Source: Planctomycetota bacterium (GTDB lineage: Bacteria; Planctomycetota; Planctomycetia; Gemmatales; Gemmataceae). From it: 64,000 bases of DNA. The stretch lies in NCBI GenBank assembly GCA_021413735.1, contig JAIOPV010000209.1:1-64000 (forward strand), in the 5' to 3' direction. The notes under the pieces are model-generated. The model was not told the DNA's origin and made no database searches. It saw nothing but the letters and a program-made list of their open reading frames with translations. Below, piece after piece: positions 1 through 64,000 of the stretch; within the stretch, counting starts at the first letter, position 1, and each line of letters begins with the position of its first letter. The position numbers were made by a program, and so were the translations under genes.

Positions 1-2
1 AC

Positions 3-140
3 CTGGGCGAAGTTCTTTTTGACCAGTCAAGGCAGGACTGTGATGTCATCGAACCGTCCGTGGCTCTCAGTGACGAAAGTCGAAACCAATTCAACACTTC
101 AGACAGTTTACAATATCGAGTAATTGTGGGTAATAGATAG
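3..140 (+). CDS. possible 3' end of a gene entering from the left edge
   Basis: Two plus-strand frames are open from the window edge. One ends at TAG 138-140 (46 codons including the stop) and the other at TAA 121-123. The longer frame has ordinary-looking composition but matches no family I recognise. With only about 40 codons and no upstream context this is a weak call; the stretch could equally be non-coding. Confidence 0.2.
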   Translation: MGEVLFDQSRQDCDVIEPSVALSDESRNQFNTSDSLQYRVIVGNR

Positions 141-221
141 CCCTTTCAGGGTGGATCATGGGATTTGTGCAGCTCCCAGGACTGCGCCCGCTTCGCGGTC
201 TTGCCCTGGGCTATGTTGTCC

Positions 222-236
222 TGCCCCTTCGGGGCA
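222..236. repeat. short GC hairpin downstream of the first minus-strand gene
   Basis: TGCCCC-ttc-GGGGCA forms a six-base-pair hairpin with a three-base loop, in the 3' flank of the minus-strand gene that ends at 285. There is no T-tract. It could be a weak terminator or one of the many GC palindromes scattered through this window. The rest of 141-284 contains nothing I can name. Confidence 0.35.
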
Positions 237-284
237 AAGACATGAACCTTTCTCAGCGGTGCAACTTCAACACTTTGCCTTGGG

Positions 285-1232
285 CTACTCCGTCGCAACG
301 GTTCGTTGGATGTTGTGCGTCGGTTGGGTGTGACCGTCGATTCCGACGAGCAGGTGGCCCGTGCGGTTGCTCCGGTAGTACGTGAAGGCCGTCCCGTAGA
401 TGGATTTGTCCACGGGGTGCAAGAGGATACCGAGGGCTCCCCACTTCCCTTCAACCATCACCGGTTGCCCCTCAGTGACGTAACGGACGATCGCGGTGTG
501 CGCGATACTCCCGTGCTGGTGATACACCACCACATCACTGGGCCGGGGGTCTTGAACTTCGTGATATCCGTTTTCATTGAGGATGAGTTCAACATCAGCA
601 GGAGCAAGGCGAAACTTGCCACCGGAGAAGACCCAACCGTGACAGTTCGCGTACTCGCCACCCGAGCCACGCCGAATGACCTGATCGGACAACTGGACCG
701 ACGCGAGAATCTTTTCCTCACTCGCCACCCAGTCCCGGTCCTGCTGAGTCGGAGCGGGTTCCTTGAGAGCGACGGTTGTGCCGAGGTCGGTGGTTGCCGT
801 GGTCTTGGAGATGATCGCTGATGCGGGATCGTTGGAAAGTTCCAACCCATCCAACGAGTTCGCGGTCGCTTTCTCGTCTGCCATCTCGAAAAGGACGACC
901 GCCCCGATTGCAGTGCCGATTCCCAAAGTGGTCAGCACCGCGAACATCACTGTCGGCCTTTGAAGCGCGAGAACTCCGAGCACGAGCCGACGACTGCTCA
1001 GACACACGCAAGTCACCAGCACCACCGCAAGAATCTTGAGCGTTCCCGACACGGCTCCCGCGTAGCCGGTGGCAGAAGCAGCCCAGACCGCGAAGCACAG
1101 AGCGAGGAGCGTGGCCGCGATTCGGACACCAAGACCGCGTTGAAGCAACAACAGATTTGTGAGGCCGACGAGGAATAGGCCGAAACCCGCGCAAATCGTG
1201 GGGAAGAACTGTGTGAAGTGCTCGGTGGACAT
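285..1232 (-). CDS. membrane-anchored protein with a Cys/His (CHAP/NlpC-like) C-terminal domain
   Basis: Predicted 315-residue protein. The first ~115 residues hold three or four hydrophobic segments (about 10-30, 38-60, 66-88 and 93-117). A polar linker follows, then a soluble domain from ~165. That domain has Cys197 in 'YANCHGW', His245 in 'SIAHTAIV' and an acidic residue near 261, the order seen in papain-like CHAP or NlpC/P60 amidases that act on cell-wall or amide substrates. That function is inference from residue order only. The start at 1232 is preferred over the longer open frame because GGAG lies 7 nt upstream. It stands alone, with a hairpin beyond its stop. Confidence 0.7.
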   Translation of the reverse strand: MSTEHFTQFFPTICAGFGLFLVGLTNLLLLQRGLGVRIAATLLALCFAVWAASATGYAGAVSGTLKILAVVLVTCVCLSSRRLVLGVLALQRPTVMFAVLTTLGIGTAIGAVVLFEMADEKATANSLDGLELSNDPASAIISKTTATTDLGTTVALKEPAPTQQDRDWVASEEKILASVQLSDQVIRRGSGGEYANCHGWVFSGGKFRLAPADVELILNENGYHEVQDPRPSDVVVYHQHGSIAHTAIVRYVTEGQPVMVEGKWGALGILLHPVDKSIYGTAFTYYRSNRTGHLLVGIDGHTQPTHNIQRTVATE

Positions 1233-1477
1233 CGTAAACTCCGACAAAAATCTTCCCGTTGCTCGCGCCGCGGGCTCTGGTGAATTTAACCCCAATCCCG
1301 TGAAGAGGTAGTGTGGTACTGATTAAAAATTGCTCACACTTATCAGCGATCAGATCGCGTTTTTCTGGGGTTGCTGACCAGATTTCGTTCAGTGTTTTGA
1401 AAGATTTAAGATGGGTGAAGATTTTTTGATTGCGGAAGCGGAAATGCTTTGTGATGTGGTAGTTGTGGTGAAAATAC

Positions 1478-1523
1478 AAAGCCGGCCTGCTGACGACCTC
1501 TCCCTTCGTCAGCAGACCGGCTT
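1478..1523 (-). terminator. strong hairpin terminator (minus strand)
   Basis: Arms at about 1479-1496 and 1506-1523 pair at 17 of 18 positions (core GCCGGCCTGCTGACGA) around a 9-nt loop. Read on the minus strand, the hairpin is followed by TTTGTATTTTC, the layout of an intrinsic terminator. It could end transcription from the minus-strand gene that begins at 2528. The remainder of 1233-1478 has no recognisable gene. Confidence 0.6.
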
Positions 1524-1702
1524 CGGCTCTCGCCACTTCACCAATTGCACGCTGCGTGCCATTCATGGCATACGGCTCTGAAATCCAGACTTCGCAATCG
1601 TAACGCACTATTTGATAAGGATATAGGAAAACGTAACGAGACGGGTGCCCACACAGTTGGCGTCGTTTGCCCGATTGTTAGACGCCTTCGTGTTAAACAT
1701 TT

Positions 1703-1743
1703 AACGCTCAGAATTAGTGCATAATGCACTAATTCTGAGCGTT
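1703..1743. repeat. 41-nt perfect palindrome, 20-bp arms, single-base centre
   Basis: Arms 1703-1722 and 1724-1743 are exact reverse complements around one A at 1723. They are AT-richer than the surroundings. It lies 38 nt past the stop of the minus-strand YdjY-type gene. There is no T-tract and essentially no loop, so a classical terminator is less natural than a protein-binding site or a cruciform. Between it and the hairpin at 1478-1523 I see no gene. Confidence 0.7.
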
Positions 1744-1781
1744 TCAGGACTGGAAGGTTGGTTTGGAGTCAGGGGCTGCGG

Positions 1782-2528
1782 TTACTTCTTCTCCAGAATC
1801 AGCCACACCTTTGACATCAGCGGCGGAATTCGGTCGGTCTTCGCCTCGAACGTGAGCTGTGCGTCATCCTTCGAGATCTCCGATGGGATCTCCAGCATCG
1901 AGTACGGGAAGTTCGAGATGCTGATGATGTCGCCGCTGTTCGCCGCGTAGAATTTCTTGCCGTTGCACGGGTCGGTGATAATCATGCTGCCCGCGAACAC
2001 CCAACCGTGCGCGATCGGCGCTTTCCTCTTCGAGTCCCAGATCCAATCCTGCGCCGGATGCGTGTACGTCTTGCCGTCTTTCGTGTAGTGAACGCTGACG
2101 TCGATCTTGCTGCCGGTTGCCGGCTTGTACTTGGGCTGTTCGGTTTTGGGATCGACGAACTGCGTCGGCTTGCCGGATTCCGCTCCGGAGAGCAGCAACA
2201 GTTCATGCAACTTCTGCGCGTCGATATCGACTCTCAAAATCGCCTCGTGTTCCTTCGTGCCCTTTTTGCAAAGGAACACCTCGAGCGCCCCTTCCCGCAG
2301 ACAAACCTCCGTTGCAAGTAGCAAGCGACGCGACTTGTCCGGCATCACTTCAATGATGACGTTATCGAGATTCGGTGCCTTGATATGGACTGATTTGGGG
2401 TCGGCCTTGGGCGCTGGCGGAAGCGCCTCGGGATCTCTCTGCTTTTCGGTCTGACGCGCCGGGGCGGGAACACTCGCGGCCAGCCCAATGGCGCCGGCCA
2501 GCGCAAACGCGAACAGTGACATCTTCAT
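1782..2528 (-). CDS. secreted YdjY-domain protein
   Basis: 248 residues with an N-terminal signal peptide (MKMSLFAFALAG...AASVPAPA). After a proline-rich linker comes a domain with 'HEAILRVDIDAQKLHELLLLSG' near residues 93-114 and 'PAQDWIWD' near 159-166, which I recognise as the YdjY domain found in many planctomycete exported proteins. The molecular function of the domain is not established. The protein is probably periplasmic. It is transcribed alone, with palindromes downstream. Confidence 0.75.
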   Translation of the reverse strand: MKMSLFAFALAGAIGLAASVPAPARQTEKQRDPEALPPAPKADPKSVHIKAPNLDNVIIEVMPDKSRRLLLATEVCLREGALEVFLCKKGTKEHEAILRVDIDAQKLHELLLLSGAESGKPTQFVDPKTEQPKYKPATGSKIDVSVHYTKDGKTYTHPAQDWIWDSKRKAPIAHGWVFAGSMIITDPCNGKKFYAANSGDIISISNFPYSMLEIPSEISKDDAQLTFEAKTDRIPPLMSKVWLILEKK

Positions 2529-2589
2529 TGTGGCGGTTCTCCCAGGAGGTCGGCGCGTGTCTTCACATTACAACGCCCGAGGCACTGGA

Positions 2590-2625
2590 TTCAAACACAA
2601 AACCCACGGACAAGAGTCCGTGGGC
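2590..2625 (-). terminator. intrinsic terminator of the YTV-protein gene
   Basis: CCCACGGAC-aaga-GTCCGTGGG (2603-2624) is a perfect 9-bp hairpin. Read on the minus strand it is followed by TTTTGTGTTT, giving a textbook intrinsic terminator about 30 nt beyond the stop of the minus-strand gene ending at 2654. Confidence 0.8.
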
Positions 2626-2653
2626 TTCGTGCTTTAGCAACCGTCATGCCAGC

Positions 2654-4615
2654 TTACTTGCAAGGCGTTGCACAAGGGGCTGGGCAACCGGTCGTGCAAG
2701 GAGCAGCCTGGCAAGGCGTGCAGGCACACCGCGACGAGCAGATCCGGGCGAACAGATCGCGGATCGGGTGCGATTTGCCAGCATCGCAACCGCACGACGA
2801 GCAGGCGTTGTTCCCGCAAGGATTGCAGGCGTTTCCGCACTTCGGGCCGCATGGGCTACCGCAGCTTGTGCATCCCTTCGCAGGGCCACACGGAGCCGCT
2901 GGAGCCTGGTTGCACGAGGTGCACGGAGCCGGTGCACAGGTGTTGCAAGGAGCGGCCGGCTTCGCCACAACGCACGGAACCATTTCCGTGATTGTCTTCG
3001 GAACCTTCACGGTCGTGCAGCAAGGAACTTGGCGGCAGACGGTGTAAGGAACGCATTTCGTGACCACCTCTGGGCGCATCGTGGTCACTTGCGTCGGCAC
3101 CATCTTCACGACGTCCTCGGTGACCATACGGCAGGTCTTCACCTGAATCGTTCGGCTCACCTGCGTCGGCACCATCTTCGTGACCTGCGTCGGCACCATC
3201 TTGGTGATTTCGCGGGGCACCATCTTGGTGACGGTGTAAGGCACCTTGCGAACTTCCGTCACGGGAACCGTCTTGTTGACGTAGGTCGTCACGGCCTTGT
3301 TGACCTTCAGACCTTCGACGAACACGCGGCCAGGGGCAGCAGTGTCGTAGGTCGGAACGTTCGCGTTGCCGAGAGCACCCGTACCGCCACCGACAACGTT
3401 CGCACCCTTCGCGGCCTGAGCAGCGGCGTCGCCAGCGAGAGCCGACGCATCAGCGTAAGCACCCAGAGCGTTGCGGTTCACCGACACAGGAACCTTCTCG
3501 TTCACAACTTCCTGAACGGTCTTCGAGACGGTGTATGGAACCTTCACGATCGTCGTGGTCTTCACGTTCTTCGTAACGGTGTACGGCACCTTCTCGTGAA
3601 CGATCGTCTGCACCTTCTTGGTAACGGTGACGGGCACCTTCTCGGTGATCGTCTTCTTCACCATTGTCGTGACAGGAACCACTTCGACGACACTCTTCAT
3701 GCGGGTCACCTGTCGGCTCACCTGCTGGCTCGGTTCGCGAACCAGTTGACGCTTGGTGCCGACTTGCTTCTGAGCGGTGCAGCAGGTGCAGGGATCGACA
3801 CAGCATTCGTAAACTGGCACGCACTGCCACACGAGTTTGCCAGGGACGCACACCGTTTCGCAGACCGTTTCCGGAACCTTCTTGCAGACCGACTGCATGG
3901 TCGTGCAAGGTTCGCAGATCGTCTTGCAGACGTCCTGGCAGGTGGTCTCGGTCACGTCTTTGCAGACGACGCGGGCGCAGTCCTTGTAGCAGGTTTCCTG
4001 AACCGGGGTGCAGACGGTCTTCTCGCAGTCCTTGTAGCAGGTTTCGCAGACCTGCTTGCACACGAGCCGGCTGCAATCCTTGATGTGCGTTTCGCAGATC
4101 GGCTTGCAGACCTGATAACACTCGATCTTCGTGCAGGGTTCGCAGACCTTCTTGCAACTCGTGAAGGTGCAATCCTTGTAGGCGGTTTCGCACACCTTTT
4201 CGCAGATCGTTTCTTTGCACTCTTTCATCACCGTTTCGCAGACCGGCTTGCAGACCGTTTCGCAGATGGTCTTGTTGCAGATCTCGTAAACGGGACGGGT
4301 GACCTTCTCGCTGCACGGCTTCATGACCGTTTCGCAGTGAGGCTTGCAGATGGTTTCTTTCACTTGGCGAAAGGCCGTCTCAGTGACGGTCTTGTAGGTG
4401 GTTTGTTTCTCGTCAACGTAAATGGTCTTCGTGACCGGTCGCATGACGGTTTCGGTGGCGGTTCCACCCGCACCGGAGAAGTGCGTTTGGTCGCAACACG
4501 CGGGGGGCGCGTTCGCTGAGTATTTGGTGGATCCGAACCACCCGCCGTATGACGAACTGGCCGTGAGGGCGATGATTGCTGCCCCGAGAATCGGCGTACT
4601 CCATCGTGTTCGCAT
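2654..4615 (-). CDS. cysteine-rich secreted YTV-repeat protein
   Basis: 653 residues with a signal peptide (MRTRWSTPILGAAIIALTASSSYG). The N-terminal ~250 residues are dozens of tandem degenerate repeats of the type 'CKPVCETV' and 'CYKDC' with Cys spaced every 4-8 residues. The middle carries the 'VPYTVTK' type motif at least five times, the planctomycete YTV repeat. A non-repetitive spacer (~370-420) is followed by more 'VPTQVTKMVP' repeats and a Gly/Cys/Pro-rich tail. Such proteins are thought to be cross-linked surface or wall components. Start 4615 is chosen because AAGGAGG lies 8 nt upstream. A strong terminator follows the gene. Confidence 0.85.
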   Translation of the reverse strand: MRTRWSTPILGAAIIALTASSSYGGWFGSTKYSANAPPACCDQTHFSGAGGTATETVMRPVTKTIYVDEKQTTYKTVTETAFRQVKETICKPHCETVMKPCSEKVTRPVYEICNKTICETVCKPVCETVMKECKETICEKVCETAYKDCTFTSCKKVCEPCTKIECYQVCKPICETHIKDCSRLVCKQVCETCYKDCEKTVCTPVQETCYKDCARVVCKDVTETTCQDVCKTICEPCTTMQSVCKKVPETVCETVCVPGKLVWQCVPVYECCVDPCTCCTAQKQVGTKRQLVREPSQQVSRQVTRMKSVVEVVPVTTMVKKTITEKVPVTVTKKVQTIVHEKVPYTVTKNVKTTTIVKVPYTVSKTVQEVVNEKVPVSVNRNALGAYADASALAGDAAAQAAKGANVVGGGTGALGNANVPTYDTAAPGRVFVEGLKVNKAVTTYVNKTVPVTEVRKVPYTVTKMVPREITKMVPTQVTKMVPTQVSRTIQVKTCRMVTEDVVKMVPTQVTTMRPEVVTKCVPYTVCRQVPCCTTVKVPKTITEMVPCVVAKPAAPCNTCAPAPCTSCNQAPAAPCGPAKGCTSCGSPCGPKCGNACNPCGNNACSSCGCDAGKSHPIRDLFARICSSRCACTPCQAAPCTTGCPAPCATPCK

Positions 4616-5559
4616 TGTCCTTGCCTCCTTGCTGTCCGGTCGAGTCCAACGAGCCTTGACCGGGGTGGTTGCTTCCATGCGGCTCGCTGGTATTCGGTAT
4701 CGGTGGACGGGGTTTGGTCAGATGACGAGGGCAGAGCAGCTACGACGATTTCAGCAGCTTGCGGCGCACCGGTGGGAAGGGCAGTGCGGCAATGGGCGGT
4801 TGAGTGCGGGTTGTGGGTTGCTCTGCGACTATGGAGGTTGCGGTTTCTGATGGAGTTGAATTGCGCCGAGGTGCGAAAAGGGAAGAGAATGGGTGAAGTT
4901 GGAGAGGCGCGCTACGCCGCAAGCTACGACCAATAATCGCCGCTCCTCTCCATCTCCATAAATGAGGCGAGCCGGCAGACTCGAGGAGTCGCCGGCCGCG
5001 GAGAACGTGTTTGGAAGACGAGTGGGGGGGTGTGTCCGACTCGGGGGCGAACCCGAATCGTCGGGGGGAAGTCATGCGGGATGCGAGCCACCGTGCGGGG
5101 GTCGGTCTATCTTTTCGCCACCGACCGTCGTTTGTTGGCGAATAACTCTTATGCACTGACCGTGCCAATTCGCGGCAGCGAGTTCCCTGGAATGCTGTCA
5201 GGAAACCGCGAAGGTTCGAGAACTCCACGGAAACAAGTCTGTTTCGTCACGGTTCGACCGCTTGCATTTGTAGGCTGCTGTTGCTGGGCGGAGCTGGCTG
5301 AGTGTGAGCGGGTAGAATGTCCAGGGAAAAATTACATTCCGTCGGGTGACATTGCCGGGTGCCTTCGAATGGGAGTTTTGCGAGAATTGGGAAGTGGAAT
5401 TCCGCTTGACAGGCAGTGTGAAACCTGTGAATTGTGGATTATCCGGATTGTTTGCAGCGGTCGATCTCTCATCGTCTTACTCGCACGACCGCCCGCCCGG
5501 CGCGACACTCTCCTGCTCGCTCGCGGCGGCCCCGAAAACGCGTGGAGGAACCGACGGCC
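4616..5559. other. 944-nt gap without a recognisable gene
   Basis: Between the divergent YTV-protein gene and the small zinc-binding protein gene there are several open frames on both strands of up to ~175 codons. None has a convincing ribosome-binding site, domain or planctomycete-like composition, so I do not call them. 4950-5150 is very G-rich with short inverted repeats (for example GCCGGC...GCCGGC near 4980-5000) and could hold a structured RNA or long 5' leaders, but I recognise no known RNA family. Confidence 0.5.
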
Positions 5560-5868
5560 ATGATGCACTTCTCTTGCGACCTCTGTGGCAAAGACCTCTC
5601 GGACCAGGCAGCTCGATATGTGGTGAAGATGGAAGCCTTCGCAGCGACGAACCCGGCCGAACTGACGGATGACGACCTGGACACGGATCATGTTGAAGAG
5701 ATGGCCCAACTCTTGAGCGAGATCGAAGACGGCGAACGTTCAGCTCCGGAAGAACTGCCCGTGTGCTGTAAAAAGCGGTTCGACCTGTGTCTGGGCTGTT
5801 ACCGCAAGTTCGTGAAGGATCCCCTCGGTCGCGACACCGCGACTCGCTTCGATTTCAGCGAAAACTGA
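5560..5868 (+). CDS. small conserved planctomycete zinc-binding protein
   Basis: 102 residues. The N-terminus 'MMHFSCDLCGKDL' gives a CxxC pair at residues 6-9. The C-terminal half has 'CCKKRFDLCLGC' with further Cys, so the chain probably folds round one or two structural zinc ions. The middle is strongly acidic (about residues 35-60). ATG 5560 is preceded by GGAGG at 5544-5548. I know no function for it. It stands alone between two repeat-rich gaps. Confidence 0.75.
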   Translation: MMHFSCDLCGKDLSDQAARYVVKMEAFAATNPAELTDDDLDTDHVEEMAQLLSEIEDGERSAPEELPVCCKKRFDLCLGCYRKFVKDPLGRDTATRFDFSEN

Positions 5869-5888
5869 GAACTGACAACACAGATTGA

Positions 5889-6043
5889 GGCGAGCGGTCG
5901 GCATGAGCCGACTGTTCACGCTCGCACCTCGCAGGTAGGGTGGGTCGAGTCGCGCTTCGCCACGAGCCCTACCATAAATTCCCAGACATTCGCAACGGTT
6001 TGGTGGGGCTCGACCGCAAAGCCAGTCTCGACTCACCCTCCCA
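5889..6043. repeat. cluster of imperfect inverted repeats
   Basis: Two structures follow the 5868 stop. GCGAGCG-TCGGC atga GCCGAC-CGCTCGC lies at about 5890-5925. A larger imperfect palindrome runs from 'GTAGGGTGGGTCGAGTC' (5935-5951) to 'GACTCACCCTCCC' (about 6030-6042). Both resemble palindromes elsewhere in the window. No coding capacity is apparent in 5869-6132. Confidence 0.5.
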
Positions 6044-6132
6044 AAACTCAACCTCTGCGTTGTCCTCGTTGCCCTGACCGACCCGATTCGTGCATTGACA
6101 CCTCGACCCGTTCTCGGCATCGTCCAGCACCC

Positions 6133-7020
6133 ATGCCAACTCAACGCCCGGCGAGGTGGATCGTGCTGATCCGTCAATCGGTTCCGTGGTTGGTCGCGTC
6201 TGTGTTCGCGGCGGCAACCCTTTCTGGCTGTCATGGTCTCGACCGACCCGTGTCGGTTCTGGTCCGCGACGCCGAGACAAAAGCGCCCGTTGTCGGCGCT
6301 GCTGTGTCAGTTTCGGATACAACCGTTCACCCACCGCACGGAACGGTAGCTCACACGGGCGACAGCGGGGTCGCACATCTGAAGGTCAATCCAGCTGCGG
6401 AATTCGGTTACGCTGTGCAAGCGTCTGCCCCCGGCTATCTGCCCGCCGACAAATCTCTCTCTGCTGTGGATGTCCGAGCGATTTCATCGAACCCATTCAG
6501 TTCTCACGCTCAAGACAGCCCAACCCTCGTGATGGAGGTCTTCTCGGGGCCGCGGCCGACAATCGACCTCACTGTGCCGACAGGCTATCGTGGCATCGTT
6601 CGCGTGGAGTTGCGAACTCGCGAAGACGTGATTTATCCGCCGGGTCAGCGTGCGTTCCAGTACGAAGTGCCCGCGTCGGGTGTGGTGGAATGCGTCGGAC
6701 CGCCGGTGTTGCTGCACGGGCTTTCGCCTGACATTCGCGCCAAGTATGCCGACGGCAAACCCCTGAAGCGTGAAGCGGACGCGAAGGAAGACGAAGTTGC
6801 CCTCCGCTGGGTGTCTGGCGGCAACGAGCCGATTTTCGTTGTGGGAACTCACGCTGCGTGGGACGACATCCGCAAGACGTTGGAAAAGGATGACGGGCGA
6901 GCCGCGCGCGGTAAAGGCAGCGGAACCGGTGGCGGGGGACGTGGTGGTGGCCGTCACGGCGGCGGCGGTCGCGGAGGTGGCGGTGGCGGAATGGGTGGCG
7001 GCGCAATGGGCGGTCGCTGA
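6133..7020 (+). CDS. lipoprotein with a carboxypeptidase-regulatory-like domain and glycine-rich tail
   Basis: 295 residues. A long signal region ends in a lipobox-like 'ATLSGC', so Cys33 is probably lipidated. Residues ~38-110 ('VLVRDAETKAPVVGAAVSV...GVAHLKV...APGYLPAD') match the CarboxypepD_reg beta-sandwich common in planctomycete surface proteins. The last ~40 residues are almost entirely Gly, Arg and His (GGGGRGGGRHGGGG), a low-complexity tail. There is no clear ribosome-binding site. Function unknown; probably an envelope structural or binding protein. Confidence 0.7.
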   Translation: MPTQRPARWIVLIRQSVPWLVASVFAAATLSGCHGLDRPVSVLVRDAETKAPVVGAAVSVSDTTVHPPHGTVAHTGDSGVAHLKVNPAAEFGYAVQASAPGYLPADKSLSAVDVRAISSNPFSSHAQDSPTLVMEVFSGPRPTIDLTVPTGYRGIVRVELRTREDVIYPPGQRAFQYEVPASGVVECVGPPVLLHGLSPDIRAKYADGKPLKREADAKEDEVALRWVSGGNEPIFVVGTHAAWDDIRKTLEKDDGRAARGKGSGTGGGGRGGGRHGGGGRGGGGGGMGGGAMGGR

Positions 7021-7064
7021 CGATGGTTGGGCGAAGTTCCGACGATTCCGTGATTCGGACAGGC

Positions 7065-7164
7065 TCGTTTAATTCTCAGTAGTAGGTGGGGCACTCTTGC
7101 CCCATCTGACTGCCACGCGGGGCAAGAGCCCCGTCCACAAGTCCCAAACCGCAGAATTAAACGA
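7065..7164. repeat. 100-bp element with 12-bp terminal inverted repeats
   Basis: Perfect 12-bp ends TCGTTTAATTCT (7065-7076) and AGAATTAAACGA (7153-7164) enclose nested GGGGCACTCTTGCCCC and GGGGCAAGAGCCCC palindromes. The whole stretch can fold on itself. It has the form of a small non-autonomous element, between a lipoprotein gene and a glycosyltransferase gene. No coding capacity. Confidence 0.6.
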
Positions 7165-7264
7165 CCCTGCGGCCTTGGTCTGGTGATTCGGGTTGACGGC
7201 GTGAAGCAGGTAAGCCATGACTGACGACTTCGCAGGCCACGATGGGCCGAAGGAGGTCGTCAGC

Positions 7265-8911
7265 GTGACTTCAATGTTGCTGCAACTGAAAACCGTGCCG
7301 ACGATTCCGTCCGATGCCCTATTGCGCACTTGGAATGCTTCGGCCTGCGCCACGCTGCTGATTCTGGTTTCTGCAATCGCGTCGTTCGTTTACATTGGCT
7401 GGCTTACACCGCTCACGCTCTCCCCGGACGAAGCACATTACTGGGACTGGTCGCGAAATCTCGACTGGAGCTACTACAGCAAGGGTCCGCTGATCGCCTG
7501 GCTCATCCGGGCGAGTTGCGAACTGTTTGGGCCGTTGAGCATCGCCCTGACGGGTGATCTCGCGATGGCCGTCCGATTCCCTGCGGTGCTGTGTCACGTC
7601 GGCATTCTTACTGGTTGGTACATCCTCACGGCGGGGGTGTTCCGTTCGCCGTGGCTGGGGCTGGCCGTGGTGGGCTGTGCGATCACGCTGCCACTGGTGC
7701 GGGCGGGTGCCGTGTTGATGACAATCGACCCACCGTTCATGGTGTGTTGGTGCTGGTCGCTCGTGTGCGTGTGGCGAGCACTCGAAACAGGCCGTACTCG
7801 CTGCTGGGCTGGCGCAGCAACATTCACGGCTGTCGGCATTCTCGCGAAGTACACGATGGCCCTTTTCCCGGCGGCGGTCGTAGGCTTTTTGCTCTTTCAC
7901 AGGCGAAGTGAATTCCGCAAGCCGGGCGTCTGGTTGCTGCTCGCGGGAACGATCGTCGGCTGGGTGCCGGTGCTGGTGTGGAATGCAGAACACGACTGGG
8001 TTTCGTTCCGACATGTCTTCGGGCAGGTCGGCGTTGGTGGCGAGAAGGCGGGCGGTTTTTTTCGGTTCATCGGCGGGCAGTTCGGGATGATGTTCGGCTT
8101 CTGGCTGGTGGCGTTTTTGGCAGCGGGGCAACGTTTCCGGCCAAACCGCGAAACTGATTTTGGCATCCGCTTGTTGTGGTGGGTATCGGTGCCAGTGTGG
8201 TTGCTGTTCGCGGCGGCGAGCTTCGTGAAGTCCGGGCAACCCAACTGGCCCGCACCGGCGTATCTCGGCGGCTTCGTGCTGGCCGTCGCGTGGGTTCGGG
8301 AACAACTCGCGGGACCGCGTTCGCGGCTCGTGATGTGGTCGCTTGGCATTTCGACGTGCATCGGATTCGCGGCCATCGCGGGTATTCACTTTCCGACGTT
8401 GATGCGTCCGCTTCTTGCTGTGGTGGCGAAGAAACCGACCGCAACAGAACCCTTCCCGATCCGCAATCTGGACATGACTGCGAGAATCGCAGGCTGGAAG
8501 CAGCTCGCAGGTGAAGTGGACATCGTGCGAGCGCGTGTCCGGGCCGAAACGGGTCGTGAGCCAATCGTCGCGGGCACGCACTGGACCGTTCCGGGAGTGC
8601 TGGGCTTCTACTGTGCCGATCACCCGGATGTGTACTCGATCGGGGCCGCGAACCGGTCGGATCGTCGCAGTCAGTACGACGTGTGGCGACCAAACCCGGT
8701 TGCCGACGCGCAAGACTTCCGCGGGCAGACGTTTGTCATCGTCGGGGATATCGGGGTGGATGTGGCGAACTCGTTTGAGCGAATTGAATCGCCGTTACGA
8801 GTCGTTCACGCCTCGAATGGAATTCCCGTCTCGGGATGGGCAATCTGGGTGGGTCACGGGTTTCGCGGTTTCGACCGCGTGCTACCGCCCCCGACAGGTT
8901 CCCATTATTAA
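7265..8911 (+). CDS. GT39-family (ArnT/PMT-like) integral membrane glycosyltransferase
   Basis: 548 residues with roughly ten hydrophobic segments. Near the N-terminus 'LSPDEAHYWDWS' holds the Asp-Glu pair characteristic of GT-C glycosyltransferases that use polyprenyl-phosphate sugars, followed by 'YYSKGPLIAWLIR'. The C-terminal ~120 residues form a soluble domain. The predicted role is transfer of a sugar to lipid, protein or glycan on the outer face of the cytoplasmic membrane; the substrate cannot be read from sequence. I choose the GTG at 7265 because AAGGAGG sits 8 nt upstream; a longer in-frame start at 7217 has no such site. Confidence 0.85.
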   Translation: MTSMLLQLKTVPTIPSDALLRTWNASACATLLILVSAIASFVYIGWLTPLTLSPDEAHYWDWSRNLDWSYYSKGPLIAWLIRASCELFGPLSIALTGDLAMAVRFPAVLCHVGILTGWYILTAGVFRSPWLGLAVVGCAITLPLVRAGAVLMTIDPPFMVCWCWSLVCVWRALETGRTRCWAGAATFTAVGILAKYTMALFPAAVVGFLLFHRRSEFRKPGVWLLLAGTIVGWVPVLVWNAEHDWVSFRHVFGQVGVGGEKAGGFFRFIGGQFGMMFGFWLVAFLAAGQRFRPNRETDFGIRLLWWVSVPVWLLFAAASFVKSGQPNWPAPAYLGGFVLAVAWVREQLAGPRSRLVMWSLGISTCIGFAAIAGIHFPTLMRPLLAVVAKKPTATEPFPIRNLDMTARIAGWKQLAGEVDIVRARVRAETGREPIVAGTHWTVPGVLGFYCADHPDVYSIGAANRSDRRSQYDVWRPNPVADAQDFRGQTFVIVGDIGVDVANSFERIESPLRVVHASNGIPVSGWAIWVGHGFRGFDRVLPPPTGSHY

Positions 8912-8930
8912 CTCAAGAAAAGGTGTTGTT

Positions 8931-9140
8931 GTGGCCAGTTGGACGGTTTCGTGTGCGACATGCAGCCAGCGGTGGAATCGGATCGGCGACGTCTCGCACT
9001 ACGAACAGCAGGCGATCGAATCGCAGCCGTGTCCGCGATGTGGTGGTTACACGCTGGTATGTCGGGACCCTCGCGTCACGGATCGACGCAAGCCGACATC
9101 TCGGCGACCACAGGAACAGGGCCAACGCCGGGCCGCATGA
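8931..9140 (+). CDS. small zinc-ribbon protein
   Basis: 69 residues from a GTG at 8931 with AAGG about 8 nt upstream, only 19 nt after the glycosyltransferase stop. 'SCATC' near residue 9 and 'CPRCGG' near 34 form a four-Cys zinc ribbon; the C-terminal third is basic (RRKPTSRRPQEQGQRR). It ends just before a strong terminator, which supports its being a real gene in one transcript with the glycosyltransferase. Function unknown. Confidence 0.65.
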   Translation: MASWTVSCATCSQRWNRIGDVSHYEQQAIESQPCPRCGGYTLVCRDPRVTDRRKPTSRRPQEQGQRRAA

Positions 9141-9148
9141 GATTAAAG

Positions 9149-9182
9149 CAAGCCGCACGATCATCGTGCGGCTTGTCTCTTT
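9149..9182 (+). terminator. intrinsic terminator
   Basis: CAAGCCGCACGA (9149-9160), a three-base loop, then TCGTGCGGCTTG (9164-9175), followed by TCTCTTTCC. A perfect 12-bp stem with a pyrimidine-rich tail, 8 nt after the zinc-ribbon stop. Confidence 0.75.
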
Positions 9183-9262
9183 CCTCTCGCTTGCCTCACC
9201 CACTCCGTTCGCCCGTGCGGTACAATGCAACATCAAGCTCATGCCACCTCGGAGCCAACCTC

Positions 9263-10672
9263 ATGTCTTCTTCCACATACAGGCCGCGTGCGATCACCTG
9301 CCTCGGGTTGGGTCTCGTTGGCGGCTTGATGGTCGGTCAGCAGCTCGTCGGCCAAGCCCCCATTCCATTGCCTCCGCCCGGCGGAATCGGGAACGTTCCG
9401 GTGCTGCCGCGAGTGTGGAACTCATACGCCCCGGTCGTGAAGCGAGTGCTTCCCGCCGTCGTGTGCATCGAGGGCAAGTCGAAGTCCACACGCCCAAAGC
9501 TCGACGACATCGACCCAGGATTCGGGTCTGGTGTGCTCATCGACCCGCTTGGCATCGTGCTGACGAACAATCACCTCGTCGCCGATATCAACAGCGTTGA
9601 CGTCACGTTGCAAGACGGCCGCAAGTTCACGTCGAAGGAGATTCGCCGCGATCCGAAAACGGACCTCGCTGTGATCAGGCTCGAAGGCAAAGAGCCGTTC
9701 CCGTTCCTCGAATTCGGCGACAGTAACGCAATGGAAATCGGCGACCACGTGCTGGCGTGTGGGGCACCGTTCGGACTGACCGGCTCGGTATCGCATGGGA
9801 TCATCAGCGCGAAGAACCGACAGAACTTGCACCTGAATGTGTTCGAGGATTTCTTGCAGGTCGACGCTGCGGTGAACCCCGGCAGCAGTGGCGGACCGCT
9901 CGTGAACATGGAAGGGCGGCTCATCGGGTTGACGTCCGCAATCAAGACTCGCAGTGGCGGCTTCCAGGGCGTTGGATTGGTTGTGTCGAGCAATCTCGCA
10001 AGAGACATCGCGGCACAACTCATCAAGAATGGGGCCGTGCGTCGGGCGTCATTGGGTATCGCCGTCCGCGATCTCGATGACACGACCGCGACCAAGCAAA
10101 AGCTGAAGCTGAACGGTGGGGTGATCGTGTCCGAAGTGACCGCGAAGTCGCCAGGCGAGAAGGCGAACATCGGTGTCGGCGACGTGATTACCACCGTGAA
10201 CGGCCAGGCGATTACCACGACACGCGAACTGCTGCGAGCAGTCGCCGCGTTACCGGCGGGTCAGCAGGTGGAAGTGGTTGTCGTCCGCAATGGTCAAGCG
10301 TTCGCCACTCGCGCCGCTGCCGAGGTACAAGACGAAACTGCTGGACCGATGCCAGGACCGCCGTTGCAACCCGCGATGGACTTCGACGCGGTGGGGATGA
10401 CCGTCACCGAGTTGACGCCCGACGGGGCTGCGAAGTTGGCGGTTCCGAAGAACGTGAAGGGTGTTGTCGTGGCGACCGTGGTGCAGAACGGACTCGCGGG
10501 TCAGTCAGGCGTGGGTCGCGGAATGGTGATCCTTCAGGTGGACAAGGCACCGGTTGCAACACCCGAGGAATTCCGGGCCGCGGTGGAACGTGCGAGCCGC
10601 GAGAAGGGTGCGGTGCTGCATGTGCTGCGACCCAACGGTGAAGTGGATTTTCTGGTGCTGAAGGGACAGTAA
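9263..10672 (+). CDS. HtrA/DegP-type secreted serine protease with two PDZ domains
   Basis: 469 residues. An N-terminal signal or anchor (residues ~10-30) directs it to the periplasm. The trypsin-like domain has a complete triad: His104 in 'TNNHLVAD', Asp134 in 'KTDLAVIRL' and Ser209 in 'NPGSSGGPL'. PDZ1 lies at about 265-355 ('SLGIAVRDLDD...GVGDVITTVNG') and PDZ2 at about 385-465 ('GMTVTELTP...GRGMVILQVD'). The family degrades or refolds damaged envelope proteins. Start at 9263 is supported by GGAG 8 nt upstream. Monocistronic, bounded by hairpins on both sides. Confidence 0.9.
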   Translation: MSSSTYRPRAITCLGLGLVGGLMVGQQLVGQAPIPLPPPGGIGNVPVLPRVWNSYAPVVKRVLPAVVCIEGKSKSTRPKLDDIDPGFGSGVLIDPLGIVLTNNHLVADINSVDVTLQDGRKFTSKEIRRDPKTDLAVIRLEGKEPFPFLEFGDSNAMEIGDHVLACGAPFGLTGSVSHGIISAKNRQNLHLNVFEDFLQVDAAVNPGSSGGPLVNMEGRLIGLTSAIKTRSGGFQGVGLVVSSNLARDIAAQLIKNGAVRRASLGIAVRDLDDTTATKQKLKLNGGVIVSEVTAKSPGEKANIGVGDVITTVNGQAITTTRELLRAVAALPAGQQVEVVVVRNGQAFATRAAAEVQDETAGPMPGPPLQPAMDFDAVGMTVTELTPDGAAKLAVPKNVKGVVVATVVQNGLAGQSGVGRGMVILQVDKAPVATPEEFRAAVERASREKGAVLHVLRPNGEVDFLVLKGQ

Positions 10673-10683
10673 CACCGCGTTTA

Positions 10684-10709
10684 GCGGCCGCCCCAACGGG
10701 GCGGGCCGC
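10684..10709. repeat. GC hairpin between convergent genes
   Basis: GCGGCCGCCCC-aac-GGGGCGGGCCGC with one bulge, preceded by TTTA. It belongs to the 'TTTAGCGG..GCCCC' palindrome family also seen at 40279, 53061 and 59832. It lies between the 3' ends of the protease and SNF2 genes and may act as a bidirectional terminator. Confidence 0.5.
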
Positions 10710-10714
10710 GATTT

Positions 10715-12580
10715 CTACGCCGCACGCTTCGGGCGGTTGCGGATGTCGAACAGCCCGAAGATCTCCTCTTCGCTCAGTCCCATCGTCGCGGGCTTCTCCG
10801 CATTCGCAAGCAGATCGTTGAACACCTTTCGCTTCGCATCCAGCACCGACGCAATCCGCTGCTCGATCGTCTCACTCGACAGAAACCGCGTCACGTTCAC
10901 CGTATTCTTCTGCCCGATGCGGTGTGCTCGGTTGATCGCCTGATCCTCGATCGCTGGGTTCCACCAGCGGTCGAACAGGAACACGTAGTTCGTGAACTGC
11001 AAGTTCAGCCCGACGCTGCCCGTGCCGTAACTCATCAGCAGAACGTGCTTCGTCGGGTCGTTCTTGAAGCGATCGAGAATCGGAGTCCGTTCAGGCTGCG
11101 GAATCTTGCCGTGATACTCCAACGGCCCAAAGCGTTCGAGTTGCTTTGCGATCGCGTGCAACGGCTCCACCCACTGCGAGAAGATGATCGCCTTCTGACC
11201 GCTCTCCGCAACTTCTTCCATGTCCGCGAGAAGTCGTTCCATCTTCGCGCTCTCGCCGGTGCGAGGGTCGAAGTTGCAGATCTGTTTCAACCGCATCACA
11301 AGTTGGAAAACGTGCTGCACCGTGATCGTGTCGCCGAGGTCATTCAGGTGAATGACGCCATCCTTGTGGGCGAGATCGTATGCGGCTCGCTGTGCGGGCG
11401 TGAGTTCGATTTCCAGATCGTGCATGATCTTCGGCGGCATATCCGACTGCACGAGATCCTTCGTCCGCCGCAAGATGCAGTCGGAGGTCAGTTGCTGCAG
11501 ACGCTTCGGCGGTGTGTCGGGCGGAATGCGGTCGGGATCGACGAACGCGAAGATGTTCACGAGGTCGTCAGGGTGGTTCTCGATTGGTGTGCCCGAGATG
11601 GCCCAACTGCGAGCGCGAGGAATCGCACACACCACCTGTGCGGTCTTCGAGTCGCGGTTCTTGATACGCTGGGCTTCGTCGCACACCACGACATCGAACG
11701 CGACTTTGGGATCGCTGGAGTATTCGTAATCGCGGGTCAGCGTCTCGTAGTTCACGATCTTCAGCGGACAGTTCGACGTGAACCATGCGGAACGCCGCTT
11801 TTCCCGGTCGCCTTCGATGGTCTCGAACGGCAGATCGGGCGCCCACGATTTCAGCTCGCGTGCCCAGTTGAACACGAGCGGCTTCGGACACACGATCAAC
11901 CCGCGACGGATCACGCCCTGATGGAACAGCAACCGCAGCGACAGGATGATCTGTGCCGTTTTGCCGAGGCCCATTTCGTCAGCGAGCAGAGCCGAATGGC
12001 GAGGCATCAGGAACGCGATGCCTTCCAACTGATATGGGAACGGCTGGAACGGCACTTCGAGTTGTCGGCCGTCGAAGAGGCCATCGAGCGGCGGCTGCAG
12101 CAAGCACAACAACCGATCCTTGAACACGACCGTATCGGCTGTCGGCTTCGCCCGAATCGCCTTCTTCGCCTGCTGATCCTTGTCGGGCAACTGCGGCAGA
12201 TTCTTCTCGTGGCGACCCGCTGCGGGTTCCGTGACGATTCGCGGCGGAGGCGGTTTGAGTTCGACCGGCGGCGCGGGGAACTTCCATCCCTCGGACGCAA
12301 CCGACATTTCGAGCCGCCCCACCGACCGCACCCATGGTGAATCGGTGAGCAGTCGCGTTTCGCGAACGTTCGGTTCCAGCGTTCGCTCGAACCGTGCGTC
12401 GGCATGGGCATCGGTTGCCAGCGCGAGGTCGAGTTCCACGATGTCGAGAGCAGGCGAGTTCTGGGGCGAATAGGTCCGAGCCCGAGCGCCCGCGAGGGCT
12501 TCGTTTGTCCCTTGCAGTGCCTCAGTCCCTCGCTGGCGCTCGGGCTCGGATGGGTGCCCCGCATCATCATCAGGCTGCAC
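10715..12580 (-). CDS. SNF2-family DEAD/DEAH helicase
   Basis: 621 residues. Motif I 'DEMGLGKTAQ' (201-210), motif II 'DEAQ' (301-304), motif III 'WAISGTP', then in the second RecA-like lobe 'KAIIFSQW', 'GTGSVGLNLQ' and 'INRAHRIGQ' (motif VI) place it firmly in the SNF2 superfamily of ATP-driven DNA translocases. The N-terminal ~180 residues are not a known domain. Residues ~10-35 are encoded by an inverted repeat (12475-12550), so part of the N-terminus is repeat-derived. The start overlaps the stop of the upstream conserved gene by 11 nt, so the two are probably co-translated. Role in DNA repair or transcription is inference. Confidence 0.9.
   Translation of the reverse strand: MQPDDDAGHPSEPERQRGTEALQGTNEALAGARARTYSPQNSPALDIVELDLALATDAHADARFERTLEPNVRETRLLTDSPWVRSVGRLEMSVASEGWKFPAPPVELKPPPPRIVTEPAAGRHEKNLPQLPDKDQQAKKAIRAKPTADTVVFKDRLLCLLQPPLDGLFDGRQLEVPFQPFPYQLEGIAFLMPRHSALLADEMGLGKTAQIILSLRLLFHQGVIRRGLIVCPKPLVFNWARELKSWAPDLPFETIEGDREKRRSAWFTSNCPLKIVNYETLTRDYEYSSDPKVAFDVVVCDEAQRIKNRDSKTAQVVCAIPRARSWAISGTPIENHPDDLVNIFAFVDPDRIPPDTPPKRLQQLTSDCILRRTKDLVQSDMPPKIMHDLEIELTPAQRAAYDLAHKDGVIHLNDLGDTITVQHVFQLVMRLKQICNFDPRTGESAKMERLLADMEEVAESGQKAIIFSQWVEPLHAIAKQLERFGPLEYHGKIPQPERTPILDRFKNDPTKHVLLMSYGTGSVGLNLQFTNYVFLFDRWWNPAIEDQAINRAHRIGQKNTVNVTRFLSSETIEQRIASVLDAKRKVFNDLLANAEKPATMGLSEEEIFGLFDIRNRPKRAA
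12475..12550. repeat. palindromic element inside the SNF2 coding sequence
   Basis: Arms 12475-12498 and 12527-12550 match at 23 of 24 positions (core CCCGAGCGCC / GGCGCTCGGG) around a 28-nt loop. The element stays open in the SNF2 frame and encodes the segment around 'SEPERQRGTE' and 'EALAGARA' near the N-terminus. Confidence 0.75.
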
Positions 12581-13106
12581 TTTTCGTCACTCCCATCTTG
12601 CGAGCTTCCGACACGGCTTCGCGAATTCGCGTGAACGGCTCCACGAGATCGACCGCAGGATCGACCCGTTCGAGCAACTTCATGATCGCGTCACGTTCGG
12701 AAGCGAACTTCGCCAGGAACAGCAACCCCAGTGACGATCGCGAGTGTGTGAACGCGGTCGTGTCGGCTGGCAACGCCACGTTCTCCAGCTTGACCGAGAT
12801 CACAGGCATCTCGACCCGCGACCGCAAGCCCAGCGCCAGCGGAACATCCGTCACGATGAGATCGGGTTTCGCGGCTGTCTTCTCGACAAGAGTTTTCCCG
12901 ATCAAATCCGCAAGCACATATTCGGTCAACGTGGGGCCGTAGAGGGCGGTTTGCACTCGGTTCGGCTGCACGGCTGTCGTTAGCCGAAATTCGAGTGGGC
13001 GGCCCCAACTATTCGTAACGAGGTAGCCCCCAAGCCACCCGGAGGATTCCTGCATTGCCGTCAGGAACCCGATGGTGATGGGAGTGGAAACGGGCGGTAC
13101 ACTCAC
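12570..13106 (-). CDS. conserved planctomycete protein upstream of SNF2
   Basis: About 178 residues from GTG 13106 (GGGGA about 10 nt upstream). In-frame ATGs at 13142 and 13151 would lengthen it but lack a ribosome-binding site. Residues near the N-terminus ('TIGFLTAMQESSGWLGGYL', 'GRPLEFRLTTAVQPN', 'LYGPTL') look strongly conserved in style and are familiar from other Gemmata-type genomes as a hypothetical protein. No catalytic motif or membrane segment is visible. Its stop overlaps the SNF2 start, implying translational coupling and perhaps a shared task. Confidence 0.75.
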   Translation of the reverse strand: MSVPPVSTPITIGFLTAMQESSGWLGGYLVTNSWGRPLEFRLTTAVQPNRVQTALYGPTLTEYVLADLIGKTLVEKTAAKPDLIVTDVPLALGLRSRVEMPVISVKLENVALPADTTAFTHSRSSLGLLFLAKFASERDAIMKLLERVDPAVDLVEPFTRIREAVSEARKMGVTKSAA

Positions 13107-13261
13107 GTTGTGACATCCCCATTGTGTCGGAATCAGTGGCATACCAACCATCGGAATTGGGGGTTTGGGGGCTTCAGTGAACCCGGCACTTGAGTCAATT
13201 CAGGGGCGATTCGGGCAGCGGTTGCCGGAAGTGATTGCCCAGCTTCTCAACGGCCGGCACT

Positions 13262-13295
13262 TGAATGAGAAGGCGGCCTGCCGAGTTCTCATTCA
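13262..13295. repeat. 34-bp palindromic repeat, copy 1
   Basis: TGAATGAGAA ... TTCTCATTCA with a partly palindromic centre (CGGCCTGCCG). Nearly the same 34 bp occurs in the opposite orientation at 48325-48358. This copy lies in the non-coding gap upstream of sulfite reductase. Confidence 0.7.
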
Positions 13296-13314
13296 CACAA
13301 TGGATTATCCGAAG

Positions 13315-13506
13315 GTGCGGAATGTCCGTTGGGGTTACGTCAAGAAGACACAGTGCTTCCGCCCTGTGCTACGAAAGACGGCCCTTCCAAGGCGAAGAGT
13401 GTGGCTGGTCTTGGTTTTTCACCCCGGACGGGGTCGGCGTTTGTAGCACAGGGCGGAAGCACTGTGTCTGCTTTGTGAAAGATGTGGAATGTGCGTTGGG
13501 GTTACG
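13315..13506. repeat. 27-bp perfect inverted repeat flanked by 25-bp imperfect direct repeats
   Basis: Arms 13346-13372 and 13443-13469 are exact reverse complements (core CAGTGCTTCCGCCCTGTG) around a 70-nt loop. Immediately outside, 13315-13339 and 13482-13506 are direct repeats matching at 22 of 25 positions (core GTTGGGGTTACG). The arrangement resembles an element lying between duplicated copies of its flank. The 507-nt gap 13107-13613 holds this, the 34-bp repeat and no convincing gene. Confidence 0.75.
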
Positions 13507-13613
13507 CATTACGACGGGAAAGACTACAACAAATGGGAACGCAGCAACGCGCTCAGTTTAGCGGCAGCCCTTACGGGATCGCTGCAATCGTTACCGTCAC
13601 ATTGGATTGCGAG

Positions 13614-15341
13614 ATGTCTTCCGAAACCGCCACGGCGACAGCAACCGAAACCGAACCGAAACTCTCCCCGGTTGAGGGGCACAAGTCCGAAAGCAAGTTC
13701 CTGCGGGGGACGCTCGCCGAGGAGTTCGCCGACGCGAGCCTCGACCACATCAACGACGCGAACAAGAGTCTCATCAAGTTTCACGGCAGCTACCAGCAGG
13801 AAGACCGCGACGCCCGCAAGAATCGCGGAAAGGGCGGCGTGTCCGGCAAAGCGTACATGTTCATGATTCGGCTCAAGTTGCCGGGCGGGAAACTCACCCC
13901 TGACCAGTACCTCAAGATGGACGAGTTGTGCCAGAACTACGGCAACAGCACGCTCCGCATTACGACGCGACAGAGCTTCCAGTTTCACGGCGTCATGAAG
14001 GAGAACATGAAGTCGCTGCTTCAGGGCATCAACAAGACGCTGTTGACGACGCTCGGTGGTTGCGGTGACGTGAACCGCAACGTGCTCGCGTGCCCAGCAC
14101 CAATTCCAGACGCACTGCACAAGCAGCAGATGGACGATTGCCAAAAGGTCGCGACGGCACTCACGCCGAAAGCCGCGAAGCAGGCTTACCACGAAATCTG
14201 GATGGACGACGAAAAGCTGACCAACCCCGAGGACGACGAAGAACCGCTGTACGGCCCGACGTACTTGCCGCGGAAGTTCAAGATCGCGTTTTCGATGCCG
14301 GACGACAACTGCACCGACATCCTCGCGAACTGCCTCGGCTACCTCGCCATCACCGAGAACGGCAAGCCGATCGGCTACAACCTCTACGCGGGCGGCGGGC
14401 AGGGTCAGACGAACAGCATGGCGACCACGTATCCGTTGCTGGCACAGCCGATCGGGTTCATTCACTTCGATGAAGTCGTGGACGCGGCGGAAGCGATGGT
14501 GAAGCTGTTCCGCGATCACGGCAACCGTGCCGACCGCAAGCGAGCCCGCTTGAAGTACGTGATGCACGATTGGGGCGTCGAGAAGTTCCGCGAGGTGTTC
14601 TACGGCGAATACTTCAACCACCCGCAGCGCCCGTTGAAGGATGCCCCGATCACGGGTCTCGACCTGCACCTCGGCTGGCACAGCATGGGCGACGGCAAAT
14701 GGTTCCTGGGCGTGTCGGTGGAAAACGGCCGCATCAAGGACGAGGGCCAGATGCGTCTGCGTGCGGGCTTGCGGGCGATCGTGGAACGCTTCAAGGTCGA
14801 TGTTCGCCTGACGACGCAGCAGGATATTCTTCTTTGCGGCTTCTCGACGGCAGATCGTGGTGCGGTTGATTCGATGCTAAACGAGTACGGCATCCCGCGA
14901 GAAGAAACGTTGCCGATGGTGCAGAAGTGGAGCATGGCATGCCCGGCGATTCCGACGTGCGGGCTGGCAATCACGGAGAGCGAGCGTTCGCTGCCAAGCG
15001 TGGTGCGGCAACTTGAGAAAGTGCTGGTGGATTTGGGCTTGGGTGGCGAGCCGATTAGCGTGCGAATGACGGGTTGCCCGAACGGCTGTGCGCGACCGTA
15101 TCAGAGTGAGATTGGGTTGGTGGGTCGTGGCGGCACGAAGTACACGGTGTACATCGGCGGCGACAGCTTTGGTCGTCGGCTGAACACGGAGGTTCAGGAC
15201 AGCGTGCCGATTGAGCAGATCGCGCCGCGGCTGGCGAAGGTGTTCACGGCATTCAAGGCGGAGCGAACGGGCAACGAACTGTTCGGCTCTTATTGCGAAC
15301 GCATCGGACTCGACCGCGTGAAGGAGCTGTTCAGCGCGTGA
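13614..15341 (+). CDS. cysI: assimilatory sulfite reductase, siroheme/[4Fe-4S] subunit
   Basis: 575 residues, the normal length for the hemoprotein subunit. It reduces sulfite to sulfide with six electrons in assimilatory sulfate reduction. The four cluster/siroheme cysteines are present: Cys443 and Cys449 in 'ACPAIPTCG' and Cys488 and Cys492 in 'TGCPNGCARP'. The N-terminal lobe has 'LRITTRQSFQFHG'. No flavoprotein subunit gene (cysJ) is adjacent, so the electron donor could be ferredoxin or a distant CysJ. APS reductase is encoded at 38 kb. ATG 13614 fits the family start although its ribosome-binding site is weak. The upstream repeats leave no clear promoter. Confidence 0.9.
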   Translation: MSSETATATATETEPKLSPVEGHKSESKFLRGTLAEEFADASLDHINDANKSLIKFHGSYQQEDRDARKNRGKGGVSGKAYMFMIRLKLPGGKLTPDQYLKMDELCQNYGNSTLRITTRQSFQFHGVMKENMKSLLQGINKTLLTTLGGCGDVNRNVLACPAPIPDALHKQQMDDCQKVATALTPKAAKQAYHEIWMDDEKLTNPEDDEEPLYGPTYLPRKFKIAFSMPDDNCTDILANCLGYLAITENGKPIGYNLYAGGGQGQTNSMATTYPLLAQPIGFIHFDEVVDAAEAMVKLFRDHGNRADRKRARLKYVMHDWGVEKFREVFYGEYFNHPQRPLKDAPITGLDLHLGWHSMGDGKWFLGVSVENGRIKDEGQMRLRAGLRAIVERFKVDVRLTTQQDILLCGFSTADRGAVDSMLNEYGIPREETLPMVQKWSMACPAIPTCGLAITESERSLPSVVRQLEKVLVDLGLGGEPISVRMTGCPNGCARPYQSEIGLVGRGGTKYTVYIGGDSFGRRLNTEVQDSVPIEQIAPRLAKVFTAFKAERTGNELFGSYCERIGLDRVKELFSA

Positions 15342-15346
15342 TGTGG

Positions 15347-15398
15347 GTTTGCCGCTTGCGGCGTAGCGCTCTGGAGCGCTACGCCGCAAGCGGCGAAA
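15347..15398 (+). terminator. 21-bp inverted repeat after sulfite reductase
   Basis: Arms 15351-15371 and 15374-15394 are perfect reverse complements (GCCGCTTGCGGCGTAGCGCT core) with a two-base loop, flanked by TTT and AAA. Located 10 nt past the stop. Related palindromes occur at 30438 and 31936. It may terminate transcription, though the T-tract is short. Confidence 0.55.
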
Positions 15399-15415
15399 TT
15401 ATCGGAGGGTCGCCC

Positions 15416-16212
15416 ATGTCGAAACGCAAGAAGGCGAACCCATGGGATGCGGTGTTCGATCGAATTGAGGTCGCGATCGGCCAACCCGAGGTTCGATACA
15501 CGCCACGACCAACTGAGGCTGACCTCGATCAGCTTGAGTCGCAAATCGGATCACAGTTGCCCGTTGACTATCGGGCACTCATGCTGCGTTTTGGGCCAGG
15601 CAGCCTGGAAACCGTCGAATTATATTATATTCGGTCGCGATTGTCGCGGAGCATACCCTTCCATCACGCAAAATCACTCAACGTGAACTCCGTCAAAGAC
15701 CCTACCTCACGTTGCTTTCTAAGCTCGTTTACTTTGGAGGTAACTCTGCTGCGGACTATTTTGCTTGGGATCCAACATCCGTTGCGCGTTCCAATCCGCA
15801 CGAATGCCAAATTTATCACATTCAGCACGAAGACGAGGAAAATGCGAGCATCGTGGGTGGCTCGTTCGCTGAATTCGTGAGATGGGCTCAGGCAGAGATG
15901 AATGCTCGCCTCTTCCAAGCTGGAATGTCCCATCCAAGGGACATCTTCATGTTCATGCGTGAATATCGGGGGATGAAGGAAGCCCCAAAAGAGAAGAGTG
16001 TCAAGCTCTGGCTCGCATTCAACAACCACGCGGTTCGTGATCTGGCGTTGTCGATTCGCGACGAGAAGCGGCCCGACGTGTTTCCAATCCTGGCCGACGC
16101 ACTCGAAGAAGCTGGCTGCACCAACGACGACATGCTCAACTCGTGTCGTACCGGCGATCCCGACATCGACGGCGTCTGGGTGCTGCGGGTGCTGCTCGAC
16201 AACGATACCTGA
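15416..16212 (+). pseudogene. SMI1/KNR4 (SUKH) domain protein with Gemmata-type C-terminal module, frameshifted
   Basis: ATG 15416 follows GGAGGG (6 nt spacing). The first frame encodes a SUKH-1 start ('TEADLDQLESQIGSQLPVDYRALMLRFGPG' region, residues ~35-60). Its similarity stops near 15700, and the rest of the fold ('LVYFGGNSAADYFAWDP', 'GSFAEFVRWAQ') continues in another frame to 16212. The shift equals loss of one base; adding one C to the CCC at 15700-15702 gives a seamless 'KDPYLTLLSKLVYFGG'. The last ~50 residues ('VFPILADALEEAGC...GVWVLRVLL') match the C-terminal module of the protein at 45251. SUKH proteins are often immunity proteins; that role is inference. Either a real frameshift or a homopolymer sequencing error. 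Confidence 0.75.
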
Positions 16213-16264
16213 GACGATAGGCCAAGCCGGCCAAGCCCCCTCACCCGGCTCGCAAAGCCTCGCC

Positions 16265-16381
16265 GACCTCTCCCCGCAAAGCCGGGGCGAGGTGGCCGCT
16301 GCTTCTCTTCAGCGAGAACCAACCCATTGCTTCCGAGGAGGCCAATCACCCCACCTCGCCCCGGCTTTGCGGGGAGAGGTC
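16265..16381. repeat. 31-bp perfect inverted repeat pair
   Basis: Arms 16265-16295 and 16351-16381 are exact reverse complements (core CTCCCCGCAAAGCCGGGGCG), each arm itself partly palindromic, with a 55-nt loop. The flank 'CCCCTCACCCGGCT' resembles the inner part of the element inside queA (47342-47480). It fills most of the gap 16213-16554, which has no gene. Confidence 0.8.
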
Positions 16382-16554
16382 GCGACGAGTCTTCGAGGCG
16401 CGGGGAGGGGAAACACCTCGCTCAAGTACCAGTTACGATGTCGATCATTTCGCCATCAGTTCTTGGGTTTTCAGGCTGAAAGGCTGTGGCACACACGCCG
16501 ACCGCATTCTAAACTTGAGCATCTCGTTTCGCCAGACGCTCGGAGTCATCGCTC

Positions 16555-17286
16555 ATGGATAAGTTCGCGCTTCCCCTCGTCGTGCTCCTCGGAATCGGCG
16601 CGTACTTTCTCGTCGGCGAGCAGTTCAGGAAACTCCGGGAAGCCCCGCCGCCAGCACAAATGAATCCCGTCGTCATTCAGACCCCGCAGATGCCTCCGTT
16701 TCAGCCGATTAAACTTGAGCCGTTTCCGACGGTCAACCCGTTCGCGAAGCAAGCCCCGTCGCCCGAACCCGCAGCCAACGATTTCACCCCAATTTCGTTC
16801 GACGACCCCAACAAGAAGTTCCGCGTCTCATTCCCAGGTCGCAAGCCAACCCGAGTGTCGTTCCCCATCATCAAGGTCGTGATCACGCGATACACCGTTC
16901 CAAAACCCAACATGATGTTCGAGATTGACGAGTACGACAGCGGTTGGGATGCAGCAAAACGACGAGGCACCGCCCGCGACTGGCTGACGAAATGTTACAA
17001 GAATCAACTTGAGGGGATGCACGCCAGCGAAACGACGTCGAAGGAGATCATGTTCGGCGAGATGATTCCCGGCATCGAATTCGAGGCGTTGTACGTCAAA
17101 GACGAAAAGACCCAGGTGTGGATCGGTCGAACGTATCTGGTCGGATCACAACTGTACTCGGCGTCGGTGTACGGCGACCCTGGCATCGCCGCCTTCCGGG
17201 CACCCGCGTTTCTCGATTCGTTCGATCTCGCTCCAAAAGCGACCAAACCAACACCACCCCAACCCACCAAGGGGAATATCGACTGA
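16555..17286 (+). CDS. membrane-anchored hypothetical protein
   Basis: 243 residues with one N-terminal membrane segment (about residues 4-20), a proline-rich linker to ~75, and a soluble domain. The domain begins 'NKKFRVSFPGRKP' and ends 'GSQLYSASVYGDPG....FLDSFDLAP'. The same scheme (a beta-rich domain ending in a '..RFLESF' helix) appears in the zinc-ribbon protein at 35282, so the two may share a domain. GGAG at 16542-16545 supports the start. Function unknown; probably faces the periplasm. Confidence 0.7.
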   Translation: MDKFALPLVVLLGIGAYFLVGEQFRKLREAPPPAQMNPVVIQTPQMPPFQPIKLEPFPTVNPFAKQAPSPEPAANDFTPISFDDPNKKFRVSFPGRKPTRVSFPIIKVVITRYTVPKPNMMFEIDEYDSGWDAAKRRGTARDWLTKCYKNQLEGMHASETTSKEIMFGEMIPGIEFEALYVKDEKTQVWIGRTYLVGSQLYSASVYGDPGIAAFRAPAFLDSFDLAPKATKPTPPQPTKGNID

Positions 17287-17301
17287 CCGGAATACGATCG
17301 T

Positions 17302-17331
17302 GGCGACCCGGACCCTCCGCAACGGGTCGCC
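17302..17331 (+). terminator. hairpin after the hypothetical membrane protein
   Basis: GGCGACCCG (17302-17310) pairs with CGGGTCGCC (17323-17331) around a 12-nt loop, 15 nt past the stop. No T-tract follows, so its role as a terminator is uncertain. Confidence 0.4.
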
Positions 17332-17406
17332 GAGCAGAATCAAAGCACATCATTTTCGCTTTCGCCCAACGTTCGCAATCTCATTATTCAGACGGTCCAG
17401 TCCGGT

Positions 17407-17412
17407 TATAAT
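17407..17412 (+). promoter_or_regulatory. possible -10 box (TATAAT)
   Basis: A perfect TATAAT lies in 'GGTTATAATGCC', about 170 nt before the KBL-like gene and 65 nt before the small leader frame. The -35 position about 17 nt upstream (TTATTC) is a poor match. A weak prediction. Confidence 0.25.
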
Positions 17413-17476
17413 GCCGTAGCCGGTCCAATTTGCCCAAATTCTCGGCGCAAGACCTCATCAGGAGGCGATTTACTTA

Positions 17477-17632
17477 ATGAATCAGTCGGTCTGCCCAACC
17501 GGTGCAAACTTCCTCTTTCACACGGCCGATAAGAGTCAGGGAAGCGCCATGCCTCCTCCGCCGTGTGCAGGGCAATCGATATGTCCACCCCGCTTGACCG
17601 TACCATCGACTCCCTGGCTCGAACCGGAATGA
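17477..17632 (+). CDS. possible leader peptide overlapping the KBL-like gene
   Basis: A 51-codon frame from ATG 17477 with GGAGG at 17461-17465 (11 nt spacing), better than the ribosome-binding site of the following gene. It ends at TGA 17630-17632, overlapping the downstream start by about 50 nt in another frame. The peptide (MNQSVCPTGANFLFHTADKS...) matches nothing I know. It could couple translation or be fortuitous. Confidence 0.25.
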   Translation: MNQSVCPTGANFLFHTADKSQGSAMPPPPCAGQSICPPRLTVPSTPWLEPE

Positions 17633-18858
17633 CCCGGTTCTTTCTGCGGATGTTCGATGATGCTCCCGACTTGCTTCTGAAAAATCTGACGGTCGAGGCC
17701 ATCGGCCCCGATCGCACGTTCAAAATCGGTGGGAAATGGCTTCGGAACTTTGGCTCCGATAGCTTCCTTGGTCTCGATCAACACCCCACGGTGATGGCTG
17801 CTGTCGAACGCGGCGTGCGCGATTGGGGCACGCACAACGGCACCAGCCGTGCGTTCTCGCAGGTTGCCCCGCAGCAAGAAGCGGAGGCCAAGGTTGCCGC
17901 GTGGCTCGGTACCGAAGATGCCGTCATTTATCCTTCGGTAACGCTCGCGAACACAGGGGCGTTACCGGCACTCGCGACCCGGCACGATGTGATCGTCCTC
18001 GATCAGTACGCACACAATTCGATGGAAGAAGGTTCGCGCATCGCGAAGGCTCGCGGCGTTCGCACGGCGAAGTTCGCGCACAACGATCCGGCCGACCTCG
18101 ACCGCGTTCTGCGTGGCCTTCGCCCGTTTCGGCACGCGATTGTCGCCGTCGATGGCGTCTACAGCATGAGCGGTCAGTTGCCGCCACTCGCAGATTTCCA
18201 GCGTATGGCACAGAATCACGACGGCTTTCTCTATATCGACGACGCCCACGGTACCGGTGTGCTGGGAGCTCACGGCCGCGGAACGGTTGCCGATGCTCTC
18301 GGCAGCTACGAGAACACGCTCGTTGTCGGGTCGTTGTCGAAGGCGGTTTCGTGCCTGGGCGGGTTCATCGCTGGCGGCCGCGACGCGATCGAGGTGGTGA
18401 AACTTCGCTCGAACTCGTTGATCTTCGGCGGGCCGGTTCCGCCTCCGTATCTGGTCGCGGTGTGTGCAGCGCTCGATGTGATTATGTCGTCTGAGTACGA
18501 TGGGCTTCGCACCTCGCTCGACGCGAATGTCCGTCGCCTTGTCGATGGAGCGAGCCAACTCGGGTTTAGCGTTCTTGGGGGATTGGTTCCGATCGTGTCA
18601 GTGCTGACCGGTTCCGAGGAGGCGACGCTGCGGGCGGGTCGGTTCCTGTTCGACGCCGGCTACTACGTACAGTCGGTTGTGTTCCCGGCGGTTCCGCATG
18701 GGGCTGGGGTGCTGCGGATGCAGGTGAACTCGAACCATCCGCCCGAGGCAATCGACGGATTGGTTGCCGCTCTGGGCAAACTCATGCAGGCGTTTCCGGA
18801 ACACGACCAGGAATCGCTGCACCGTACCCTCACACGCCGCGATGCGATTCCTGCGTAG
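17581..18858 (+). CDS. PLP-dependent alpha-oxoamine synthase family protein (KBL/BioF-like)
   Basis: 425 residues. Fold-type I aminotransferase features are clear: 'DDAHGTGVLG' (220-229) supplies the cofactor-binding Asp and His, and Lys254 in 'GSLSKAVSCLGG' should form the internal aldimine. 'HNGTSRAFSQ' near 85-94 is at the usual substrate-binding position. The family condenses an amino acid with an acyl-CoA or acyl-ACP (glycine C-acetyltransferase, 8-amino-7-oxononanoate synthase, serine palmitoyltransferase). No bio, tdh or sphingolipid genes are adjacent, so the substrate is open. The N-terminal ~45 residues are longer than in BioF. Confidence 0.8.
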   Translation: MSTPLDRTIDSLARTGMTRFFLRMFDDAPDLLLKNLTVEAIGPDRTFKIGGKWLRNFGSDSFLGLDQHPTVMAAVERGVRDWGTHNGTSRAFSQVAPQQEAEAKVAAWLGTEDAVIYPSVTLANTGALPALATRHDVIVLDQYAHNSMEEGSRIAKARGVRTAKFAHNDPADLDRVLRGLRPFRHAIVAVDGVYSMSGQLPPLADFQRMAQNHDGFLYIDDAHGTGVLGAHGRGTVADALGSYENTLVVGSLSKAVSCLGGFIAGGRDAIEVVKLRSNSLIFGGPVPPPYLVAVCAALDVIMSSEYDGLRTSLDANVRRLVDGASQLGFSVLGGLVPIVSVLTGSEEATLRAGRFLFDAGYYVQSVVFPAVPHGAGVLRMQVNSNHPPEAIDGLVAALGKLMQAFPEHDQESLHRTLTRRDAIPA

Positions 18859-18966
18859 AACCAGTGGCGTAGTGAGTGGTCTTGTGTCTGAAATTGGGGA
18901 GAAGGTGTTGCCCCCTCACCTGCGAGGGGCGTTTCACCAACGCACTCAATTGACTCTCTTTTGTTC

Positions 18967-20153
18967 TCACTCGTAGAACGCGGCCGCGGCGAAGCTCACA
19001 CTCTCCTTGCCCTGCGGATGCACGAACTGCTGATAATGCAGCACCCGGCCCGTTCGCGGCTTCGTCACTTCCAGCGTCAACCACGTCGGCGATAACCCAC
19101 AAATCCGTCGTTCATTCTGCTCCGCCGCGATGCCCGCAAAAAACTCGCCCGACGTCGCCACTGGCTCTCGTCGAGCCATGACCCGGCGGCCTGTCGCTTG
19201 TCGCCGAACTTCGGGCCAATGTGTGCTAGGTCCCCGCTGATGAGATAGCACACCGGTTCCGCACACGCTGCCTCGGCCAGCCGCAACGCCGACACCATTC
19301 GCGACAGATCCGCGGTGTGCGACGGGTCCGTTTCCCGGCGAACGTGGTCGTCCATCGACCCCACCAGCAGCGGCACGATCTTGAACGGCCGACGCTCCGC
19401 AAGAAGGAACTGCAACAGCACCGCTTCCAGTTCGATCGAGTGCTCGGGGACGTGGGCAAGCGCATCGTCGAAGAGGCCGTCGCCGTAGTGGGCCACGATG
19501 CGGTTCACATAATCCTGATCGGTTTCGACCACCCCGAACGGCGTGTCGAAATGCTGTCGACTCAGGATGAAGCGGTGCCCCGAATAGTGCGACGTGGCCA
19601 CGATCACGAACACGCGGGCGTCGGTGTTGCGGATCAGTTCCGCAAAGGCGTGACCGTAGGTGATGTTGCCGCGGTGGTAGTCCATGTGCGGAGCGAGAAC
19701 CGCTCGCAGTTTGCTTGGCGAGCCGTTCAGCTTTTCGCCGTGAACGGGCAATCCGGGGCCATCGGTGGCGGTGAACAACCGCGTGAGCTGTTCGCGGAGG
19801 GCAGGGCGGTCGGTGTTCTCAAGGTCGAAGCAGCACGGCTTGCGGATCGGTCCGTTGAACCGCTTGTGAAGGTCGGGCGAATCGAGCAGCGAAGCATCGT
19901 CGAGCGCCGTGACCAACCCGGCGACCGCTTCGACCGAAACCTGCACGCCGGGGAAGGCGGCGAGCATCGTGGCGACAATTTCGGAGACGGTGAACGTGCC
20001 ATCGAAGCGCTTGGCGACCTCGACCGCGAGCGGCGACAGCACGACCGGCCGCCCGATTCGCAGCGGATCGTACAGCAAGAAATTCCCTGCCTCGTGCGGT
20101 TCCGCACCGAGGTTGTCGCGGAGCTTCGGGCGATCGGAGTTGGGGGTGTTCAT
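18967..20153 (-). pseudogene. MEMO1/AmmeMemoRadiSam protein B family, frameshifted
   Basis: Residues 1 to ~345 are a well-preserved MEMO protein ('APHMDYHRGNITYGHAF', 'ATSHYSG', 'ISGDLAHIGPKFGDKRQA'). Shortly after 'SWLDES' the frame runs into unrelated sequence and stops at 19077. The expected family C-terminus ('EFFAGIAAEQNERRICG', 'TWLTLEV', 'FVHPQG..SVSFAAAAFYE') is intact in a different frame, ending at 18967. About ten residues expected between the two parts are missing, so a deletion of roughly 30 nt, not a multiple of three, probably lies near 19165-19180. MEMO proteins resemble non-haem iron dioxygenases. The gene follows a methyltransferase gene by 6 nt. Confidence 0.8.
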
Positions 20154-20159
20154 CGGGGT

Positions 20160-20930
20160 TCAGTCCATCGGTTTTCGCAACGCGATCACGGCATAGCGAC
20201 ACCAGTTCCGCAGGCCTGGCAGCATTCGCAGCAAGCCCGCGTCGATCCCATCGCAGACACGGCACGCGAAACGGTTTCGCCACACCCGACGGATCATACC
20301 GAGCAGTTGGAAGCCACTTACTTCCACGTCTGGGAAGATCGCACGCAGCGGAGCAAGATCGCGGCGTGTCAGTGGTCGCTCGTCGGGGGTGCGATCCTTC
20401 CCCGGATAAGGCAGTCGACGCCGTGCGAACGCCAGCAGCGGGTTGCCGCCCCACGGTTCGCAGAATACCGCAACGCCCCCCGGCTTCAGCACGCGAAGCA
20501 GTTCCTTGCCCGCCCGCGTCAGATCGAGATGGTGCAGAATCGCGTTGCCCCAGACCGCATCGAACGACGCATCCGCGAACGGCAACTCCTCGCCATCCGC
20601 TGCGACGCATTCGACGTTCACGCTATTCGCGAAAGCTCGTTCCTGTGCCTCGGCAACGTACCCTGGAGAGAGGTCAAACGCAGAAACGCTTGCGCCTGCA
20701 CGAGCCATCACAACGGCCGCCATGCCATGCCCGCAGCCGTAATCGAGAGCGTGCTTGCCGTGCAGGTCGCCGAGCATTGCGAACGCTGGCCGAACCCACG
20801 TTTCATGATCGAGAAATGCGCCGTCGCTGAAGACGAGATCAGCGCGGCCTGTGCGGAAGCTCACCGCACGCTCGGCCGCTTGCTGATCGTGAAAGATGCG
20901 TTCCGATTCAAGGCGATCCGTCGCGGTCAT
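20160..20930 (-). CDS. class I SAM-dependent methyltransferase
   Basis: 256 residues. Motif I 'ALDYGCGHGMAAV' (about 60-72), the acidic end of strand 2 ('VSAFDLSPG'), 'ADGEELPFADASFDAVWGNAILHHL' (motifs II/III) and 'LLRVLKPGGVAVF' define a Methyltransf_11-type Rossmann methyltransferase. The C-terminal ~80 residues probably bind the acceptor, which cannot be identified. A start at 20930 with AAGGA about 9 nt upstream is reasonable. It precedes the MEMO gene by 6 nt, so the pair is one transcript. Confidence 0.85.
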   Translation of the reverse strand: MTATDRLESERIFHDQQAAERAVSFRTGRADLVFSDGAFLDHETWVRPAFAMLGDLHGKHALDYGCGHGMAAVVMARAGASVSAFDLSPGYVAEAQERAFANSVNVECVAADGEELPFADASFDAVWGNAILHHLDLTRAGKELLRVLKPGGVAVFCEPWGGNPLLAFARRRLPYPGKDRTPDERPLTRRDLAPLRAIFPDVEVSGFQLLGMIRRVWRNRFACRVCDGIDAGLLRMLPGLRNWCRYAVIALRKPMD

Positions 20931-20952
20931 GGTGCGTCCTTGTTCAGACGAA

Positions 20953-21894
20953 TCAGAAGCTCAACAACGTTGCCGGGATAAGGGCGTAGCCACCGAAGGC
21001 GAGCGAGACCAATCCGATGGTCGTCGCGACGAACCACAGCGACCCGGACTTCTTCCGTGCCAACGCCAGCGATGCCGCGACAGCACCGATCTGCGCCACG
21101 AGCATGGCGTAACCGAGTGTTTCACTCTTCTTACGATGCCGATTGCTCTCAGCCGAGGACCAGTACACCCGCGCTTCGTACAGATAGCCGACGGCGTTGT
21201 TCATGGCACCTTCGCCTCGATAACGCCGATCCTCCATCGCGAACACCAAAGATTGCGTTGCGTCGGCCGTATCCTTCTTCGTCTGGTCAACTTTCTGGTC
21301 GGGGCGTTTCCGTTCGGCCTCTTCAATGACTTTTTTCGCCATCGCCTTGGCCGTCTTCACCACCTTATCCCAGTCCTCGTCGGCGGTCTGGTGGACGAAC
21401 TTCTCTCCGTCGTCAATCGCCTTGCTGAGTTCCGCGAGGGGAATCTTCCCGGCCAGCGCCAGAAGTTCCGCTTCGGGCTTGCGATCCTTGATCGCCTGAA
21501 TCAACTGCGCGAGCTGCTCGTTGTTGCTTGCAGGCAGTTCGACTCGTGGCGGCCCGTAACCGTTGAGCCACTTGGCGGCTTCCTTGTTCAACTCGGGTTC
21601 GGACTCACCCGCCAGAAACTGTGTCCAGAGATAGCCGGACGCGGACCGACTCGCCTGCGCCGCCGCTTCCATCTCCAACGCCCGACTTCGCTTGAATCCG
21701 AAGAGACTCCACTGGTTGGCAGATTTCGATTGATCCTGCCCCGCCTGCGATTTCCAGTACATCGCTTGCTGCAACTGAGCCGCAGACATCGACCCGAACA
21801 CGGCTGAAAGTGCCGTCAGCCCGACAGCGAGCGCGGGGCCGATCTTGTCGAGCAGCGTTTTCGGTTCTTCGGGGGGTGGCGAATTGGACGACAT
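20953..21894 (-). CDS. DUF4337-like membrane protein
   Basis: 313 residues. One membrane segment near the N-terminus (about 20-40, 'IGPALAVGLTALSAVFGSM'), a long charged and partly helical middle ('YWKSQAGQDQSKSANQW' resembles DUF4337 proteins), and two C-terminal membrane segments (~265-285 and ~290-312). GAGG 7 nt before ATG 21894 selects this start over a longer open frame. Function unknown. It ends 22 nt before the methyltransferase start, so it probably heads the methyltransferase-MEMO transcript. Confidence 0.65.
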   Translation of the reverse strand: MSSNSPPPEEPKTLLDKIGPALAVGLTALSAVFGSMSAAQLQQAMYWKSQAGQDQSKSANQWSLFGFKRSRALEMEAAAQASRSASGYLWTQFLAGESEPELNKEAAKWLNGYGPPRVELPASNNEQLAQLIQAIKDRKPEAELLALAGKIPLAELSKAIDDGEKFVHQTADEDWDKVVKTAKAMAKKVIEEAERKRPDQKVDQTKKDTADATQSLVFAMEDRRYRGEGAMNNAVGYLYEARVYWSSAESNRHRKKSETLGYAMLVAQIGAVAASLALARKKSGSLWFVATTIGLVSLAFGGYALIPATLLSF

Positions 21895-22066
21895 GGTGCG
21901 ACCTCGGTGGAAGAGGGACGTGCGATAGTCTACACGAGCCACGAACAGTTGCGAAGCCGCAAGCGGCTTCACCCGAACACGGCGACGCCTGCGGGTGTCC
22001 TTGATCTGGCATGGGAGCTAAAACAAGCCTCACGCAATCATTCACACCGCGAACGGAACAACACCC

Positions 22067-23653
22067 GTGGCCGACGAATCACAGGACCTCGCCGAAATTC
22101 GACACGAAAAGCTCCGCCAAATCGAAGCCCTCGGCATCGACCCTTGGGGCCATCGCTTCGATAACACCACGCCCATCGGCGAGATCCGCAAACTACCCGC
22201 CGAGGGATTCAGCGACGACAAGCCGGGGCCAAAGGTTCGTGCCGCGGGTCGTGTCGTGCGTCAGCGTCCCGGCGGGAAGTTGCAGTTCCTCGAAATCTGG
22301 GATCAGTCTGGCCGCGTTCAACTGATGCTGCGCATCAACAAGCTCACGGAAACGGAATGGAAGGTCTCGCAGCTCCTCGACCTCGGTGATCTCATTGGCG
22401 TCGATGGCGAGTTCGGCAAGACGAAGACGGGCGAACCCACCATTCAGGTGACGCAACTGACGTTCCTCACGAAGTCGCTCGAACCGCACCCGAAGGACGT
22501 GTACGGCATCGGTGACGAGGAATATCGCCTGCGGCACCGCTACCTCGACATGATCTACACGCCCGACACGCTGCGGCGAGCACACCAACGCGTGAAGATC
22601 ATTCGCACGATCCGCAACCATCTCGACAACCTCGGGTATCTGGAAGTCGAGACGCCGACGCTGCACTCCATCGCGGGCGGCGCTGCCGCGAGGCCGTTCG
22701 AGACGCACCACAATGCGCTTGGCATTGACCTGTTCGTGCGCATCGCGTTGGAGTTGCCACTGAAGCGGTTGCTGGTCGGCGGCATCGAAAAGGTGTACGA
22801 GCTTGGTCGCGTGTTCCGCAACGAGGGGATTAGCAAGAAGCACAACCCCGAGTTCACGATGATGGAACTGTACCACGCGTACAGCGACTACCGCGGCATG
22901 ATGGACCTCACGGAAGGACTCATTGTGGCATGCGTGGATGCGATCGGACCAACGGCAGAGATCGAGGAGAAGGAAGAGTACGAGGAGAAGGGCGAGACGA
23001 AGATTCGCATTCACCGGAAGCGAATGTACGACCTGTTCGGCGAGCGTCACTTGGCGTTCGGCGATAAGGTCGTGAACTTCACGCCGCCGTGGCAACGAGC
23101 GAAGTACGGCGACCTGTTCCGCGAACACGTCGGCTGCGACATGGCCGACGAAGCCGCCGTGCAGGCTGCCGCGAAGACCGCACACCTCAAGACGGAAGTT
23201 GAAGTGACCAAGGGCGGGCCACGGGTCGCGAAGGCTCATGACGTGCTGGTGCAGGAACTGTTCGAGCATCACGTCGAGAAGGCGCTGGTGGGTCCGATGT
23301 TCGTGTACGACTACCCTGCGTCACTGTGCCCGCTCACAAAGCGCAAGCGAGACAACCCGGCGATTGCGGAGCGGTTCGAGTTGTTCGTTCACGGCATGGA
23401 ACTGGCGAATGCGTACACGGAGCTGAACGACCCGATCACGCAGGAGCAGACGTTCTCGCAGCAACTGACGGGCATGGCAGAAGAGGACTCGATGGCGAAG
23501 ATGGATCACGATTTCATTCGTGCGTTGCGTCATGGAATGCCGCCAGCGGGCGGGCTTGGCATCGGCATCGACCGCCTGGTAATGCTGCTGACGAACACGC
23601 AAACGATCCGCGACGTGATCCTCTTCCCGCTGCTGCGTCCCGAAGCGAAGTGA
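22067..23653 (+). CDS. lysS: class II lysyl-tRNA synthetase
   Basis: 528 residues from a GTG start. It attaches lysine to tRNA-Lys in the cytoplasm. An N-terminal OB-fold anticodon-binding domain (~50-160: 'KVRAAGRVVRQRPGGKLQFLE') is followed by the class II core: motif 1 'FLEVETPTL'-like 'YLEVETPTL', motif 2 'YELGRVFRNEG' (~245-255) and motif 3 'GLGIGIDRLVM' near 505. Length and motif order are typical of bacterial LysS. The insertion 'EKEEYEEKGETKIRIHRKR' (~305-325) is a charged loop. It stands alone in its orientation upstream of the toxin-antitoxin pair. Confidence 0.95.
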   Translation: MADESQDLAEIRHEKLRQIEALGIDPWGHRFDNTTPIGEIRKLPAEGFSDDKPGPKVRAAGRVVRQRPGGKLQFLEIWDQSGRVQLMLRINKLTETEWKVSQLLDLGDLIGVDGEFGKTKTGEPTIQVTQLTFLTKSLEPHPKDVYGIGDEEYRLRHRYLDMIYTPDTLRRAHQRVKIIRTIRNHLDNLGYLEVETPTLHSIAGGAAARPFETHHNALGIDLFVRIALELPLKRLLVGGIEKVYELGRVFRNEGISKKHNPEFTMMELYHAYSDYRGMMDLTEGLIVACVDAIGPTAEIEEKEEYEEKGETKIRIHRKRMYDLFGERHLAFGDKVVNFTPPWQRAKYGDLFREHVGCDMADEAAVQAAAKTAHLKTEVEVTKGGPRVAKAHDVLVQELFEHHVEKALVGPMFVYDYPASLCPLTKRKRDNPAIAERFELFVHGMELANAYTELNDPITQEQTFSQQLTGMAEEDSMAKMDHDFIRALRHGMPPAGGLGIGIDRLVMLLTNTQTIRDVILFPLLRPEAK

Positions 23654-23706
23654 ATCCCGGCTCTCAGTCGGTTATGATGGTGAATGTCCGAACTCGGAGG
23701 CCGATC

Positions 23707-23943
23707 ATGAGCGCCGATACCAAAACTCCGCCGCCGGTCTCTCCGACCGTGGTGGATGAGTCGAAACTTATTCCACCCATTCCCAACGCGCAGGCGAAAC
23801 TACGAGCGATGGCAGAGAAGCAGGGCACACTCGGGAAAGCCACGTTCGAGAGTTTGCTCGGGGCAGGTTCTCATCTCTGGGCCTCAGATGAGGAATTCGA
23901 GCGATTTCAGCAACTGATCCGAGAGTCGCGGGGCAAGGAGTGA
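23707..23943 (+). CDS. small protein, probable antitoxin of the PIN toxin
   Basis: 78 residues. ATG 23707 has GGAGG 6 nt upstream. The stop lies 3 nt before the PIN-domain gene start, and the toxin's ribosome-binding site (AAGGAG, 23935-23940) is inside its last codons, the arrangement of VapBC operons. The sequence ('IPNAQAKLRAMAEKQGTLGKATFESLLG') is helical but has no recognisable AbrB, RHH or Phd domain, so the class of antitoxin is open. Confidence 0.65.
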   Translation: MSADTKTPPPVSPTVVDESKLIPPIPNAQAKLRAMAEKQGTLGKATFESLLGAGSHLWASDEEFERFQQLIRESRGKE

Positions 23944-23946
23944 CCC

Positions 23947-24342
23947 GTGACCTTCCGCCTGCTCGACACGAACATCGTGTCATACATCCTGAACGGGCAC
24001 ACGCTTGCGACCGCTTATCAACCGCATCTCACGGGTTACGATCTTGCCATTTCGTTCCAGACGGTTGCTGAATTGCTTGAAGGAGCAACACTGGCCGGTT
24101 GGGGTCCGGTTCGCTGGAGTGGCCTGCAATCATTGCTTGCAACACTGACGATGCTGGACGGAACTGCGGATGTTGCCGCGCGGTGGGCTGAAGTTCGGGC
24201 TGCTCGACGATCGCAGCCAATTGGTGTTGCGGATTGTTGGATCGTAGCAACGGCACTCGCCTACGGATTGGAACTCGTTACCCACAACCCCGCAGACTTT
24301 CGAAGCATTCCAGGGTTAGTCATCATCACGGAAGTAACGTGA
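23947..24342 (+). CDS. vapC: PIN-domain ribonuclease toxin, VapC-like
   Basis: 131 residues from GTG 23947 with AAGGAG 6 nt upstream. PIN acidic residues are in place: Asp7 in 'LLDTNIVSYIL', Glu in 'VAELLEGA' (~42), Asp in 'GVADCWIVATAL' (~98) and Asp in 'THNPADFRSIPG' (~118). PIN toxins cleave tRNA or rRNA and are neutralised by a cognate antitoxin, here presumably the 78-residue upstream protein. Confidence 0.85.
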   Translation: MTFRLLDTNIVSYILNGHTLATAYQPHLTGYDLAISFQTVAELLEGATLAGWGPVRWSGLQSLLATLTMLDGTADVAARWAEVRAARRSQPIGVADCWIVATALAYGLELVTHNPADFRSIPGLVIITEVT

Positions 24343-24428
24343 CGAAGTGATTCGCTCAGTATGAGAAATTTCTGACTGCCGTTTCTGTTTGTTGACCGGA
24401 CTTCGATGCGTCGGTAGCATCGAAGTTC

Positions 24429-24881
24429 ATGCGACCCGCCTACCGAAACTCACTCCTCCCACTCGCCTTCACCCTGCTCGTCTGCGGTTGCGGACCAGGG
24501 CGCGATCCGCACGGTCGCCAGGCGATCAGTGGGTCAGTCACGTTCCAGGGCAAGCCGCTCAACCCCGGCACGATTCAGTTCATTCCCGCAAACTCCAACG
24601 AGTCCGGAGCTGGCTCGCTCATCCGCGAAGGGCGATACGAGATTCCCCGCGAACAGGGGCTCAGCCCAGGCACTTACAGCGTCGCAATCACCTCTCCAGA
24701 AGAAAACACCACAGACCCGCCGATTAGTCCGCCTGGCCACCCAGGCGTAAAGATGCCACCGCCCGGGAAAGAACGCATTCCTAGCCGCTTCAACCGCGAA
24801 ACCAAACTCTCCATCACCGTGACCGACAGTGGCCCAAATACATTCGATTTCAATCTCGACGACATGGGGAAATCGCCATGA
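24429..24881 (+). CDS. small lipoprotein (transthyretin-like) paired with DUF1559
   Basis: 150 residues. The signal peptide ends in the lipobox 'LLVCGC', so Cys21 should be lipidated. The mature part '[21 protein letters not shown]...REGRYEI' is the single beta-sandwich domain of small planctomycete lipoproteins that regularly precede DUF1559 proteins. Its stop overlaps the DUF1559 start by four bases (ATGA), so the two are co-translated. Function unknown. Confidence 0.85.
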
Positions 24882-25825
24882 TCCGCCGTTCGCGACGTGC
24901 CGATGGCTTCACATTGATCGAGCTGCTCGTGGTGATTGCGATCATCGCAATCCTCATCGGATTGTTGCTGCCAGCCGTGCAGAAGGTGCGTGAAGCGGCG
25001 GCACGCATGAAGTGTTCCAACAACCTCAAGCAGGTCGCCCTTGGCATGCACGGCTACCACGACGCCAATCTGAACTTGCCAATGGGTGTCATCGGTACGC
25101 TAGCCATCTACGGCACCTGGCAAGTGAAGACGCTCCCGCATATGGAACAGGCGGCACTTGTGCAGGGCTACGACCACACGGCGGGTTACTCGAGCGGCCC
25201 CAACGCCACGAACACGACCACGAAACGCATTCCGATTTTGACGTGCCCGAGCGACACGCCAAACGCGCCGCTCGCGAACGTCACGAGCCATAACTACGCG
25301 GTGAACTTCGGCAACACGCCCGTCGCCTATTACACGACTGGCGGCAACGACGTCTTCGGCAACACGGCCTACGACACGGGACAACTCGCGTCGTTCGGCG
25401 GGCAGACGTTTGGCGGAGCGCCGTTCTCGCAGAACAAGCAGTACAAGCTGACCGAACTCACGGACGGCACGAGCAACACGCTTTTGGCAGCCGAAGTGAT
25501 TCAGGGTCAGCGGGGCGACCTACGGGGCTTCACGTGGTGGGGCCACGGAGCCGTTTTCGTCGGCTACATTGGCCCGAACAGTTCGTCACCGGACGTGCTC
25601 TACGCGGGCGGCTACTGCGACACCGCCGCGCCGAATCCGCCGTGTATCGGGCCCGCAACGGCGAGTAATCCGGTGATGATGGGAGCGCGAAGCCGGCACA
25701 CGAACGGGGTGAATGTGGCGTTGTGCGATGGGAGTTGCAAGTTCGTGACGAATGGCGTGTTGTTGGCGACCTGGCGAGCGTCGACCACGGCCTCGGCCGG
25801 CGATCTTCCTGGCAGCGACTGGTGA
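24878..25825 (+). CDS. DUF1559 protein with prepilin-like N-terminus
   Basis: 315 residues. The N-terminus '[30 protein letters not shown]' region is a type IV prepilin leader: cleavage after Gly10, then Phe and Glu at +5. The DUF1559 body follows ('[25 protein letters not shown]', ~45-70) and a conserved end ('[18 protein letters not shown]', ~270-290). Planctomycetes carry very many of these, thought to be pseudopilins or surface structures. It is co-translated with the lipoprotein and followed by a hairpin. Confidence 0.9.
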
Positions 25826-25831
25826 CATTTC

Positions 25832-25865
25832 GTTGAGAGTGGTCCACTCGGCGACCACTCTCAAC
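25832..25865. terminator. hairpin between convergent genes
   Basis: GTTGAGAGTGGT (25832-25843) pairs perfectly with ACCACTCTCAAC (25854-25865) around a 10-nt loop, between the stops of the DUF1559 and DUF6807 genes. It probably serves both strands, though there is no strong T-tract. Confidence 0.6.
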
Positions 25866-25873
25866 ATTGGAAC

Positions 25874-27127
25874 TTACTTCGCAGCGGCGGCCTTCGTCGC
25901 TGGCGGATTCACGAAAGCGTCCGCGATTGCCTGGCACTGCTCAACGGTCATCTCACCAGCCTGCACCCACACGCGATACTTCAGCTTCAACGGTTTCTCT
26001 GGCGTCAGGTCGTATTCGAAGTAGTCGCCGAAGCGGCCGTAGTCGCGTTCGCTGCCGCGTGTCTCGCCGGGGTTCTCCGGATGGTTGACGCGCAACACCG
26101 TGTAGCGCTGCCCGCCCACGACGATGCTCACCGCGTTCCACGGCAACCCGATCGTCTGCTTGTTCGCGCCCTTCGGATCCCAGTTGCGGGTCTCGCCAAT
26201 CTTTCCCTTGCCATCTGGACGCACATAGTATGTGTTCTCCTTGCCGTTCTTCGACACTTCCATGTTCGCCCGGAAGTGGAAACCCGCGTGCTGCGGGTCG
26301 CCGTCGAGACGAACCTTGTCGAGCTTCGTACTGAGGATCGTGCTCCAGTCGATCATCGTGCCGCCAGCGGTCGCGTAAGCCGTGACTTCGCGGTTCTCCG
26401 TGGCGAACGGCTTGCCGTCCTTGCCATTCCACGAGATCTCGCTGCGGTGTCGACCGAGCACTTCACCCGCTTCGGTCGAGAGCATCTTGTCGTGCTGCGA
26501 GAACACGTTGTCGGTACCGTGCCAGACGTCGGCCGATTGCTTTTCCCCAAATGAGATGCGGTTGAATCCGAAGAACAAGCCGCGGTGGTGTGGGAACTGC
26601 CCATCCTTGGCGGTCTTGGCCGACGTGTTCGTCAGCATCGTCTTGCCGGTCGCTGGATCGTAGACGTTGTGGAACGGCTTGAACGTGTAGTAGTGGTCTT
26701 TCGGATCGTGTCGCAGGTTGAAGTATTGCAGCACGGGCCGTTTGCCACTGGGCGAGACGTACACGAGTTCGAGCGGTTCGCCAGCCTTCTCGACGAACTC
26801 GAAGTGCGGCGGCGCGACAACGTAGTTCACTGTGTTCGGCTTGGCGGTGATCGTTTCGCCGGCCTTGAGTTTTGGCACGACGAACACAAGGTACTGTTTG
26901 ACTGCGGGATCGTCGGTGAGTGCAGGCCCGGTCAGTTGAGCGGGAACAGTTCCACCAACCGAGAGTTCGACGACATTCGCGGCGATTGGGTCGCCCTTGG
27001 GAACGGGGAATCGCACGACAACGTTCGTGAGGTCGGTTTTCCCGCCGGTGATCTCGATGCCGAACGGTCCGGCAAGCGTGAATGACGGCAACAAGAACAG
27101 CGCAAGCAGAGAGAGGCAGCGTTTCAT
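25874..27127 (-). CDS. secreted DUF6807 (PmoA-like) protein
   Basis: 417 residues with a signal peptide (MKRCLSLLALFLLPSFTLAG). The body has the landmarks of the family named DUF6807 or 'PmoA': 'VLQYFNLRHDPKDHYYTFKPFHNVYDP', then 'GQFPHHRGLFFGFNRISFG' (~170-190), and 'RDYGRFGDYFEYDL' near the end. Despite the name these are not membrane methane monooxygenase subunits; they are secreted beta-rich proteins, perhaps carbohydrate-related. The ATG at 27127 is chosen because it begins the signal peptide. The pterin dehydratase gene lies just upstream on the same strand. Confidence 0.8.
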   Translation of the reverse strand: MKRCLSLLALFLLPSFTLAGPFGIEITGGKTDLTNVVVRFPVPKGDPIAANVVELSVGGTVPAQLTGPALTDDPAVKQYLVFVVPKLKAGETITAKPNTVNYVVAPPHFEFVEKAGEPLELVYVSPSGKRPVLQYFNLRHDPKDHYYTFKPFHNVYDPATGKTMLTNTSAKTAKDGQFPHHRGLFFGFNRISFGEKQSADVWHGTDNVFSQHDKMLSTEAGEVLGRHRSEISWNGKDGKPFATENREVTAYATAGGTMIDWSTILSTKLDKVRLDGDPQHAGFHFRANMEVSKNGKENTYYVRPDGKGKIGETRNWDPKGANKQTIGLPWNAVSIVVGGQRYTVLRVNHPENPGETRGSERDYGRFGDYFEYDLTPEKPLKLKYRVWVQAGEMTVEQCQAIADAFVNPPATKAAAAK

Positions 27128-27158
27128 GGGGGTCGTTGGTTGGGGGTTGTGGTGAGCG

Positions 27159-27177
27159 GCAGCCCCAGCGGGGCTGC
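27159..27177. repeat. GC hairpin between two minus-strand genes
   Basis: GCAGCCCC-agc-GGGGCTGC, an 8-bp perfect stem 4 nt after the pterin dehydratase stop. It may terminate that gene or belong to the scattered 'GCGGCAGCCCC' palindrome family. Confidence 0.45.
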
Positions 27178-27180
27178 GCA

Positions 27181-27546
27181 TTACGGCTTACTGAACACGA
27201 ACTTCTTGGGATTGCCGGTGAGCGAGCTACCGGCAGCGGGTCGCCACAGCACGACTTCTTCGATCTTCTTGGCCAACTCGAAATCCTTATCGGTGACGCC
27301 GCCAGCATCATGCGTCTTGAGCTTCACCCAGAGCTTGCCCCAGGTGATCGACAGATCCGCGTGGTGCCAGGCAGCTTCGCAGAGGTAGCCGATGGCGTTC
27401 ACGGCCATGAGCGTTTGCGGCCAGCCATCGGTGTTGTATTTCCGACGAATCCAGCCGTCTTCGAGATACCACTCGTCGAGACCTTGCTCTTTGAGCTTGG
27501 TCTTCACCTCATCGTCGCTGTAGACGTGTGGCTTATCTGCGGCCAT
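27181..27546 (-). CDS. pterin-4a-carbinolamine dehydratase family protein
   Basis: 121 residues. The segment 'AWHHADLSITWGKLWVKLKTHDAGGVTDKDFELA' contains the paired histidines and downstream conserved His-Asp of the PCD/DCoH fold, which dehydrates 4a-hydroxytetrahydropterin. No aromatic amino acid hydroxylase gene is nearby, so the role could be in molybdopterin or folate metabolism. GGAG 8 nt upstream of ATG 27546 sets the start. Confidence 0.85.
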   Translation of the reverse strand: MAADKPHVYSDDEVKTKLKEQGLDEWYLEDGWIRRKYNTDGWPQTLMAVNAIGYLCEAAWHHADLSITWGKLWVKLKTHDAGGVTDKDFELAKKIEEVVLWRPAAGSSLTGNPKKFVFSKP

Positions 27547-27735
27547 GACTCGCTCCGGAATTCGTCGGATGTGGAAAGGAGTTGCCGAACACGGCAACTC
27601 AGTCTAACCCCCGAACTGGAAGTCTTCATTCTACGAACGGGTCCGATCTACCGGACCGCGTTACTTCGCCCGCCACGTTGCCACTTCACGCAGATATCAG
27701 CCGTTTGCTTGCCAAAGAAATTTTCTTCGTGTAGA

Positions 27736-27751
27736 CTAACAACATGGTTAG
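27736..27751 (+). promoter_or_regulatory. inverted repeat over the start of the metal-binding protein gene
   Basis: CTAAC-aacatg-GTTAG overlaps the ATG at 27744. The arms resemble half-sites (GGTTAG / CTAACC) of metal-responsive DtxR/IdeR-type operators, and the gene is a metal transporter. The arms are short, so this is only a suggestion. Confidence 0.25.
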
Positions 27752-28757
27752 CCGATACTACTCACTGTTGAGAAAAGTCGTGGCATCTGAGCGAGGACGA
27801 GCAGTCAGTGCCGCCTTCGCGACTGGCATGGCTGCGGTGTGTCTGTTCGGTTTGATTGGTTGCAGTGGGTGCAACGGACCAAGCGGGCCGCCGAAATTCG
27901 AGGCTCCGCCGGTGCGGGTCACCTGCACCACAACAATCGTTGCGGACGCCGTGAAGCGAGTCGGTGGCGAGCGCGTTCAAATCGAAACGTTGATGGGAGC
28001 GGGCGTCGATCCGCACAAGTACATCTCCGGTTCCGGCGACCGCAAGAAGCTCGACAACGCCCACCTCGTGTTCTTCAGTGGCTTGCATCTTGAAGGCAAA
28101 ATGGCCGACCTGTTCGAGAAGAACCATGATCGCTGGCGAGCGCACGCCGTGACCAACACCATCGACCACGCGAAGCTTCGCAAGGCCAGCGTCGATGGGG
28201 GCGAACACGATCCGCACGTCTGGTTCGACGTTCCCTTGTGGAAGAGTGCGGTCGATGTGGTCCGCGATTCGCTCATTGCACTCGACCCTGCCGGCGCGGA
28301 TATCTACCGGGCGAACGCCACCGCATACCTGACGGAACTCGACGTGCTCGACAAGGAAATTCGGGCGAAGCTGGACACGGTGCCGAAGGACAAGCGAGTG
28401 CTGGTCACGTCGCACGATGCGTTCGAGTATTTCGGTCGGGCGTATGGCTTCGAGGTGATCGGGCTTGAGGGTGTCAGCACGGCGAGCGAGTTGGGCACAC
28501 CGCGGCGAAACGAACTCGCCAACATCATCGGCACGCGAAAGATTCCGGCAGTGTTCACCGAGACGTCGGTGCCGACGGTTGGACTTCAAGGCGTACTCGA
28601 CGATGTAAAGTCGAAATATAAGCACGAAGTGAAGCTCATTGGCGGCGACGATGCTCTCTATTCCGACGCCTTGGGTGAAGAGGGTTCGTCTGGGGCGACG
28701 TATCCGGGAATGATTCGGCACAACGTGAATGTGATCGTGGAGGCGCTGACGAAATGA
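27744..28757 (+). CDS. zinc/manganese ABC transporter substrate-binding lipoprotein
   Basis: 337 residues. The lipobox 'FGLIGC' marks Cys40 as the lipidation site. Cluster A-I fold (ZnuA/TroA): metal ligands expected at His91 ('GVDPHKY'), His158 ('EHDPHVWF'), His224 ('TSHDAFEYF') and an acidic residue near 308 ('LYSDAL'). Three His plus one acid matches TroA-type proteins that bind zinc or manganese. The histidine-rich loop of ZnuA is absent. Its stop overlaps the ATPase start (ATGA). No clear ribosome-binding site. Confidence 0.88.
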
Positions 28758-29518
28758 CCGGCTTGTTGAGCGCTGCCCCTGCGGGGGCCGTTGAAACGCA
28801 CGCCGAGGCCGTGGAGGTTCACGACCTTACGGTTGCGTATCGCGATACGCCCGTGCTGTGGGACGTTGACCTCAAGGTTCCACCCGGCGTGCTGATGGCC
28901 GTCGTTGGCCCGAACGGAGCCGGCAAGACGACGCTCATTAAGGCGATTCTCGGACTCCTCAAGCCGGTGTCTGGTCAGGTGTTGGTGGAAGGAAAGCCGT
29001 ACTCAGCACGGAATCAGTCGGTCGCGTATGTGCCGCAGCGAGGCACCGTCGATTGGGACTTCCCCACGACGGCGCTCGATGTCGTGATGATGGGCACCTA
29101 CGGCAAACTCGGTTGGTTCCGACGCCCCGGCAAGGCCGAGCGTGCGATTGCAACAGATGCGTTGGCTCGCGTTGGGATGGGAGCGTTCGCGGCCCGGCAG
29201 ATCAGCCAGCTTTCGGGTGGTCAGCAACAGCGGGTGTTCCTAGCTCGCGCACTCGCACAAGACGCACCCGTTTACCTGATGGATGAGCCTTTTCAGGGTG
29301 TGGACGCGGTGACCGAGAAAGCGATCGTCGAGATTCTGCGAGAACTGCGTTCGCGTGGCCGAACCGTGTTGGTGGTTCACCACGACTTGCACACCGTGCC
29401 GGAATACTTCGACTGGGTGACACTCCTGAATGTGCGGGTGATCGCGAGCGGCCCAATTGCTGATGTGTTCACGCCCGAGAACCTGCGCCGGACCTACGGC
29501 ACCACCATTCGGCAATGA
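28754..29518 (+). CDS. zinc/manganese ABC transporter ATP-binding protein
   Basis: 254 residues. Walker A 'GPNGAGKTT' (~54-62), Q-loop '[13 protein letters not shown]', signature 'LSGGQQQR' (~155-162), Walker B '[12 protein letters not shown]' and the H-loop 'VVHHDLHTV' are all intact. '[13 protein letters not shown]' is typical of the Mn/Zn/Fe importer ATPases. It should power import with the upstream binding protein, yet no metal permease gene (ZnuB/MntB type) follows; the next gene encodes an MlaE-type permease. About 15 extra N-terminal residues precede the domain. Confidence 0.9.
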
Positions 29519-29574
29519 CGATTTCCTGAACTCGTCATTGCAAAGCCATTGAGCGGTGGGTTACAACCGCTTTC

Positions 29575-30399
29575 ATGTCGTCTGCCAATCCCGCATCCCG
29601 TTCGCTGTTTTCGCCGTTGACCGACGCGATGGTCGCGCTTGGTGACTGGACGCTGTTCGCTGTGCGTGCGTTCTCGGGCGTGTTTCATCGGACGTTTCGC
29701 GCTCGCGAATTGTTGCGGGTCGCGTTCGAGGTCGGCTATGCCAGTGCCGGCGTTGTCGGCGTCACAGGAATGTTCATCGGCATGGTGCTGGCGGTGCAGG
29801 CGTATGGGCAGTTCCACACGATCGGTCTGGAAACGTCGCTCGGGGCTGTGATTCACATGTCGGTGGTGCGTGAACTCGGACCGGTGTTGGCGGCGATCAT
29901 GCTTGCGGGGCGGGTCGGGTCCGCGATGGCAGCGGAACTCGCGACGATGCGTGTGACGGAACAACTCGATGCTCTCGCCTGTCTGGGTGTCGATCCCGTG
30001 AAGTATCTCGTCGCTCCGCGAGTGCTGGCGTGTGTGCTGCTGCTGCCGCTGCTGACGGTTCTCGCTGATCTGCTCGGTCTCGCGGGCAGCACGTTGATCT
30101 CATTGCACGTTTACAAGATCGACAGCCACCACTACTGGCGGCACACGCAGGAATTCGTGAAGGTTTGGGATGTGTGTACCGGCCTGGTGAAGGCAGTTGT
30201 GTTCGGAGCGGTGTTGTCGCTGATCGCGTGTCATCGTGGGTTTCACGGTCGGGCCGGCGCAGAGGGCGTCGGCCGCGCTGCCACGGAGTCGTTTGTGTGG
30301 TCGTTCATCGCCATTCTGGTGGTCGATCTCTTCCTCGCCATGTTCGCGAACAGTCTTTACCTGATGCTCTGGCCACCGATTAACCCCAAGGTGGCCTGA
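29575..30399 (+). CDS. MlaE/YrbE-family ABC permease
   Basis: 274 residues with five to six membrane segments. 'GVTGMFIGMVLAVQAYGQFHTIG', 'VVRELGPVLAAIMLAGRVGSAMAAELATMRVTEQLDAL' and 'PVKYLVAPRVLA' are hallmarks of MlaE permeases, which move phospholipids between outer and inner membrane with MlaF-type ATPases and MlaD-type MCE proteins. Neither partner is adjacent. It lies 56 nt after the metal ATPase on the same strand. Confidence 0.9.
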   Translation: MSSANPASRSLFSPLTDAMVALGDWTLFAVRAFSGVFHRTFRARELLRVAFEVGYASAGVVGVTGMFIGMVLAVQAYGQFHTIGLETSLGAVIHMSVVRELGPVLAAIMLAGRVGSAMAAELATMRVTEQLDALACLGVDPVKYLVAPRVLACVLLLPLLTVLADLLGLAGSTLISLHVYKIDSHHYWRHTQEFVKVWDVCTGLVKAVVFGAVLSLIACHRGFHGRAGAEGVGRAATESFVWSFIAILVVDLFLAMFANSLYLMLWPPINPKVA

Positions 30400-30437
30400 C
30401 AAAGACGAAATGAAGTTTCTGCCTCATTCCGGTTGCC

Positions 30438-30486
30438 GCCGCTTGCGGCGTCGCGCTCGCAACGGGAGCGCGACGCCGCGAGCGGC
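30438..30486. repeat. 21-bp inverted repeat between convergent genes
   Basis: Arms 30438-30458 and 30466-30486 pair at 20 of 21 positions (core GCGGCGTCGCGCTC). Same family as 15351-15394. It lies between the MlaE permease and a minus-strand gene and probably ends transcription from both sides. Confidence 0.65.
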
Positions 30487-30495
30487 AAAGACTTG

Positions 30496-31821
30496 TCAGT
30501 GCGGAATCGGAACCGGCATCATGTTCCCGAACAGTTCCGGTGCGTTCCCCACCGGCCGGAACCCATCCTTGTCTTCGCTGGCTTTCAGCGTCATCCGGGT
30601 CAGCATCTGCTTGGTCTGGGTCAGTGCCGGGTCGTTCGGGCTATCGAACTGACCAACGGTGACGATACTCGCCGTGCGAGTGTGAAGGACGAACGCTTCA
30701 AATCCGCCTGGTGGAATTCCATTTCCTCTCATATCACGCAGAGCCTTGGCAAGTTGCTCGGCCTGTTCGACACTCGCCCGCAGGATATCCGCCCCTTTGC
30801 CGGAACCGCCCGAACGCATCACGCCGCCTGAACCCGAGTCCTTGCTGCTAATCTCGACCGGAGCGGTGAACGATTTCACACCGAGCGTCCATGCTTTCTT
30901 CGCATTCAGGAGGCTGAGCGGCCGACCCTCGTTCAGCTTCACAATGAACGGATCAATGGCCTGCGCTTCGGCTGGGTCGGCGGTTCTCGCAATGGCCGGA
31001 TTCGGGACAACGTGCGCGGTCAGGTATGGGTTGAGTCGGGCTGACGTGAATTCCAGCTTACCGTCCTTCCCCGGTCGTTCGAGTACCGCACCATCCATCA
31101 GCATCATGTTCTTCGGGGCTCGCCACGTGCGAACAGTGTTCAACGCCTTGCGAGCGTCTTCGTCGGTCTTGAAACCGCCGATCAGCACCGCAATCTGATC
31201 CTGATAGTTCATCGTTTTGAAGCGAACCTTGACTCGGTCTTCTTCAAGGAACGACATCCCCTTGAGTTGGGCGTCCTGTTTGTACTTTTCGAGTTGCGAG
31301 GCGAACACCCGAGCCCGTTCGCGAGCTGCCGCGATGGACGCCATTTCTGCCCGGCGCTCTGCCGAAACGTATTCGTAAAGGAGCGCTTGCACCTTGTACA
31401 GATCACGGATCTCGGTTGCGAGTTCCTCGGCCATCTCGCGGGCTGTCGGTCCGCTGTCCGTCGCGGTGGGTTTGTTCGGGCGGGAGTAGCTCTTGATGCA
31501 GATGAAGAAAGCCCCGTGTTCCGGCTTCACCGCCCAGGGATGATTGGCGCCCAGCGCCGATCGAATCTCAAGATCGGTGGGTGGCGGCGGCGCTGGCGTT
31601 TGAACGGGAACGATGCTGCCAGCCGGAGTGACCGGACCGCCGAACGGCGTAGGGGGGCTAGCGGGCACGCCGCCACCTGGCTTCACCGGTTGAAAGTTCG
31701 ACGGCAAAGGCGAAGTCGGCGCTGTGAGTGGGCGATCCGTGGCGAACTGTTGTGCGGCGACGGCACCGGCTCCGGTGAGAACACCGGCAAGCCCAAGACC
31801 GAACGCGAACTTATGGCGCAT
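30496..31821 (-). CDS. secreted hypothetical protein
   Basis: 441 residues. Signal peptide (MRHKFAFGLGLAGVLTGAGAVAA), a Pro-rich segment (~30-75), then a globular region. Near ~110-170 there is a long helix ('AREMAEELATEIRDLYKVQALLYEYVSAERRAEMASIAAARERARVFA' region). 'VLIGGFKTDEDARKALNTVRTWRAP' (~210-235) resembles a SPOR-like or repeat-protein turn. GGAGG lies 7 nt before ATG 31821. Function unknown; planctomycete-specific in style. Confidence 0.7.
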   Translation of the reverse strand: MRHKFAFGLGLAGVLTGAGAVAAQQFATDRPLTAPTSPLPSNFQPVKPGGGVPASPPTPFGGPVTPAGSIVPVQTPAPPPPTDLEIRSALGANHPWAVKPEHGAFFICIKSYSRPNKPTATDSGPTAREMAEELATEIRDLYKVQALLYEYVSAERRAEMASIAAARERARVFASQLEKYKQDAQLKGMSFLEEDRVKVRFKTMNYQDQIAVLIGGFKTDEDARKALNTVRTWRAPKNMMLMDGAVLERPGKDGKLEFTSARLNPYLTAHVVPNPAIARTADPAEAQAIDPFIVKLNEGRPLSLLNAKKAWTLGVKSFTAPVEISSKDSGSGGVMRSGGSGKGADILRASVEQAEQLAKALRDMRGNGIPPGGFEAFVLHTRTASIVTVGQFDSPNDPALTQTKQMLTRMTLKASEDKDGFRPVGNAPELFGNMMPVPIPH

Positions 31822-31935
31822 GGCGGCACCTCCGTGTGCGTGGCGGGACGAAATCATCCTTGTGGGTGCGGGGATATATCCACGGTCGATGTGCGATGCC
31901 AGAGGAAATCGCCAGAAATGTTCAAGTCGTTATTT

Positions 31936-31977
31936 GCCGCTTGGGGCGTAGTAGTGGAGCGCTACGCCCCAAGCGGC
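31936..31977. repeat. 16-bp inverted repeat before the kinase stop
   Basis: GCCGCTTGGGGCGTAG (31936-31951) and CTACGCCCCAAGCGGC (31962-31977) are perfect reverse complements. Located just beyond the 3' end of the minus-strand kinase gene and upstream of the secreted-protein gene; likely its terminator. Confidence 0.6.
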
Positions 31978-31981
31978 GAAA

Positions 31982-34387
31982 TCAGTTCTTGCGGGGTTCT
32001 TTCCCCTTGGGGCCACCTGGACCACCAGGACCGCCCGGCCAATTAAAGCCGCCTCCCCATCCGGGTCCGCCCGGTCCGCCAGGGCCCGGCGCCGTGGCGC
32101 GTTCGGCCTCGCCTCGGGCAGCCTTCGCGGCCTGTTGATCGCCCAGCCGATCGCACACTTCCGCGAGTTGACGGTGCATCAGCACGATCGTTTCCCACGG
32201 CGGACGCCCCATTCCCATCGGTCGCTGACGTTCGGTAAACCGCCGCAACTCTGCGATTGAGTCTTCGAGAAGTCGCCGTGCCTCTCGCACACGATCGGTG
32301 TCGGCCAACAGTGCGGCCAATTGTGATCGTGCCATCGCCAGTTCAATCGCGACGTTCGGCGGCCGCGAATCCATCCCCTCCGGAGTCACGAGCATCTTGA
32401 TCGCCTCGCGGTAGGCTTGCTCCGCACCAGCGCGATCCCCGGCACGATCCCGCACCCAGGCGAGTTTCAACGTCAGCGAACCGACCAGATTCGGGCGCGT
32501 GCGGTCATCCAGTTCGCGGGCCATCTCGCGAGCATGGATCAAGAGTCGGTCGTAATCGGCGAACGCATCGGCAGGCGCACCCAGATACGTCAGCACGAGT
32601 TCGGTTTTCATGCCGTTGTCGTTCGGGTATTCACGTACGAGCGATTCGAGTAACCCGGCCGCACGGCGAAACGACACGGTCGCCTTCTCGGCATTGCCTC
32701 GCATGATTTGAACCTCACCCACGCGGCGATGTGCCCGACCTGCGTCGAGTTGCAGACGCGGATTCGTGGCGTTCTGCTCGGCGAACTTGTCGTAGAAGTT
32801 CAGGATCGCTTCGAGGACCGCGGCCCGCTCATCTTCACCGGGGGGCGCAGGCGGTCTTCCTTCTGCTGGAAGCGGAATCCCCACTCCAAACCGACCCGGC
32901 CCAGGACCGCCAAAACCACGACCGGGGAAGCCTTGTTGATGTCCGCCCGCAGCGTCGAACACCGCCTCGAACGCCTCCAGGCTCATTCGCAAGTTGGCTT
33001 CGAGTTTCACCGATAAGAGAACAGCATCGGCCTGCGCTTTCTCAGCAGCAGCACGTGCCTTCTTCGCCTCGGCAAGTTGAAGTTCTTCCGCCTTGAGCGC
33101 TTTCTTCGTGTTCGCGTATCCGACCCAACCCACGACACCCGCCAGCACCAGAGCCGCGACCATGTTCGCAGTCAGCAGCGCGACAGCTGGATTGCGTCGG
33201 CACCAACGCCAGCCGCGACCCAATGCCGACTGCCGACGTGCCTTGATCGGTCGATCGTCGATGAACGCTTGCAGGTCGCGAGCCATCTCGCGAGCCGAGG
33301 AATACCGCCGACCCGGATCGCGGGCCATCGCCTTCATCACGATCGTTTCGAGATCGCGGGGAATGTCCGGGTTCAGTTTGCGAGGCGAAATTGGATCAGT
33401 GTCCGCGACCAACTTCAGCAGTTGAGCGGGCGTGTCGGCGCTGTACGGAGATTCGAGCGTGAGCAGTTCGTACAGCGTCGCCCCGAGGCCGTAGACATCG
33501 CTGCGAGCGTCCGCGTTGCCAGCGAGCGATTCCGGCGGAAGATATTGCAGCGTTCCGAGGATTTCGCCGGAGGCAGTCAGCCCTTCGCGCTCGACAATCT
33601 TCGCAAGCCCAAAGTCGGCGACCCACACGCGACCGGCCGGATCGAGCAGCAAGTTCGCGGGCTTCACATCCCGGTGTAGTACGCCCTGCCGGTGTGCGTA
33701 GTGCAGAGCGTCAGCGGCCTGGAAACCGATCTCCGCGATGAACAACCAGTCGCCGTATTTGTGCTCGCTGGCGTCGGGCGAATCAGCCCCGTTTCGCGAG
33801 GGTTTCCTGATCTTGGCAGTCTTGTGGCTCGCCACGGTGGAACCCGCGGAATCGACGGACTTGCCGCGTTCACGTCGCCAGCGTTGAGCGACCACATTCA
33901 GCCCGTCGCCGCGAATCAACTGCATGACGTAGTACGGCAGCCCCTCTTGCTCGCCGACGCCGAAGACCGGCACGATGTTCGTATGGTGCAAATTCGCGGC
34001 AGCGTGCGCCTCACGAACGAACCGTTCGCGTTTGGTCATCTCGAACTGTGCGTGACTCGAAAGCACCTTGAGCGCGACGGGTCGCCCGAGCGATTCCTGA
34101 ACCGCCTCAAACACGACGCCCATCCCGCCGCGACCGAGTTCACGAATGATGCGGAAGTCGCCGAATCGGTCCGGCATCGAGGCTTTGTCGGATGGGTTGG
34201 TCGCACGCCGGAATCGCTTGAGGAATTCCATCTGTGCGACGGCTGGCAGCAGTTCGCGAAGTTGCTCGGCGTGTTCGGGGTGCGTCGTGGCGTAGTCGCT
34301 GACGGACGGGTGTTCGCCCCGCCGCAATTGATCGGCGAACTCTTCGGCGAGCACATCCACCGGATCGCGATCATCGAGCGGAGTCAT
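31982..34387 (-). CDS. membrane Ser/Thr protein kinase with TPR-like C-terminal domain
   Basis: 801 residues. The kinase domain (~78-375) has 'LGRGGMG' (84-90), Lys107 in 'VALKVL', catalytic Asp240 in 'LHRDVKPANLL' and 'DFG' 258-260. A low-complexity insert (~165-212) lies in the N/C-lobe region. One membrane segment follows (~405-425), then a Gly-rich linker ('GRGFGGPGPGRFGVG') and a helical tetratricopeptide-like sensor region, ending in a Gly/Pro tail. It probably phosphorylates cytoplasmic targets in response to an external signal. An ECF sigma gene lies 184 nt upstream on the same strand, the usual planctomycete pairing. Confidence 0.92.
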   Translation of the reverse strand: MTPLDDRDPVDVLAEEFADQLRRGEHPSVSDYATTHPEHAEQLRELLPAVAQMEFLKRFRRATNPSDKASMPDRFGDFRIIRELGRGGMGVVFEAVQESLGRPVALKVLSSHAQFEMTKRERFVREAHAAANLHHTNIVPVFGVGEQEGLPYYVMQLIRGDGLNVVAQRWRRERGKSVDSAGSTVASHKTAKIRKPSRNGADSPDASEHKYGDWLFIAEIGFQAADALHYAHRQGVLHRDVKPANLLLDPAGRVWVADFGLAKIVEREGLTASGEILGTLQYLPPESLAGNADARSDVYGLGATLYELLTLESPYSADTPAQLLKLVADTDPISPRKLNPDIPRDLETIVMKAMARDPGRRYSSAREMARDLQAFIDDRPIKARRQSALGRGWRWCRRNPAVALLTANMVAALVLAGVVGWVGYANTKKALKAEELQLAEAKKARAAAEKAQADAVLLSVKLEANLRMSLEAFEAVFDAAGGHQQGFPGRGFGGPGPGRFGVGIPLPAEGRPPAPPGEDERAAVLEAILNFYDKFAEQNATNPRLQLDAGRAHRRVGEVQIMRGNAEKATVSFRRAAGLLESLVREYPNDNGMKTELVLTYLGAPADAFADYDRLLIHAREMARELDDRTRPNLVGSLTLKLAWVRDRAGDRAGAEQAYREAIKMLVTPEGMDSRPPNVAIELAMARSQLAALLADTDRVREARRLLEDSIAELRRFTERQRPMGMGRPPWETIVLMHRQLAEVCDRLGDQQAAKAARGEAERATAPGPGGPGGPGWGGGFNWPGGPGGPGGPKGKEPRKN

Positions 34388-34412
34388 GGGAATGCACCGT
34401 GTTGTGCCCGTT

Positions 34413-34573
34413 GCGAGCCACGGGGTTTACCCCCGTGGTCTTGGATTACCTTCGCGAAAGACCACGGGGATAAACCCCGTGGCTCGAAATATCGCTGGTA
34501 AGCCACGGGGGTAAACCCCGTGGTCTTGGATTACCTTCGCGAAAGACCACGGGGATAAACCCCGTGGCTCGCT
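34413..34573. repeat. two tandem hairpin units between the sigma and kinase genes
   Basis: Each unit is about 74 nt (roughly 34413-34486 and 34500-34573): 'GAGCCACGGGGTTTA..CCCCGTGGTCTT' paired with its reverse complement round 'GGATTACCTTCGCGAA'. The two units are nearly identical. A third copy of the same palindrome occurs at 41870-41938. This spacer sits in the sigma-kinase transcript and could form two strong RNA hairpins. Confidence 0.8.
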
Positions 34574-35207
34574 ACGCCCTGTCGTTGAACCCCGGAAGCG
34601 TTTCCAGGATCTGCTTCAACCTCGCGAGTGCTCGAACATATCGCTTGCTCGCGGCGGCCGACTGAATGCCCAACAACGCGGCGGTCTCGGCGTTGCTCAG
34701 TTCCTCGAAGTGCCGCAACGCCAGCACCTCGCGATCCACGGGATCCATCTGGTTCAGCGCTTCTTCGAGCTGCGCAACTGCCTCGTTCTTCGCTGCCGCG
34801 TGACTCGGACTCGTCAGGTTCCCCAACAGATACGCCGCCAAGCATGCGGAGTCCGCACCCGGTCGCGCCGCGTCGATCGTCACATCTTTGGCGGCGTTTC
34901 GCTTCTGAGCTAGATGTTCGCGGTGAACATCCGCGAGTCGCTGACCGACGATGAGCCGCAGCCAACCGAAGAACGGCTGATCGGGCTTGTCGAAGTAGTG
35001 ATCGACCCGTTTGATTGCGTCGATGTATGCTTCTTGCAGCACGTCGGACGCCGACACACGCCCAGCGAGCCGATGGTCGAGCCGCAGTTGCACCATGCGG
35101 CGTAATTTGTCGCGGTGTCGGTCGAAGAGTTCGGCAAGTGCGGCGTGATCCCCGGCCCGCAATCGGGCGATGAGTGAAGCGACCTCGGCATCGGTTTCAG
35201 CAGGCAT
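34572..35207 (-). CDS. ECF-type RNA polymerase sigma factor
   Basis: 211 residues. Sigma2 region (~10-90: 'LFDRHRDKLRRMVQLRLDHRL...DVLQEAYIDAIKR...FFGWLRLIVGQRLADVHR') and sigma4 (~150-205: 'LNQMDPVDREVLALRHFEELSNAETAALLGI'). The sequence resembles the ECF group associated with Ser/Thr kinases in planctomycetes, and the kinase gene follows on the same strand. It should direct RNA polymerase to a stress or envelope regulon controlled by that kinase. Starts GTG 35210 and ATG 35207 are adjacent; I choose the ATG. A 184-nt double-hairpin repeat separates it from the kinase. Confidence 0.9.
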   Translation of the reverse strand: MPAETDAEVASLIARLRAGDHAALAELFDRHRDKLRRMVQLRLDHRLAGRVSASDVLQEAYIDAIKRVDHYFDKPDQPFFGWLRLIVGQRLADVHREHLAQKRNAAKDVTIDAARPGADSACLAAYLLGNLTSPSHAAAKNEAVAQLEEALNQMDPVDREVLALRHFEELSNAETAALLGIQSAAASKRYVRALARLKQILETLPGFNDRA

Positions 35208-35281
35208 CACGGCATCCGGTTTCGGGCACTCCTCGCCCAGCTCTCAAAACGGAAACGGCACCCCTCCGGCGACAGCGAGCT

Positions 35282-36223
35282 TCAATCCTCGTTCGGGTCA
35301 TCGTCTCGCGGCTTTTTCTTCGTGTCGTCCTGCTTCTTCGCATCGGCCCGTTTCTTGACAATCGCGAGCAGATTCGGGTCGGTGATCTCGAACGACTCGA
35401 GGAATCGTCGGACGTTTTCGGTCCCAGAATCTGTGAACTGACCGCCCGCAACGAGGATGTAGACTCGTTTGCCAGCGAGGATCACGCGACCGGTGACGAC
35501 ACCGCCGTTCTTGAATTCGTACTCGAACTCGCGCCCTGGAAATCCCTGGACCTCGATCTTTTCGCTCCGCTTGATGGGCTGGACGATGATGTGTTTGTCG
35601 GAGGTAATCACCTCGACCTCCGCATCGAGGAATTCGTCCTCAGACTTTGGCAAATCCTTCAGATCCCGATACGCGATGATGTAGTTTTCGGCGCGCGTCC
35701 ACAGGAACATGCCTTCGACGCCTTTATGTTCGCGTCCCGGTCGAACCTTCACTCGGTTGGCCATATCGTGCTGTGGCTCGCCTGGCAGATCGACTTTGAA
35801 CCCACCTTTGTCATGGCTCCATTTGTGATTCTGCCACTCCGGGGGGGGAAGCACGACGGCAGCCAGTCCGCAACAGCCACACATCCCGAGTCCGAACGCG
35901 AGAAGCGAGATCGACAGCCAGAAGCCTTTGCCGCGTGGTGTCGATGAGTCTTCAGCGTCTTGAGCTGGTGCCGGGGAAAGGGGTCGTCGTGTGGGCTTCG
36001 GTGCGGGGACGGGTGGCGTGTTGCTGACGGGGTGCGCGACGGGAAGTAGCTCGACGCGAGTGTGCAGTGCGTCGGTGGTGGCATCGTCTTGCGGATCGAG
36101 TGGAGGTGCGTTCGGCACCTTGAGCAAGGTGAGGCAGCCGCCGCACCGCACCAACCGCCCTGGTGGCCCGTCACCAACTCGGAGGGTGCCGCTGCACATC
36201 GGACAGGTGAACTCGACCGCCAT
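35282..36223 (-). CDS. zinc-ribbon membrane protein, unknown function
   Basis: 313 residues. N-terminal zinc ribbon: 'CPMCSGTLRV' (7-10) and 'VRCGGCLTLL' (27-30). A Pro-rich linker leads to one membrane segment (~98-125, 'LSISLLAFGLGMCGCCGLAAVV'), then an extracytoplasmic domain starting 'KGGFKVDLPGEPQ' and ending 'RRFLESFEITD', with a charged Lys/Asp tail. The C-terminal domain shows the same plan as the protein at 16555. The start 36223 places the zinc ribbon at the N-terminus; the ribosome-binding site is weak. It lies about 72 nt upstream of the sigma gene's start on the same strand. Confidence 0.75.
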   Translation of the reverse strand: MAVEFTCPMCSGTLRVGDGPPGRLVRCGGCLTLLKVPNAPPLDPQDDATTDALHTRVELLPVAHPVSNTPPVPAPKPTRRPLSPAPAQDAEDSSTPRGKGFWLSISLLAFGLGMCGCCGLAAVVLPPPEWQNHKWSHDKGGFKVDLPGEPQHDMANRVKVRPGREHKGVEGMFLWTRAENYIIAYRDLKDLPKSEDEFLDAEVEVITSDKHIIVQPIKRSEKIEVQGFPGREFEYEFKNGGVVTGRVILAGKRVYILVAGGQFTDSGTENVRRFLESFEITDPNLLAIVKKRADAKKQDDTKKKPRDDDPNED

Positions 36224-36311
36224 TCCCGCGCCCCGTGATTCCGTCAGACGAAACAATCATCCTACCCAACCACACGGGCACACGACAGAGCGCCAGGCTG
36301 GATGCGAAGCG

Positions 36312-36406
36312 GCAAGCGGCTTGACCCTCATCGAAGGCGCTTGCCGCTTCGCAGGTTCCAAAACGAAATCATCCCACTGCTCCAAGCTTGGAACAGCGGG
36401 ATGATT
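36312..36406 (-). terminator. terminator hairpin(s) of the exported methyltransferase gene
   Basis: AAATCATCCC..CTGCTCCAAG / CTTGGAACAG..GGGATGATTT (36366-36406) is an almost perfect 20-bp stem. Read on the minus strand it is followed by CGTTTTGG, 24 nt past the stop. A second inverted repeat, GCGAAGCGGCAAGCG ... CGCTTGCCGCTTCGC, lies at about 36302-36354. Confidence 0.65.
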
Positions 36407-36429
36407 TGGCTTCGAGGCTCGCTGTCGAC

Positions 36430-37254
36430 TTACTTCTTCTCTTTCACGATCCATGTGTGGAGCTTGTACTCGTCGCCGTCTTCGCCCTTCACGGTTACGG
36501 TCTTGTCTGGCTCCCAGTCGCCCAGCTTGAAGCGGTGCGAGATCACCCGCGTGCCCGGCTTCAGGAGTTTCTGCAGCACCGGAGCCATCCGAGCGCCCAA
36601 GTCGTCGCCGATGTAGATCAGCACGACGCTCGCTTCAGCGCAAACCGCCATGTCCTTCTCGTTCAGGATGTCGCCTTGCGTGATAACGATCTTGTCCGCG
36701 ATGCCCTCTTCCTTGGCCTTGTCTTGAGCAATCTTCACCATCTTCGGGTCGATGTCGATGCCGATGCCCTTCTTCGCGCCGAGCTTCTTCACCGGGCGAA
36801 TCAGCATCACAGCGTCACCGCAACCTGGATCGAACACGACATCGTCCTTGCCGATCTTCGCGAGTTCGGCCATCTTGTCGACGATGTCGCCGGGGGTGGG
36901 CACCCAGCGCACGACGATCTTGTCGAGCTTCTTGTCCTCGGTCGTGAGGTCGAGTTTCACCTCTTCGCCGGCCTTGAGGGTCACCACGCGGGGACGGGTG
37001 ATCTTCGTGTAGTTGTTCGGCTCAATCAACGCTTCGACCGCGAACTTGTACTCTTTGCCAGCTTCGAGGGCTGGAGTCGTGAAGATACGGGTGCCGTCGG
37101 CCCCCTTGATTTCGACGCCATCGACTTTCACGATGGTCGGCTTAAAAGTGCTCTCGGTCACAGCGATCTTGATCGTGGCCGCTTTCTTCTCTTGCCCGGT
37201 CGCCAGACCAAGTAGAACGACGGCCGTTACGCCAACGCACAGCATTCGCATCAT
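36430..37254 (-). CDS. exported SAM-dependent methyltransferase with TIGR03000 domain
   Basis: 274 residues. A signal peptide (MMRMLCVGVTAVVLLGLATG) is followed by a TIGR03000 domain (~30-105: 'FTTPALEAGKEYKFAVEALI', 'RVVTLKAGEEVKLDL'), a small planctomycete-specific beta domain. Residues ~115-274 form a methyltransferase: 'VVFDPGCGDAVMLI' (motif I), 'GIGIDIDPKMVKIA', 'GDILNEKDM' and 'LLKPGTRVISHRF'. The combination implies a methyltransferase working outside the cytoplasm, where S-adenosylmethionine is not normally available. GAGGAA about 8 nt upstream supports ATG 37254. Monocistronic with a strong terminator. Confidence 0.8.
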   Translation of the reverse strand: MMRMLCVGVTAVVLLGLATGQEKKAATIKIAVTESTFKPTIVKVDGVEIKGADGTRIFTTPALEAGKEYKFAVEALIEPNNYTKITRPRVVTLKAGEEVKLDLTTEDKKLDKIVVRWVPTPGDIVDKMAELAKIGKDDVVFDPGCGDAVMLIRPVKKLGAKKGIGIDIDPKMVKIAQDKAKEEGIADKIVITQGDILNEKDMAVCAEASVVLIYIGDDLGARMAPVLQKLLKPGTRVISHRFKLGDWEPDKTVTVKGEDGDEYKLHTWIVKEKK

Positions 37255-37373
37255 TTGGTGTTCCTCGAAAGACGTGTATCACATTCCGCATTTCACGTTT
37301 CACGTTTAAGACATCCGGGTTTGAACGTCAAACGTGTTTCGCGAAACAGTGAGGAGTGACGTTGTTAGTGCCG

Positions 37374-37452
37374 CATGGCCGCCACAGAGGGCGGCCACTA
37401 CAAGACAAAACGGCTTGCATTGTGGGGGCCACCCTCTGTGGCGGCCCCAGCC
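37374..37452. repeat. inverted repeat pair 'GGCCGCCACAGAGGG'
   Basis: ATGGCCGCCACAGAGGGCGG (from 37375) and its near reverse complement GCCACCCTCTGTGGCGGCCC (37428-37451) flank a ~30-nt loop. Lies between the Rrf2 gene 3' end and the start of the exported methyltransferase gene (37255-37464), which otherwise contains nothing recognisable. Confidence 0.55.
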
Positions 37453-37464
37453 GTTCCAATCACG

Positions 37465-37938
37465 TCAAATGACGTACTGCAAACCTTCGCTCTGTGCCAC
37501 GAGGTCGGCAAGAGTTGTGTTCTTCAGAACGGATTCCTGAGCTTCAACCACACGATCCCACACGCTGCGAATGTTTCGCACGTAGACCGTGAGTTGAAGT
37601 TCGGCTTTCTTGCGCACGGGCGGAGCGGCGTCTTTTCGGCGGGCACTGGGAACGGTGTTCTTGCCCGTTCGCCGTTCGGCGGGGTCGATCACACGCAGGA
37701 TGTCATGAAGGGAAATTTCTTCGGGCTTGCGTGCCAGTGCGTAACCACCAGACGCGCCGCGTGTGCTATCCACCAAGCCCGCTCGCTTCAGATCGAGCAG
37801 AATCTGCACGAGGAAGCGATCCGAGATGCCGTGCTTATCCGCAACGTCGGCGAGCCGCACTGGTCGCGGATCGGAGTGACGAGCCGCCAGTTCCAGCATG
37901 GCAACGCAAGCGTATTCGGCTTTGGCGGAAAATAACAT
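37465..37938 (-). CDS. Rrf2-family transcriptional regulator (possible sulfur regulator)
   Basis: 157 residues. N-terminal winged helix: 'LFSAKAEYACVAMLELA', 'VRLADVADKHGISDRFLVQILLDLKRAGLVDSTRGASGGYALAR', 'ISLHDILRVID', all typical of Rrf2 proteins. The three-cysteine iron-sulfur motif of IscR/NsrR is absent; between ~80 and 110 there is no Cys. This resembles CymR, which senses cysteine status through a protein partner. It lies 63 nt after cysH on the same strand, so it probably regulates sulfur assimilation. The ATG at 37938 starts the canonical N-terminus. Confidence 0.85.
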   Translation of the reverse strand: MLFSAKAEYACVAMLELAARHSDPRPVRLADVADKHGISDRFLVQILLDLKRAGLVDSTRGASGGYALARKPEEISLHDILRVIDPAERRTGKNTVPSARRKDAAPPVRKKAELQLTVYVRNIRSVWDRVVEAQESVLKNTTLADLVAQSEGLQYVI

Positions 37939-38001
37939 AGTAGTGGGTGATGGATGCTGAGTAGTGAGTGCTGAGCAACGAGTTCTCCTCATTCCTCAGA
38001 A

Positions 38002-38733
38002 CTAAATTCCTTCTCCTTCTTGCACTTCGATAACGTGGAGACCGCATTCTTTCTTCACCTTGCCAGCCCAGCGACCGTCACGCTCCCCTTCGCCGGCACC
38101 CACGGACCGCGTGCAGGGCCAGCAACCAATGCTCGGGTAGCCCTGATCGTGGAGCGGGTTGTACGGCACATCGTGTTCGAGAATGAACGCCCAGACTTCC
38201 TTCTTTGTCCAGTTCAGCAGCGGGTTGATCTTCACGAGATTGAACTTCGCGTCCCACTGAACGACGTCCGCCTGATTGCGGTCAGCGGTTTGATCTTTGC
38301 GAATGGCACTGATCCACGCTGCCGGTTCAAGGCGTTTCAGAGCGCGACGAAGGGGAAGGATCTTGCGATCGTGACAGCATTGATTCGTCCGCAGACTGTA
38401 TTGCGGCCCACCGTGCTCCTTCTCGTACTGCTCGACGGATAGCTCAGGTTGAATGTACTCGACGGTGATCCCGTAGCGATCCTTGATCCGTTCGCGGAGT
38501 TCAAGCGTTTCGGGGAACTGGTAACCCGTTTCCAGGTTGATGAACATGACGCCGGGTTCGATTTCGGCGAGCATGTGAATGATGCAGCAACCCTCGGCCC
38601 CGAAAGCAGTTGCCATCAGCAACCGGGGGTGGAAACGCTTCACGGACCAGCGCAGGATTTCTTGCGGTGACGCTTTCGCCAGCTCTTGGTTCGCAGTGGC
38701 GATTTCCGCCATCACACGCTCGGTTTCCGTCAT
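38002..38733 (-). CDS. cysH: adenylyl-sulfate (APS) reductase, thioredoxin-dependent
   Basis: 243 residues. It reduces APS (or PAPS) to sulfite and AMP in assimilatory sulfate reduction. The four [4Fe-4S] ligands of the bacterial APS-reductase branch are present: Cys119-Cys120 ('NQCCHDRK') and Cys204/Cys207 ('GCWPCTRS'). The catalytic Cys230 lies in 'KKECGLH'. 'LETGYQFPETL' and 'SAIRKDQTADR' bind substrate. The cluster argues for APS rather than PAPS as substrate. It forms a likely operon with the Rrf2 regulator; sulfite reductase is at 13.6 kb. Confidence 0.92.
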   Translation of the reverse strand: MTETERVMAEIATANQELAKASPQEILRWSVKRFHPRLLMATAFGAEGCCIIHMLAEIEPGVMFINLETGYQFPETLELRERIKDRYGITVEYIQPELSVEQYEKEHGGPQYSLRTNQCCHDRKILPLRRALKRLEPAAWISAIRKDQTADRNQADVVQWDAKFNLVKINPLLNWTKKEVWAFILEHDVPYNPLHDQGYPSIGCWPCTRSVGAGEGERDGRWAGKVKKECGLHVIEVQEGEGI

Positions 38734-38790
38734 CGTTCCCCCAGGATCCCGATATGTACAGATACCTTATCGTTATCGTAGGGATTATAC
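38734..38790 (-). promoter_or_regulatory. putative cysH promoter and operator region
   Basis: On the minus strand a TATAAT (38784-38789) lies about 50 nt before the cysH start. Between it and the gene is an AT-rich partly dyad stretch, 'GATAACGATAAGGTATC', plausible as an Rrf2-type operator. The -35 region is poor. Beyond 38795, a degenerate GGATGAAGGATGAA inverted repeat (to about 38900) fills the gap. Confidence 0.3.
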
Positions 38791-38802
38791 ACCACGCGGA
38801 AA

Positions 38803-38898
38803 AGGATGAAGAACGAAGGATGAAGGATGAATTGCGGAATGACCCAGCAGAATCGGTTTTGTTTTTGATTCCTCCTTCGTCCTTCATCCTTTCCTCAA
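38803..38898. repeat. GGATGAAGGA-type inverted repeat
   Basis: Arms built from GGATGAAG / CTTCATCC units face each other (about 38803-38830 and 38873-38898). Part of the simple-sequence inverted repeats seen also near 61741-61850. No coding content. Confidence 0.45.
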
Positions 38899-38968
38899 AC
38901 GCCAAACACCCGGCTCCTTTCGGAGTCGGGTGCGGCGGTCGCCCTTCACGAACGACGGAGGGGTCGCA

Positions 38969-39535
38969 TCAGTATTTCGTCAGATCATGCGTGATCGTCT
39001 TCTGCGTGTCGGTGTTTGGTCCGACATACAGGTGCAAGTGATCCTTGTCGATGTAGAGAACCTGAACGCGGTTCTTCTTCACTTGCATCGGGAACGGGTA
39101 ATCGCTCTGAACCGTTTCCGCGTAGTACACCACGCATTCCCAGTGGCAGTGGTGCAATTGGGCTGGCCCGACGAGCGGGAAGAATCGCGGCGGATCGATC
39201 TTGTCCACGAGGCGATTCTTGACAATCACGATGTCGTCACGGAATTCTTCGTGGATGTACGGGACACCACGGGAGACGCGAGGCATGGCTCGCAGAACTT
39301 CCTGGTCGCTTGGTGCGTCTTCGCAGATGGGCGGCGGGTAGCCGTCGCGGATCGGCGGCATGATCGGCGTGCGGCCGTCATTGCGGGCACCGTACTTCTG
39401 ATCCATCCGTTCCGCGACCCACGGTTGGATCGGAACGGGTGTGAACAGCCCCATTGTGAAGGGGTTGCAACCGACAGCCGCGACCTGAAAGGCAGCGACG
39501 GCCAGCAGTAAAACATGACGTCGTGTTCTGAACAT
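38969..39535 (-). CDS. planctomycete lipoprotein, unknown function
   Basis: 188 residues. Signal peptide with a terminal 'AAVGC', so Cys23 is probably lipidated. The mature chain 'PIQPWVAERMDQKY', 'PPIRDGYPPPICEDAPSDQEVLRAMPR', 'GVPYIHEEFRDDIVIVKNRLVDKIDPPRFFPLVGPAQLHHCHWECVVYY' reads as a conserved single domain that I recall from other planctomycetes without function. GGAGG just upstream of ATG 39535 fixes the start. Confidence 0.75.
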   Translation of the reverse strand: MFRTRRHVLLLAVAAFQVAAVGCNPFTMGLFTPVPIQPWVAERMDQKYGARNDGRTPIMPPIRDGYPPPICEDAPSDQEVLRAMPRVSRGVPYIHEEFRDDIVIVKNRLVDKIDPPRFFPLVGPAQLHHCHWECVVYYAETVQSDYPFPMQVKKNRVQVLYIDKDHLHLYVGPNTDTQKTITHDLTKY

Positions 39536-39695
39536 GCTCCCCTCCGTGCAAGCTGGACCGTCCTTGGTTAGCAACTGTATCGGATGGGGGAGTGTTTCGT
39601 GTTTAGTGTTTTGTGTTGAGTGTTTGGGTTTTCGCGATTTCGCAACCTAGAAAGCTCGATGAGCCTGTTCCCTACACCCCACACGAAACACGAAC

Positions 39696-40274
39696 ATGGT
39701 TTTCCTTTCTCGCATCTACACAAAGTCGGGCGATGCCGGCGACACCGGTTTGGGCGATGGCTCACGCGTGCCGAAGGATCACGCTCGCGTCGAGGCTTAC
39801 GGACAGGTCGACGAGTTGAACGCCGTGCTGGGGTTGGTCGTCGCGAATTGCCCAACTTGCCCGGAAGCTGCGTTCCTGCGGTCGATTCAGAACGACCTCT
39901 TCGATGTCGGCGCGGATCTGTGCGTGCCGCCGTTTGAGGGTGAGGAGCCTGGGAAGTCGTTGCGTGTTACCGCGTCGCAGGCCGAGCGGTTGGAAAAGGC
40001 CATCGACCTTGCGATCGAGAAATTGGAGCCTTTGCGGAGTTTCATTTTGCCGGGCGGCACATCGGCTGCCGCGTGGTTGCATCTGGCACGCACCGTGTGC
40101 CGACGTGCGGAACGGGCCGTCGTGACGCTGATGCACATCGAGACGGTGAACTCGCAGGCGTTGATCTACCTGAACCGGCTAAGTGATTATCTGTTCGTGT
40201 TGGCACGGGTGGCGAACGACGACGGACGCGGTGATGTGCTGTGGGTGCCGGGCGCTTCACGAGAAACGACGTGA
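39696..40274 (+). CDS. cob(I)alamin adenosyltransferase, PduO type
   Basis: 192 residues. 'IYTKSGDAGDTGLGDGSRVPKDHARVEAYGQVDELNAVLGL' (~6-45) is the N-terminal ATP-binding signature of PduO-type corrinoid adenosyltransferases, and 'FILPGGTSAAAWLHLARTVCRRAERAVVTL' (~112-142) carries the conserved Arg residues. The enzyme transfers the 5'-deoxyadenosyl group of ATP to cob(I)alamin to make adenosylcobalamin. Other cobalamin genes are not adjacent. Single gene, followed by an inverted repeat. Confidence 0.92.
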   Translation: MVFLSRIYTKSGDAGDTGLGDGSRVPKDHARVEAYGQVDELNAVLGLVVANCPTCPEAAFLRSIQNDLFDVGADLCVPPFEGEEPGKSLRVTASQAERLEKAIDLAIEKLEPLRSFILPGGTSAAAWLHLARTVCRRAERAVVTLMHIETVNSQALIYLNRLSDYLFVLARVANDDGRGDVLWVPGASRETT

Positions 40275-40278
40275 ACCG

Positions 40279-40342
40279 CGTTAAGCGGTCGCCCCAGCGG
40301 GGCGACGGTGTAGCGTCGCCTCGCTGGGGCGACCGCTTAACG
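40279..40342. terminator. 21-bp perfect inverted repeat between convergent genes
   Basis: Arms 40279-40299 and 40322-40342 (core TTAAGCGGTCGCCCCAGCG) are exact reverse complements, with further pairing inside. Sited between the adenosyltransferase and ferritin-like gene ends; a plausible bidirectional terminator of the TTTAGCGG family. Confidence 0.65.
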
Positions 40343-40344
40343 GA

Positions 40345-41841
40345 CTATCCGCTCAACCCTTCCCCAACCTCACGCAAATCGGCGCGTTTCCCCTCGTAGG
40401 TTTCGTCGAACGCCAGCACCACGGGGTCCGGCGCGACGCCTTCCGCCTTGCACGCCATGCCGTACACCGCGGGCCACCAGTTCTCGTGATTCGTCAGCCC
40501 TTGCGATTTCACCGTGGCCCAGTTGCTCAGCACCTTCGACCATGCCGCGTCGCCGTAGTCGAGCGCTTCTTTGAGGCTGCCGAACTGCGGGACATACCAC
40601 ACGCGGCCGATCTGCGAATGTAGCACTTCGTCGGCCCAGTCGAAATCCTGAATCGTCGCGATGAGCGGCAGGCCGGTCGCTTGCCCCGTCTCGAACTCGT
40701 AGCGTTTGCCGGTCTTCGGCATCAGCCCTTGCTCGATGAAGTACAGGACGCCGTGCCGTTCCATCGGGGTGCATTCGGTGTTGAGGCGGTGTGACCAGTT
40801 GAACGTGATCTTCGCCTTGGTCCAATCGACGCCGAGCGCGACGAAGCCGACTTCGCCCATCATGGCGTGTCGTGCTTCGTCCCAGAGCTGACGGCTCATG
40901 TCGCGGTAGTAGCCCCACGGCTTGCCGGGTGTCTGCGTGATGATGCTGGCCATCATTTCGGGGACGTCGATTTCGCGGAGCCGTTTGTAGAGCATCATGA
41001 GGGCTTTGGGACGTGCCGGTAACGCCGGGTTGTAGAGGAAGCTCTCGGCGTTGACGCCCTGGTTCCACGGATCGGTGAACCGCTCGTCGCGCTTCGGCAC
41101 GGGATCGTATTCGTAGGGCTTGGCGGAGTAGCGGCGGGGCAACGGTTCCGGCGAACCCCGAGTGCCAGCGAGGGTGTCAACGTCACCCCCTCCCTTGCGG
41201 TCGGGGTTCGCCTGGGTGGTTGCAGTTCCGTCGATGCCGCCGGCCATATCGAGCAATGGATAAAGCACTGTATCTGCCCATTCCTCGTAAGCTGGCTTGC
41301 CGAGTGCTTCCCACGCGTTCAGCCCGAACCCCTGAATCTCTAACAGTTCGAGATGAGCAAACTTGAGAACTCGCCCGCTCGGAGCATCGGTCAATGGGTT
41401 CGTCGCTAAGAGGTACATTGCCACTGCTAGGTAGAGTTGACCGATAGCGGGGAAATACACCCCTCCGATCAACTCCTGCGTCGTCGGTGCTGCGAGAATC
41501 TCGTCGAAGAACGCCTCCAGTGCCGGGTGCGGGACGTCCTCCAATCCCAGCGGCGGCTCACGCATCTCGCCGATTCGCGTTCGCAACGCCGTGACGTGTT
41601 CCGCACACAGGTACGCATGATGCGCGAAGCCGGTCTTCAGCTCGTAGATCGGCTCCGACGTGATGCGGGCCGTCAGGATTTGGTGCAGTCGCTTGAAGCA
41701 ATAGTGGAATCGCTTCAGTCGGCGAACGCACTCCTCGACGCCAAGCCCTGGCTTCGCGGCCTCCTCGACCGTACACAGCCCCGCGAGCTGTGGCAGTCCC
41801 TTGTACGACTGGTAATCGGCGAGCGGCGTGGGAGAAGACAT
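40345..41841 (-). CDS. ferritin-like (probable di-iron) protein
   Basis: 498 residues, mostly helical. Conserved-looking acid/His motifs suit a di-iron four-helix bundle: 'AYLCAEHV' (~76-83), 'LELLEIQGFG' (~164-173), 'DEARHAMMGE' (~319-328, ExxH) and 'DEVLHSQIG' (~405-413, ExxH). Similar uncharacterised proteins occur in planctomycetes; activity is unknown (oxidase, hydroxylase or iron storage). About 21-25 residues ('ANPDRKGGGDVDTLAG...') between the bundle halves are encoded by a palindromic element at 41150-41212. GGAG 7 nt upstream supports ATG 41841. Confidence 0.7.
   Translation of the reverse strand: MSSPTPLADYQSYKGLPQLAGLCTVEEAAKPGLGVEECVRRLKRFHYCFKRLHQILTARITSEPIYELKTGFAHHAYLCAEHVTALRTRIGEMREPPLGLEDVPHPALEAFFDEILAAPTTQELIGGVYFPAIGQLYLAVAMYLLATNPLTDAPSGRVLKFAHLELLEIQGFGLNAWEALGKPAYEEWADTVLYPLLDMAGGIDGTATTQANPDRKGGGDVDTLAGTRGSPEPLPRRYSAKPYEYDPVPKRDERFTDPWNQGVNAESFLYNPALPARPKALMMLYKRLREIDVPEMMASIITQTPGKPWGYYRDMSRQLWDEARHAMMGEVGFVALGVDWTKAKITFNWSHRLNTECTPMERHGVLYFIEQGLMPKTGKRYEFETGQATGLPLIATIQDFDWADEVLHSQIGRVWYVPQFGSLKEALDYGDAAWSKVLSNWATVKSQGLTNHENWWPAVYGMACKAEGVAPDPVVLAFDETYEGKRADLREVGEGLSG
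41150..41212. repeat. palindromic element inside the ferritin-like gene
   Basis: GGCGAACCCCGA..GCCAGCGAGGG (from 41150) and CCCTCCCTTGC..TCGGGGTTCGCC (to 41212) are imperfect reverse complements. The element is 63 bp, a multiple of three, and is read through in frame. Confidence 0.65.
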
Positions 41842-41867
41842 CGGAAACTCCGAATGGAAGTGCAGAG

Positions 41868-41938
41868 CGAGCCACGGGGTTTATCCCCGTGGTCTTTTGG
41901 ATAGTCAAGCACCACGGGGATAAACCCCGTGGCTCGCA
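41868..41938. repeat. CCACGGGGTTTATCCCCGTGG hairpin
   Basis: GCGAGCCACGGGGTTTATCC ... GGATAAACCCCGTGGCTCGC pairs over about 28 bp round a 15-nt loop. Same family as the tandem units at 34413-34573. Between the ferritin-like and epimerase genes, both on the minus strand; likely terminates the epimerase. Confidence 0.7.
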
Positions 41939-41946
41939 AAGTCACG

Positions 41947-43125
41947 TCACTTCACAACGCCGAACTTGTAGATCGTGGTCTGCTTGTAGGTTTCGCCCGG
42001 CTTCAGCACCACGTTCGACTTCTCTTTCCACTCGGGCTTGTTCACCGAATCCGGGAACTTCTGCGGTTCCAGGCAGAAGCCGCTGTACTGCTTGTACACC
42101 GCACCGCCCTTGCCGATGTTGCTGCCGTCGAGGAAGTTGCCGGTGTAGAACTGCAAGCCCGGTTCCGACGTGATGACCTTCAGCGTACGACCCGACTTCG
42201 GATCGGTGACCTTCCCCGCGTACCCCGCAAATTCGGGGCTGGCCGCGTCGATAACGTAGTTCAGGTCGAAGCCGACTGGCTTGCCGCCCGCCTTTTCCAG
42301 ATCCTTGCCCATCGCCTTCGCCTTCGTGAAATCGAACGGCGTGCCCTCGACGGGTGCGATCTTGCCGGTCGGAATCAGCGTGTCGTCGGCGGGGGTGTAG
42401 TTCTTCGCGTTGAACTCGGCTACCTGATCGAGAATGGTGCCGCTGTTGTGACCAGCGAGGTTGAAGTAACTGTGATGCGCCAGGTTGCAGATCGTCGTCT
42501 TGTCGGTGGTCGCACGGTACTCGACTACCAGTTCATTGCTATCGCCGAGGATGTACGTCACGGAAACCGTCAGCTTGCCGGGGTAGCCTTCTTCGCCATC
42601 GGGGCTGACGTAGCTGAACTTCACGCCGGGACCGTTGGCTGCCAGGAACGGCTCGCCTTTCCACAGCTTCTTGTCGAAGCCGTTCTTGCCGCCGTGCAGC
42701 GTGTGCGCGTCCTTTTCACCTGGCTTCGTGATGGTGTATTCCTTGCCGTCGAGCGTGAACTTGGCGTTGGCGATGCGGTTCGCACACCGACCCGCGTTCG
42801 TGCCGAAGTACGGATGACCCTTCAGATAGTCTTCGAGTTTGTCGAAACCCAGAACGACATCGGCCATTTTGCCGTCTTTATCGGGAACGTGAAGCTCGGT
42901 GATGATCGCGCCGTACTCGATGCACTTCAGCACGACGTTGTTCTTGTTGATGAGCGTGAACAGTGTCACGGTCGGGCCGGCGACTTCTTTGCCGTTCTTG
43001 TCCTTGGAGGAAGGCATCTTGCCGTAGGGTTCCTGCTCGAACGCGGGACCGACCTTGGCGGGTTGTGCGTTGGCTGTCGTGGCGAATGCGACCGTGACGG
43101 CAATAGCGGAGAGAAGGCAGCGCAT
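41947..43125 (-). CDS. galM: secreted aldose 1-epimerase (galactose mutarotase)
   Basis: 392 residues. Signal peptide 'MRCLLSAIAVTVAFATTANA' directs it to the periplasm. The beta-supersandwich landmarks are present: 'GAIITELHVPDKDG' (~72-85), 'GRCANRIANAKF' (~112-123), 'HTLHGGKNGFD' with the first catalytic His, 'NLAHHSYFNLAG' (~215-226) with the second, and the catalytic Glu in 'FCLEPQKFPD' near 357. It interconverts alpha and beta anomers of sugars. It faces a YjhG/YagF-type dehydratase gene across a 143-nt divergent region, suggesting a shared sugar pathway. Confidence 0.9.
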   Translation of the reverse strand: MRCLLSAIAVTVAFATTANAQPAKVGPAFEQEPYGKMPSSKDKNGKEVAGPTVTLFTLINKNNVVLKCIEYGAIITELHVPDKDGKMADVVLGFDKLEDYLKGHPYFGTNAGRCANRIANAKFTLDGKEYTITKPGEKDAHTLHGGKNGFDKKLWKGEPFLAANGPGVKFSYVSPDGEEGYPGKLTVSVTYILGDSNELVVEYRATTDKTTICNLAHHSYFNLAGHNSGTILDQVAEFNAKNYTPADDTLIPTGKIAPVEGTPFDFTKAKAMGKDLEKAGGKPVGFDLNYVIDAASPEFAGYAGKVTDPKSGRTLKVITSEPGLQFYTGNFLDGSNIGKGGAVYKQYSGFCLEPQKFPDSVNKPEWKEKSNVVLKPGETYKQTTIYKFGVVK

Positions 43126-43184
43126 CTGGTGAAGCTCCTGCGAGAAGGGGTGGGGACATGGTATTCCGTTGTGTAATCTAAGGC

Positions 43185-43247
43185 GAGCGTCGCGGCGTCA
43201 GCCCGACGGTAGACACGCAACACCGTCGGCCTGACGGCTCGACGCTC
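43185..43247. repeat. 26-nt inverted repeat in the divergent promoter region
   Basis: Arms 43185-43210 and 43222-43247 are near-perfect complements (cores GAGCGTCG / CGACGCTC and GCCCGACGGT / ACCGTCGG). It lies between the divergent epimerase and dehydratase starts, where a terminator would make no sense, so it may be an operator or a mobile palindrome. Confidence 0.6.
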
Positions 43248-43268
43248 ACCGGCTCGCCAGGAACACAC

Positions 43269-45224
43269 ATGCCTTCCGACGTTCTCGACACGCCCGCCAG
43301 CGCCTACGAACTCATCTCCGCGAAGTCCGGCCCTACCGGGAAGCTGCCGCTCACCGACGACCTACTTCGCCACGCACCCAGCGGCGATCTCTTCGGCTGG
43401 TCGCAGAACGTCGGCATGGGTTGGAACCCCGCTCTGCTCGGCGGCAAAGAGTTCACCATTCTCAGCACGCACGGCGGCCTTCGCGCCGAAGACGGCACCC
43501 CCATCGCGCTCGGCTTCCACTCGGGTCACTGGGAAGTTGGGTTGCTCGTGAAGGCCGCCGCGGAAGAACTCACCCGGCTGCGCTGCATTCCGTTCGCGGG
43601 GGCGATCACCGACCCGTGCGACGGCCGCACCCAAGGCACCGCCGGGATGTACGACAGCTTGCCGTACCGCAACGATTCCTCGCAGGTCATGCGGCGGCTC
43701 ATGCGAAGCCATCCGACGCGAGCGGGCGTCATGGGCGTGGCGACGTGCGACAAAGGACTGCCCGCGATGATGATGGCGTTGGCGTCGCAGCACAACCACC
43801 CGACGATTCTGGTGCCCGGTGGCGTGATGCTTGCGGGCGAAGCCGGCGAAGAAGACACGGGAAAAGTGCAGACCATCGGCGCTCGCTACGCACACGGCGA
43901 AATCACGCTCGAACAGGCCGCGGAAGCCGGTTGCCATGCGTGTGCGTCGCCGGGTGGCGGCTGTCAGTTCCTCGGCACGGCGGCCACGTCGCAGGTTGTC
44001 GGCGAAGCGCTCGGGCTGACGCTGCCGCACTCGGCACTCGCACCGTCGGGGCAACCGATCTGGCTCGACATGGCCCGTCGCTCGGCTCGTGCTCTGTTCA
44101 ACATGTCGAACAACGGCACCACGACGAAGCACATCCTCACGGATGCGGCGTTCAAGAACGCACTCGCGGTGTTCGCGGCGTTCGGCGGCAGCACGAATCT
44201 GCTGCTGCACATCCCGGCAATCGCGTTTCACGCGGGAATCAAGCGGCCCACCATCGAAGACTGGACGCACTTCAACCGCAGCGTGCCGCGGTTGGTCGAT
44301 GCGTTGCCGAACGGCCCGATCGGTCACCCGACGATTCGCGTGTTCCTCGCCGGCGGCGTTCCGGAAGTGATGTTGCACCTTCGCACCCTTGGGCTGCTCG
44401 AACTCGACGCCCTGACCGTCAGCGGCGAGAAACTCGGCAACGTTCTCGACTGGTGGGAGAAGTCCGAACGCCGCACGCGACTCCGCGAACTGCTGAAGAC
44501 CCGCGACGGCGTTGATCCGGACACGGTCATCATGTCGCCGACGCAGGCGAAGGCACGCGGCCTCACGAGCACGATCACGTTTCCGCGTGGGAACCTCGCC
44601 CCAGATGGCTGTGTCATCAAATCGACCGCGATCGACCCGTCGGTTGTGGACGCCGACGGCGTGTATCGCAAGGTTGGCCCCGCGAAGGTTTTCACCACGG
44701 AGAAGGCCGTCATCGCGGCGATCAAGGGTGATGGCGAGCGAAAGGTGGTTCCGGGCGATATCGTGGTGTTGTGCTGCCGCGGCCCGATGGGTTCGGGCAT
44801 GGAAGAGACGTATCAGGTGACGTCGGCGTTGAAGCATCTGAAGTGGGGCAAGCAGGTGGCGGTGATTACGGACGCTCGTTTCAGCGGCGTGAGCACGGGT
44901 GCGTGCATCGGTCACGTTTCGCCGGAGGCGTTGGCGGGCGGACCGATCGGCAAGCTGCGAGACGGCGACCGCGTTCAGATCATCATCGACCGCACGAAGC
45001 TGGAGGGCACCATCGACCTCGTGGGCGACTCGATGGGCGATCACGGTGTGGCATGGGGGGCGTCTGAGTTGCTGAAACGCGAGCCACGCCCCGACCTACA
45101 GGCTGACCCTGCGTTACCGGCCGACACACGACTGTGGGCGGCGTTGCAGCACGCGAGCGGCGGCGTCTGGGGCGGCTGCGTCTACGACCCCGAGATGATC
45201 GCAGCGAAGCTGGCCGGGAGGTAA
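43269..45224 (+). CDS. IlvD/Edd family dehydratase, YjhG/YagF (D-xylonate dehydratase) type
   Basis: 651 residues, the length of YjhG/YagF rather than IlvD (~570). Iron-sulfur ligands: Cys117 ('[14 protein letters not shown]'), Cys160 ('[14 protein letters not shown]') and Cys232 ('[13 protein letters not shown]'). The C-terminal domain has '[17 protein letters not shown]' and '[20 protein letters not shown]'. The family removes water from sugar acids such as D-xylonate to give 2-keto-3-deoxy acids. The secreted epimerase diverges from it, consistent with uptake and oxidation of a sugar. AGGA just upstream supports ATG 43269. Confidence 0.88.
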
Positions 45225-45250
45225 ACGTTGGCATTGTTGGAGTTCTCAAC

Positions 45251-45856
45251 GTGAACGAGCGGAACTGGATCAATGCGACTCGGCCATACGATATGCTCGA
45301 CCATCTTGGGAACGGTGCCACGGAGCGAAAGGCCCGTCTTCTCGGTGTCGCCAGTTGCCGCAGTATCTACGGTGGGATTCTCAACCAGATCGCGCTTGCT
45401 GCGATCGACGTCGCAGAGCAGTTTGGGGAGGGCCTTGCGAGTATCGATGAACTCGCTGCAGCCCGGACTGCTGCAACTCAGGGTATCGCATCCTGGGAAT
45501 ACGGCCCAGAGTGTTGGGTCACGAATCCTCCCTCGCCGCATGGTGTGAGCCCAGGGAGCTACACTGCGGCAGGGCGTTTTCGAGACGAGCGGGTGATGGT
45601 CTGCAGCCTTATCCGCGACATCTTCGGCAATCCGTTTCGCCCCGTCGTGTTCGATGCGGCGTGGCGCACTGACACCGCGGTGTCACTGGCGAAACATATC
45701 TACGAGGCACGCGATTTCTCAGCGATGCCGATTCTCGCGGACGCCCTCCAAGACGCTGGCTGCGAACACGCCGACATCCTCACGCACTGCCGCGACGAAT
45801 CGCTGACGCACGTTCGCGGCTGCTGGGTCGTCGATCTGGTTCTCGGAAAGGAATGA
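45251..45856 (+). CDS. Gemmata-type conserved protein with 'ADAL..AGC..HCR' C-terminal module
   Basis: 201 residues from GTG 45251 (GGAG 8 nt upstream). The N-terminus 'NERNWINATRPYDMLDHLG...ERKARLLGVASCRSIY' and the middle 'IRDIFGNPFRPVVFDAAW' belong to a large paralogous family I recall from Gemmata genomes. The C-terminus 'AMPILADALQDAGCEHADILTHCRD' and 'HVRGCWVVDLVLGKE' is a module also found at the end of the frameshifted SUKH gene at 15416. No catalytic site is evident; two Cys and one His in the module could bind metal. Function unknown. Confidence 0.75.
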   Translation: MNERNWINATRPYDMLDHLGNGATERKARLLGVASCRSIYGGILNQIALAAIDVAEQFGEGLASIDELAAARTAATQGIASWEYGPECWVTNPPSPHGVSPGSYTAAGRFRDERVMVCSLIRDIFGNPFRPVVFDAAWRTDTAVSLAKHIYEARDFSAMPILADALQDAGCEHADILTHCRDESLTHVRGCWVVDLVLGKE

Positions 45857-45883
45857 TGCTACGCTATCGGTGGAGGTCAATGT

Positions 45884-46480
45884 ATGTCCGCAATCGCTGC
45901 ACCCGCGCCGCCACTGCTTCGGGCGAATCCGCACCGGTGGACCGTCACCGAATTCCATCGGCTGTGCGGCCTTGGTTTGTTTGCTGGTCAGCGGCCAATC
46001 CTCCTCAACGGGGTGATTCTGGAGCAAGGCCTAATGGACTCGCCGCACGCGAACGGAGTCGAACGCACCGATGCGATCATCCGCACAGCGTTCGGAAAGG
46101 GTTGGCGTTTCCGCATCCAACTCCCATTGACTCCGAGCCAGCACACCGATCCCGTACCGGACATCGCCGTCATCGCGGGAACTCTCGTCGGGTCACCGGG
46201 ACATCCAACGACCGCTGCGTTGGTCATTGAGGTTTCAGACACGACCCTAAACACCGATCTGACCGAGAAAGCCGAACTGTACGCCACCGCCGGCATCACC
46301 GATTACTGGGTTCTGGACGTGACGAATCGGCAAATGCACGTCTTCCGTGATCCGCAGCCGCTGCCCGCCGGCTTGGGTGCCACCGCTTACCGAACACATC
46401 TCACGCTTGCCCCCGCCGACAGCGTTTCCCCGCTCGCCGCACCGACAGCATCCATTCTCGTCAGCGAGCTTCTGCCGTGA
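45884..46480 (+). CDS. Uma2-family putative restriction endonuclease
   Basis: 198 residues. The Uma2/DUF820 fold is recognisable: 'WTVTEFHRLCGLGLF', 'LLNGVILEQGLMDSPHA', then the PD-(D/E)xK core 'PVPDIAVIAGTL' (~86-97), 'ALVIEVSDTTLNTDLTEKAELYATAGITDYWVLDV' (~110-145). Hundreds of copies occur in planctomycetes and cyanobacteria, with unproven function. GGAGG 7 nt before ATG 45884. It starts 27 nt after the preceding gene's stop. Confidence 0.85.
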   Translation: MSAIAAPAPPLLRANPHRWTVTEFHRLCGLGLFAGQRPILLNGVILEQGLMDSPHANGVERTDAIIRTAFGKGWRFRIQLPLTPSQHTDPVPDIAVIAGTLVGSPGHPTTAALVIEVSDTTLNTDLTEKAELYATAGITDYWVLDVTNRQMHVFRDPQPLPAGLGATAYRTHLTLAPADSVSPLAAPTASILVSELLP

Positions 46481-46536
46481 CGCCGTGATATCACGTCGCG
46501 TACAATCGACGGCACTTCCTCACCCCGGAGATGCCC

Positions 46537-47103
46537 ATGTTCCGCTTCTCGTCGCTCGTTCTGCTCGTCACGGTGTTCGCCACGGCTGCCTTTTCTCGTG
46601 CCGACGCTGACTTCACGGCCGAGAAAGCGAAGGCGTTGATTCCACAGGCTGCTGGCATGCTGTCGAAGGAACTGCAAGACATCGCACAGTCTCCGAACCC
46701 ATCAGCCATTACCAAACCGTCAACGGGTTACTCGCTTACCTGGGCAATACTCAACTACGCGCCCGGTGAAGACGCGAAAAAGATCACCTCGTTTCAATTC
46801 CAGGATGAACAAGTCAACCCGTCGAAACTCGCTTTCGCGATCAGCGGACCCAAGGACAAGGATGGGAAGTACCGCAATTATGCCTCGGTCATTCAGCCGG
46901 AGTACATCACCGATTGCACCTGCAAGGTGAACGGCAACACCGCCACGGGCACCGTGACGTTCAAGGCACCCAAAGCGTATGAGGGGAAGGTCGAGTACAC
47001 GGCTCGCAAGAAAGGCGAAACCTGGCGGATCGAAGAGTTTCGACTGCCCGATCTGAAGATTACCGTTGCGATTGGCGACGACGGCACATGGGTCAAGAAG
47101 TAA
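46537..47103 (+). CDS. secreted hypothetical protein
   Basis: 188 residues. Signal peptide 'MFRFSSLVLLVTVFATAAFSRADA'. GGAG at 46527-46530 lies 6 nt before the ATG at 46537, which I prefer over the in-frame ATG at 46531 directly abutting it. The mature domain ('GYSLTWAILNYAPGEDAKKI', 'DCTCKVNGNTATGTVTFKAP', 'YEGKVEYTARKKGETWRIEEF') is beta-rich with a possible disulfide. No known family. Confidence 0.7.
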   Translation: MFRFSSLVLLVTVFATAAFSRADADFTAEKAKALIPQAAGMLSKELQDIAQSPNPSAITKPSTGYSLTWAILNYAPGEDAKKITSFQFQDEQVNPSKLAFAISGPKDKDGKYRNYASVIQPEYITDCTCKVNGNTATGTVTFKAPKAYEGKVEYTARKKGETWRIEEFRLPDLKITVAIGDDGTWVKK

Positions 47104-47116
47104 AGTTTGCCGTTGT

Positions 47117-48277
47117 TCACAGCACCAGCATGGCGTCGCCGTAACTGTAGAAACGATACTCGCGGGCCACGGCATCAGCATACGCCGTCCGCAGCAATTC
47201 CGAGCCTGCCAACGCGCTGACCAAGAGCAAGAGCGTCGTGCGTGGCAGGTGAAAGTTCGTGACCATCGCATCGACCACGCGAAACTCAAACGGCGGCAGT
47301 ATGTACAAATCCGTCTCGCCGCAGAAGGGCCGAAGTGCGTTTTTGCCCTCTCCCCTTGCGGGAGAGGGTGGCGAGTCTTCGAGCCGGGTGAGGGGTAATC
47401 GCTTTGCCATCTCTTGAGCTTCACCCCTCACCCGGTCAGCGAAGCGCTGACCACCCTCTCCCGCAAGGGGAGAGGGCAAATCCAAGCCCGCACGAGCGGC
47501 ACTTTCGAGCGTGCGGGTCGTCGTTGTGCCAACTGCGATCACACGGCCATGACGAGCCTTTGCGGCGTGAATCGCATCGACGGTTGATTGCGTCACCTCA
47601 CACCATTCGCGATGGATGACGTGCTTCGTTGGGTCTTCGACCTTCACCGGAAGGAATGTCCCGAGGCCAACGTGAAGCGTCACTCGCGCCGTTTCGATGC
47701 CGCGTGCTGCGAGGCGCTCGAACAACTCGGGCGTGAAGTGCAAGCCTGCCGTGGGTGCCGCGACTGAACCGACGTGTGCTGCGTAAACGGTCTGGTAGCG
47801 TTCCTCGTCCTCGTCGCTGGCGGTGCCCTTCCGAATGTATGGCGGCAACGGGATGTGTCCGTACTGGGCGAGCAACACCGCAGGCGTGCCCGCCGTTCCA
47901 GGTTCCATCAGCCAGTGACGTTCCTCGGTGCGTCCGCGAAGCGTGAGGCGAAGCCCCGTATCCGTGACGAAGACGCTGCCCACTTCGGGGTAGCTGCGAG
48001 TCTGCGCGAGCATTTCCCACAAGCCGCCGATGAGTCGCAGAAACAGCCCTTCCCACTTTCCGCCGGTCGATTCACGCCGCCCAACGACGCGAGCCGGCAG
48101 AACCTTCGTGTCGTTCAGCACGAGCAGGTCGCCGGGATTGAGCAAGTCGGGAAGATCGCGGAACGTGCGGTGTTCGAGTGTGCCCGTGTCGCGACGAAAC
48201 ACGAGCAAACGCGACTCGTCACGCTTTGCGGCCGGGTGCTGTGCGATCAGATGTTCAGGAAGATCGAAGTCAAACAC
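47117..48277 (-). CDS. queA: S-adenosylmethionine:tRNA ribosyltransferase-isomerase
   Basis: About 386 residues. QueA transfers and isomerises the ribosyl part of S-adenosylmethionine onto preQ1 in tRNA to form epoxyqueuosine. 'FDFDLPEHLIAQHP', 'LLVLNDTKVLPARVVGRR', 'VGSVAAPTAGLHFTPEL', 'THVGLGTF'-like 'LHVGLGTFLPV' and 'VTNFHLPRTTLLLLVSALAG' are diagnostic. Near residues 275-320 a segment ('LPSPLAGEGGQRFADRVRG...PSPARGEGKN') interrupts the conserved 'GTTTTRTLE' to 'GETDLYI' region; it comes from an inverted repeat at 47342-47480. The start is uncertain: GTG 48277 fits the family; a longer frame to ATG 48355 runs through another palindromic repeat. Confidence 0.9.
   Translation of the reverse strand: MFDFDLPEHLIAQHPAAKRDESRLLVFRRDTGTLEHRTFRDLPDLLNPGDLLVLNDTKVLPARVVGRRESTGGKWEGLFLRLIGGLWEMLAQTRSYPEVGSVFVTDTGLRLTLRGRTEERHWLMEPGTAGTPAVLLAQYGHIPLPPYIRKGTASDEDEERYQTVYAAHVGSVAAPTAGLHFTPELFERLAARGIETARVTLHVGLGTFLPVKVEDPTKHVIHREWCEVTQSTVDAIHAAKARHGRVIAVGTTTTRTLESAARAGLDLPSPLAGEGGQRFADRVRGEAQEMAKRLPLTRLEDSPPSPARGEGKNALRPFCGETDLYILPPFEFRVVDAMVTNFHLPRTTLLLLVSALAGSELLRTAYADAVAREYRFYSYGDAMLVL
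47342..47480. repeat. palindromic element inside queA
   Basis: Arms 47342-47371 and 47451-47480 are perfect 30-bp reverse complements (core CTCCCCTTGCGGGAGAGGG). Inside, CCGGGTGAGGGGT and ACCCCTCACCCGG form a nested pair. The 139-bp element is read through by queA without a stop. Confidence 0.85.
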
Positions 48278-48324
48278 GAGGGGATCACAGTTTCGGACGC
48301 GGTGCAGCGGTCGCCTCTGCTTGG

Positions 48325-48358
48325 TGAATGAGAACTCGGCAGGCCACGTTCTCATTCA
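48325..48358. repeat. 34-bp palindromic repeat, copy 2
   Basis: TGAATGAGAAC ... GTTCTCATTCA, the inverted counterpart of 13262-13295; the two differ at only a few central positions. It lies immediately upstream of queA and extends its open frame artificially. A second hairpin, GGCGGACCC-gtt-GGGTCCGCC, follows at 48371-48391 and may terminate the next minus-strand gene. Confidence 0.7.
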
Positions 48359-48403
48359 TTTGGGGCGACGGGCGGACCCGTTGGGTCCGCCGCTAACCAG
48401 GGA

Positions 48404-48967
48404 TCACTTGAAGTTCTTGATCCAGGCGTCGAACGCCTTCTTGTTAGCCTCGACGGTCTTCGCTGGGCCGAGCAGCGTCATCGAATACAGCACGGTGCCG
48501 TCGCCTTCCTTCGCCTCGAAGACAACATAGATCTGCCGGTAGTCGGTGACCTTCGTGATCTTCGCGTTCGGATCGAACGGCGGGAACTTCTTCAGGAACG
48601 TGCCTTGAATGTCCTGATATGCGCCTTCAAGCTTGTCGCCGAACTTGATCTTCTCGGTCTTGATGACGTCTTCAGCCTTCTTGCCGGCAGGAATCTCGAA
48701 CTTCTTTTCCTGACGTTCCAGGTTGGCCTGCACGCTGCCGCCGCCGGGGGATTTGAAGAGCGCCAGTTCCGCGTCTTCGGAGTCGCCCTCGGCCTTGGGC
48801 AATTTGAACTGCATCAGCCGCATCTTGTTTGAAGGCGGCTCTTCTTTCCACGCGCCCGGCGTGGTCGATTTGAACCCGCCGAGTTCGACGGGCGTGCCCT
48901 TTTTGTCTTCGGCATTACTGACGGTCGCGAGCGCGGCGACAAAGGCCGCGACGAACAGCAGACGCAT
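48404..48967 (-). CDS. secreted hypothetical protein
   Basis: 187 residues with a signal peptide (MRLLFVAAFVAALATVSNA). The mature domain 'FKSTTPGAWKEEPPSNKMRLMQFKLPKAEGDSEDAELALFKSPGGGSVQANLERQEKKFE' resembles a small beta-sandwich family frequent in planctomycetes. GGAG 8 nt before ATG 48967. It is one of two small secreted-protein genes in the same orientation, followed by the hairpin at 48371. Function unknown. Confidence 0.75.
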   Translation of the reverse strand: MRLLFVAAFVAALATVSNAEDKKGTPVELGGFKSTTPGAWKEEPPSNKMRLMQFKLPKAEGDSEDAELALFKSPGGGSVQANLERQEKKFEIPAGKKAEDVIKTEKIKFGDKLEGAYQDIQGTFLKKFPPFDPNAKITKVTDYRQIYVVFEAKEGDGTVLYSMTLLGPAKTVEANKKAFDAWIKNFK

Positions 48968-49033
48968 GGAACGTGCTCCGGTGGGGGGCATGGAGTCCAA
49001 CACCGGGCCATTGTACGCCGCGTTTGAGGTCGA

Positions 49034-49342
49034 TCAATCGACAGATGGCGGGATGAGCGCCGGCGCTGGGATCAGCGTGGCTGGCAGAACGACTTCCGGA
49101 TCGAACGGAACGCCGCCGACTGGTCGCACTGGCGGATCGAGCAGCGGTTCAAGATCAGTCACCTGAACCACCTCGGGGAGCAACGCGGGCGCTGGTGGTT
49201 GGCTCGGCGTTGTCGCAGCAACAACGGCTGCCGCTGGCTTCGGAACGTGAACGACCCTGGGCGCTTCCTTCTTCGTGATTGAGAAGTACGCGACAGTTCC
49301 AACGAATGTCCACACCAACGCACCTGTCATGAACCGCTTCAT
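49034..49342 (-). CDS. short membrane-anchored Pro-rich protein
   Basis: 102 residues. One N-terminal membrane segment (MKRFMTGALVWTFVGTVAYFSI), then a tail rich in Pro, Ala and Val (PKPAAAVVAATTPSQPPAP...). AGGGAGAG about 7 nt upstream of ATG 49342 supports this start over a longer frame. Low-complexity; function unknown. Confidence 0.55.
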   Translation of the reverse strand: MKRFMTGALVWTFVGTVAYFSITKKEAPRVVHVPKPAAAVVAATTPSQPPAPALLPEVVQVTDLEPLLDPPVRPVGGVPFDPEVVLPATLIPAPALIPPSVD

Positions 49343-49453
49343 GGCTACTCTCCCTGGTTTGAGGCCAGGATAACTCGTTTCCGGAACCCACTGATTTGCG
49401 GCGAACATAGCCACCGCCGCGAATCGAGCAAGGCCAAATGGAATCAAAAATCA

Positions 49454-49644
49454 AGCCACGGATGAACACAGATGAAACATGGATAAGACCAAGACCGAAG
49501 TCAGCGGAACGAATCACAGAACCACAGAGAAAACAAGCCGAAGACAGTTTTTGAAAATTACACTCTCTCTGGTTGTCTCTGTGGCTCTGTGTCTCAATTC
49601 GGCTTTTGTCTTTATCCGTGTTTCATCTGTGTTCATCCGTGGCT
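49454..49644. repeat. nested inverted repeat, family 'GCCACGGATGAACACAG'
   Basis: Arms 49454-49486 and 49612-49644 match at 32 of 33 positions; the same 33-bp sequence forms both arms at 56706-56798. Inside it is a second pair, CACAGAACCACAGAGAAAAC facing GTTGTCTCTGTGGCTCTGTG. These repeats fill most of the gap 49343-49739 upstream of a glycosyltransferase gene; no gene is evident in it. Confidence 0.8.
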
Positions 49645-49739
49645 ACTCTTCGTTTTCTGAGATTTTCGGACTGCTCTCCCACCGTTTCCGGCTCTGGGTT
49701 ATCATCTTGCCGCCCAGCCAGCGCGAAATGGAGTTCGCC

Positions 49740-51443
49740 ATGCCGAGTCGCACCCGAGATTACGCTATCCTGTTGGCGGTAACCGCTACCCTCACGCTCC
49801 CGTACCTCGGCGGCGTCAGCCTTTGGGACGTCGACGAAGCCGTGAACGCACAGGCCGCTCGCGAGATGCGAGATGCCAACACATGGGTCATTCCAACATT
49901 CAACTACCAGCTTCGCACCGCCAAGCCGGTGATGCTGTACTGGCTTCAGCGAGTCAGCTACGCCGCGTTCGGTGTCAACGAGTGGTCCGCACGGTTTCCG
50001 TCGGTCATCGCGAGTTGGCTCATCGTACTGCTCACTTACGAACTCACTCGTCGGATGTTCGGTCGCAGCACGGCACTGCTCGCGGGGGTCGTGCTGGCAT
50101 CGGTGAGTCACTTTGCGGTGTTGGCACACGCGGCGACGCCCGACGCAACGTTGTTGCTGTTCACCACCCTGACGTATCTGGCGTTCTGGTCGCTGCATCA
50201 GAACGGCTCGCGTGCCTGGTGGATTCCCACCGCTGCGGCGTGTGGACTGGCAACGCTCACGAAGGGCCCCGTCGGCATTGCGTTGCCGGGGTTCGTGATC
50301 GTGATGTACTTCGCGTGGAACCGGGAACTTGGCCGGTTGCTCGATCGCAGGCTGTTCGTGTCGGCGGTGGTGTTCGTGTTCGTGGCTGTGCCGTGGTATG
50401 CGCTGGTGGCGAGTGAAACTCGCGGCGAATGGCTAACCGCGTTCTTCGGCAACGAGAACGTGAACCGCTTCCTGAATCCGATGGAAGGGCACCGCGGCGC
50501 ATTGTGGTACTACCCCGGCAGCATCATGTTGATGTTCATTCCGTGGTCGGCGTTCATCATCGCGGCCGTGTGGTATGGCGTGAAAGCAACTCGAGAACCT
50601 AACCCCCCAACCCCCTTCCCTAAGAAGGAAGGGGGAGCCGGATTTAGCCCCTCTCCCCTTGGGGGAGGGGTTGGGGAGGGGTCTTTCGTCACAGTTCGTG
50701 CCAATCGCTTATTGGTGTGTTGGGTCGTGGCGTATCTCGCGTTCTTCACGGTCGCAGCGACGAAGTTGCCGAATTACGTCTTCCCCGTGTATCCGGCGCT
50801 GGCGATTCTCATTGCTCGCTTCCTCGTCGCGTGGCGAGATGCCGAACTGACTGTGCCGCGTTGGTTGATGCCAGCGGGGGCGTTCGGACTGCTCATCGTT
50901 GGGGCTGTGGTTGCTGGCGGATTACTGGTTGGAGATGAAACATTCCCGGGCCTCGGTCGATGGGCCGCAATTGGGATTGTGCCCGCGATCGGTGGAGTCG
51001 GAATGGTGTGGTGCCTGCGACAAGAGCGCCGAAACGCGGCGATTCAGGTCGTGAGCGTCACGGCGATCGCGTTCGTTGCGTTGCTCGTGACATGGACGCC
51101 AAGGGTGTTGGAACGACAACGGGCGCCGCGTGAATTGGTGCGAGCAACGGGACTTGCCGACCCGACCCGTGATGTGCGAATCGCGACGTTCGAGTGGTTT
51201 CAGCCGAGCGTGGTGTTCTACACGGGGCGCGAAGTTGGAAGGCTCAACTCATCCGCTGCTGTCGGGGAGTTTCTGGCTGTGCCGACGCCCGGCTATGTGT
51301 TCGTGCCTGCCCCGGTGTGGGATGAACTCGCGGCGGACTTGCCTGGTCCGCGCCGCGTCATCGCGCGACACCATGACTTCCTGCGAAAGTGCGATGTCGT
51401 GGTGGTCACGAATGTACCCTCGGCGGATGTCGCTACGCGGTAA
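49740..51443 (+). CDS. GT39-family (ArnT-like) integral membrane glycosyltransferase
   Basis: 567 residues with about eleven hydrophobic segments. 'SLWDVDEAVNAQAAREM' (~29-45) holds the Asp-Glu of the GT-C fold, and 'QLRTAKPVMLYWLQRVSY' and 'ARFPSVIASWL' follow the ArnT pattern. The likely reaction is transfer of a polyprenyl-phosphate-linked sugar to lipid or glycan outside the membrane. Residues ~285-315 ('NPPTPFPKKEGGAGFSPSPLGGGVGEG') are an insertion encoded by an inverted repeat at about 50600-50682, falling in a loop between membrane segments. GGAG 6 nt upstream selects ATG 49740. Confidence 0.85.
   Translation: MPSRTRDYAILLAVTATLTLPYLGGVSLWDVDEAVNAQAAREMRDANTWVIPTFNYQLRTAKPVMLYWLQRVSYAAFGVNEWSARFPSVIASWLIVLLTYELTRRMFGRSTALLAGVVLASVSHFAVLAHAATPDATLLLFTTLTYLAFWSLHQNGSRAWWIPTAAACGLATLTKGPVGIALPGFVIVMYFAWNRELGRLLDRRLFVSAVVFVFVAVPWYALVASETRGEWLTAFFGNENVNRFLNPMEGHRGALWYYPGSIMLMFIPWSAFIIAAVWYGVKATREPNPPTPFPKKEGGAGFSPSPLGGGVGEGSFVTVRANRLLVCWVVAYLAFFTVAATKLPNYVFPVYPALAILIARFLVAWRDAELTVPRWLMPAGAFGLLIVGAVVAGGLLVGDETFPGLGRWAAIGIVPAIGGVGMVWCLRQERRNAAIQVVSVTAIAFVALLVTWTPRVLERQRAPRELVRATGLADPTRDVRIATFEWFQPSVVFYTGREVGRLNSSAAVGEFLAVPTPGYVFVPAPVWDELAADLPGPRRVIARHHDFLRKCDVVVVTNVPSADVATR
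50600..50682. repeat. palindromic element inside the second GT39 gene
   Basis: AACCCCCCAACCCCCTTCCC (from 50600) and GGGGGAGGGGTTGGGGAGGG (to about 50682) face each other, with CCTTCCCTAAGAAGGAAGG and CTCCCCTTGGGGGAG hairpins inside. It remains open in the glycosyltransferase frame. Confidence 0.75.
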
Positions 51444-51520
51444 GACACCGCAGTCGACTCGCAAGTTTTGAAGTCGCGATTTTGAGGGGTGGGTTTGCGT
51501 GGAATTGAGTTGGTGCAGGT

Positions 51521-51550
51521 AAATCCCCCTCACCGGTGAGGGGGATTTTT
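51521..51550. terminator. bidirectional intrinsic terminator
   Basis: AAATCCCCCTCACC-GGTGAGGGGGATTTTT: a perfect 14-bp stem with no loop bases beyond the centre, ending in T5 on the plus strand, between the convergent GT39 and DUF1501 genes. Confidence 0.8.
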
Positions 51551-51555
51551 CGACA

Positions 51556-52944
51556 CTACCCGTGCAAGCCTTGAATCGGCGTGTAGTCGGCCATCGTCAT
51601 CACTTCACGGCTCACGCCACGAGTCACGCGGAGCTTGCCAACGTCGAACATCGTGTGAGCGATTGTCCCGATCAGATTCGGAATGCGAACGGGATCGCTG
51701 TTCGGATCGCCACCGTTTGCTGACGACTTCCCAATCACGACGCCTTGCGGCAAGCCACCCCCGGCCAACAACAGCGGCCCGAGGTTTCCCCAGTGATCGC
51801 GACCACCCCTCTGGTTGATCCGCGGTGTTCGCCCCATCTCGCCGCACACCACGAGTAACACCTTATCTTCCATGCCGCGAGCGCGAAGGTCATCGAGGAA
51901 CACGCTCACCGCGTGATCGAGCGACGGAGCCATGTACGACATGCCTTCCGTCATCGTGGCGTTGTTGTTGTCGGCATGCATGTCCCAGACGAAGTTCGTC
52001 GTGACCGTCACGAACCCCGCACCGCGTTCAACGACCCGCCGAGCCAATAACAGCAACTTGCCGAGCGTGCGAGCGTTGTCGGCATAGTGCTTGTGGTTGT
52101 TCCACTTCTTGTCGATCTTCTCGACGTTGAACAGTTTCGACGTGTCGTAACGCTCGACGGTCTTCTCGTCTTCCTTGCCGAGATCGAACGCCTCGCCGAC
52201 GCCGCCGAGCAGAATCGAGAACGCCTTCTGACGCGACGTTTCCATCGCCTCCGCTTCCGACTCCATGCCGCGTTTCAGTTGGTCGAAGCCATTCAACAAC
52301 GCTCGCCGATCATCGAGCCGATCCAACGACAGATTCAACTTCATGTCCTTTCGCAGCGAGCCGCCGCCGTCGGGTTGGAATGGCGCTGCCGACGCTGCGA
52401 ACGGGCCATTGGAAATGAACTTGCCGAATCCGGCCTGCTCGACGCCTGCGTTCGGATCGACCGACCGTGGGAACAGCACGACGTTCGTCGGCATTCCACT
52501 CGATGGATCGTTGCCGCCCGCGACGCTGGCGTATGCCGAGCCGAGGTTCGCGCTAAAGCCGTCCTTCGACACGATCGGCTTGATGTCGTGGTTCGCGTCG
52601 CCGGGAACGTAGGACCGCACGATGGCGAGGCGATCGGCCATCTTGGCGAGTTTTGGGAACGAGCTGCCGAACGTGACGCCCGGAATGCTGGTGGGGATTT
52701 CGCCGGTGGCGCTGCGAATCTCAGCGGGGGCGGTCATCTTGGGGTCGAACGTCTCGAACTGGCTTGGGCCGCCGTGCAGGAACAGGAACACGACGGCTTT
52801 ATCAGTAACGGGCTTGCCAGCTTGCGAGAGCGGGACGCCAGCTTGTGTGAACAGCGAGGAAAGCGAGAGGCCGCCGAGAGCGAGACCACCGATTTGAAGG
52901 AAGTCACGCCGACCGATGCGGGCGGGATCGCCGATCCTGAGCAT
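51556..52944 (-). CDS. DUF1501 Tat-exported protein
   Basis: 462 residues. The N-terminus 'GRRDFLQIGGLALGGLSL' is a Tat signal (RRDFL). The body is the DUF1501 alkaline-phosphatase-like fold: 'VVFLFLHGGPSQFETFDPK' (~50-68), 'VVCGEMGRTPRINQRGGRDHWGN' (~375-397) with the metal-binding acid and His residues, and 'LLAGGGLPQGVVIG'. In planctomycetes DUF1501 genes often follow DUF1549/DUF1553 cytochrome-type genes, but here it is single. GGAG 8 nt before the ATG. Function is unproven; perhaps a periplasmic sulfatase/phosphatase-like hydrolase. Confidence 0.9.
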   Translation of the reverse strand: MLRIGDPARIGRRDFLQIGGLALGGLSLSSLFTQAGVPLSQAGKPVTDKAVVFLFLHGGPSQFETFDPKMTAPAEIRSATGEIPTSIPGVTFGSSFPKLAKMADRLAIVRSYVPGDANHDIKPIVSKDGFSANLGSAYASVAGGNDPSSGMPTNVVLFPRSVDPNAGVEQAGFGKFISNGPFAASAAPFQPDGGGSLRKDMKLNLSLDRLDDRRALLNGFDQLKRGMESEAEAMETSRQKAFSILLGGVGEAFDLGKEDEKTVERYDTSKLFNVEKIDKKWNNHKHYADNARTLGKLLLLARRVVERGAGFVTVTTNFVWDMHADNNNATMTEGMSYMAPSLDHAVSVFLDDLRARGMEDKVLLVVCGEMGRTPRINQRGGRDHWGNLGPLLLAGGGLPQGVVIGKSSANGGDPNSDPVRIPNLIGTIAHTMFDVGKLRVTRGVSREVMTMADYTPIQGLHG

Positions 52945-53060
52945 GTGAGATCTCCGGACGGGAATTGAGCAGAGGCGGGAGGTAGGCCACGCTCAATGTA
53001 CCACGTCGCGGAAACGATTCACAGCGCGAAAATGCAAGGAATGAAAACGAAGCCAAGCAT

Positions 53061-53126
53061 GTTTAGCGGTCGCCGCAACGCGGCGGCCACCTGACACGGA
53101 TCGCCGCGTTGCGGCGACCGCTAAAC
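53061..53126. repeat. 25-bp perfect inverted repeat
   Basis: Arms 53061-53085 and 53102-53126 (core AGCGGTCGCCGCAACGCGG) are exact reverse complements. The repeat lies downstream of the YciI gene and upstream of DUF1501; it may end the YciI transcript. Same TTTAGCGG family as 40279. Confidence 0.7.
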
Positions 53127-53140
53127 GTTTGGATTTGAAA

Positions 53141-53425
53141 CTACGACAGCAGACGCGGGTTCGAGAATACCATCTTCCACGGGCGAATCGTCCACTTCAC
53201 GAACACGCCCGCCGCGTGGAACGGGTCAGCTTTCAGAATCGCCTCGGCGGCTTCCAACGTGTCGGCTTCGTAGATGATGAGGGCACCGGGGGCATCCTCG
53301 AACGGCCCCGACGCAAACAGCTTGTTCGCTTCGATGAGGCTCGTCAGGTATGCACGGTGCGTCGGCCGCACCGCGTCCACCTTTTCCTTGTCCTGAATGT
53401 ACTCGATCACGGCGGCGAACTTCAC
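53141..53425 (-). CDS. YciI-family protein
   Basis: 94 residues from a GTG. 'MKFAAVIEYIQDKEKVDAVRPTHRAYLTSLIEANKLFASGPF' contains the conserved His (~23) and 'GPFEDAPGALIIYEADTLEAAEAILKADPFHAAG' the conserved Asp of the YCII fold, a small ferredoxin-like domain with possible dehydratase or hydrolase activity. Its start overlaps the stop of the upstream DUF6580-like gene by four bases, so they form one operon. Confidence 0.85.
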   Translation of the reverse strand: MKFAAVIEYIQDKEKVDAVRPTHRAYLTSLIEANKLFASGPFEDAPGALIIYEADTLEAAEAILKADPFHAAGVFVKWTIRPWKMVFSNPRLLS

Positions 53426-54051
53426 GACCGATCCTCCGGGATTTGCTCTGTGATCGGCACGATTCGCTCGGCCGGGAAGTAAGCCTGACTCAGCACCGCG
53501 TGTGCCCCAAAGAGAACCGCACTGAACGCCAAATCACCGATCAGGGTGCCGCGGTAGAACGGGATTCCCGCGACGAAACAATCCGCAAGCCCGGCGAGCG
53601 AATAGCCGTATGGTGCGGCCTGTTCGAGCCAGCTCACGAAGTTACTCGCGAAGAAGAACACGAGGCTCGCGCCAAGTGCCGACACCGCGATTCGGGGGAC
53701 AGAATCGGTTCCTCGCAGGAATGCCCAACCGATCGCGATATATCCCAGGAAGTACACCCACGACAGCGGATACGGGTCCATGCCGAGAGCGAAGTACACG
53801 GCCGCATCCTTCGCCGCGACGGCCAGCACCACAAACAGGAACGCTTGCGTGAAACTCAGTCGTGCCGCGACGAACAGCGAGAACGCCCCCAGGATCGAGA
53901 GGTTCCACGGTTGGGCTGCTGCCGGCAATGCGGAAAACACAATCGGCAGGCTGCCAGCGGTGATAACGCCAATCCAGGCGAGTGCGCGGGTCATCGGTTT
54001 GCAGTTACCGCAGTGTCCTTCGGTGGGGCATTGCGTTGGATCGCCGGTCAC
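53422..54051 (-). CDS. DUF6580-like membrane protein
   Basis: 209 residues from GTG 54051 with GGAGG 6 nt upstream. N-terminal 'CPTEGHCGNCKPM' carries three Cys. Five or six membrane segments follow; 'FSLFVAARLSFTQAFLFVVLAVAAKDAAVYF', 'ASNFVSWLE' and 'GLADCFVAGIPFYRGTLIGDLAFSAVLFG' match the DUF6580 family, which is related to ECF-transporter substrate-binding (S) components. Such a protein may bind a vitamin or cofactor, but no EcfA/EcfT genes are near. Operonic with YciI. Confidence 0.75.
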   Translation of the reverse strand: MTGDPTQCPTEGHCGNCKPMTRALAWIGVITAGSLPIVFSALPAAAQPWNLSILGAFSLFVAARLSFTQAFLFVVLAVAAKDAAVYFALGMDPYPLSWVYFLGYIAIGWAFLRGTDSVPRIAVSALGASLVFFFASNFVSWLEQAAPYGYSLAGLADCFVAGIPFYRGTLIGDLAFSAVLFGAHAVLSQAYFPAERIVPITEQIPEDRS

Positions 54052-54177
54052 AGCGGACCTCCGGGGATTTCGTTTCGCGGACGACGTTTCTCGTTAAAGA
54101 CAGAGTAGGCCCAAGGCAACGCTCCCGCAAGACGGTTACAATGGCAGCGTCGAGTCAGTTCTTCGAGGAAACCAACC

Positions 54178-55419
54178 ATGAGTTCTGATCCGAAGACGTG
54201 GGATGATGATGTCCGGATCGGGGTGCCAACCGCCGGTCGCACCGCAGTTGCGCCACCCGTCGAGAACAAGGGACTGACGTCCCCCGCTCGCCACGAAGCA
54301 GCTCCCGAACCGGAACTGCGTCCGGGCGAGACCGAACTCGGCCGACCGCCGCAAGTGGCAGCCGACCTCGCACCGCTCTCGCTCGCAGACGTGGCGAAGT
54401 TGAAGGAACTCGACGAGCAGCAAGCCGCCCAGGATTTGATGGAAGCCGAATTGCTGCTGGCGTCCGATCCGACGGGCCTCGGTTGGCTCGGGTGGTTCGC
54501 GTCGCCGCTCGCGTTCGCGTTCCTCATGGGAATGGTCGGCGTCTTCGGGCTGTTCTTCGTGAATCAGGCCGTCACGTTGCTGCACACGCTTTCGCTGCAA
54601 CCCGAGTGGGCGCAGTACATCGGCTATGCTGGCCTCGGCCTGTTTGCGTTCTGTGTGCTGTACGCGGCGTTGCGGTTCCTGTTCATCTACTTCCGGATGC
54701 GTGAAAATAAGCAACTTCGCATCAAGGGCATTGAGGAACTGTCGAAGCGAACGCGGCTGCGTTGGCTGGCTGCGGCGAAGTCGGCAGAAGCGCGTTCGCA
54801 GATCGAGACCTACCTGAAGACGTTCCCGATGACGACGGAGAAGGAGCGGAAACTGCTTCGCGGCATCGGCATCACCGACCAGATGCAGGCTCGCATGGCT
54901 GTCGTGCGAACGGAACTGCTCGACCCCGATCGCTTCGCCTCAACCGAGCAGTGGTTCGCTCGCTTTCGAGACGGCTTCCAGGCTGAACTCGACGTCGCCG
55001 CCGACGCTCGCATCAAGTATTGGGGAAGTCGCATTTGGGTCATCACGGCAGTGGCGCCGAACGCGATGGTCGATTCCGGCGCGACGCTCTTCTACACCTT
55101 CTCGATGCTGACCGACCTGTGCCAGATCTACAACTTGCGGGCGGGTCGCACGGGCACGGCGGTGCTGTTGAGCCGCGTGTTCTTCAATGCGTATCTCGCG
55201 GGTCAGGGCACGGAATGGGAGAAACTGGCGGAGGATCAGTACGACCAACTCTTCGGCGAGGCGATGAACGTGGTCGGCGTCGGCGTGAGTTCCAATGTCG
55301 TGGGCAAGATGCTCGGCAAGATCGGGGCGAAGGCGACGACGGGCTATTTGAACCGCGTGCTGTTGATTCGCCTCGGCCGTTATTCCGCTCGATTGCTGCG
55401 TCCCGTGGGGAAGGAGTGA
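54178..55419 (+). CDS. YcjF/DUF697-like membrane protein
   Basis: 413 residues. A charged, Pro-rich N-terminal third is followed by two membrane segments (~108-130 and ~142-165), then a helical domain. '[52 protein letters not shown]' (~275-330) is the DUF697 (YcjF) signature, and a further hydrophobic stretch lies near 355-385. YcjF proteins are inner-membrane proteins often linked to GTPases of the YcjX type; none is adjacent here. GAGG about 9 nt upstream. Function unknown. Confidence 0.75.
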
Positions 55420-55540
55420 CTTTCTCGCTGCTGACATTTCGCAATTCGGCTCATCGGGGTACACTCCACCCCGTAACGACCGCCAAACCATTAACCACAA
55501 CCTGCGGTCGGGCCGAAACAACCCAATGAGGGAGTCTGCG

Positions 55541-56692
55541 ATGGCAGAGAAAGACAAGAAAGACACCAACAAAGACAACAAGGAACTGAAGACCGCACTC
55601 GCGGCAATTGAGAAGGAATTCGGCAAAGGCGCAATCATGTCCCTCGGGGACATCAACGTCGATGACATCGAAGGCATCTCAACCGGTTCGCTCTCGCTCG
55701 ACATCGCCCTCGGCGGCAAAGGCTTACCTCGCGGTCGTGTGATCGAGATCTACGGTGCGGAAGCCAGCGGCAAAACGACCGTCGCACTTCACGCTGTCGC
55801 CCAGGTTCAGAAGGCTGGCGGTGTGGCTGCCTTCATCGACGCCGAACACGCACTCGACCCAACGTGGGCCAAGCGAATCGGCGTGAATCTCGACGATCTG
55901 CTCGTCTCGCAGCCGGGCTACGGCGAAGAAGGCTTGCGAATTGCGGAAATGCTCATCAAGTCCGGTGCGGTCGATCTGATCGTCGTGGACTCGGTCGCGG
56001 CTCTCGTTCCCAAGAACGAAATTCAAGACAGCGAAATCGGCGACACGAAGGTCGGTCTGCAAGCACGGTTGATGAGCCAGGCGATGCGAATCCTGACACC
56101 GACGATCAACAAGAGCCGAACGTGTTTGCTGTTCATCAACCAGATTCGCCAGAAGATTGGCGTGATGTACGGCGACCCGAACACAACCACCGGCGGCCTC
56201 GCGCTAAAGTTCTACGCCAGCGTGCGAATGGAAGTGAAGCGAATCACGCACGTCAAGGACGGCGAAGAAATCATCGGCTCCGAGACTCGCGTTCGTGTGG
56301 TGAAGAACAAGATCGCGCCGCCGTTCCGCAATGCCGAGTTCAACATCATCAACGATCGCGGCATCGACTTCGAGGGCGATGTGCTGAAGCTGGCGGTTGA
56401 GGATGAAGTGATCGAAAAGAGCAGCGGCGCACGCTACAACTACAAGGGCCAGCAGATCGGTCACGGCGAAGCGAACACGATTCAATACCTGCGGGATAAC
56501 CGCGCGATTCGCGATGAGATCGCCGCTGCGGTCATGGAGAAGCACAAGCCAAAACCGCCGGAGGCTACCGAGTTGGAAGCCGCCGCGAAGGAAGAGGCCG
56601 AAGCCGCTGCGGAACTGGCTGCGATTGGCGAGGCACCAGAGGAAGCGCCGAAGAAGAAGCGTGGCAAGGCTGCCGAGAAGCAGGCAGAGTAA
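55541..56692 (+). CDS. recA: recombinase RecA
   Basis: 383 residues. It forms filaments on single-stranded DNA for homologous recombination and SOS induction. Walker A is 'GAEASGKT' (72-79), a variant of the usual 'GPESSGKT'. '[18 protein letters not shown]' and '[16 protein letters not shown]' (Walker B) follow; '[22 protein letters not shown]' is DNA-binding loop region 2. The C-terminal ~50 residues are a long Glu/Ala/Lys-rich tail ('[14 protein letters not shown]', '[11 protein letters not shown]'). GAGGGAG 6 nt upstream of ATG 55541 selects this start. I see no SOS box. A 33-bp inverted repeat follows. Confidence 0.95.
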
Positions 56693-56705
56693 AGACAGAA
56701 AGCGC

Positions 56706-56798
56706 AGCCACGGATGAACACAGATGAAACACGGATAAGACAAAAGCCGCATTGTGTTTTGGTCTTTATCCGTGTTTCATCTGTGTTCATCCGTGGCT
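56706..56798. repeat. 33-bp perfect inverted repeat, family 'GCCACGGATGAACACAG'
   Basis: Arms 56706-56738 and 56766-56798 are exact reverse complements and equal to the outer arms at 49454-49644. Sited between recA and the flippase gene, both on the plus strand; possibly a terminator, more likely a dispersed element. Confidence 0.8.
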
Positions 56799-56829
56799 AA
56801 CTTCTTGATTTTTCACGAGGGAGCCGAAC

Positions 56830-58368
56830 ATGGAAGTTCGTGCGTCGCGGTCGTTGGTGCTCGGTGCGGCCACGAATTGGGCTGCGTTCGCTGCGGCGCT
56901 CGTCGTTAGTTTTTTCCTCGCACCATACCTCATCCAACACCTCGGCGACGCTCGCTATGGCGTCTGGTGCGTCGTCGAATCCATCCTCGCATACTTCACA
57001 CTCTTCGACCTCGGCCTCGCGGCGTGTCTCGTTCGTTTCGTGGCGAGGTTCCACGCGACCGACGAACGCACGGAACTGAACAAGCTTGTCTCGGCGTGCC
57101 TCATCATCTTCGCGATTGCGGCGGTGGTCGTGCTGTTGCTCGGGTCGGCGATTGTGCCCTTCGTTGCACCTGGACTGGAACGCAAACTCGGCGAACAAGG
57201 CGACATCGCCCCGTTCATGTTTCTGATGCTCGCGAACCTGGCGATCACGTTGCCGTTGAGCGTCTTTCCCGCAATGCTCGATGGCTTGCAGCGTTACGCC
57301 GTGAAGAGTGCCGTCCGGCTTGCGTTCCTCGGCGTGCGGGTGACTGGCATCGTGTACGTCATGGAAACGCAGCCGGGGCTGTGGCCGCTCGCGATCGTGT
57401 TCACCATCACGAATCTGCTCGAACACGCGGTCATGGCGATGCTGGCGTTTCACTTCCTGCCGGGTTTGCGGTTATCGCGTCGCATCGTTGACCGCGAGAC
57501 ACTGCACCGCGTGAAGGGTTACAGCGTCGATGCGTTTCTTGCGATGCTGGCCGGTCGTATCACGGTGCAAACGGGCGCGCTCGTCGTGGGTGGTTTCCTC
57601 ACGGTTGCGGCGGCAGCACACTACGCCATCGCGTCGCGACTCATCGAACTGGCGAAGAATCTCCTTCGTTCTGTAACGACGACACTTGCGCCCGCGGTCA
57701 GTGAACGTGAAGCGAGCGGCGATATCGATGGCGTGCGTCGTGTGCTCCTCGACGGCACGCGCTGGGTGCTGTATCTCGTGTTGCCGATTCACCTCGGGAT
57801 GCTGTTTTTCGGCAAGCCGTTCCTCACGCGATGGATTGGCGGCAGCGAGTACGCGGCGTTCTGCTTCCCGGCGGTTGCGATTCTCTCGGCAACGCTGACG
57901 ATTGGTGTGGCTCAGTCGGTGGCGTCTCGCATTCTGTACGGCATGGGCAAGCTGCGTCTCTTCGCACGGCTCGCGTTGGTGGAAGCGGCCGTGAATCTGC
58001 TGCTGAGCCTACTGTTGGTGGGTCGGTTTGGGCTCGAAGGCGTGGCGATTGCGGTTGCGGTGCCGAACGTGCTGTTCTGCCTGTTCGTGATCTGTTACGC
58101 CTGTTACGTGCTGGAAGTGGGAGCGACGCGGTATCTGCTCACGAGTTGGCTGAAGCCGTTGGTTGCGTCGTGTGTGCCTGCGGCTGTGTGGTGGTTCGTG
58201 ACGCCCGCTGAAGCAACGTGGCTTGGCATCGCTGTGGGCATTGCGACGGGATTGGTTCCGTTCGCGATCGTGGTGGCAGGGATTGAGATGATCCCACGTT
58301 TAGCCGCGACCCGCAGAGGAGCGCGTGAGACCGAGTTAGGATGCCGAACAGCCGACGCAGTGGCGTGA
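56830..58368 (+). CDS. polysaccharide/oligosaccharide flippase (Wzx/MOP family)
   Basis: 512 residues with about twelve to fourteen membrane segments. 'GAATNWAAFAAALVVSFFLAPYLIQHLGDARYGVWCVVESILAYFTLFDLGL' (~12-63) is the N-terminal pattern of Polysacc_synt/MOP flippases, and 'LPLSVFPAMLDGLQRYAVKS' (~142-161) a typical mid segment. It would move lipid-linked oligosaccharides across the cytoplasmic membrane, consistent with the two GT39 enzymes in the window. GAGGGAG upstream. No polysaccharide gene cluster adjoins it. Confidence 0.85.
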   Translation: MEVRASRSLVLGAATNWAAFAAALVVSFFLAPYLIQHLGDARYGVWCVVESILAYFTLFDLGLAACLVRFVARFHATDERTELNKLVSACLIIFAIAAVVVLLLGSAIVPFVAPGLERKLGEQGDIAPFMFLMLANLAITLPLSVFPAMLDGLQRYAVKSAVRLAFLGVRVTGIVYVMETQPGLWPLAIVFTITNLLEHAVMAMLAFHFLPGLRLSRRIVDRETLHRVKGYSVDAFLAMLAGRITVQTGALVVGGFLTVAAAAHYAIASRLIELAKNLLRSVTTTLAPAVSEREASGDIDGVRRVLLDGTRWVLYLVLPIHLGMLFFGKPFLTRWIGGSEYAAFCFPAVAILSATLTIGVAQSVASRILYGMGKLRLFARLALVEAAVNLLLSLLLVGRFGLEGVAIAVAVPNVLFCLFVICYACYVLEVGATRYLLTSWLKPLVASCVPAAVWWFVTPAEATWLGIAVGIATGLVPFAIVVAGIEMIPRLAATRRGARETELGCRTADAVA

Positions 58369-58424
58369 GCGGGCAAACTCGCAGGGCGAAGTGGGACAAT
58401 TCCACCACTGTTTTCTCGCCAAGA

Positions 58425-58480
58425 AGCGGACATCATTTCCGATAGGCCACATTGTCTGCCCTCCAGAAAGGATGTCCGCT
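58425..58480. repeat. short inverted repeat in the gap after the flippase
   Basis: AGCGGACATC (58425-58434) and GATGTCCGCT (58471-58480) are exact reverse complements around 36 nt. The gap 58369-58518 lies between convergent genes and has no other feature. Confidence 0.45.
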
Positions 58481-58518
58481 GAAAAGGCTGAAATAAGTGG
58501 GGGAATTCGCCTCTCCTG

Positions 58519-58818
58519 TTACGCCAGTTTCGACGTGATGAGCGCGGTTAACTCTTCGGGTGTCATGCCGCGAATGAGGAACGTCTTGTTGCGGTTCGTC
58601 GGACCGCCCATCAGTTCAACCTGCGAACGCTTCACGCCGAGCCATTCCCGCAGCAGCTCCGTAATCGCTGCGTTCGCACGTCCATCTTCGGGCGGCGCGG
58701 TCACGGCAACCTTCAACGCGTTGGCCTGCTCGCCCAACACCGCGTTTCGCTTCGCGCCTGGCTGTGCCCGGACCGCAAGCGTTGCACCTTCCGCGTGTGC
58801 CGTGATCGTGATGGGCAT
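58519..58818 (-). CDS. DUF167/YggU family protein
   Basis: 99 residues. 'LAVRAQPGAKRNAVLGEQANALKVAVTAPPEDGRANAAITELLREWLGVKRSQVELMGGPTNRNK' is the complete YggU/DUF167 signature, including 'P..GRAN' and the 'G..R.K'-type end. The structure is known for relatives, the function is not. The ATG at 58818 starts 5 nt after the XerC/D stop, so the gene is in that operon. Confidence 0.88.
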   Translation of the reverse strand: MPITITAHAEGATLAVRAQPGAKRNAVLGEQANALKVAVTAPPEDGRANAAITELLREWLGVKRSQVELMGGPTNRNKTFLIRGMTPEELTALITSKLA

Positions 58819-58823
58819 GTGAA

Positions 58824-59810
58824 TCAACCCGCCTTCGCGTCTGGGGTATCAGTCGCGGGCGGCGGCGGTTCCGTTGCGTTCGCACCTCGCGGGTGAAACT
58901 GACGGTGAATCGCCTTCAAGCGTTCGCGGTCAATGTGCGTGTAGTGCTGCGTCGTCTGAATCGAAGCGTGACCGAGCATCTCCTGCACCGTGCGAAGGTC
59001 GGCACCACCTGCGAGAACGTGCGTCGCGAAGCTGTGTCGCAGCGTGTGCGGGCTAACCTTCTTGGGCAACCCCGCACGCTTGCAATACTTCTTCACGAGT
59101 GCCCACAGGAAGATTCGCGACAGCGGTTGCCCCGACTTCGACACGAACAGCCGCGGGCTCGCCGGAATCGGCCCAGCAGCCTGATCTTTCTCCGGTTGCT
59201 TGTCGAGTGGTCCCCGGATGCCAAGGTAATCGCGAATCGCTGCGATCGCAGGCCGACCCAGCGGAACCACGCGCTGCTTGTTGCCCTTGCCGAACGCTCG
59301 CAGGAAGCCCGCGTCGAGGTACACGTCTTCAATCTTCAGCCCAACCACTTCCGACGCCCGGCAACCCGTCGCGTACATCGTTTCGAGGATCGCCCGATCT
59401 CGCAGATAGAAGCGGTCGCCGGCTTGCGGTGCGTTCAGCAACTCCTCGACCGCGTGCGGCGGCAACACCTGCGGAATGCGTTCCCACAGTTTCGGCGAAC
59501 CCAGCAAATCGACGGCTGCCGCGTCCGCTTTTTCTTCCAGACGCAGGAAGCGGTAGAACATTTTCAGCGACACGAGATGCCTGGCAACGCTCGGCGCCGC
59601 GAGTTGTTCGTCGTGGAGAAACGCGAGGTAGCGTGCGAGGTCTTTGAGCGTTGGGCTGGTGTATTCGGTGTATCGCACGAGGCCGCACCACTTCACGAAG
59701 CGGTCGAGGTCGCGGCCGTAGGCTTGCACCGTGTTGTCGGCCATGCCCCGCTCGGATTGCAGGTAGTGCCGAAACGCAGCGATGTCGGAGTTGAGTTCGG
59801 CGAATGACAT
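58824..59810 (-). CDS. tyrosine recombinase XerC/XerD
   Basis: 328 residues. N-terminal SAM-like core-binding domain (~5-95) and catalytic domain with Arg151 ('GCRASEV'), Lys175 ('GKGNKQRVVPLG'), His255-x-x-Arg258 ('PHTLRHSFATHVL'), His281 ('LGHASIQTTQ') and the nucleophile Tyr290 ('HYTHID'). Length and motifs match the chromosome-dimer resolving XerC/XerD group. The insert 'PLDKQPEKDQAAGPIPASPR' (~201-220) is longer than usual. ATG 59810 is the likely start; alternatives upstream lack support. DUF167 is co-transcribed, and the RdgB gene lies 75 nt upstream. Confidence 0.9.
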   Translation of the reverse strand: MSFAELNSDIAAFRHYLQSERGMADNTVQAYGRDLDRFVKWCGLVRYTEYTSPTLKDLARYLAFLHDEQLAAPSVARHLVSLKMFYRFLRLEEKADAAAVDLLGSPKLWERIPQVLPPHAVEELLNAPQAGDRFYLRDRAILETMYATGCRASEVVGLKIEDVYLDAGFLRAFGKGNKQRVVPLGRPAIAAIRDYLGIRGPLDKQPEKDQAAGPIPASPRLFVSKSGQPLSRIFLWALVKKYCKRAGLPKKVSPHTLRHSFATHVLAGGADLRTVQEMLGHASIQTTQHYTHIDRERLKAIHRQFHPRGANATEPPPPATDTPDAKAG

Positions 59811-59831
59811 GGCAGTGTGGGTTGAAGTTAA

Positions 59832-59889
59832 GTTTAGCGGCAGCCCCAACGGGGCGACGCCGCACCGTCCCGTTGGGACAGCCGCTAAC
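59832..59889. repeat. TTTAGCGG-family inverted repeat between rdgB and xer
   Basis: GTTTAGCGGCAGCCCCAACG (from 59832) and CCCGTTGGGACAGCCGCTAA (to 59889) pair imperfectly. Located between two minus-strand genes (rdgB end and xer start), so it could terminate rdgB. Same family as 40279 and 53061. Confidence 0.55.
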
Positions 59890-60490
59890 CGTTTGCCAAT
59901 TCACGTTCGATGATCGGTAGCAGTTGCTTGAATGCCTTCGCACGGTGGCTCATCGACTGCTTCACTTCCAGCGGCAGTTCCCCGAACGTCTTCCCGAATT
60001 CCGGGATGAGGAACAGCGGGTCGTAGCCGAAGCCGCCGACGCCGCGAAGCGAATCCACGATCACGCCATGACAGCGACCTTCGACTTTCGCGACTACCTT
60101 GCCGGTGGGGTCTGCGAGAACGGCGGTGCTGATGTAGTAAGCCTCTCGCTGATCGCCGGTGAGGTTCGCCATTTCGCGAAGCAGTTTCGCGTTGTTCGCA
60201 GCATCGTCGCCGTGCGTGCCCGCATACAGTGCTGAATCGACGCCAGGGTCGCCACCCAACGCGGGAACGCACAAACCGCTGTCTTCGCCGATCACCCACG
60301 CCTTGAGAACGGGTGCCAGTTGTGTCGCTTTCAGCGTCGCGTTGCCGACGAATGAGCCTGCGGTTTCCTCCACCGGCGGCGCATCAGGGTATGGCGTCAG
60401 ATCTGTGAGATCGAGATTAAGGTCGCCCAGCAGGTCGAGCATTTCCTTGAGCTTCTTCTTGTTCCTGCTGCCGAGCACGAGCCGAGGCAT
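59885..60490 (-). CDS. rdgB: non-canonical purine NTP pyrophosphatase (RdgB/HAM1)
   Basis: 201 residues. 'LVLGSRNKKKLKEMLDLL' is the N-terminal substrate motif (usual TxNxxK), 'VIGEDSGLCVPALGGDPGVDSALYAG' (~67-92) the catalytic acidic region, and 'GFGYDPLFLIPE' (~153-164) the purine-specificity loop. The enzyme hydrolyses ITP, dITP and XTP to their monophosphates, keeping damaged purines out of nucleic acids. GGAGG about 7 nt before ATG 60490. Confidence 0.93.
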   Translation of the reverse strand: MPRLVLGSRNKKKLKEMLDLLGDLNLDLTDLTPYPDAPPVEETAGSFVGNATLKATQLAPVLKAWVIGEDSGLCVPALGGDPGVDSALYAGTHGDDAANNAKLLREMANLTGDQREAYYISTAVLADPTGKVVAKVEGRCHGVIVDSLRGVGGFGYDPLFLIPEFGKTFGELPLEVKQSMSHRAKAFKQLLPIIERELANG

Positions 60491-60724
60491 AACGGTTCCT
60501 CCGTTGCTGTTGCTGTGATTATCCGACGAATCGGGCGGATGAGGAAGCCGGATCGGCTTGTCGTCGGCGAACGCGGCGAGTAACCTTGCGGCAAGTTCCG
60601 ATTGCGGAATTTGTTCGGGTCAATTTCCCTGAAACCAACCCGTGGCCGCCTGGGTACAATACGCCGTGGCTAAAGACCGGCCGGAGCGCCGGCGGCCGTG
60701 TATCCTCCCGAAAAGGACCATTCC

Positions 60725-61735
60725 ATGATTCGTCTGTCCCGCACGCTGCTGGGGGCCGCCCTGGTCGTCGGAGTTTTCGCATCGACCGCACCGACGGCCC
60801 GCGCCGCCGAGCCAGACAAACTGTTGCCCGCCGACACCGACCTCGTTGCGGTCGTCAATCTGAAGCAGATTCTCGACTCCGAGATCATCAAGAAGTACGC
60901 CCTCGAACAGATCAAGCAGGTTCTCGAAGGGCAAGACGTCAAGAAGCTCCTCGGCGATCTTGGCCTCGATCCGCTCAAGGACGTCGAGAAACTCGTCGCC
61001 GCGTCGATCGAAACGAAGTTCGCCAACAACCCCGAAGCCAAGTATCTGCTTATCGTTCACGGCAAGTTCGACGCCGACAAGCTGTACAAGACAGCCGAGG
61101 CCGAGTCGAAGAAGAACGGCGACAAGTTCCAGATGGTGAAGGACGGCAACACCATCATGTTCAAGGTCCAGCCCGACAACGGCCAGCCGCCGCTGTACGC
61201 GACCGTGGTGAACGACACCACCGTGATCGCCGCGAGTGAGAAGAAGCTCATCACGACCGCGCTGGCCGCTGACACCGCGAGCAAGCCGGCCGCGATCAAG
61301 AAGGAACTCGCCGAGCTCATCAAGAAGGCCGACGACAAGTCTTCGGTTCTGCTCATCTCGCTGCTCAAGGGCAAGCTCGACGACGTGAAGATCCCCGGCG
61401 GCGGCAACCTTCCCGTTAAGCTCGACAAGTTCGAGAAGATGCTGCCTGCGATGGAAGCGGTCACGCTGAGCGTCAAGATTGGGGCCGACGTGAACCTCGA
61501 TATCACCATCGGCATGAAGGACGAAGACGCGGCCGGCGACATGCGAAACGCGCTCGACGATCTGCTGAAGCAAGTGAAGCCGTTGGCTCAGTTCGCGGGA
61601 GCGGCTGATCCTCGTCTGAAGCCGCTGTCGGGCATCCTCGACAGCGTGAAGACCTCGTCGAAGAACAAGGACGTGAGCGTGAGCGGCAAGGTGACCGGCA
61701 CCGACATCGGCAAGATGATCAACCCGAAGGACTGA
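60725..61735 (+). CDS. secreted hypothetical protein (DUF3352-like)
   Basis: 336 residues with a signal peptide (MIRLSRTLLGAALVVGVFASTAPTARAA). The mature region begins 'LLPADTDLVAVVNLKQILDSE' and continues with long amphipathic helices and beta segments ('KYLLIVHGKFDADKLYKTAEAESKKNG', 'PLYATVVNDTTVIAASEKKLI'). This resembles the DUF3352-type secreted proteins that planctomycetes carry in number; function unknown. It ends in front of a hairpin terminator. Confidence 0.7.
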   Translation: MIRLSRTLLGAALVVGVFASTAPTARAAEPDKLLPADTDLVAVVNLKQILDSEIIKKYALEQIKQVLEGQDVKKLLGDLGLDPLKDVEKLVAASIETKFANNPEAKYLLIVHGKFDADKLYKTAEAESKKNGDKFQMVKDGNTIMFKVQPDNGQPPLYATVVNDTTVIAASEKKLITTALAADTASKPAAIKKELAELIKKADDKSSVLLISLLKGKLDDVKIPGGGNLPVKLDKFEKMLPAMEAVTLSVKIGADVNLDITIGMKDEDAAGDMRNALDDLLKQVKPLAQFAGAADPRLKPLSGILDSVKTSSKNKDVSVSGKVTGTDIGKMINPKD

Positions 61736-61781
61736 TCGTTCGAAGGCGGAAGGTGGAAGGCAGAAGGCGGAGTGAAAATCA

Positions 61782-61822
61782 AGAAAGGCAGGGGGTTCGC
61801 CCTCTGCCTTTCTCTTTTCGGT
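61782..61822 (+). terminator. intrinsic terminator
   Basis: AGAAAGGCAGGGGG (61782-61795), loop TTCG, then CCCTCTGCCTTTCT, followed by CTTTTC: a stem of about 13 bp with a T-rich tail 46 nt after the secreted-protein stop. Larger GGCGGAAGG/CCTTCCGCC arms flank it. Confidence 0.65.
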
Positions 61823-61885
61823 TTTCCTTCCGCCTTCTGCCCTCCGCCCTCCGCATTTCTTCCCGAGTGTGGTATTCTCGTCTCC

Positions 61886-64000
61886 ATGAAAACCACCACG
61901 TTCGCGCTCGCCTTGATCCTCTTTGCAGCAGTCGCGCATGCTGCCGACCCCGTTCCCGGGAAGCCCTTGGATACCACGTTCCTCAAGCAGTACGCCGAGA
62001 CTCGCGGCTTCATGTTGGGCAGGCCCGTGAAGCCCAAGATCGCATCCGACAACAAGACCGTGCTGTTCCTCCGTGCGGACCCCAAGACGCCGAAACTCAA
62101 GTTGTTCGAGTTCAACGTCGCCAGCGGTGAGACCAAGGAACTGCTGTCGCCGGAAACGCTGCTCAAGGGTGCGGAAGAGAACCTGTCGCCGGAGGAGAAA
62201 GCTCGCCGCGAACGGCAGCGAGTCAGCGTCGGCGGCTTCACCGACTACCACCTTGATCGCGACAGCAACCGCGTGCTGCTCGCGCTCGGCGGCAAGCTGT
62301 ACGTCTTCAATCGCGTCACTGCGAAAACCCTGGAGCTGAAGACGGGCACCGGCGTGATTGTCGATCCGAAGTGGTCGCCGGACGGCAAGAAGATCGCGTA
62401 TGTTCGCGGCTTCGATGTGTACGTCTACGACCTCGCCACCGAGAAAGAATCAGCCGTCACGACCGACGGCACCGCGACCAAGACGCACGGCCTCGCGGAG
62501 TTCGTCGCGCAAGAAGAGATGAGCCGGTTCAGCGGTTACTGGTGGTCGCCCGACAGCAAGCACATCGCCTACGAAGAGGCCGATCACACGAGCGTCGAAA
62601 CGTGGTATGTGGCGGACCCACTGAAGCCCGATCAGAAGCCAAGCGAGCAGTTCTACCCGCGGCCCGGCAAGAAGAACGTCAGTGTGAAGCTCGGCATCAT
62701 TCCCGTGACCGGCGGCGAAACGGTGTGGGTCGATTGGGATGCGAAGGAGTTCGAGTACCTCGCGGCGGTGCGCTGGGATGACCTCGGACCGCTGACGCTT
62801 CAGGTGCAGGATCGCAAGCAACAGAAGCTCTCGCTTCTGCTCGTGGACAGCAAGACCGGCAAGACGAAGCAGCTTCTTCAGGAGAAGGACACAGCGTGGG
62901 TGAACTTGAATCAGGATGTGCCGAAGTTCAACGGTGCCCTCGGCGGCTTCGCGTGGATGGGTGCCGACCCCGAGGGCAACGCAGAGATTCAGATACGCGA
63001 ATGGACGACCGGCAAACAGCAATCGGTGCTCGTGCCAGCGAAGAACAACCCGGATTCGGTGCTGTCGCTGTACTCGTCACGCTTCGAGACCTATCTCGTT
63101 TACACCGCAAGCCCGGACCCGACCGTCACGCACGTCATGCGGCACCAGACGCGGAGCCTGAACGTGAACCCCGAGTCGGACAAGGACGAGTTCCTCACGA
63201 CCGAACCCGGCATTCACAGCGGCGCGTTCGGCAAGTTCGGCGGCCCGTATGCGATCACATCGACCACGCTGAAGCAGATGCCGAAATCGACCGTGTTCAC
63301 GTTGCAGGGCGTGAAGGCTGGCGAGTTGCCATCGCTGGCGGCGGAACCGAACTTCACGCCGGACGTGTCGGTCCTGAAGGTGGGCAAGGGCGAGGATGGC
63401 TATTACTGTGCGGTGGTGCGTCCGCGGAACTTCGACCCGAAGAAGAAGTATCCGGTGATCGTGGACGTGTATGGCGGCCCGAAGCATCGGCATGTGGTGC
63501 AGGCAATGCGGAACTGGCTGGTGCCGCAGTGGCTCGCGGATCAGGGGTTCATCGTGGTGGCGATCGAGAATCGCGGCACGCCGAACCGCAGTCGCGAGTG
63601 GGAGAAGTCGGTGTATCTGAAGTTCGGCACGGTCCCGCTGGAAGATCAGGTGAAGGGGCTGGAACTGCTGTGCGAGAAGTTCCCGGAGTTGGACAAGGAC
63701 CGCGTGGGCATCGTGGGTTGGTCGTTCGGCGGCTACATGGCTGCGAACGGCGTGCTTCGCAAGCCCGATGTGTTCAAGGCGGCCGTGGCCGGTGCCCCGG
63801 TGACCGATTGGGAAGACTACGACACGCACTACACGGAGCGGTACATGGGGCTGCTGCCTGAGTCGAAGTTGATGTATGACCAGGCGAGCCTGATTCCGCT
63901 GGCGAAGGATCTGAAGCGTCCGCTATTGCTGGTTCACGGCACGGCCGACGACAACGTGTATTATCGTCACACGTTGAAGCTGAGTGACGCGTTGTTCCGT
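61886..64000 (+). CDS. S9 family (dipeptidyl peptidase IV type) peptidase, truncated by the window edge
   Basis: 705 codons visible from ATG 61886, running off the right edge. A signal peptide (MKTTTFALALILFAAVAHA) indicates a periplasmic enzyme. Residues ~50-460 form the eight-bladed propeller ('VAQEEMSRFSGYWWSPDSKHIAYEE' is the DPP-IV family glutamate region, ~208-232). The alpha/beta-hydrolase domain starts near 495 ('YPVIVDVYGGPKH'), with the nucleophile Ser613 in 'GWSFGGYMAANG' and the acid near Asp688 in 'HGTADDNVYY'. The catalytic His lies beyond the window. It should remove N-terminal dipeptides, probably X-Pro. Confidence 0.9.
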   Translation, partial: MKTTTFALALILFAAVAHAADPVPGKPLDTTFLKQYAETRGFMLGRPVKPKIASDNKTVLFLRADPKTPKLKLFEFNVASGETKELLSPETLLKGAEENLSPEEKARRERQRVSVGGFTDYHLDRDSNRVLLALGGKLYVFNRVTAKTLELKTGTGVIVDPKWSPDGKKIAYVRGFDVYVYDLATEKESAVTTDGTATKTHGLAEFVAQEEMSRFSGYWWSPDSKHIAYEEADHTSVETWYVADPLKPDQKPSEQFYPRPGKKNVSVKLGIIPVTGGETVWVDWDAKEFEYLAAVRWDDLGPLTLQVQDRKQQKLSLLLVDSKTGKTKQLLQEKDTAWVNLNQDVPKFNGALGGFAWMGADPEGNAEIQIREWTTGKQQSVLVPAKNNPDSVLSLYSSRFETYLVYTASPDPTVTHVMRHQTRSLNVNPESDKDEFLTTEPGIHSGAFGKFGGPYAITSTTLKQMPKSTVFTLQGVKAGELPSLAAEPNFTPDVSVLKVGKGEDGYYCAVVRPRNFDPKKKYPVIVDVYGGPKHRHVVQAMRNWLVPQWLADQGFIVVAIENRGTPNRSREWEKSVYLKFGTVPLEDQVKGLELLCEKFPELDKDRVGIVGWSFGGYMAANGVLRKPDVFKAAVAGAPVTDWEDYDTHYTERYMGLLPESKLMYDQASLIPLAKDLKRPLLLVHGTADDNVYYRHTLKLSDALFR

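Follow-up and report, generated by a model that had tools for sequence, protein, structure and literature searches.

A dispersed palindromic repeat that probably persists in conserved genes of a Gemmataceae genus as an in-frame polar loop

The queA gene in the stretch of 64,000 nucleotides analysed here (hereafter the window) carries an in-frame insert that looks like a copy of a dispersed palindromic repeat, predicted to be translated as a polar, disorder-like loop of about 45–49 residues. The explanation that we favour, and hold to be quite probable, is that of a dispersed non-autonomous palindromic repeat which would persist in genes only as a polar, disorder-like loop in the frame that reads Pro-Ser-Pro (PSP frame). 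The features concerned are the following.

47117..48355, minus strand: queA, tRNA preQ1(34) S-adenosylmethionine ribosyltransferase-isomerase, 412 aa, with the frame running open through the insert
47339..47485, minus strand: inserted DNA, 147 nt net relative to queA of genome G008, exact ends placed by alignment, 8 and 6 nt lying beyond the 133-nt core
47342..47371, plus strand: left terminal inverted repeat arm, 30 nt (inverted-repeat scan)
47451..47480, minus strand: right terminal inverted repeat arm, 30 nt (inverted-repeat scan)
47346..47394, plus strand: first putative triplex motif, made of CCCTCTCCC, a 5-nt loop, GGGAGAGGG, a 17-nt loop 2 and GGGTGAGGG, 9/9 triads
47425..47476, minus strand: second putative triplex motif, in inverted orientation, its 20-nt loop 2 forming a hairpin of its own, 9/9 triads
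50601..50684 (approximate), plus strand: second, different palindrome-like insert, read NPPTPFPKKEGGAGFSPSPLGGGVGEG, in an ORF matching PMT_2
50648-50681: triplex motif with a 2-nt loop 2 in the insert of the PMT_2 ORF (perfect triplex-motif scan)

Profile searches identify the interrupted ORF as QueA (NCBIfam equivalog, E 3.4e-128; Pfam Queuosine_synth, residues 28–411). A sequence-only reading had noticed a palindrome within queA and a frame that runs on to a normal C-terminus. Both hold: the 30-bp arms that bound 47342-47480 are 100% complementary and 79 nt apart, the gene is an open frame of 412 codons and the Pfam match extends to residue 411. Among the PDB relatives found by phmmer are 1vky and 1yy3 (S-adenosylmethionine:tRNA ribosyltransferase-isomerase) and 1wdi (hypothetical protein TT0907), and in two of the PDB alignments the query is interrupted at residue 286–287, resuming at 334–342. 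The best comparison is offered by G008, which is the closest by sequence among the insert-free QueA proteins and the sister of the window's own genome (G000) in the tree. Where the window has AARAGLDLPSPLAGEG...PSPARGEGKNALRPF, G008 has AARSGELKPF, and the net gain of 147 nt (49 codons) is composed of 8 nt, a core of 133 nt and 6 nt, the inserted peptide being read LDLPSPLAGEG...PSPARGEGKN. Thus, the insertion of some 45 extra residues claimed earlier was seen, with 49 codons as its net figure against G008. The accompanying idea that RTLESA normally runs directly into DLYILPP was wrong, since relatives carry a short loop of variable length there (for example AARSGELKPFSGET in G008). Placement in the catalytic region is likewise unsupported, QueA modelled with AlphaFold from one sequence having reached a mean pLDDT of only 36.8. 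When the minus strand of 47330-47492 was folded, z scores of −11.35 (RNA) and −12.06 (DNA) were obtained, and none of 200 shuffles did as well in either case. Nothing in the window reached an Rfam gathering score; near the element there were four sub-threshold matches, the best of which, sX5, scored 24.5 bits where 50 is the gathering score. The viral contigs searched for QueA gave no relative. The effect of the insert on QueA would likely be neutral or slightly harmful.

What kind of element is it? Judged by its predicted pairing, it is built of two potential intrastrand-triplex motifs, inverted relative to each other, in which loop 2 has been enlarged into a covarying hairpin. Across the family, a half-element consists of CCCTCTCCC, a loop of 4–6 nt, GGGAGAGGG, a loop 2 of 17–26 nt and GGGTGAGGGG. 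Of 270 halves, 259 could be read, and 223 of them have 9/9 antiparallel purine triads. Among 37 distinct 18-nt forms of loop 2, 88% of the cells are paired and 33 cells have changed on both sides, either level being reached in 0 of 1000 shuffles; 13 further pair types were seen, a number reached in 3 of 1000 shuffles, and pairing falls to 32–42% when the partner is slid out of register. Some of these hairpins contain GAGTC and others lack it, and the majority flank before the hairpin is GTTTTT, with C also common at some positions. Perfect 9-triad motifs occur at two places in the 64 kb, the queA element and 50648-50681, and at none in five mononucleotide shuffles. The first reading had spoken of three similar cases in the window; the perfect triplex-motif scan, with its two places, did not confirm them as such.

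The element is far from unique. At least 40 distinct places in its own genome were recovered from 79 matches to the 139-nt query, 40 of 161 candidates having been scored, and there are probably further copies beyond these 40. A 23-nt arm pattern with up to three mismatches matched the same genome 65 times forward and 72 times in reverse, and its reversed control never. At the genus level, 16 of 19 genomes match the element and, at the phylum level, the half-element pattern was found in 16 of 392 genomes, several with a single match (the own genome is included in both counts; the reversed control gave one match in each of three phylum genomes). The repeat family that the first reading had proposed is thus borne out, as the element recurs in its own genome and, in frame, in other genes. 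These in-frame copies also bear on the suspicion of an assembly or binning artefact, for which one could invoke the draft state of the own genome (293 contigs). They are present in other assemblies, for instance seven in G013, an assembly of four contigs, and in many different genes, and we regard an artefact as extremely improbable. In the collection of named genomes at least 120 stretches contain the half-element pattern, and the 80 of them that are listed are, by title, mostly from Alphaproteobacteria (Bradyrhizobium, Caulobacter, Devosia, Azospirillum, Sphingomonas), together with Gemmataceae, Singulisphaera, Acidobacteria, Chloroflexi and others. Only 2 of the 96 matches in these 80 loci passed a coding filter based on G013 codon usage, and the PSP frame is read in both of them: one in an Lhr-type helicase of a Hyphomicrobiales MAG and one, a half element, in a SpoU methylase of a Gemmataceae MAG (loci L275 and L263). 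Within sight of this G013-model filter, genic copies are apparently rare in the named-genome sample.

Several single copies deserve mention. L009 and L010 are two copies with nearly identical flanks, and therefore a larger stretch has been duplicated in the genome. Solo hairpins in L366 (2020-2042) and L367 (2003-2025) keep the two outer ends of a full element, as though a deletion between its two hairpins had removed the middle. In L372 (1980-2232) another palindrome (GGCCGCCACGGAGGGCGGCC...) is nested within an element copy.

To see where copies lie, we fetched 138 from five genomes (40 each from G000 and G013, 20 each from G015 and G004 and 18 from G012), a sample biased to good matches because it was drawn from ranked and in part truncated listings. 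Both ends were found for 135, L081, L083 and L178 being dropped. According to a simple and rough codon-usage gene finder, in which the class 'inside' demands an open frame by construction, 102 lie between genes, 28 inside open genes and five over gene ends. Genic copies number 7 in G000, 7 in G013, 9 in G015, 5 in G004 and 0 of 18 in G012. Another two copies of G000, L081 and L374, are also genic and in frame but stand outside the 28. Of the intergenic copies, 100 are flanked by a gene on either side; the two neighbours converge in 22 cases and diverge in 4, and facing 3′ ends lie closer than facing 5′ ends (median distances of 43 and 74 nt, respectively), a preference that fits a terminator-like or 3′-tolerated position. 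Pfam families were matched in 25 of the 28 genic hosts (L115, L161 and L182 had no match). With names read from the Pfam domains, these hosts are as follows.

QueA, RNB protein (RNase R-like), RNase H-like, squalene-hopene cyclase (twice), P-type ATPase
ATP-grasp protein, RsmB-like, polyketide synthase, Lnt-like, aldehyde dehydrogenase (twice)
AMP-binding enzyme (acyl-CoA synthetase, twice), molybdopterin oxidoreductase, MFS/spermine synthase protein
MutL, SNF2 helicase, SMC (twice), GT87, TPR protein, MnmE, helicase, WaaP-type kinase

Four host genes (SMC, aldehyde dehydrogenase, acyl-CoA synthetase and squalene-hopene cyclase) occur twice as homologues, so the 28 genic copies are not independent cases. 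The earlier suggestion that the repeat may invade genes without killing them rests on the open frames and the Pfam matches.

The genic copies share one reading frame. All 28 read CCC TCT CCC as Pro-Ser-Pro (PSPLAGEG..., frame 1), L161 and L176 keeping this frame in the left half only. Under an alternative rule based on spanning ORFs, which selects a slightly different set, 27 of 28 use it; the exception, L164, lies in an ORF of 259 aa with weak scores and is intergenic under the codon-usage classification. Openness alone was rejected as the cause of this choice, because frame 2 proved to be open no less often than frame 1 in those intergenic copies whose length class is frame-compatible (24/44 and 20/44 strands, respectively, with 8/44 for frame 0). 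Genic peptides have a mean net charge of −1.0 and the fewest order-promoting residues, versus mean charges of +2.9 (n=91), +6.1 (n=114) and +6.5 (n=21) for open intergenic frames 1, 2 and 0, the intergenic side mixing all length classes. The single frame and the charge difference are taken here as signs of selection on the encoded peptide, with a bias in target phase as the alternative. The length of the core is also particular: it equals 1 mod 3 in 25 of 28 genic versus 22 of 102 intergenic copies and, by length arithmetic, losing one hairpin together with the middle would preserve the frame in those 25.

It might be asked whether the insert has been domesticated, either through a structure in its mRNA or DNA that would slow translation or transcription where two domains meet, or through a role of the peptide itself. 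The coding-strand structure is indeed very strong and the triplex positions are almost invariant, which would suit such a role, although near-perfect copies may simply be young. Weak support comes from domain positions: for 24 of the 25 hosts with Pfam matches, inserts fall within a Pfam stretch in 8 cases versus 15.1 expected, a depletion that is smaller in reality, since the SMC limits are approximate and the aldehyde dehydrogenases, judged by their best stretch, were counted as outside even though the inserts interrupt the match. What argues against domestication is that the host genes are functionally unrelated and that most members of the genus were read without a queA-type repeat in QueA and SMC. 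We therefore consider it very unlikely.

QueA itself was found in 57 of the 59 genomes searched, own included, and the loop was read in 30 loci (own and G004 included), 18 of them from the genus. The comparison with orthologues that the sequence-only reading had proposed turned out in its favour: family material occupies the loop in 4 of the 18 genus members, as a full element in G000 and G015, a half element in G003 and one hairpin in G004, placed between GTTTTG and GAAAATAC, and the nearest relatives have no insert. G016 has a few extra residues at the loop. A single ancient insertion into queA, inherited in the genus, lost exactly in most lineages and homogenised by gene conversion in the survivors, would account for four species with family material at one QueA loop. 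It would also suit the aldehyde dehydrogenase copies of G013 and G004, which share a place (304–348) and a core length of 130 and look vertical, and the acyl-CoA synthetase copies of G013 and G015, which share a place too. However, in a tree of QueA plus SMC the three lineages nearest G000 (G008, G013 and G014) all lack the QueA insert, G015 and G003 lie on other branches and G001, the sister of G004, has none (the G000–G008 split has a support of 95; several deeper nodes have 22–60). Moreover, the end points of the insert differ by codons among G000, G015, G003 and G004. On these comparisons, separate gains look simpler than one gain followed by many exact losses, and the ancient insertion seems unlikely to us; the QueA insert was probably gained more than once and then shrank in frame.

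The hinge of SMC provides a second case, and it too speaks against a single ancient insertion. From the reading of the peptides, G004 and G015 hold the queA-type repeat there in opposite orientations, and other species have other inserts: Pro/Gly-rich, repeat-like ones in G001, G007, G009 and G012, and one starting like part of the queA repeat family (PSPLAGEGGEALRAG) in G013. The remaining alignable sequences have short variable hinge loops. This survey covers 19 genomes, of which two gave no match, G008 matched in the element only and G016 and G009 are fragmentary. A third case is the PMT_2-matching ORF of the window, whose 11 aligned relatives show varied inserts or none at the same loop. 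In QueA, SMC and a PMT_2-family protein, then, these alignments show the same loop occupied by different inserts in different species. Regarding the PMT_2 ORF, it is listed from 49479, a start overlapped by AGCCACGGATGAACACAGATG inverted repeats (49454-49644), and its true start is probably near 49728.

How would such copies arise? In the mechanism that we propose, the repeat would spread through a transposition-like route, and an insertion into a gene would be retained only if its net length and its frame yield a polar, disorder-like peptide at a loop or linker that tolerates it. Tolerant loops would be struck repeatedly, and the element could later become shorter without loss of frame, since the two hairpins it contains can serve as direct repeats, giving forms such as the single hairpin in queA of G004 and the half element of G003. 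Across flank offsets and lengths there was no clear signal of a target-site duplication (largest excess identity 0.05), and in ten regions where the arms stand alone or at unusual distances no transposase was seen in the first 70 residues of the predicted ORFs. Mobility therefore rests on the dispersion of the copies.

One candidate for the mover is a RAYT (Y1 tyrosine) transposase, the element being then a REP-type repeat (REPIN). An inverted hairpin pair with no clear target-site duplication would fit a REPIN, and the own genome has 11 Y1_Tnp matches. However, the GTAG or CGTC tag is absent, the majority flank being the GTTTTT mentioned above, and no such hairpin was found at the 11 loci, within about 1.5 kb on each side (one locus is shorter). 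A RAYT origin was thus rejected on these flanks, and for the REPIN explanation as a whole we see a slim chance. Isolated arm-like 9–10-mers with one mismatch occur at 4 of the 11 loci. Just upstream of the Y1_Tnp genes of L096 and L097 there is apparently another repeat (translation GCASLHPWLPS.ALPG), and L095 is similar.

It is useful to set the element beside known repeats. According to reviews, coding palindromes are best known from Rickettsia, whose palindromic elements (Ogata 2000, 2002) measure about 105–150 bp and are intergenic as well as in frame in unrelated conserved genes (PMC10969869, PMC2229807). The queA element behaves like them, as the first reading had anticipated, lying in frame in unrelated genes and also between genes (28 of 135 copies in open genes, 102 intergenic, Pfam matches in 25 of 28 hosts). 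We do not class it as one. It belongs to another phylum, it has triplex motifs with a variable inner hairpin and the likeness is one of behaviour. Its architecture recalls the TMECO motif of E. coli, which Holder et al. (2015; PMC4666352) report to form a DNA triplex in vitro and to mark loci that are unstable. In that study, TMECO loops were searched at 1–6 nt, all 23 copies of strain MG1655 are intergenic and five inverted pairs exist in it (PMC4666352). The queA family has the TMECO stems CCCTCTCCC / GGGAGAGGG / GGGTGAGGG, three of 9 nt with allowed triads, whereas its loop 2 has 17–26 nt (17 and 20 here) and 28 of its 135 classified copies are genic. GTAG- and CGTC-tagged REPs and their dimers are palindromic repeats that also occur within coding genes, such as uvrA of O. 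terrae (Verrucomicrobia) (PMC3733652); in contrast, the queA element is longer, untagged and not beside the Y1_Tnp genes of its genome. RU-1, RU-2 and RU-3 (Delihas 2007), which were described in enterobacteria, resemble the queA family by description: they are small and mobile, contain open frames and lie in annotated genes (PMC2759123). The Caulobacter CIR (Chen and Shapiro 2003), of about 110 bp, with two hairpin arms and a linker, is abundant in Alphaproteobacteria and is reported as not intragenic, with stops in all six frames (PMC2229807). The queA-type architecture shares the two hairpins and also occurs in Alphaproteobacteria but, by that description of CIR only, the 28 genic copies with frame 1 open set it apart. 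CIR is also marked by a conserved GANTC, where the loop-2 hairpins of the queA family vary, GAGTC being present in some and absent from others. Like a MITE, the element is small, is bounded by terminal inverted repeats and encodes no transposase.

Here, many conserved genes in a genus outside the phylum of Rickettsia show Rickettsia-like in-frame palindromes. Neither coding triplex repeats nor coding palindromes are reported for Gemmata among the matches listed in open-licence literature, which is weak evidence of absence. Inspection of the window by itself missed the triplex-motif architecture, the presence of the element in other phyla, the use of one frame throughout and the way in which the same loops are occupied again in other species. 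Different inserts at the same loops amount to a countable natural experiment on insertion-tolerant protein loops and, with one frame in use, selection acting on repeat-derived peptides becomes testable. A bolder and tentative reading, which we think possible but doubtful, is that of a cross-phylum class of 'coding triplex elements': mobile triplex motifs in inverted pairs, with a sequence that selection would have shaped to be translatable. Many copies have the PSP...GEG frame open on either strand, and this frame stays in phase when only one hairpin is left, so that the element could enter, flip and shrink within conserved genes without breaking them. Were this reading true, genes would be a refuge for the element and a route of protein loop evolution.

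Two further repeats were noted. A second palindrome-like family (NPPTPFPKKEGG...PSPLGGGVGEG) is read in frame in the PMT_2 ORF, with further matches in long open frames of the own genome. At 16236-16410 of the window, about 20 nt past an apparent stop codon, there is a long imperfect inverted repeat of related look, with 60-nt arms that are 78% complementary.
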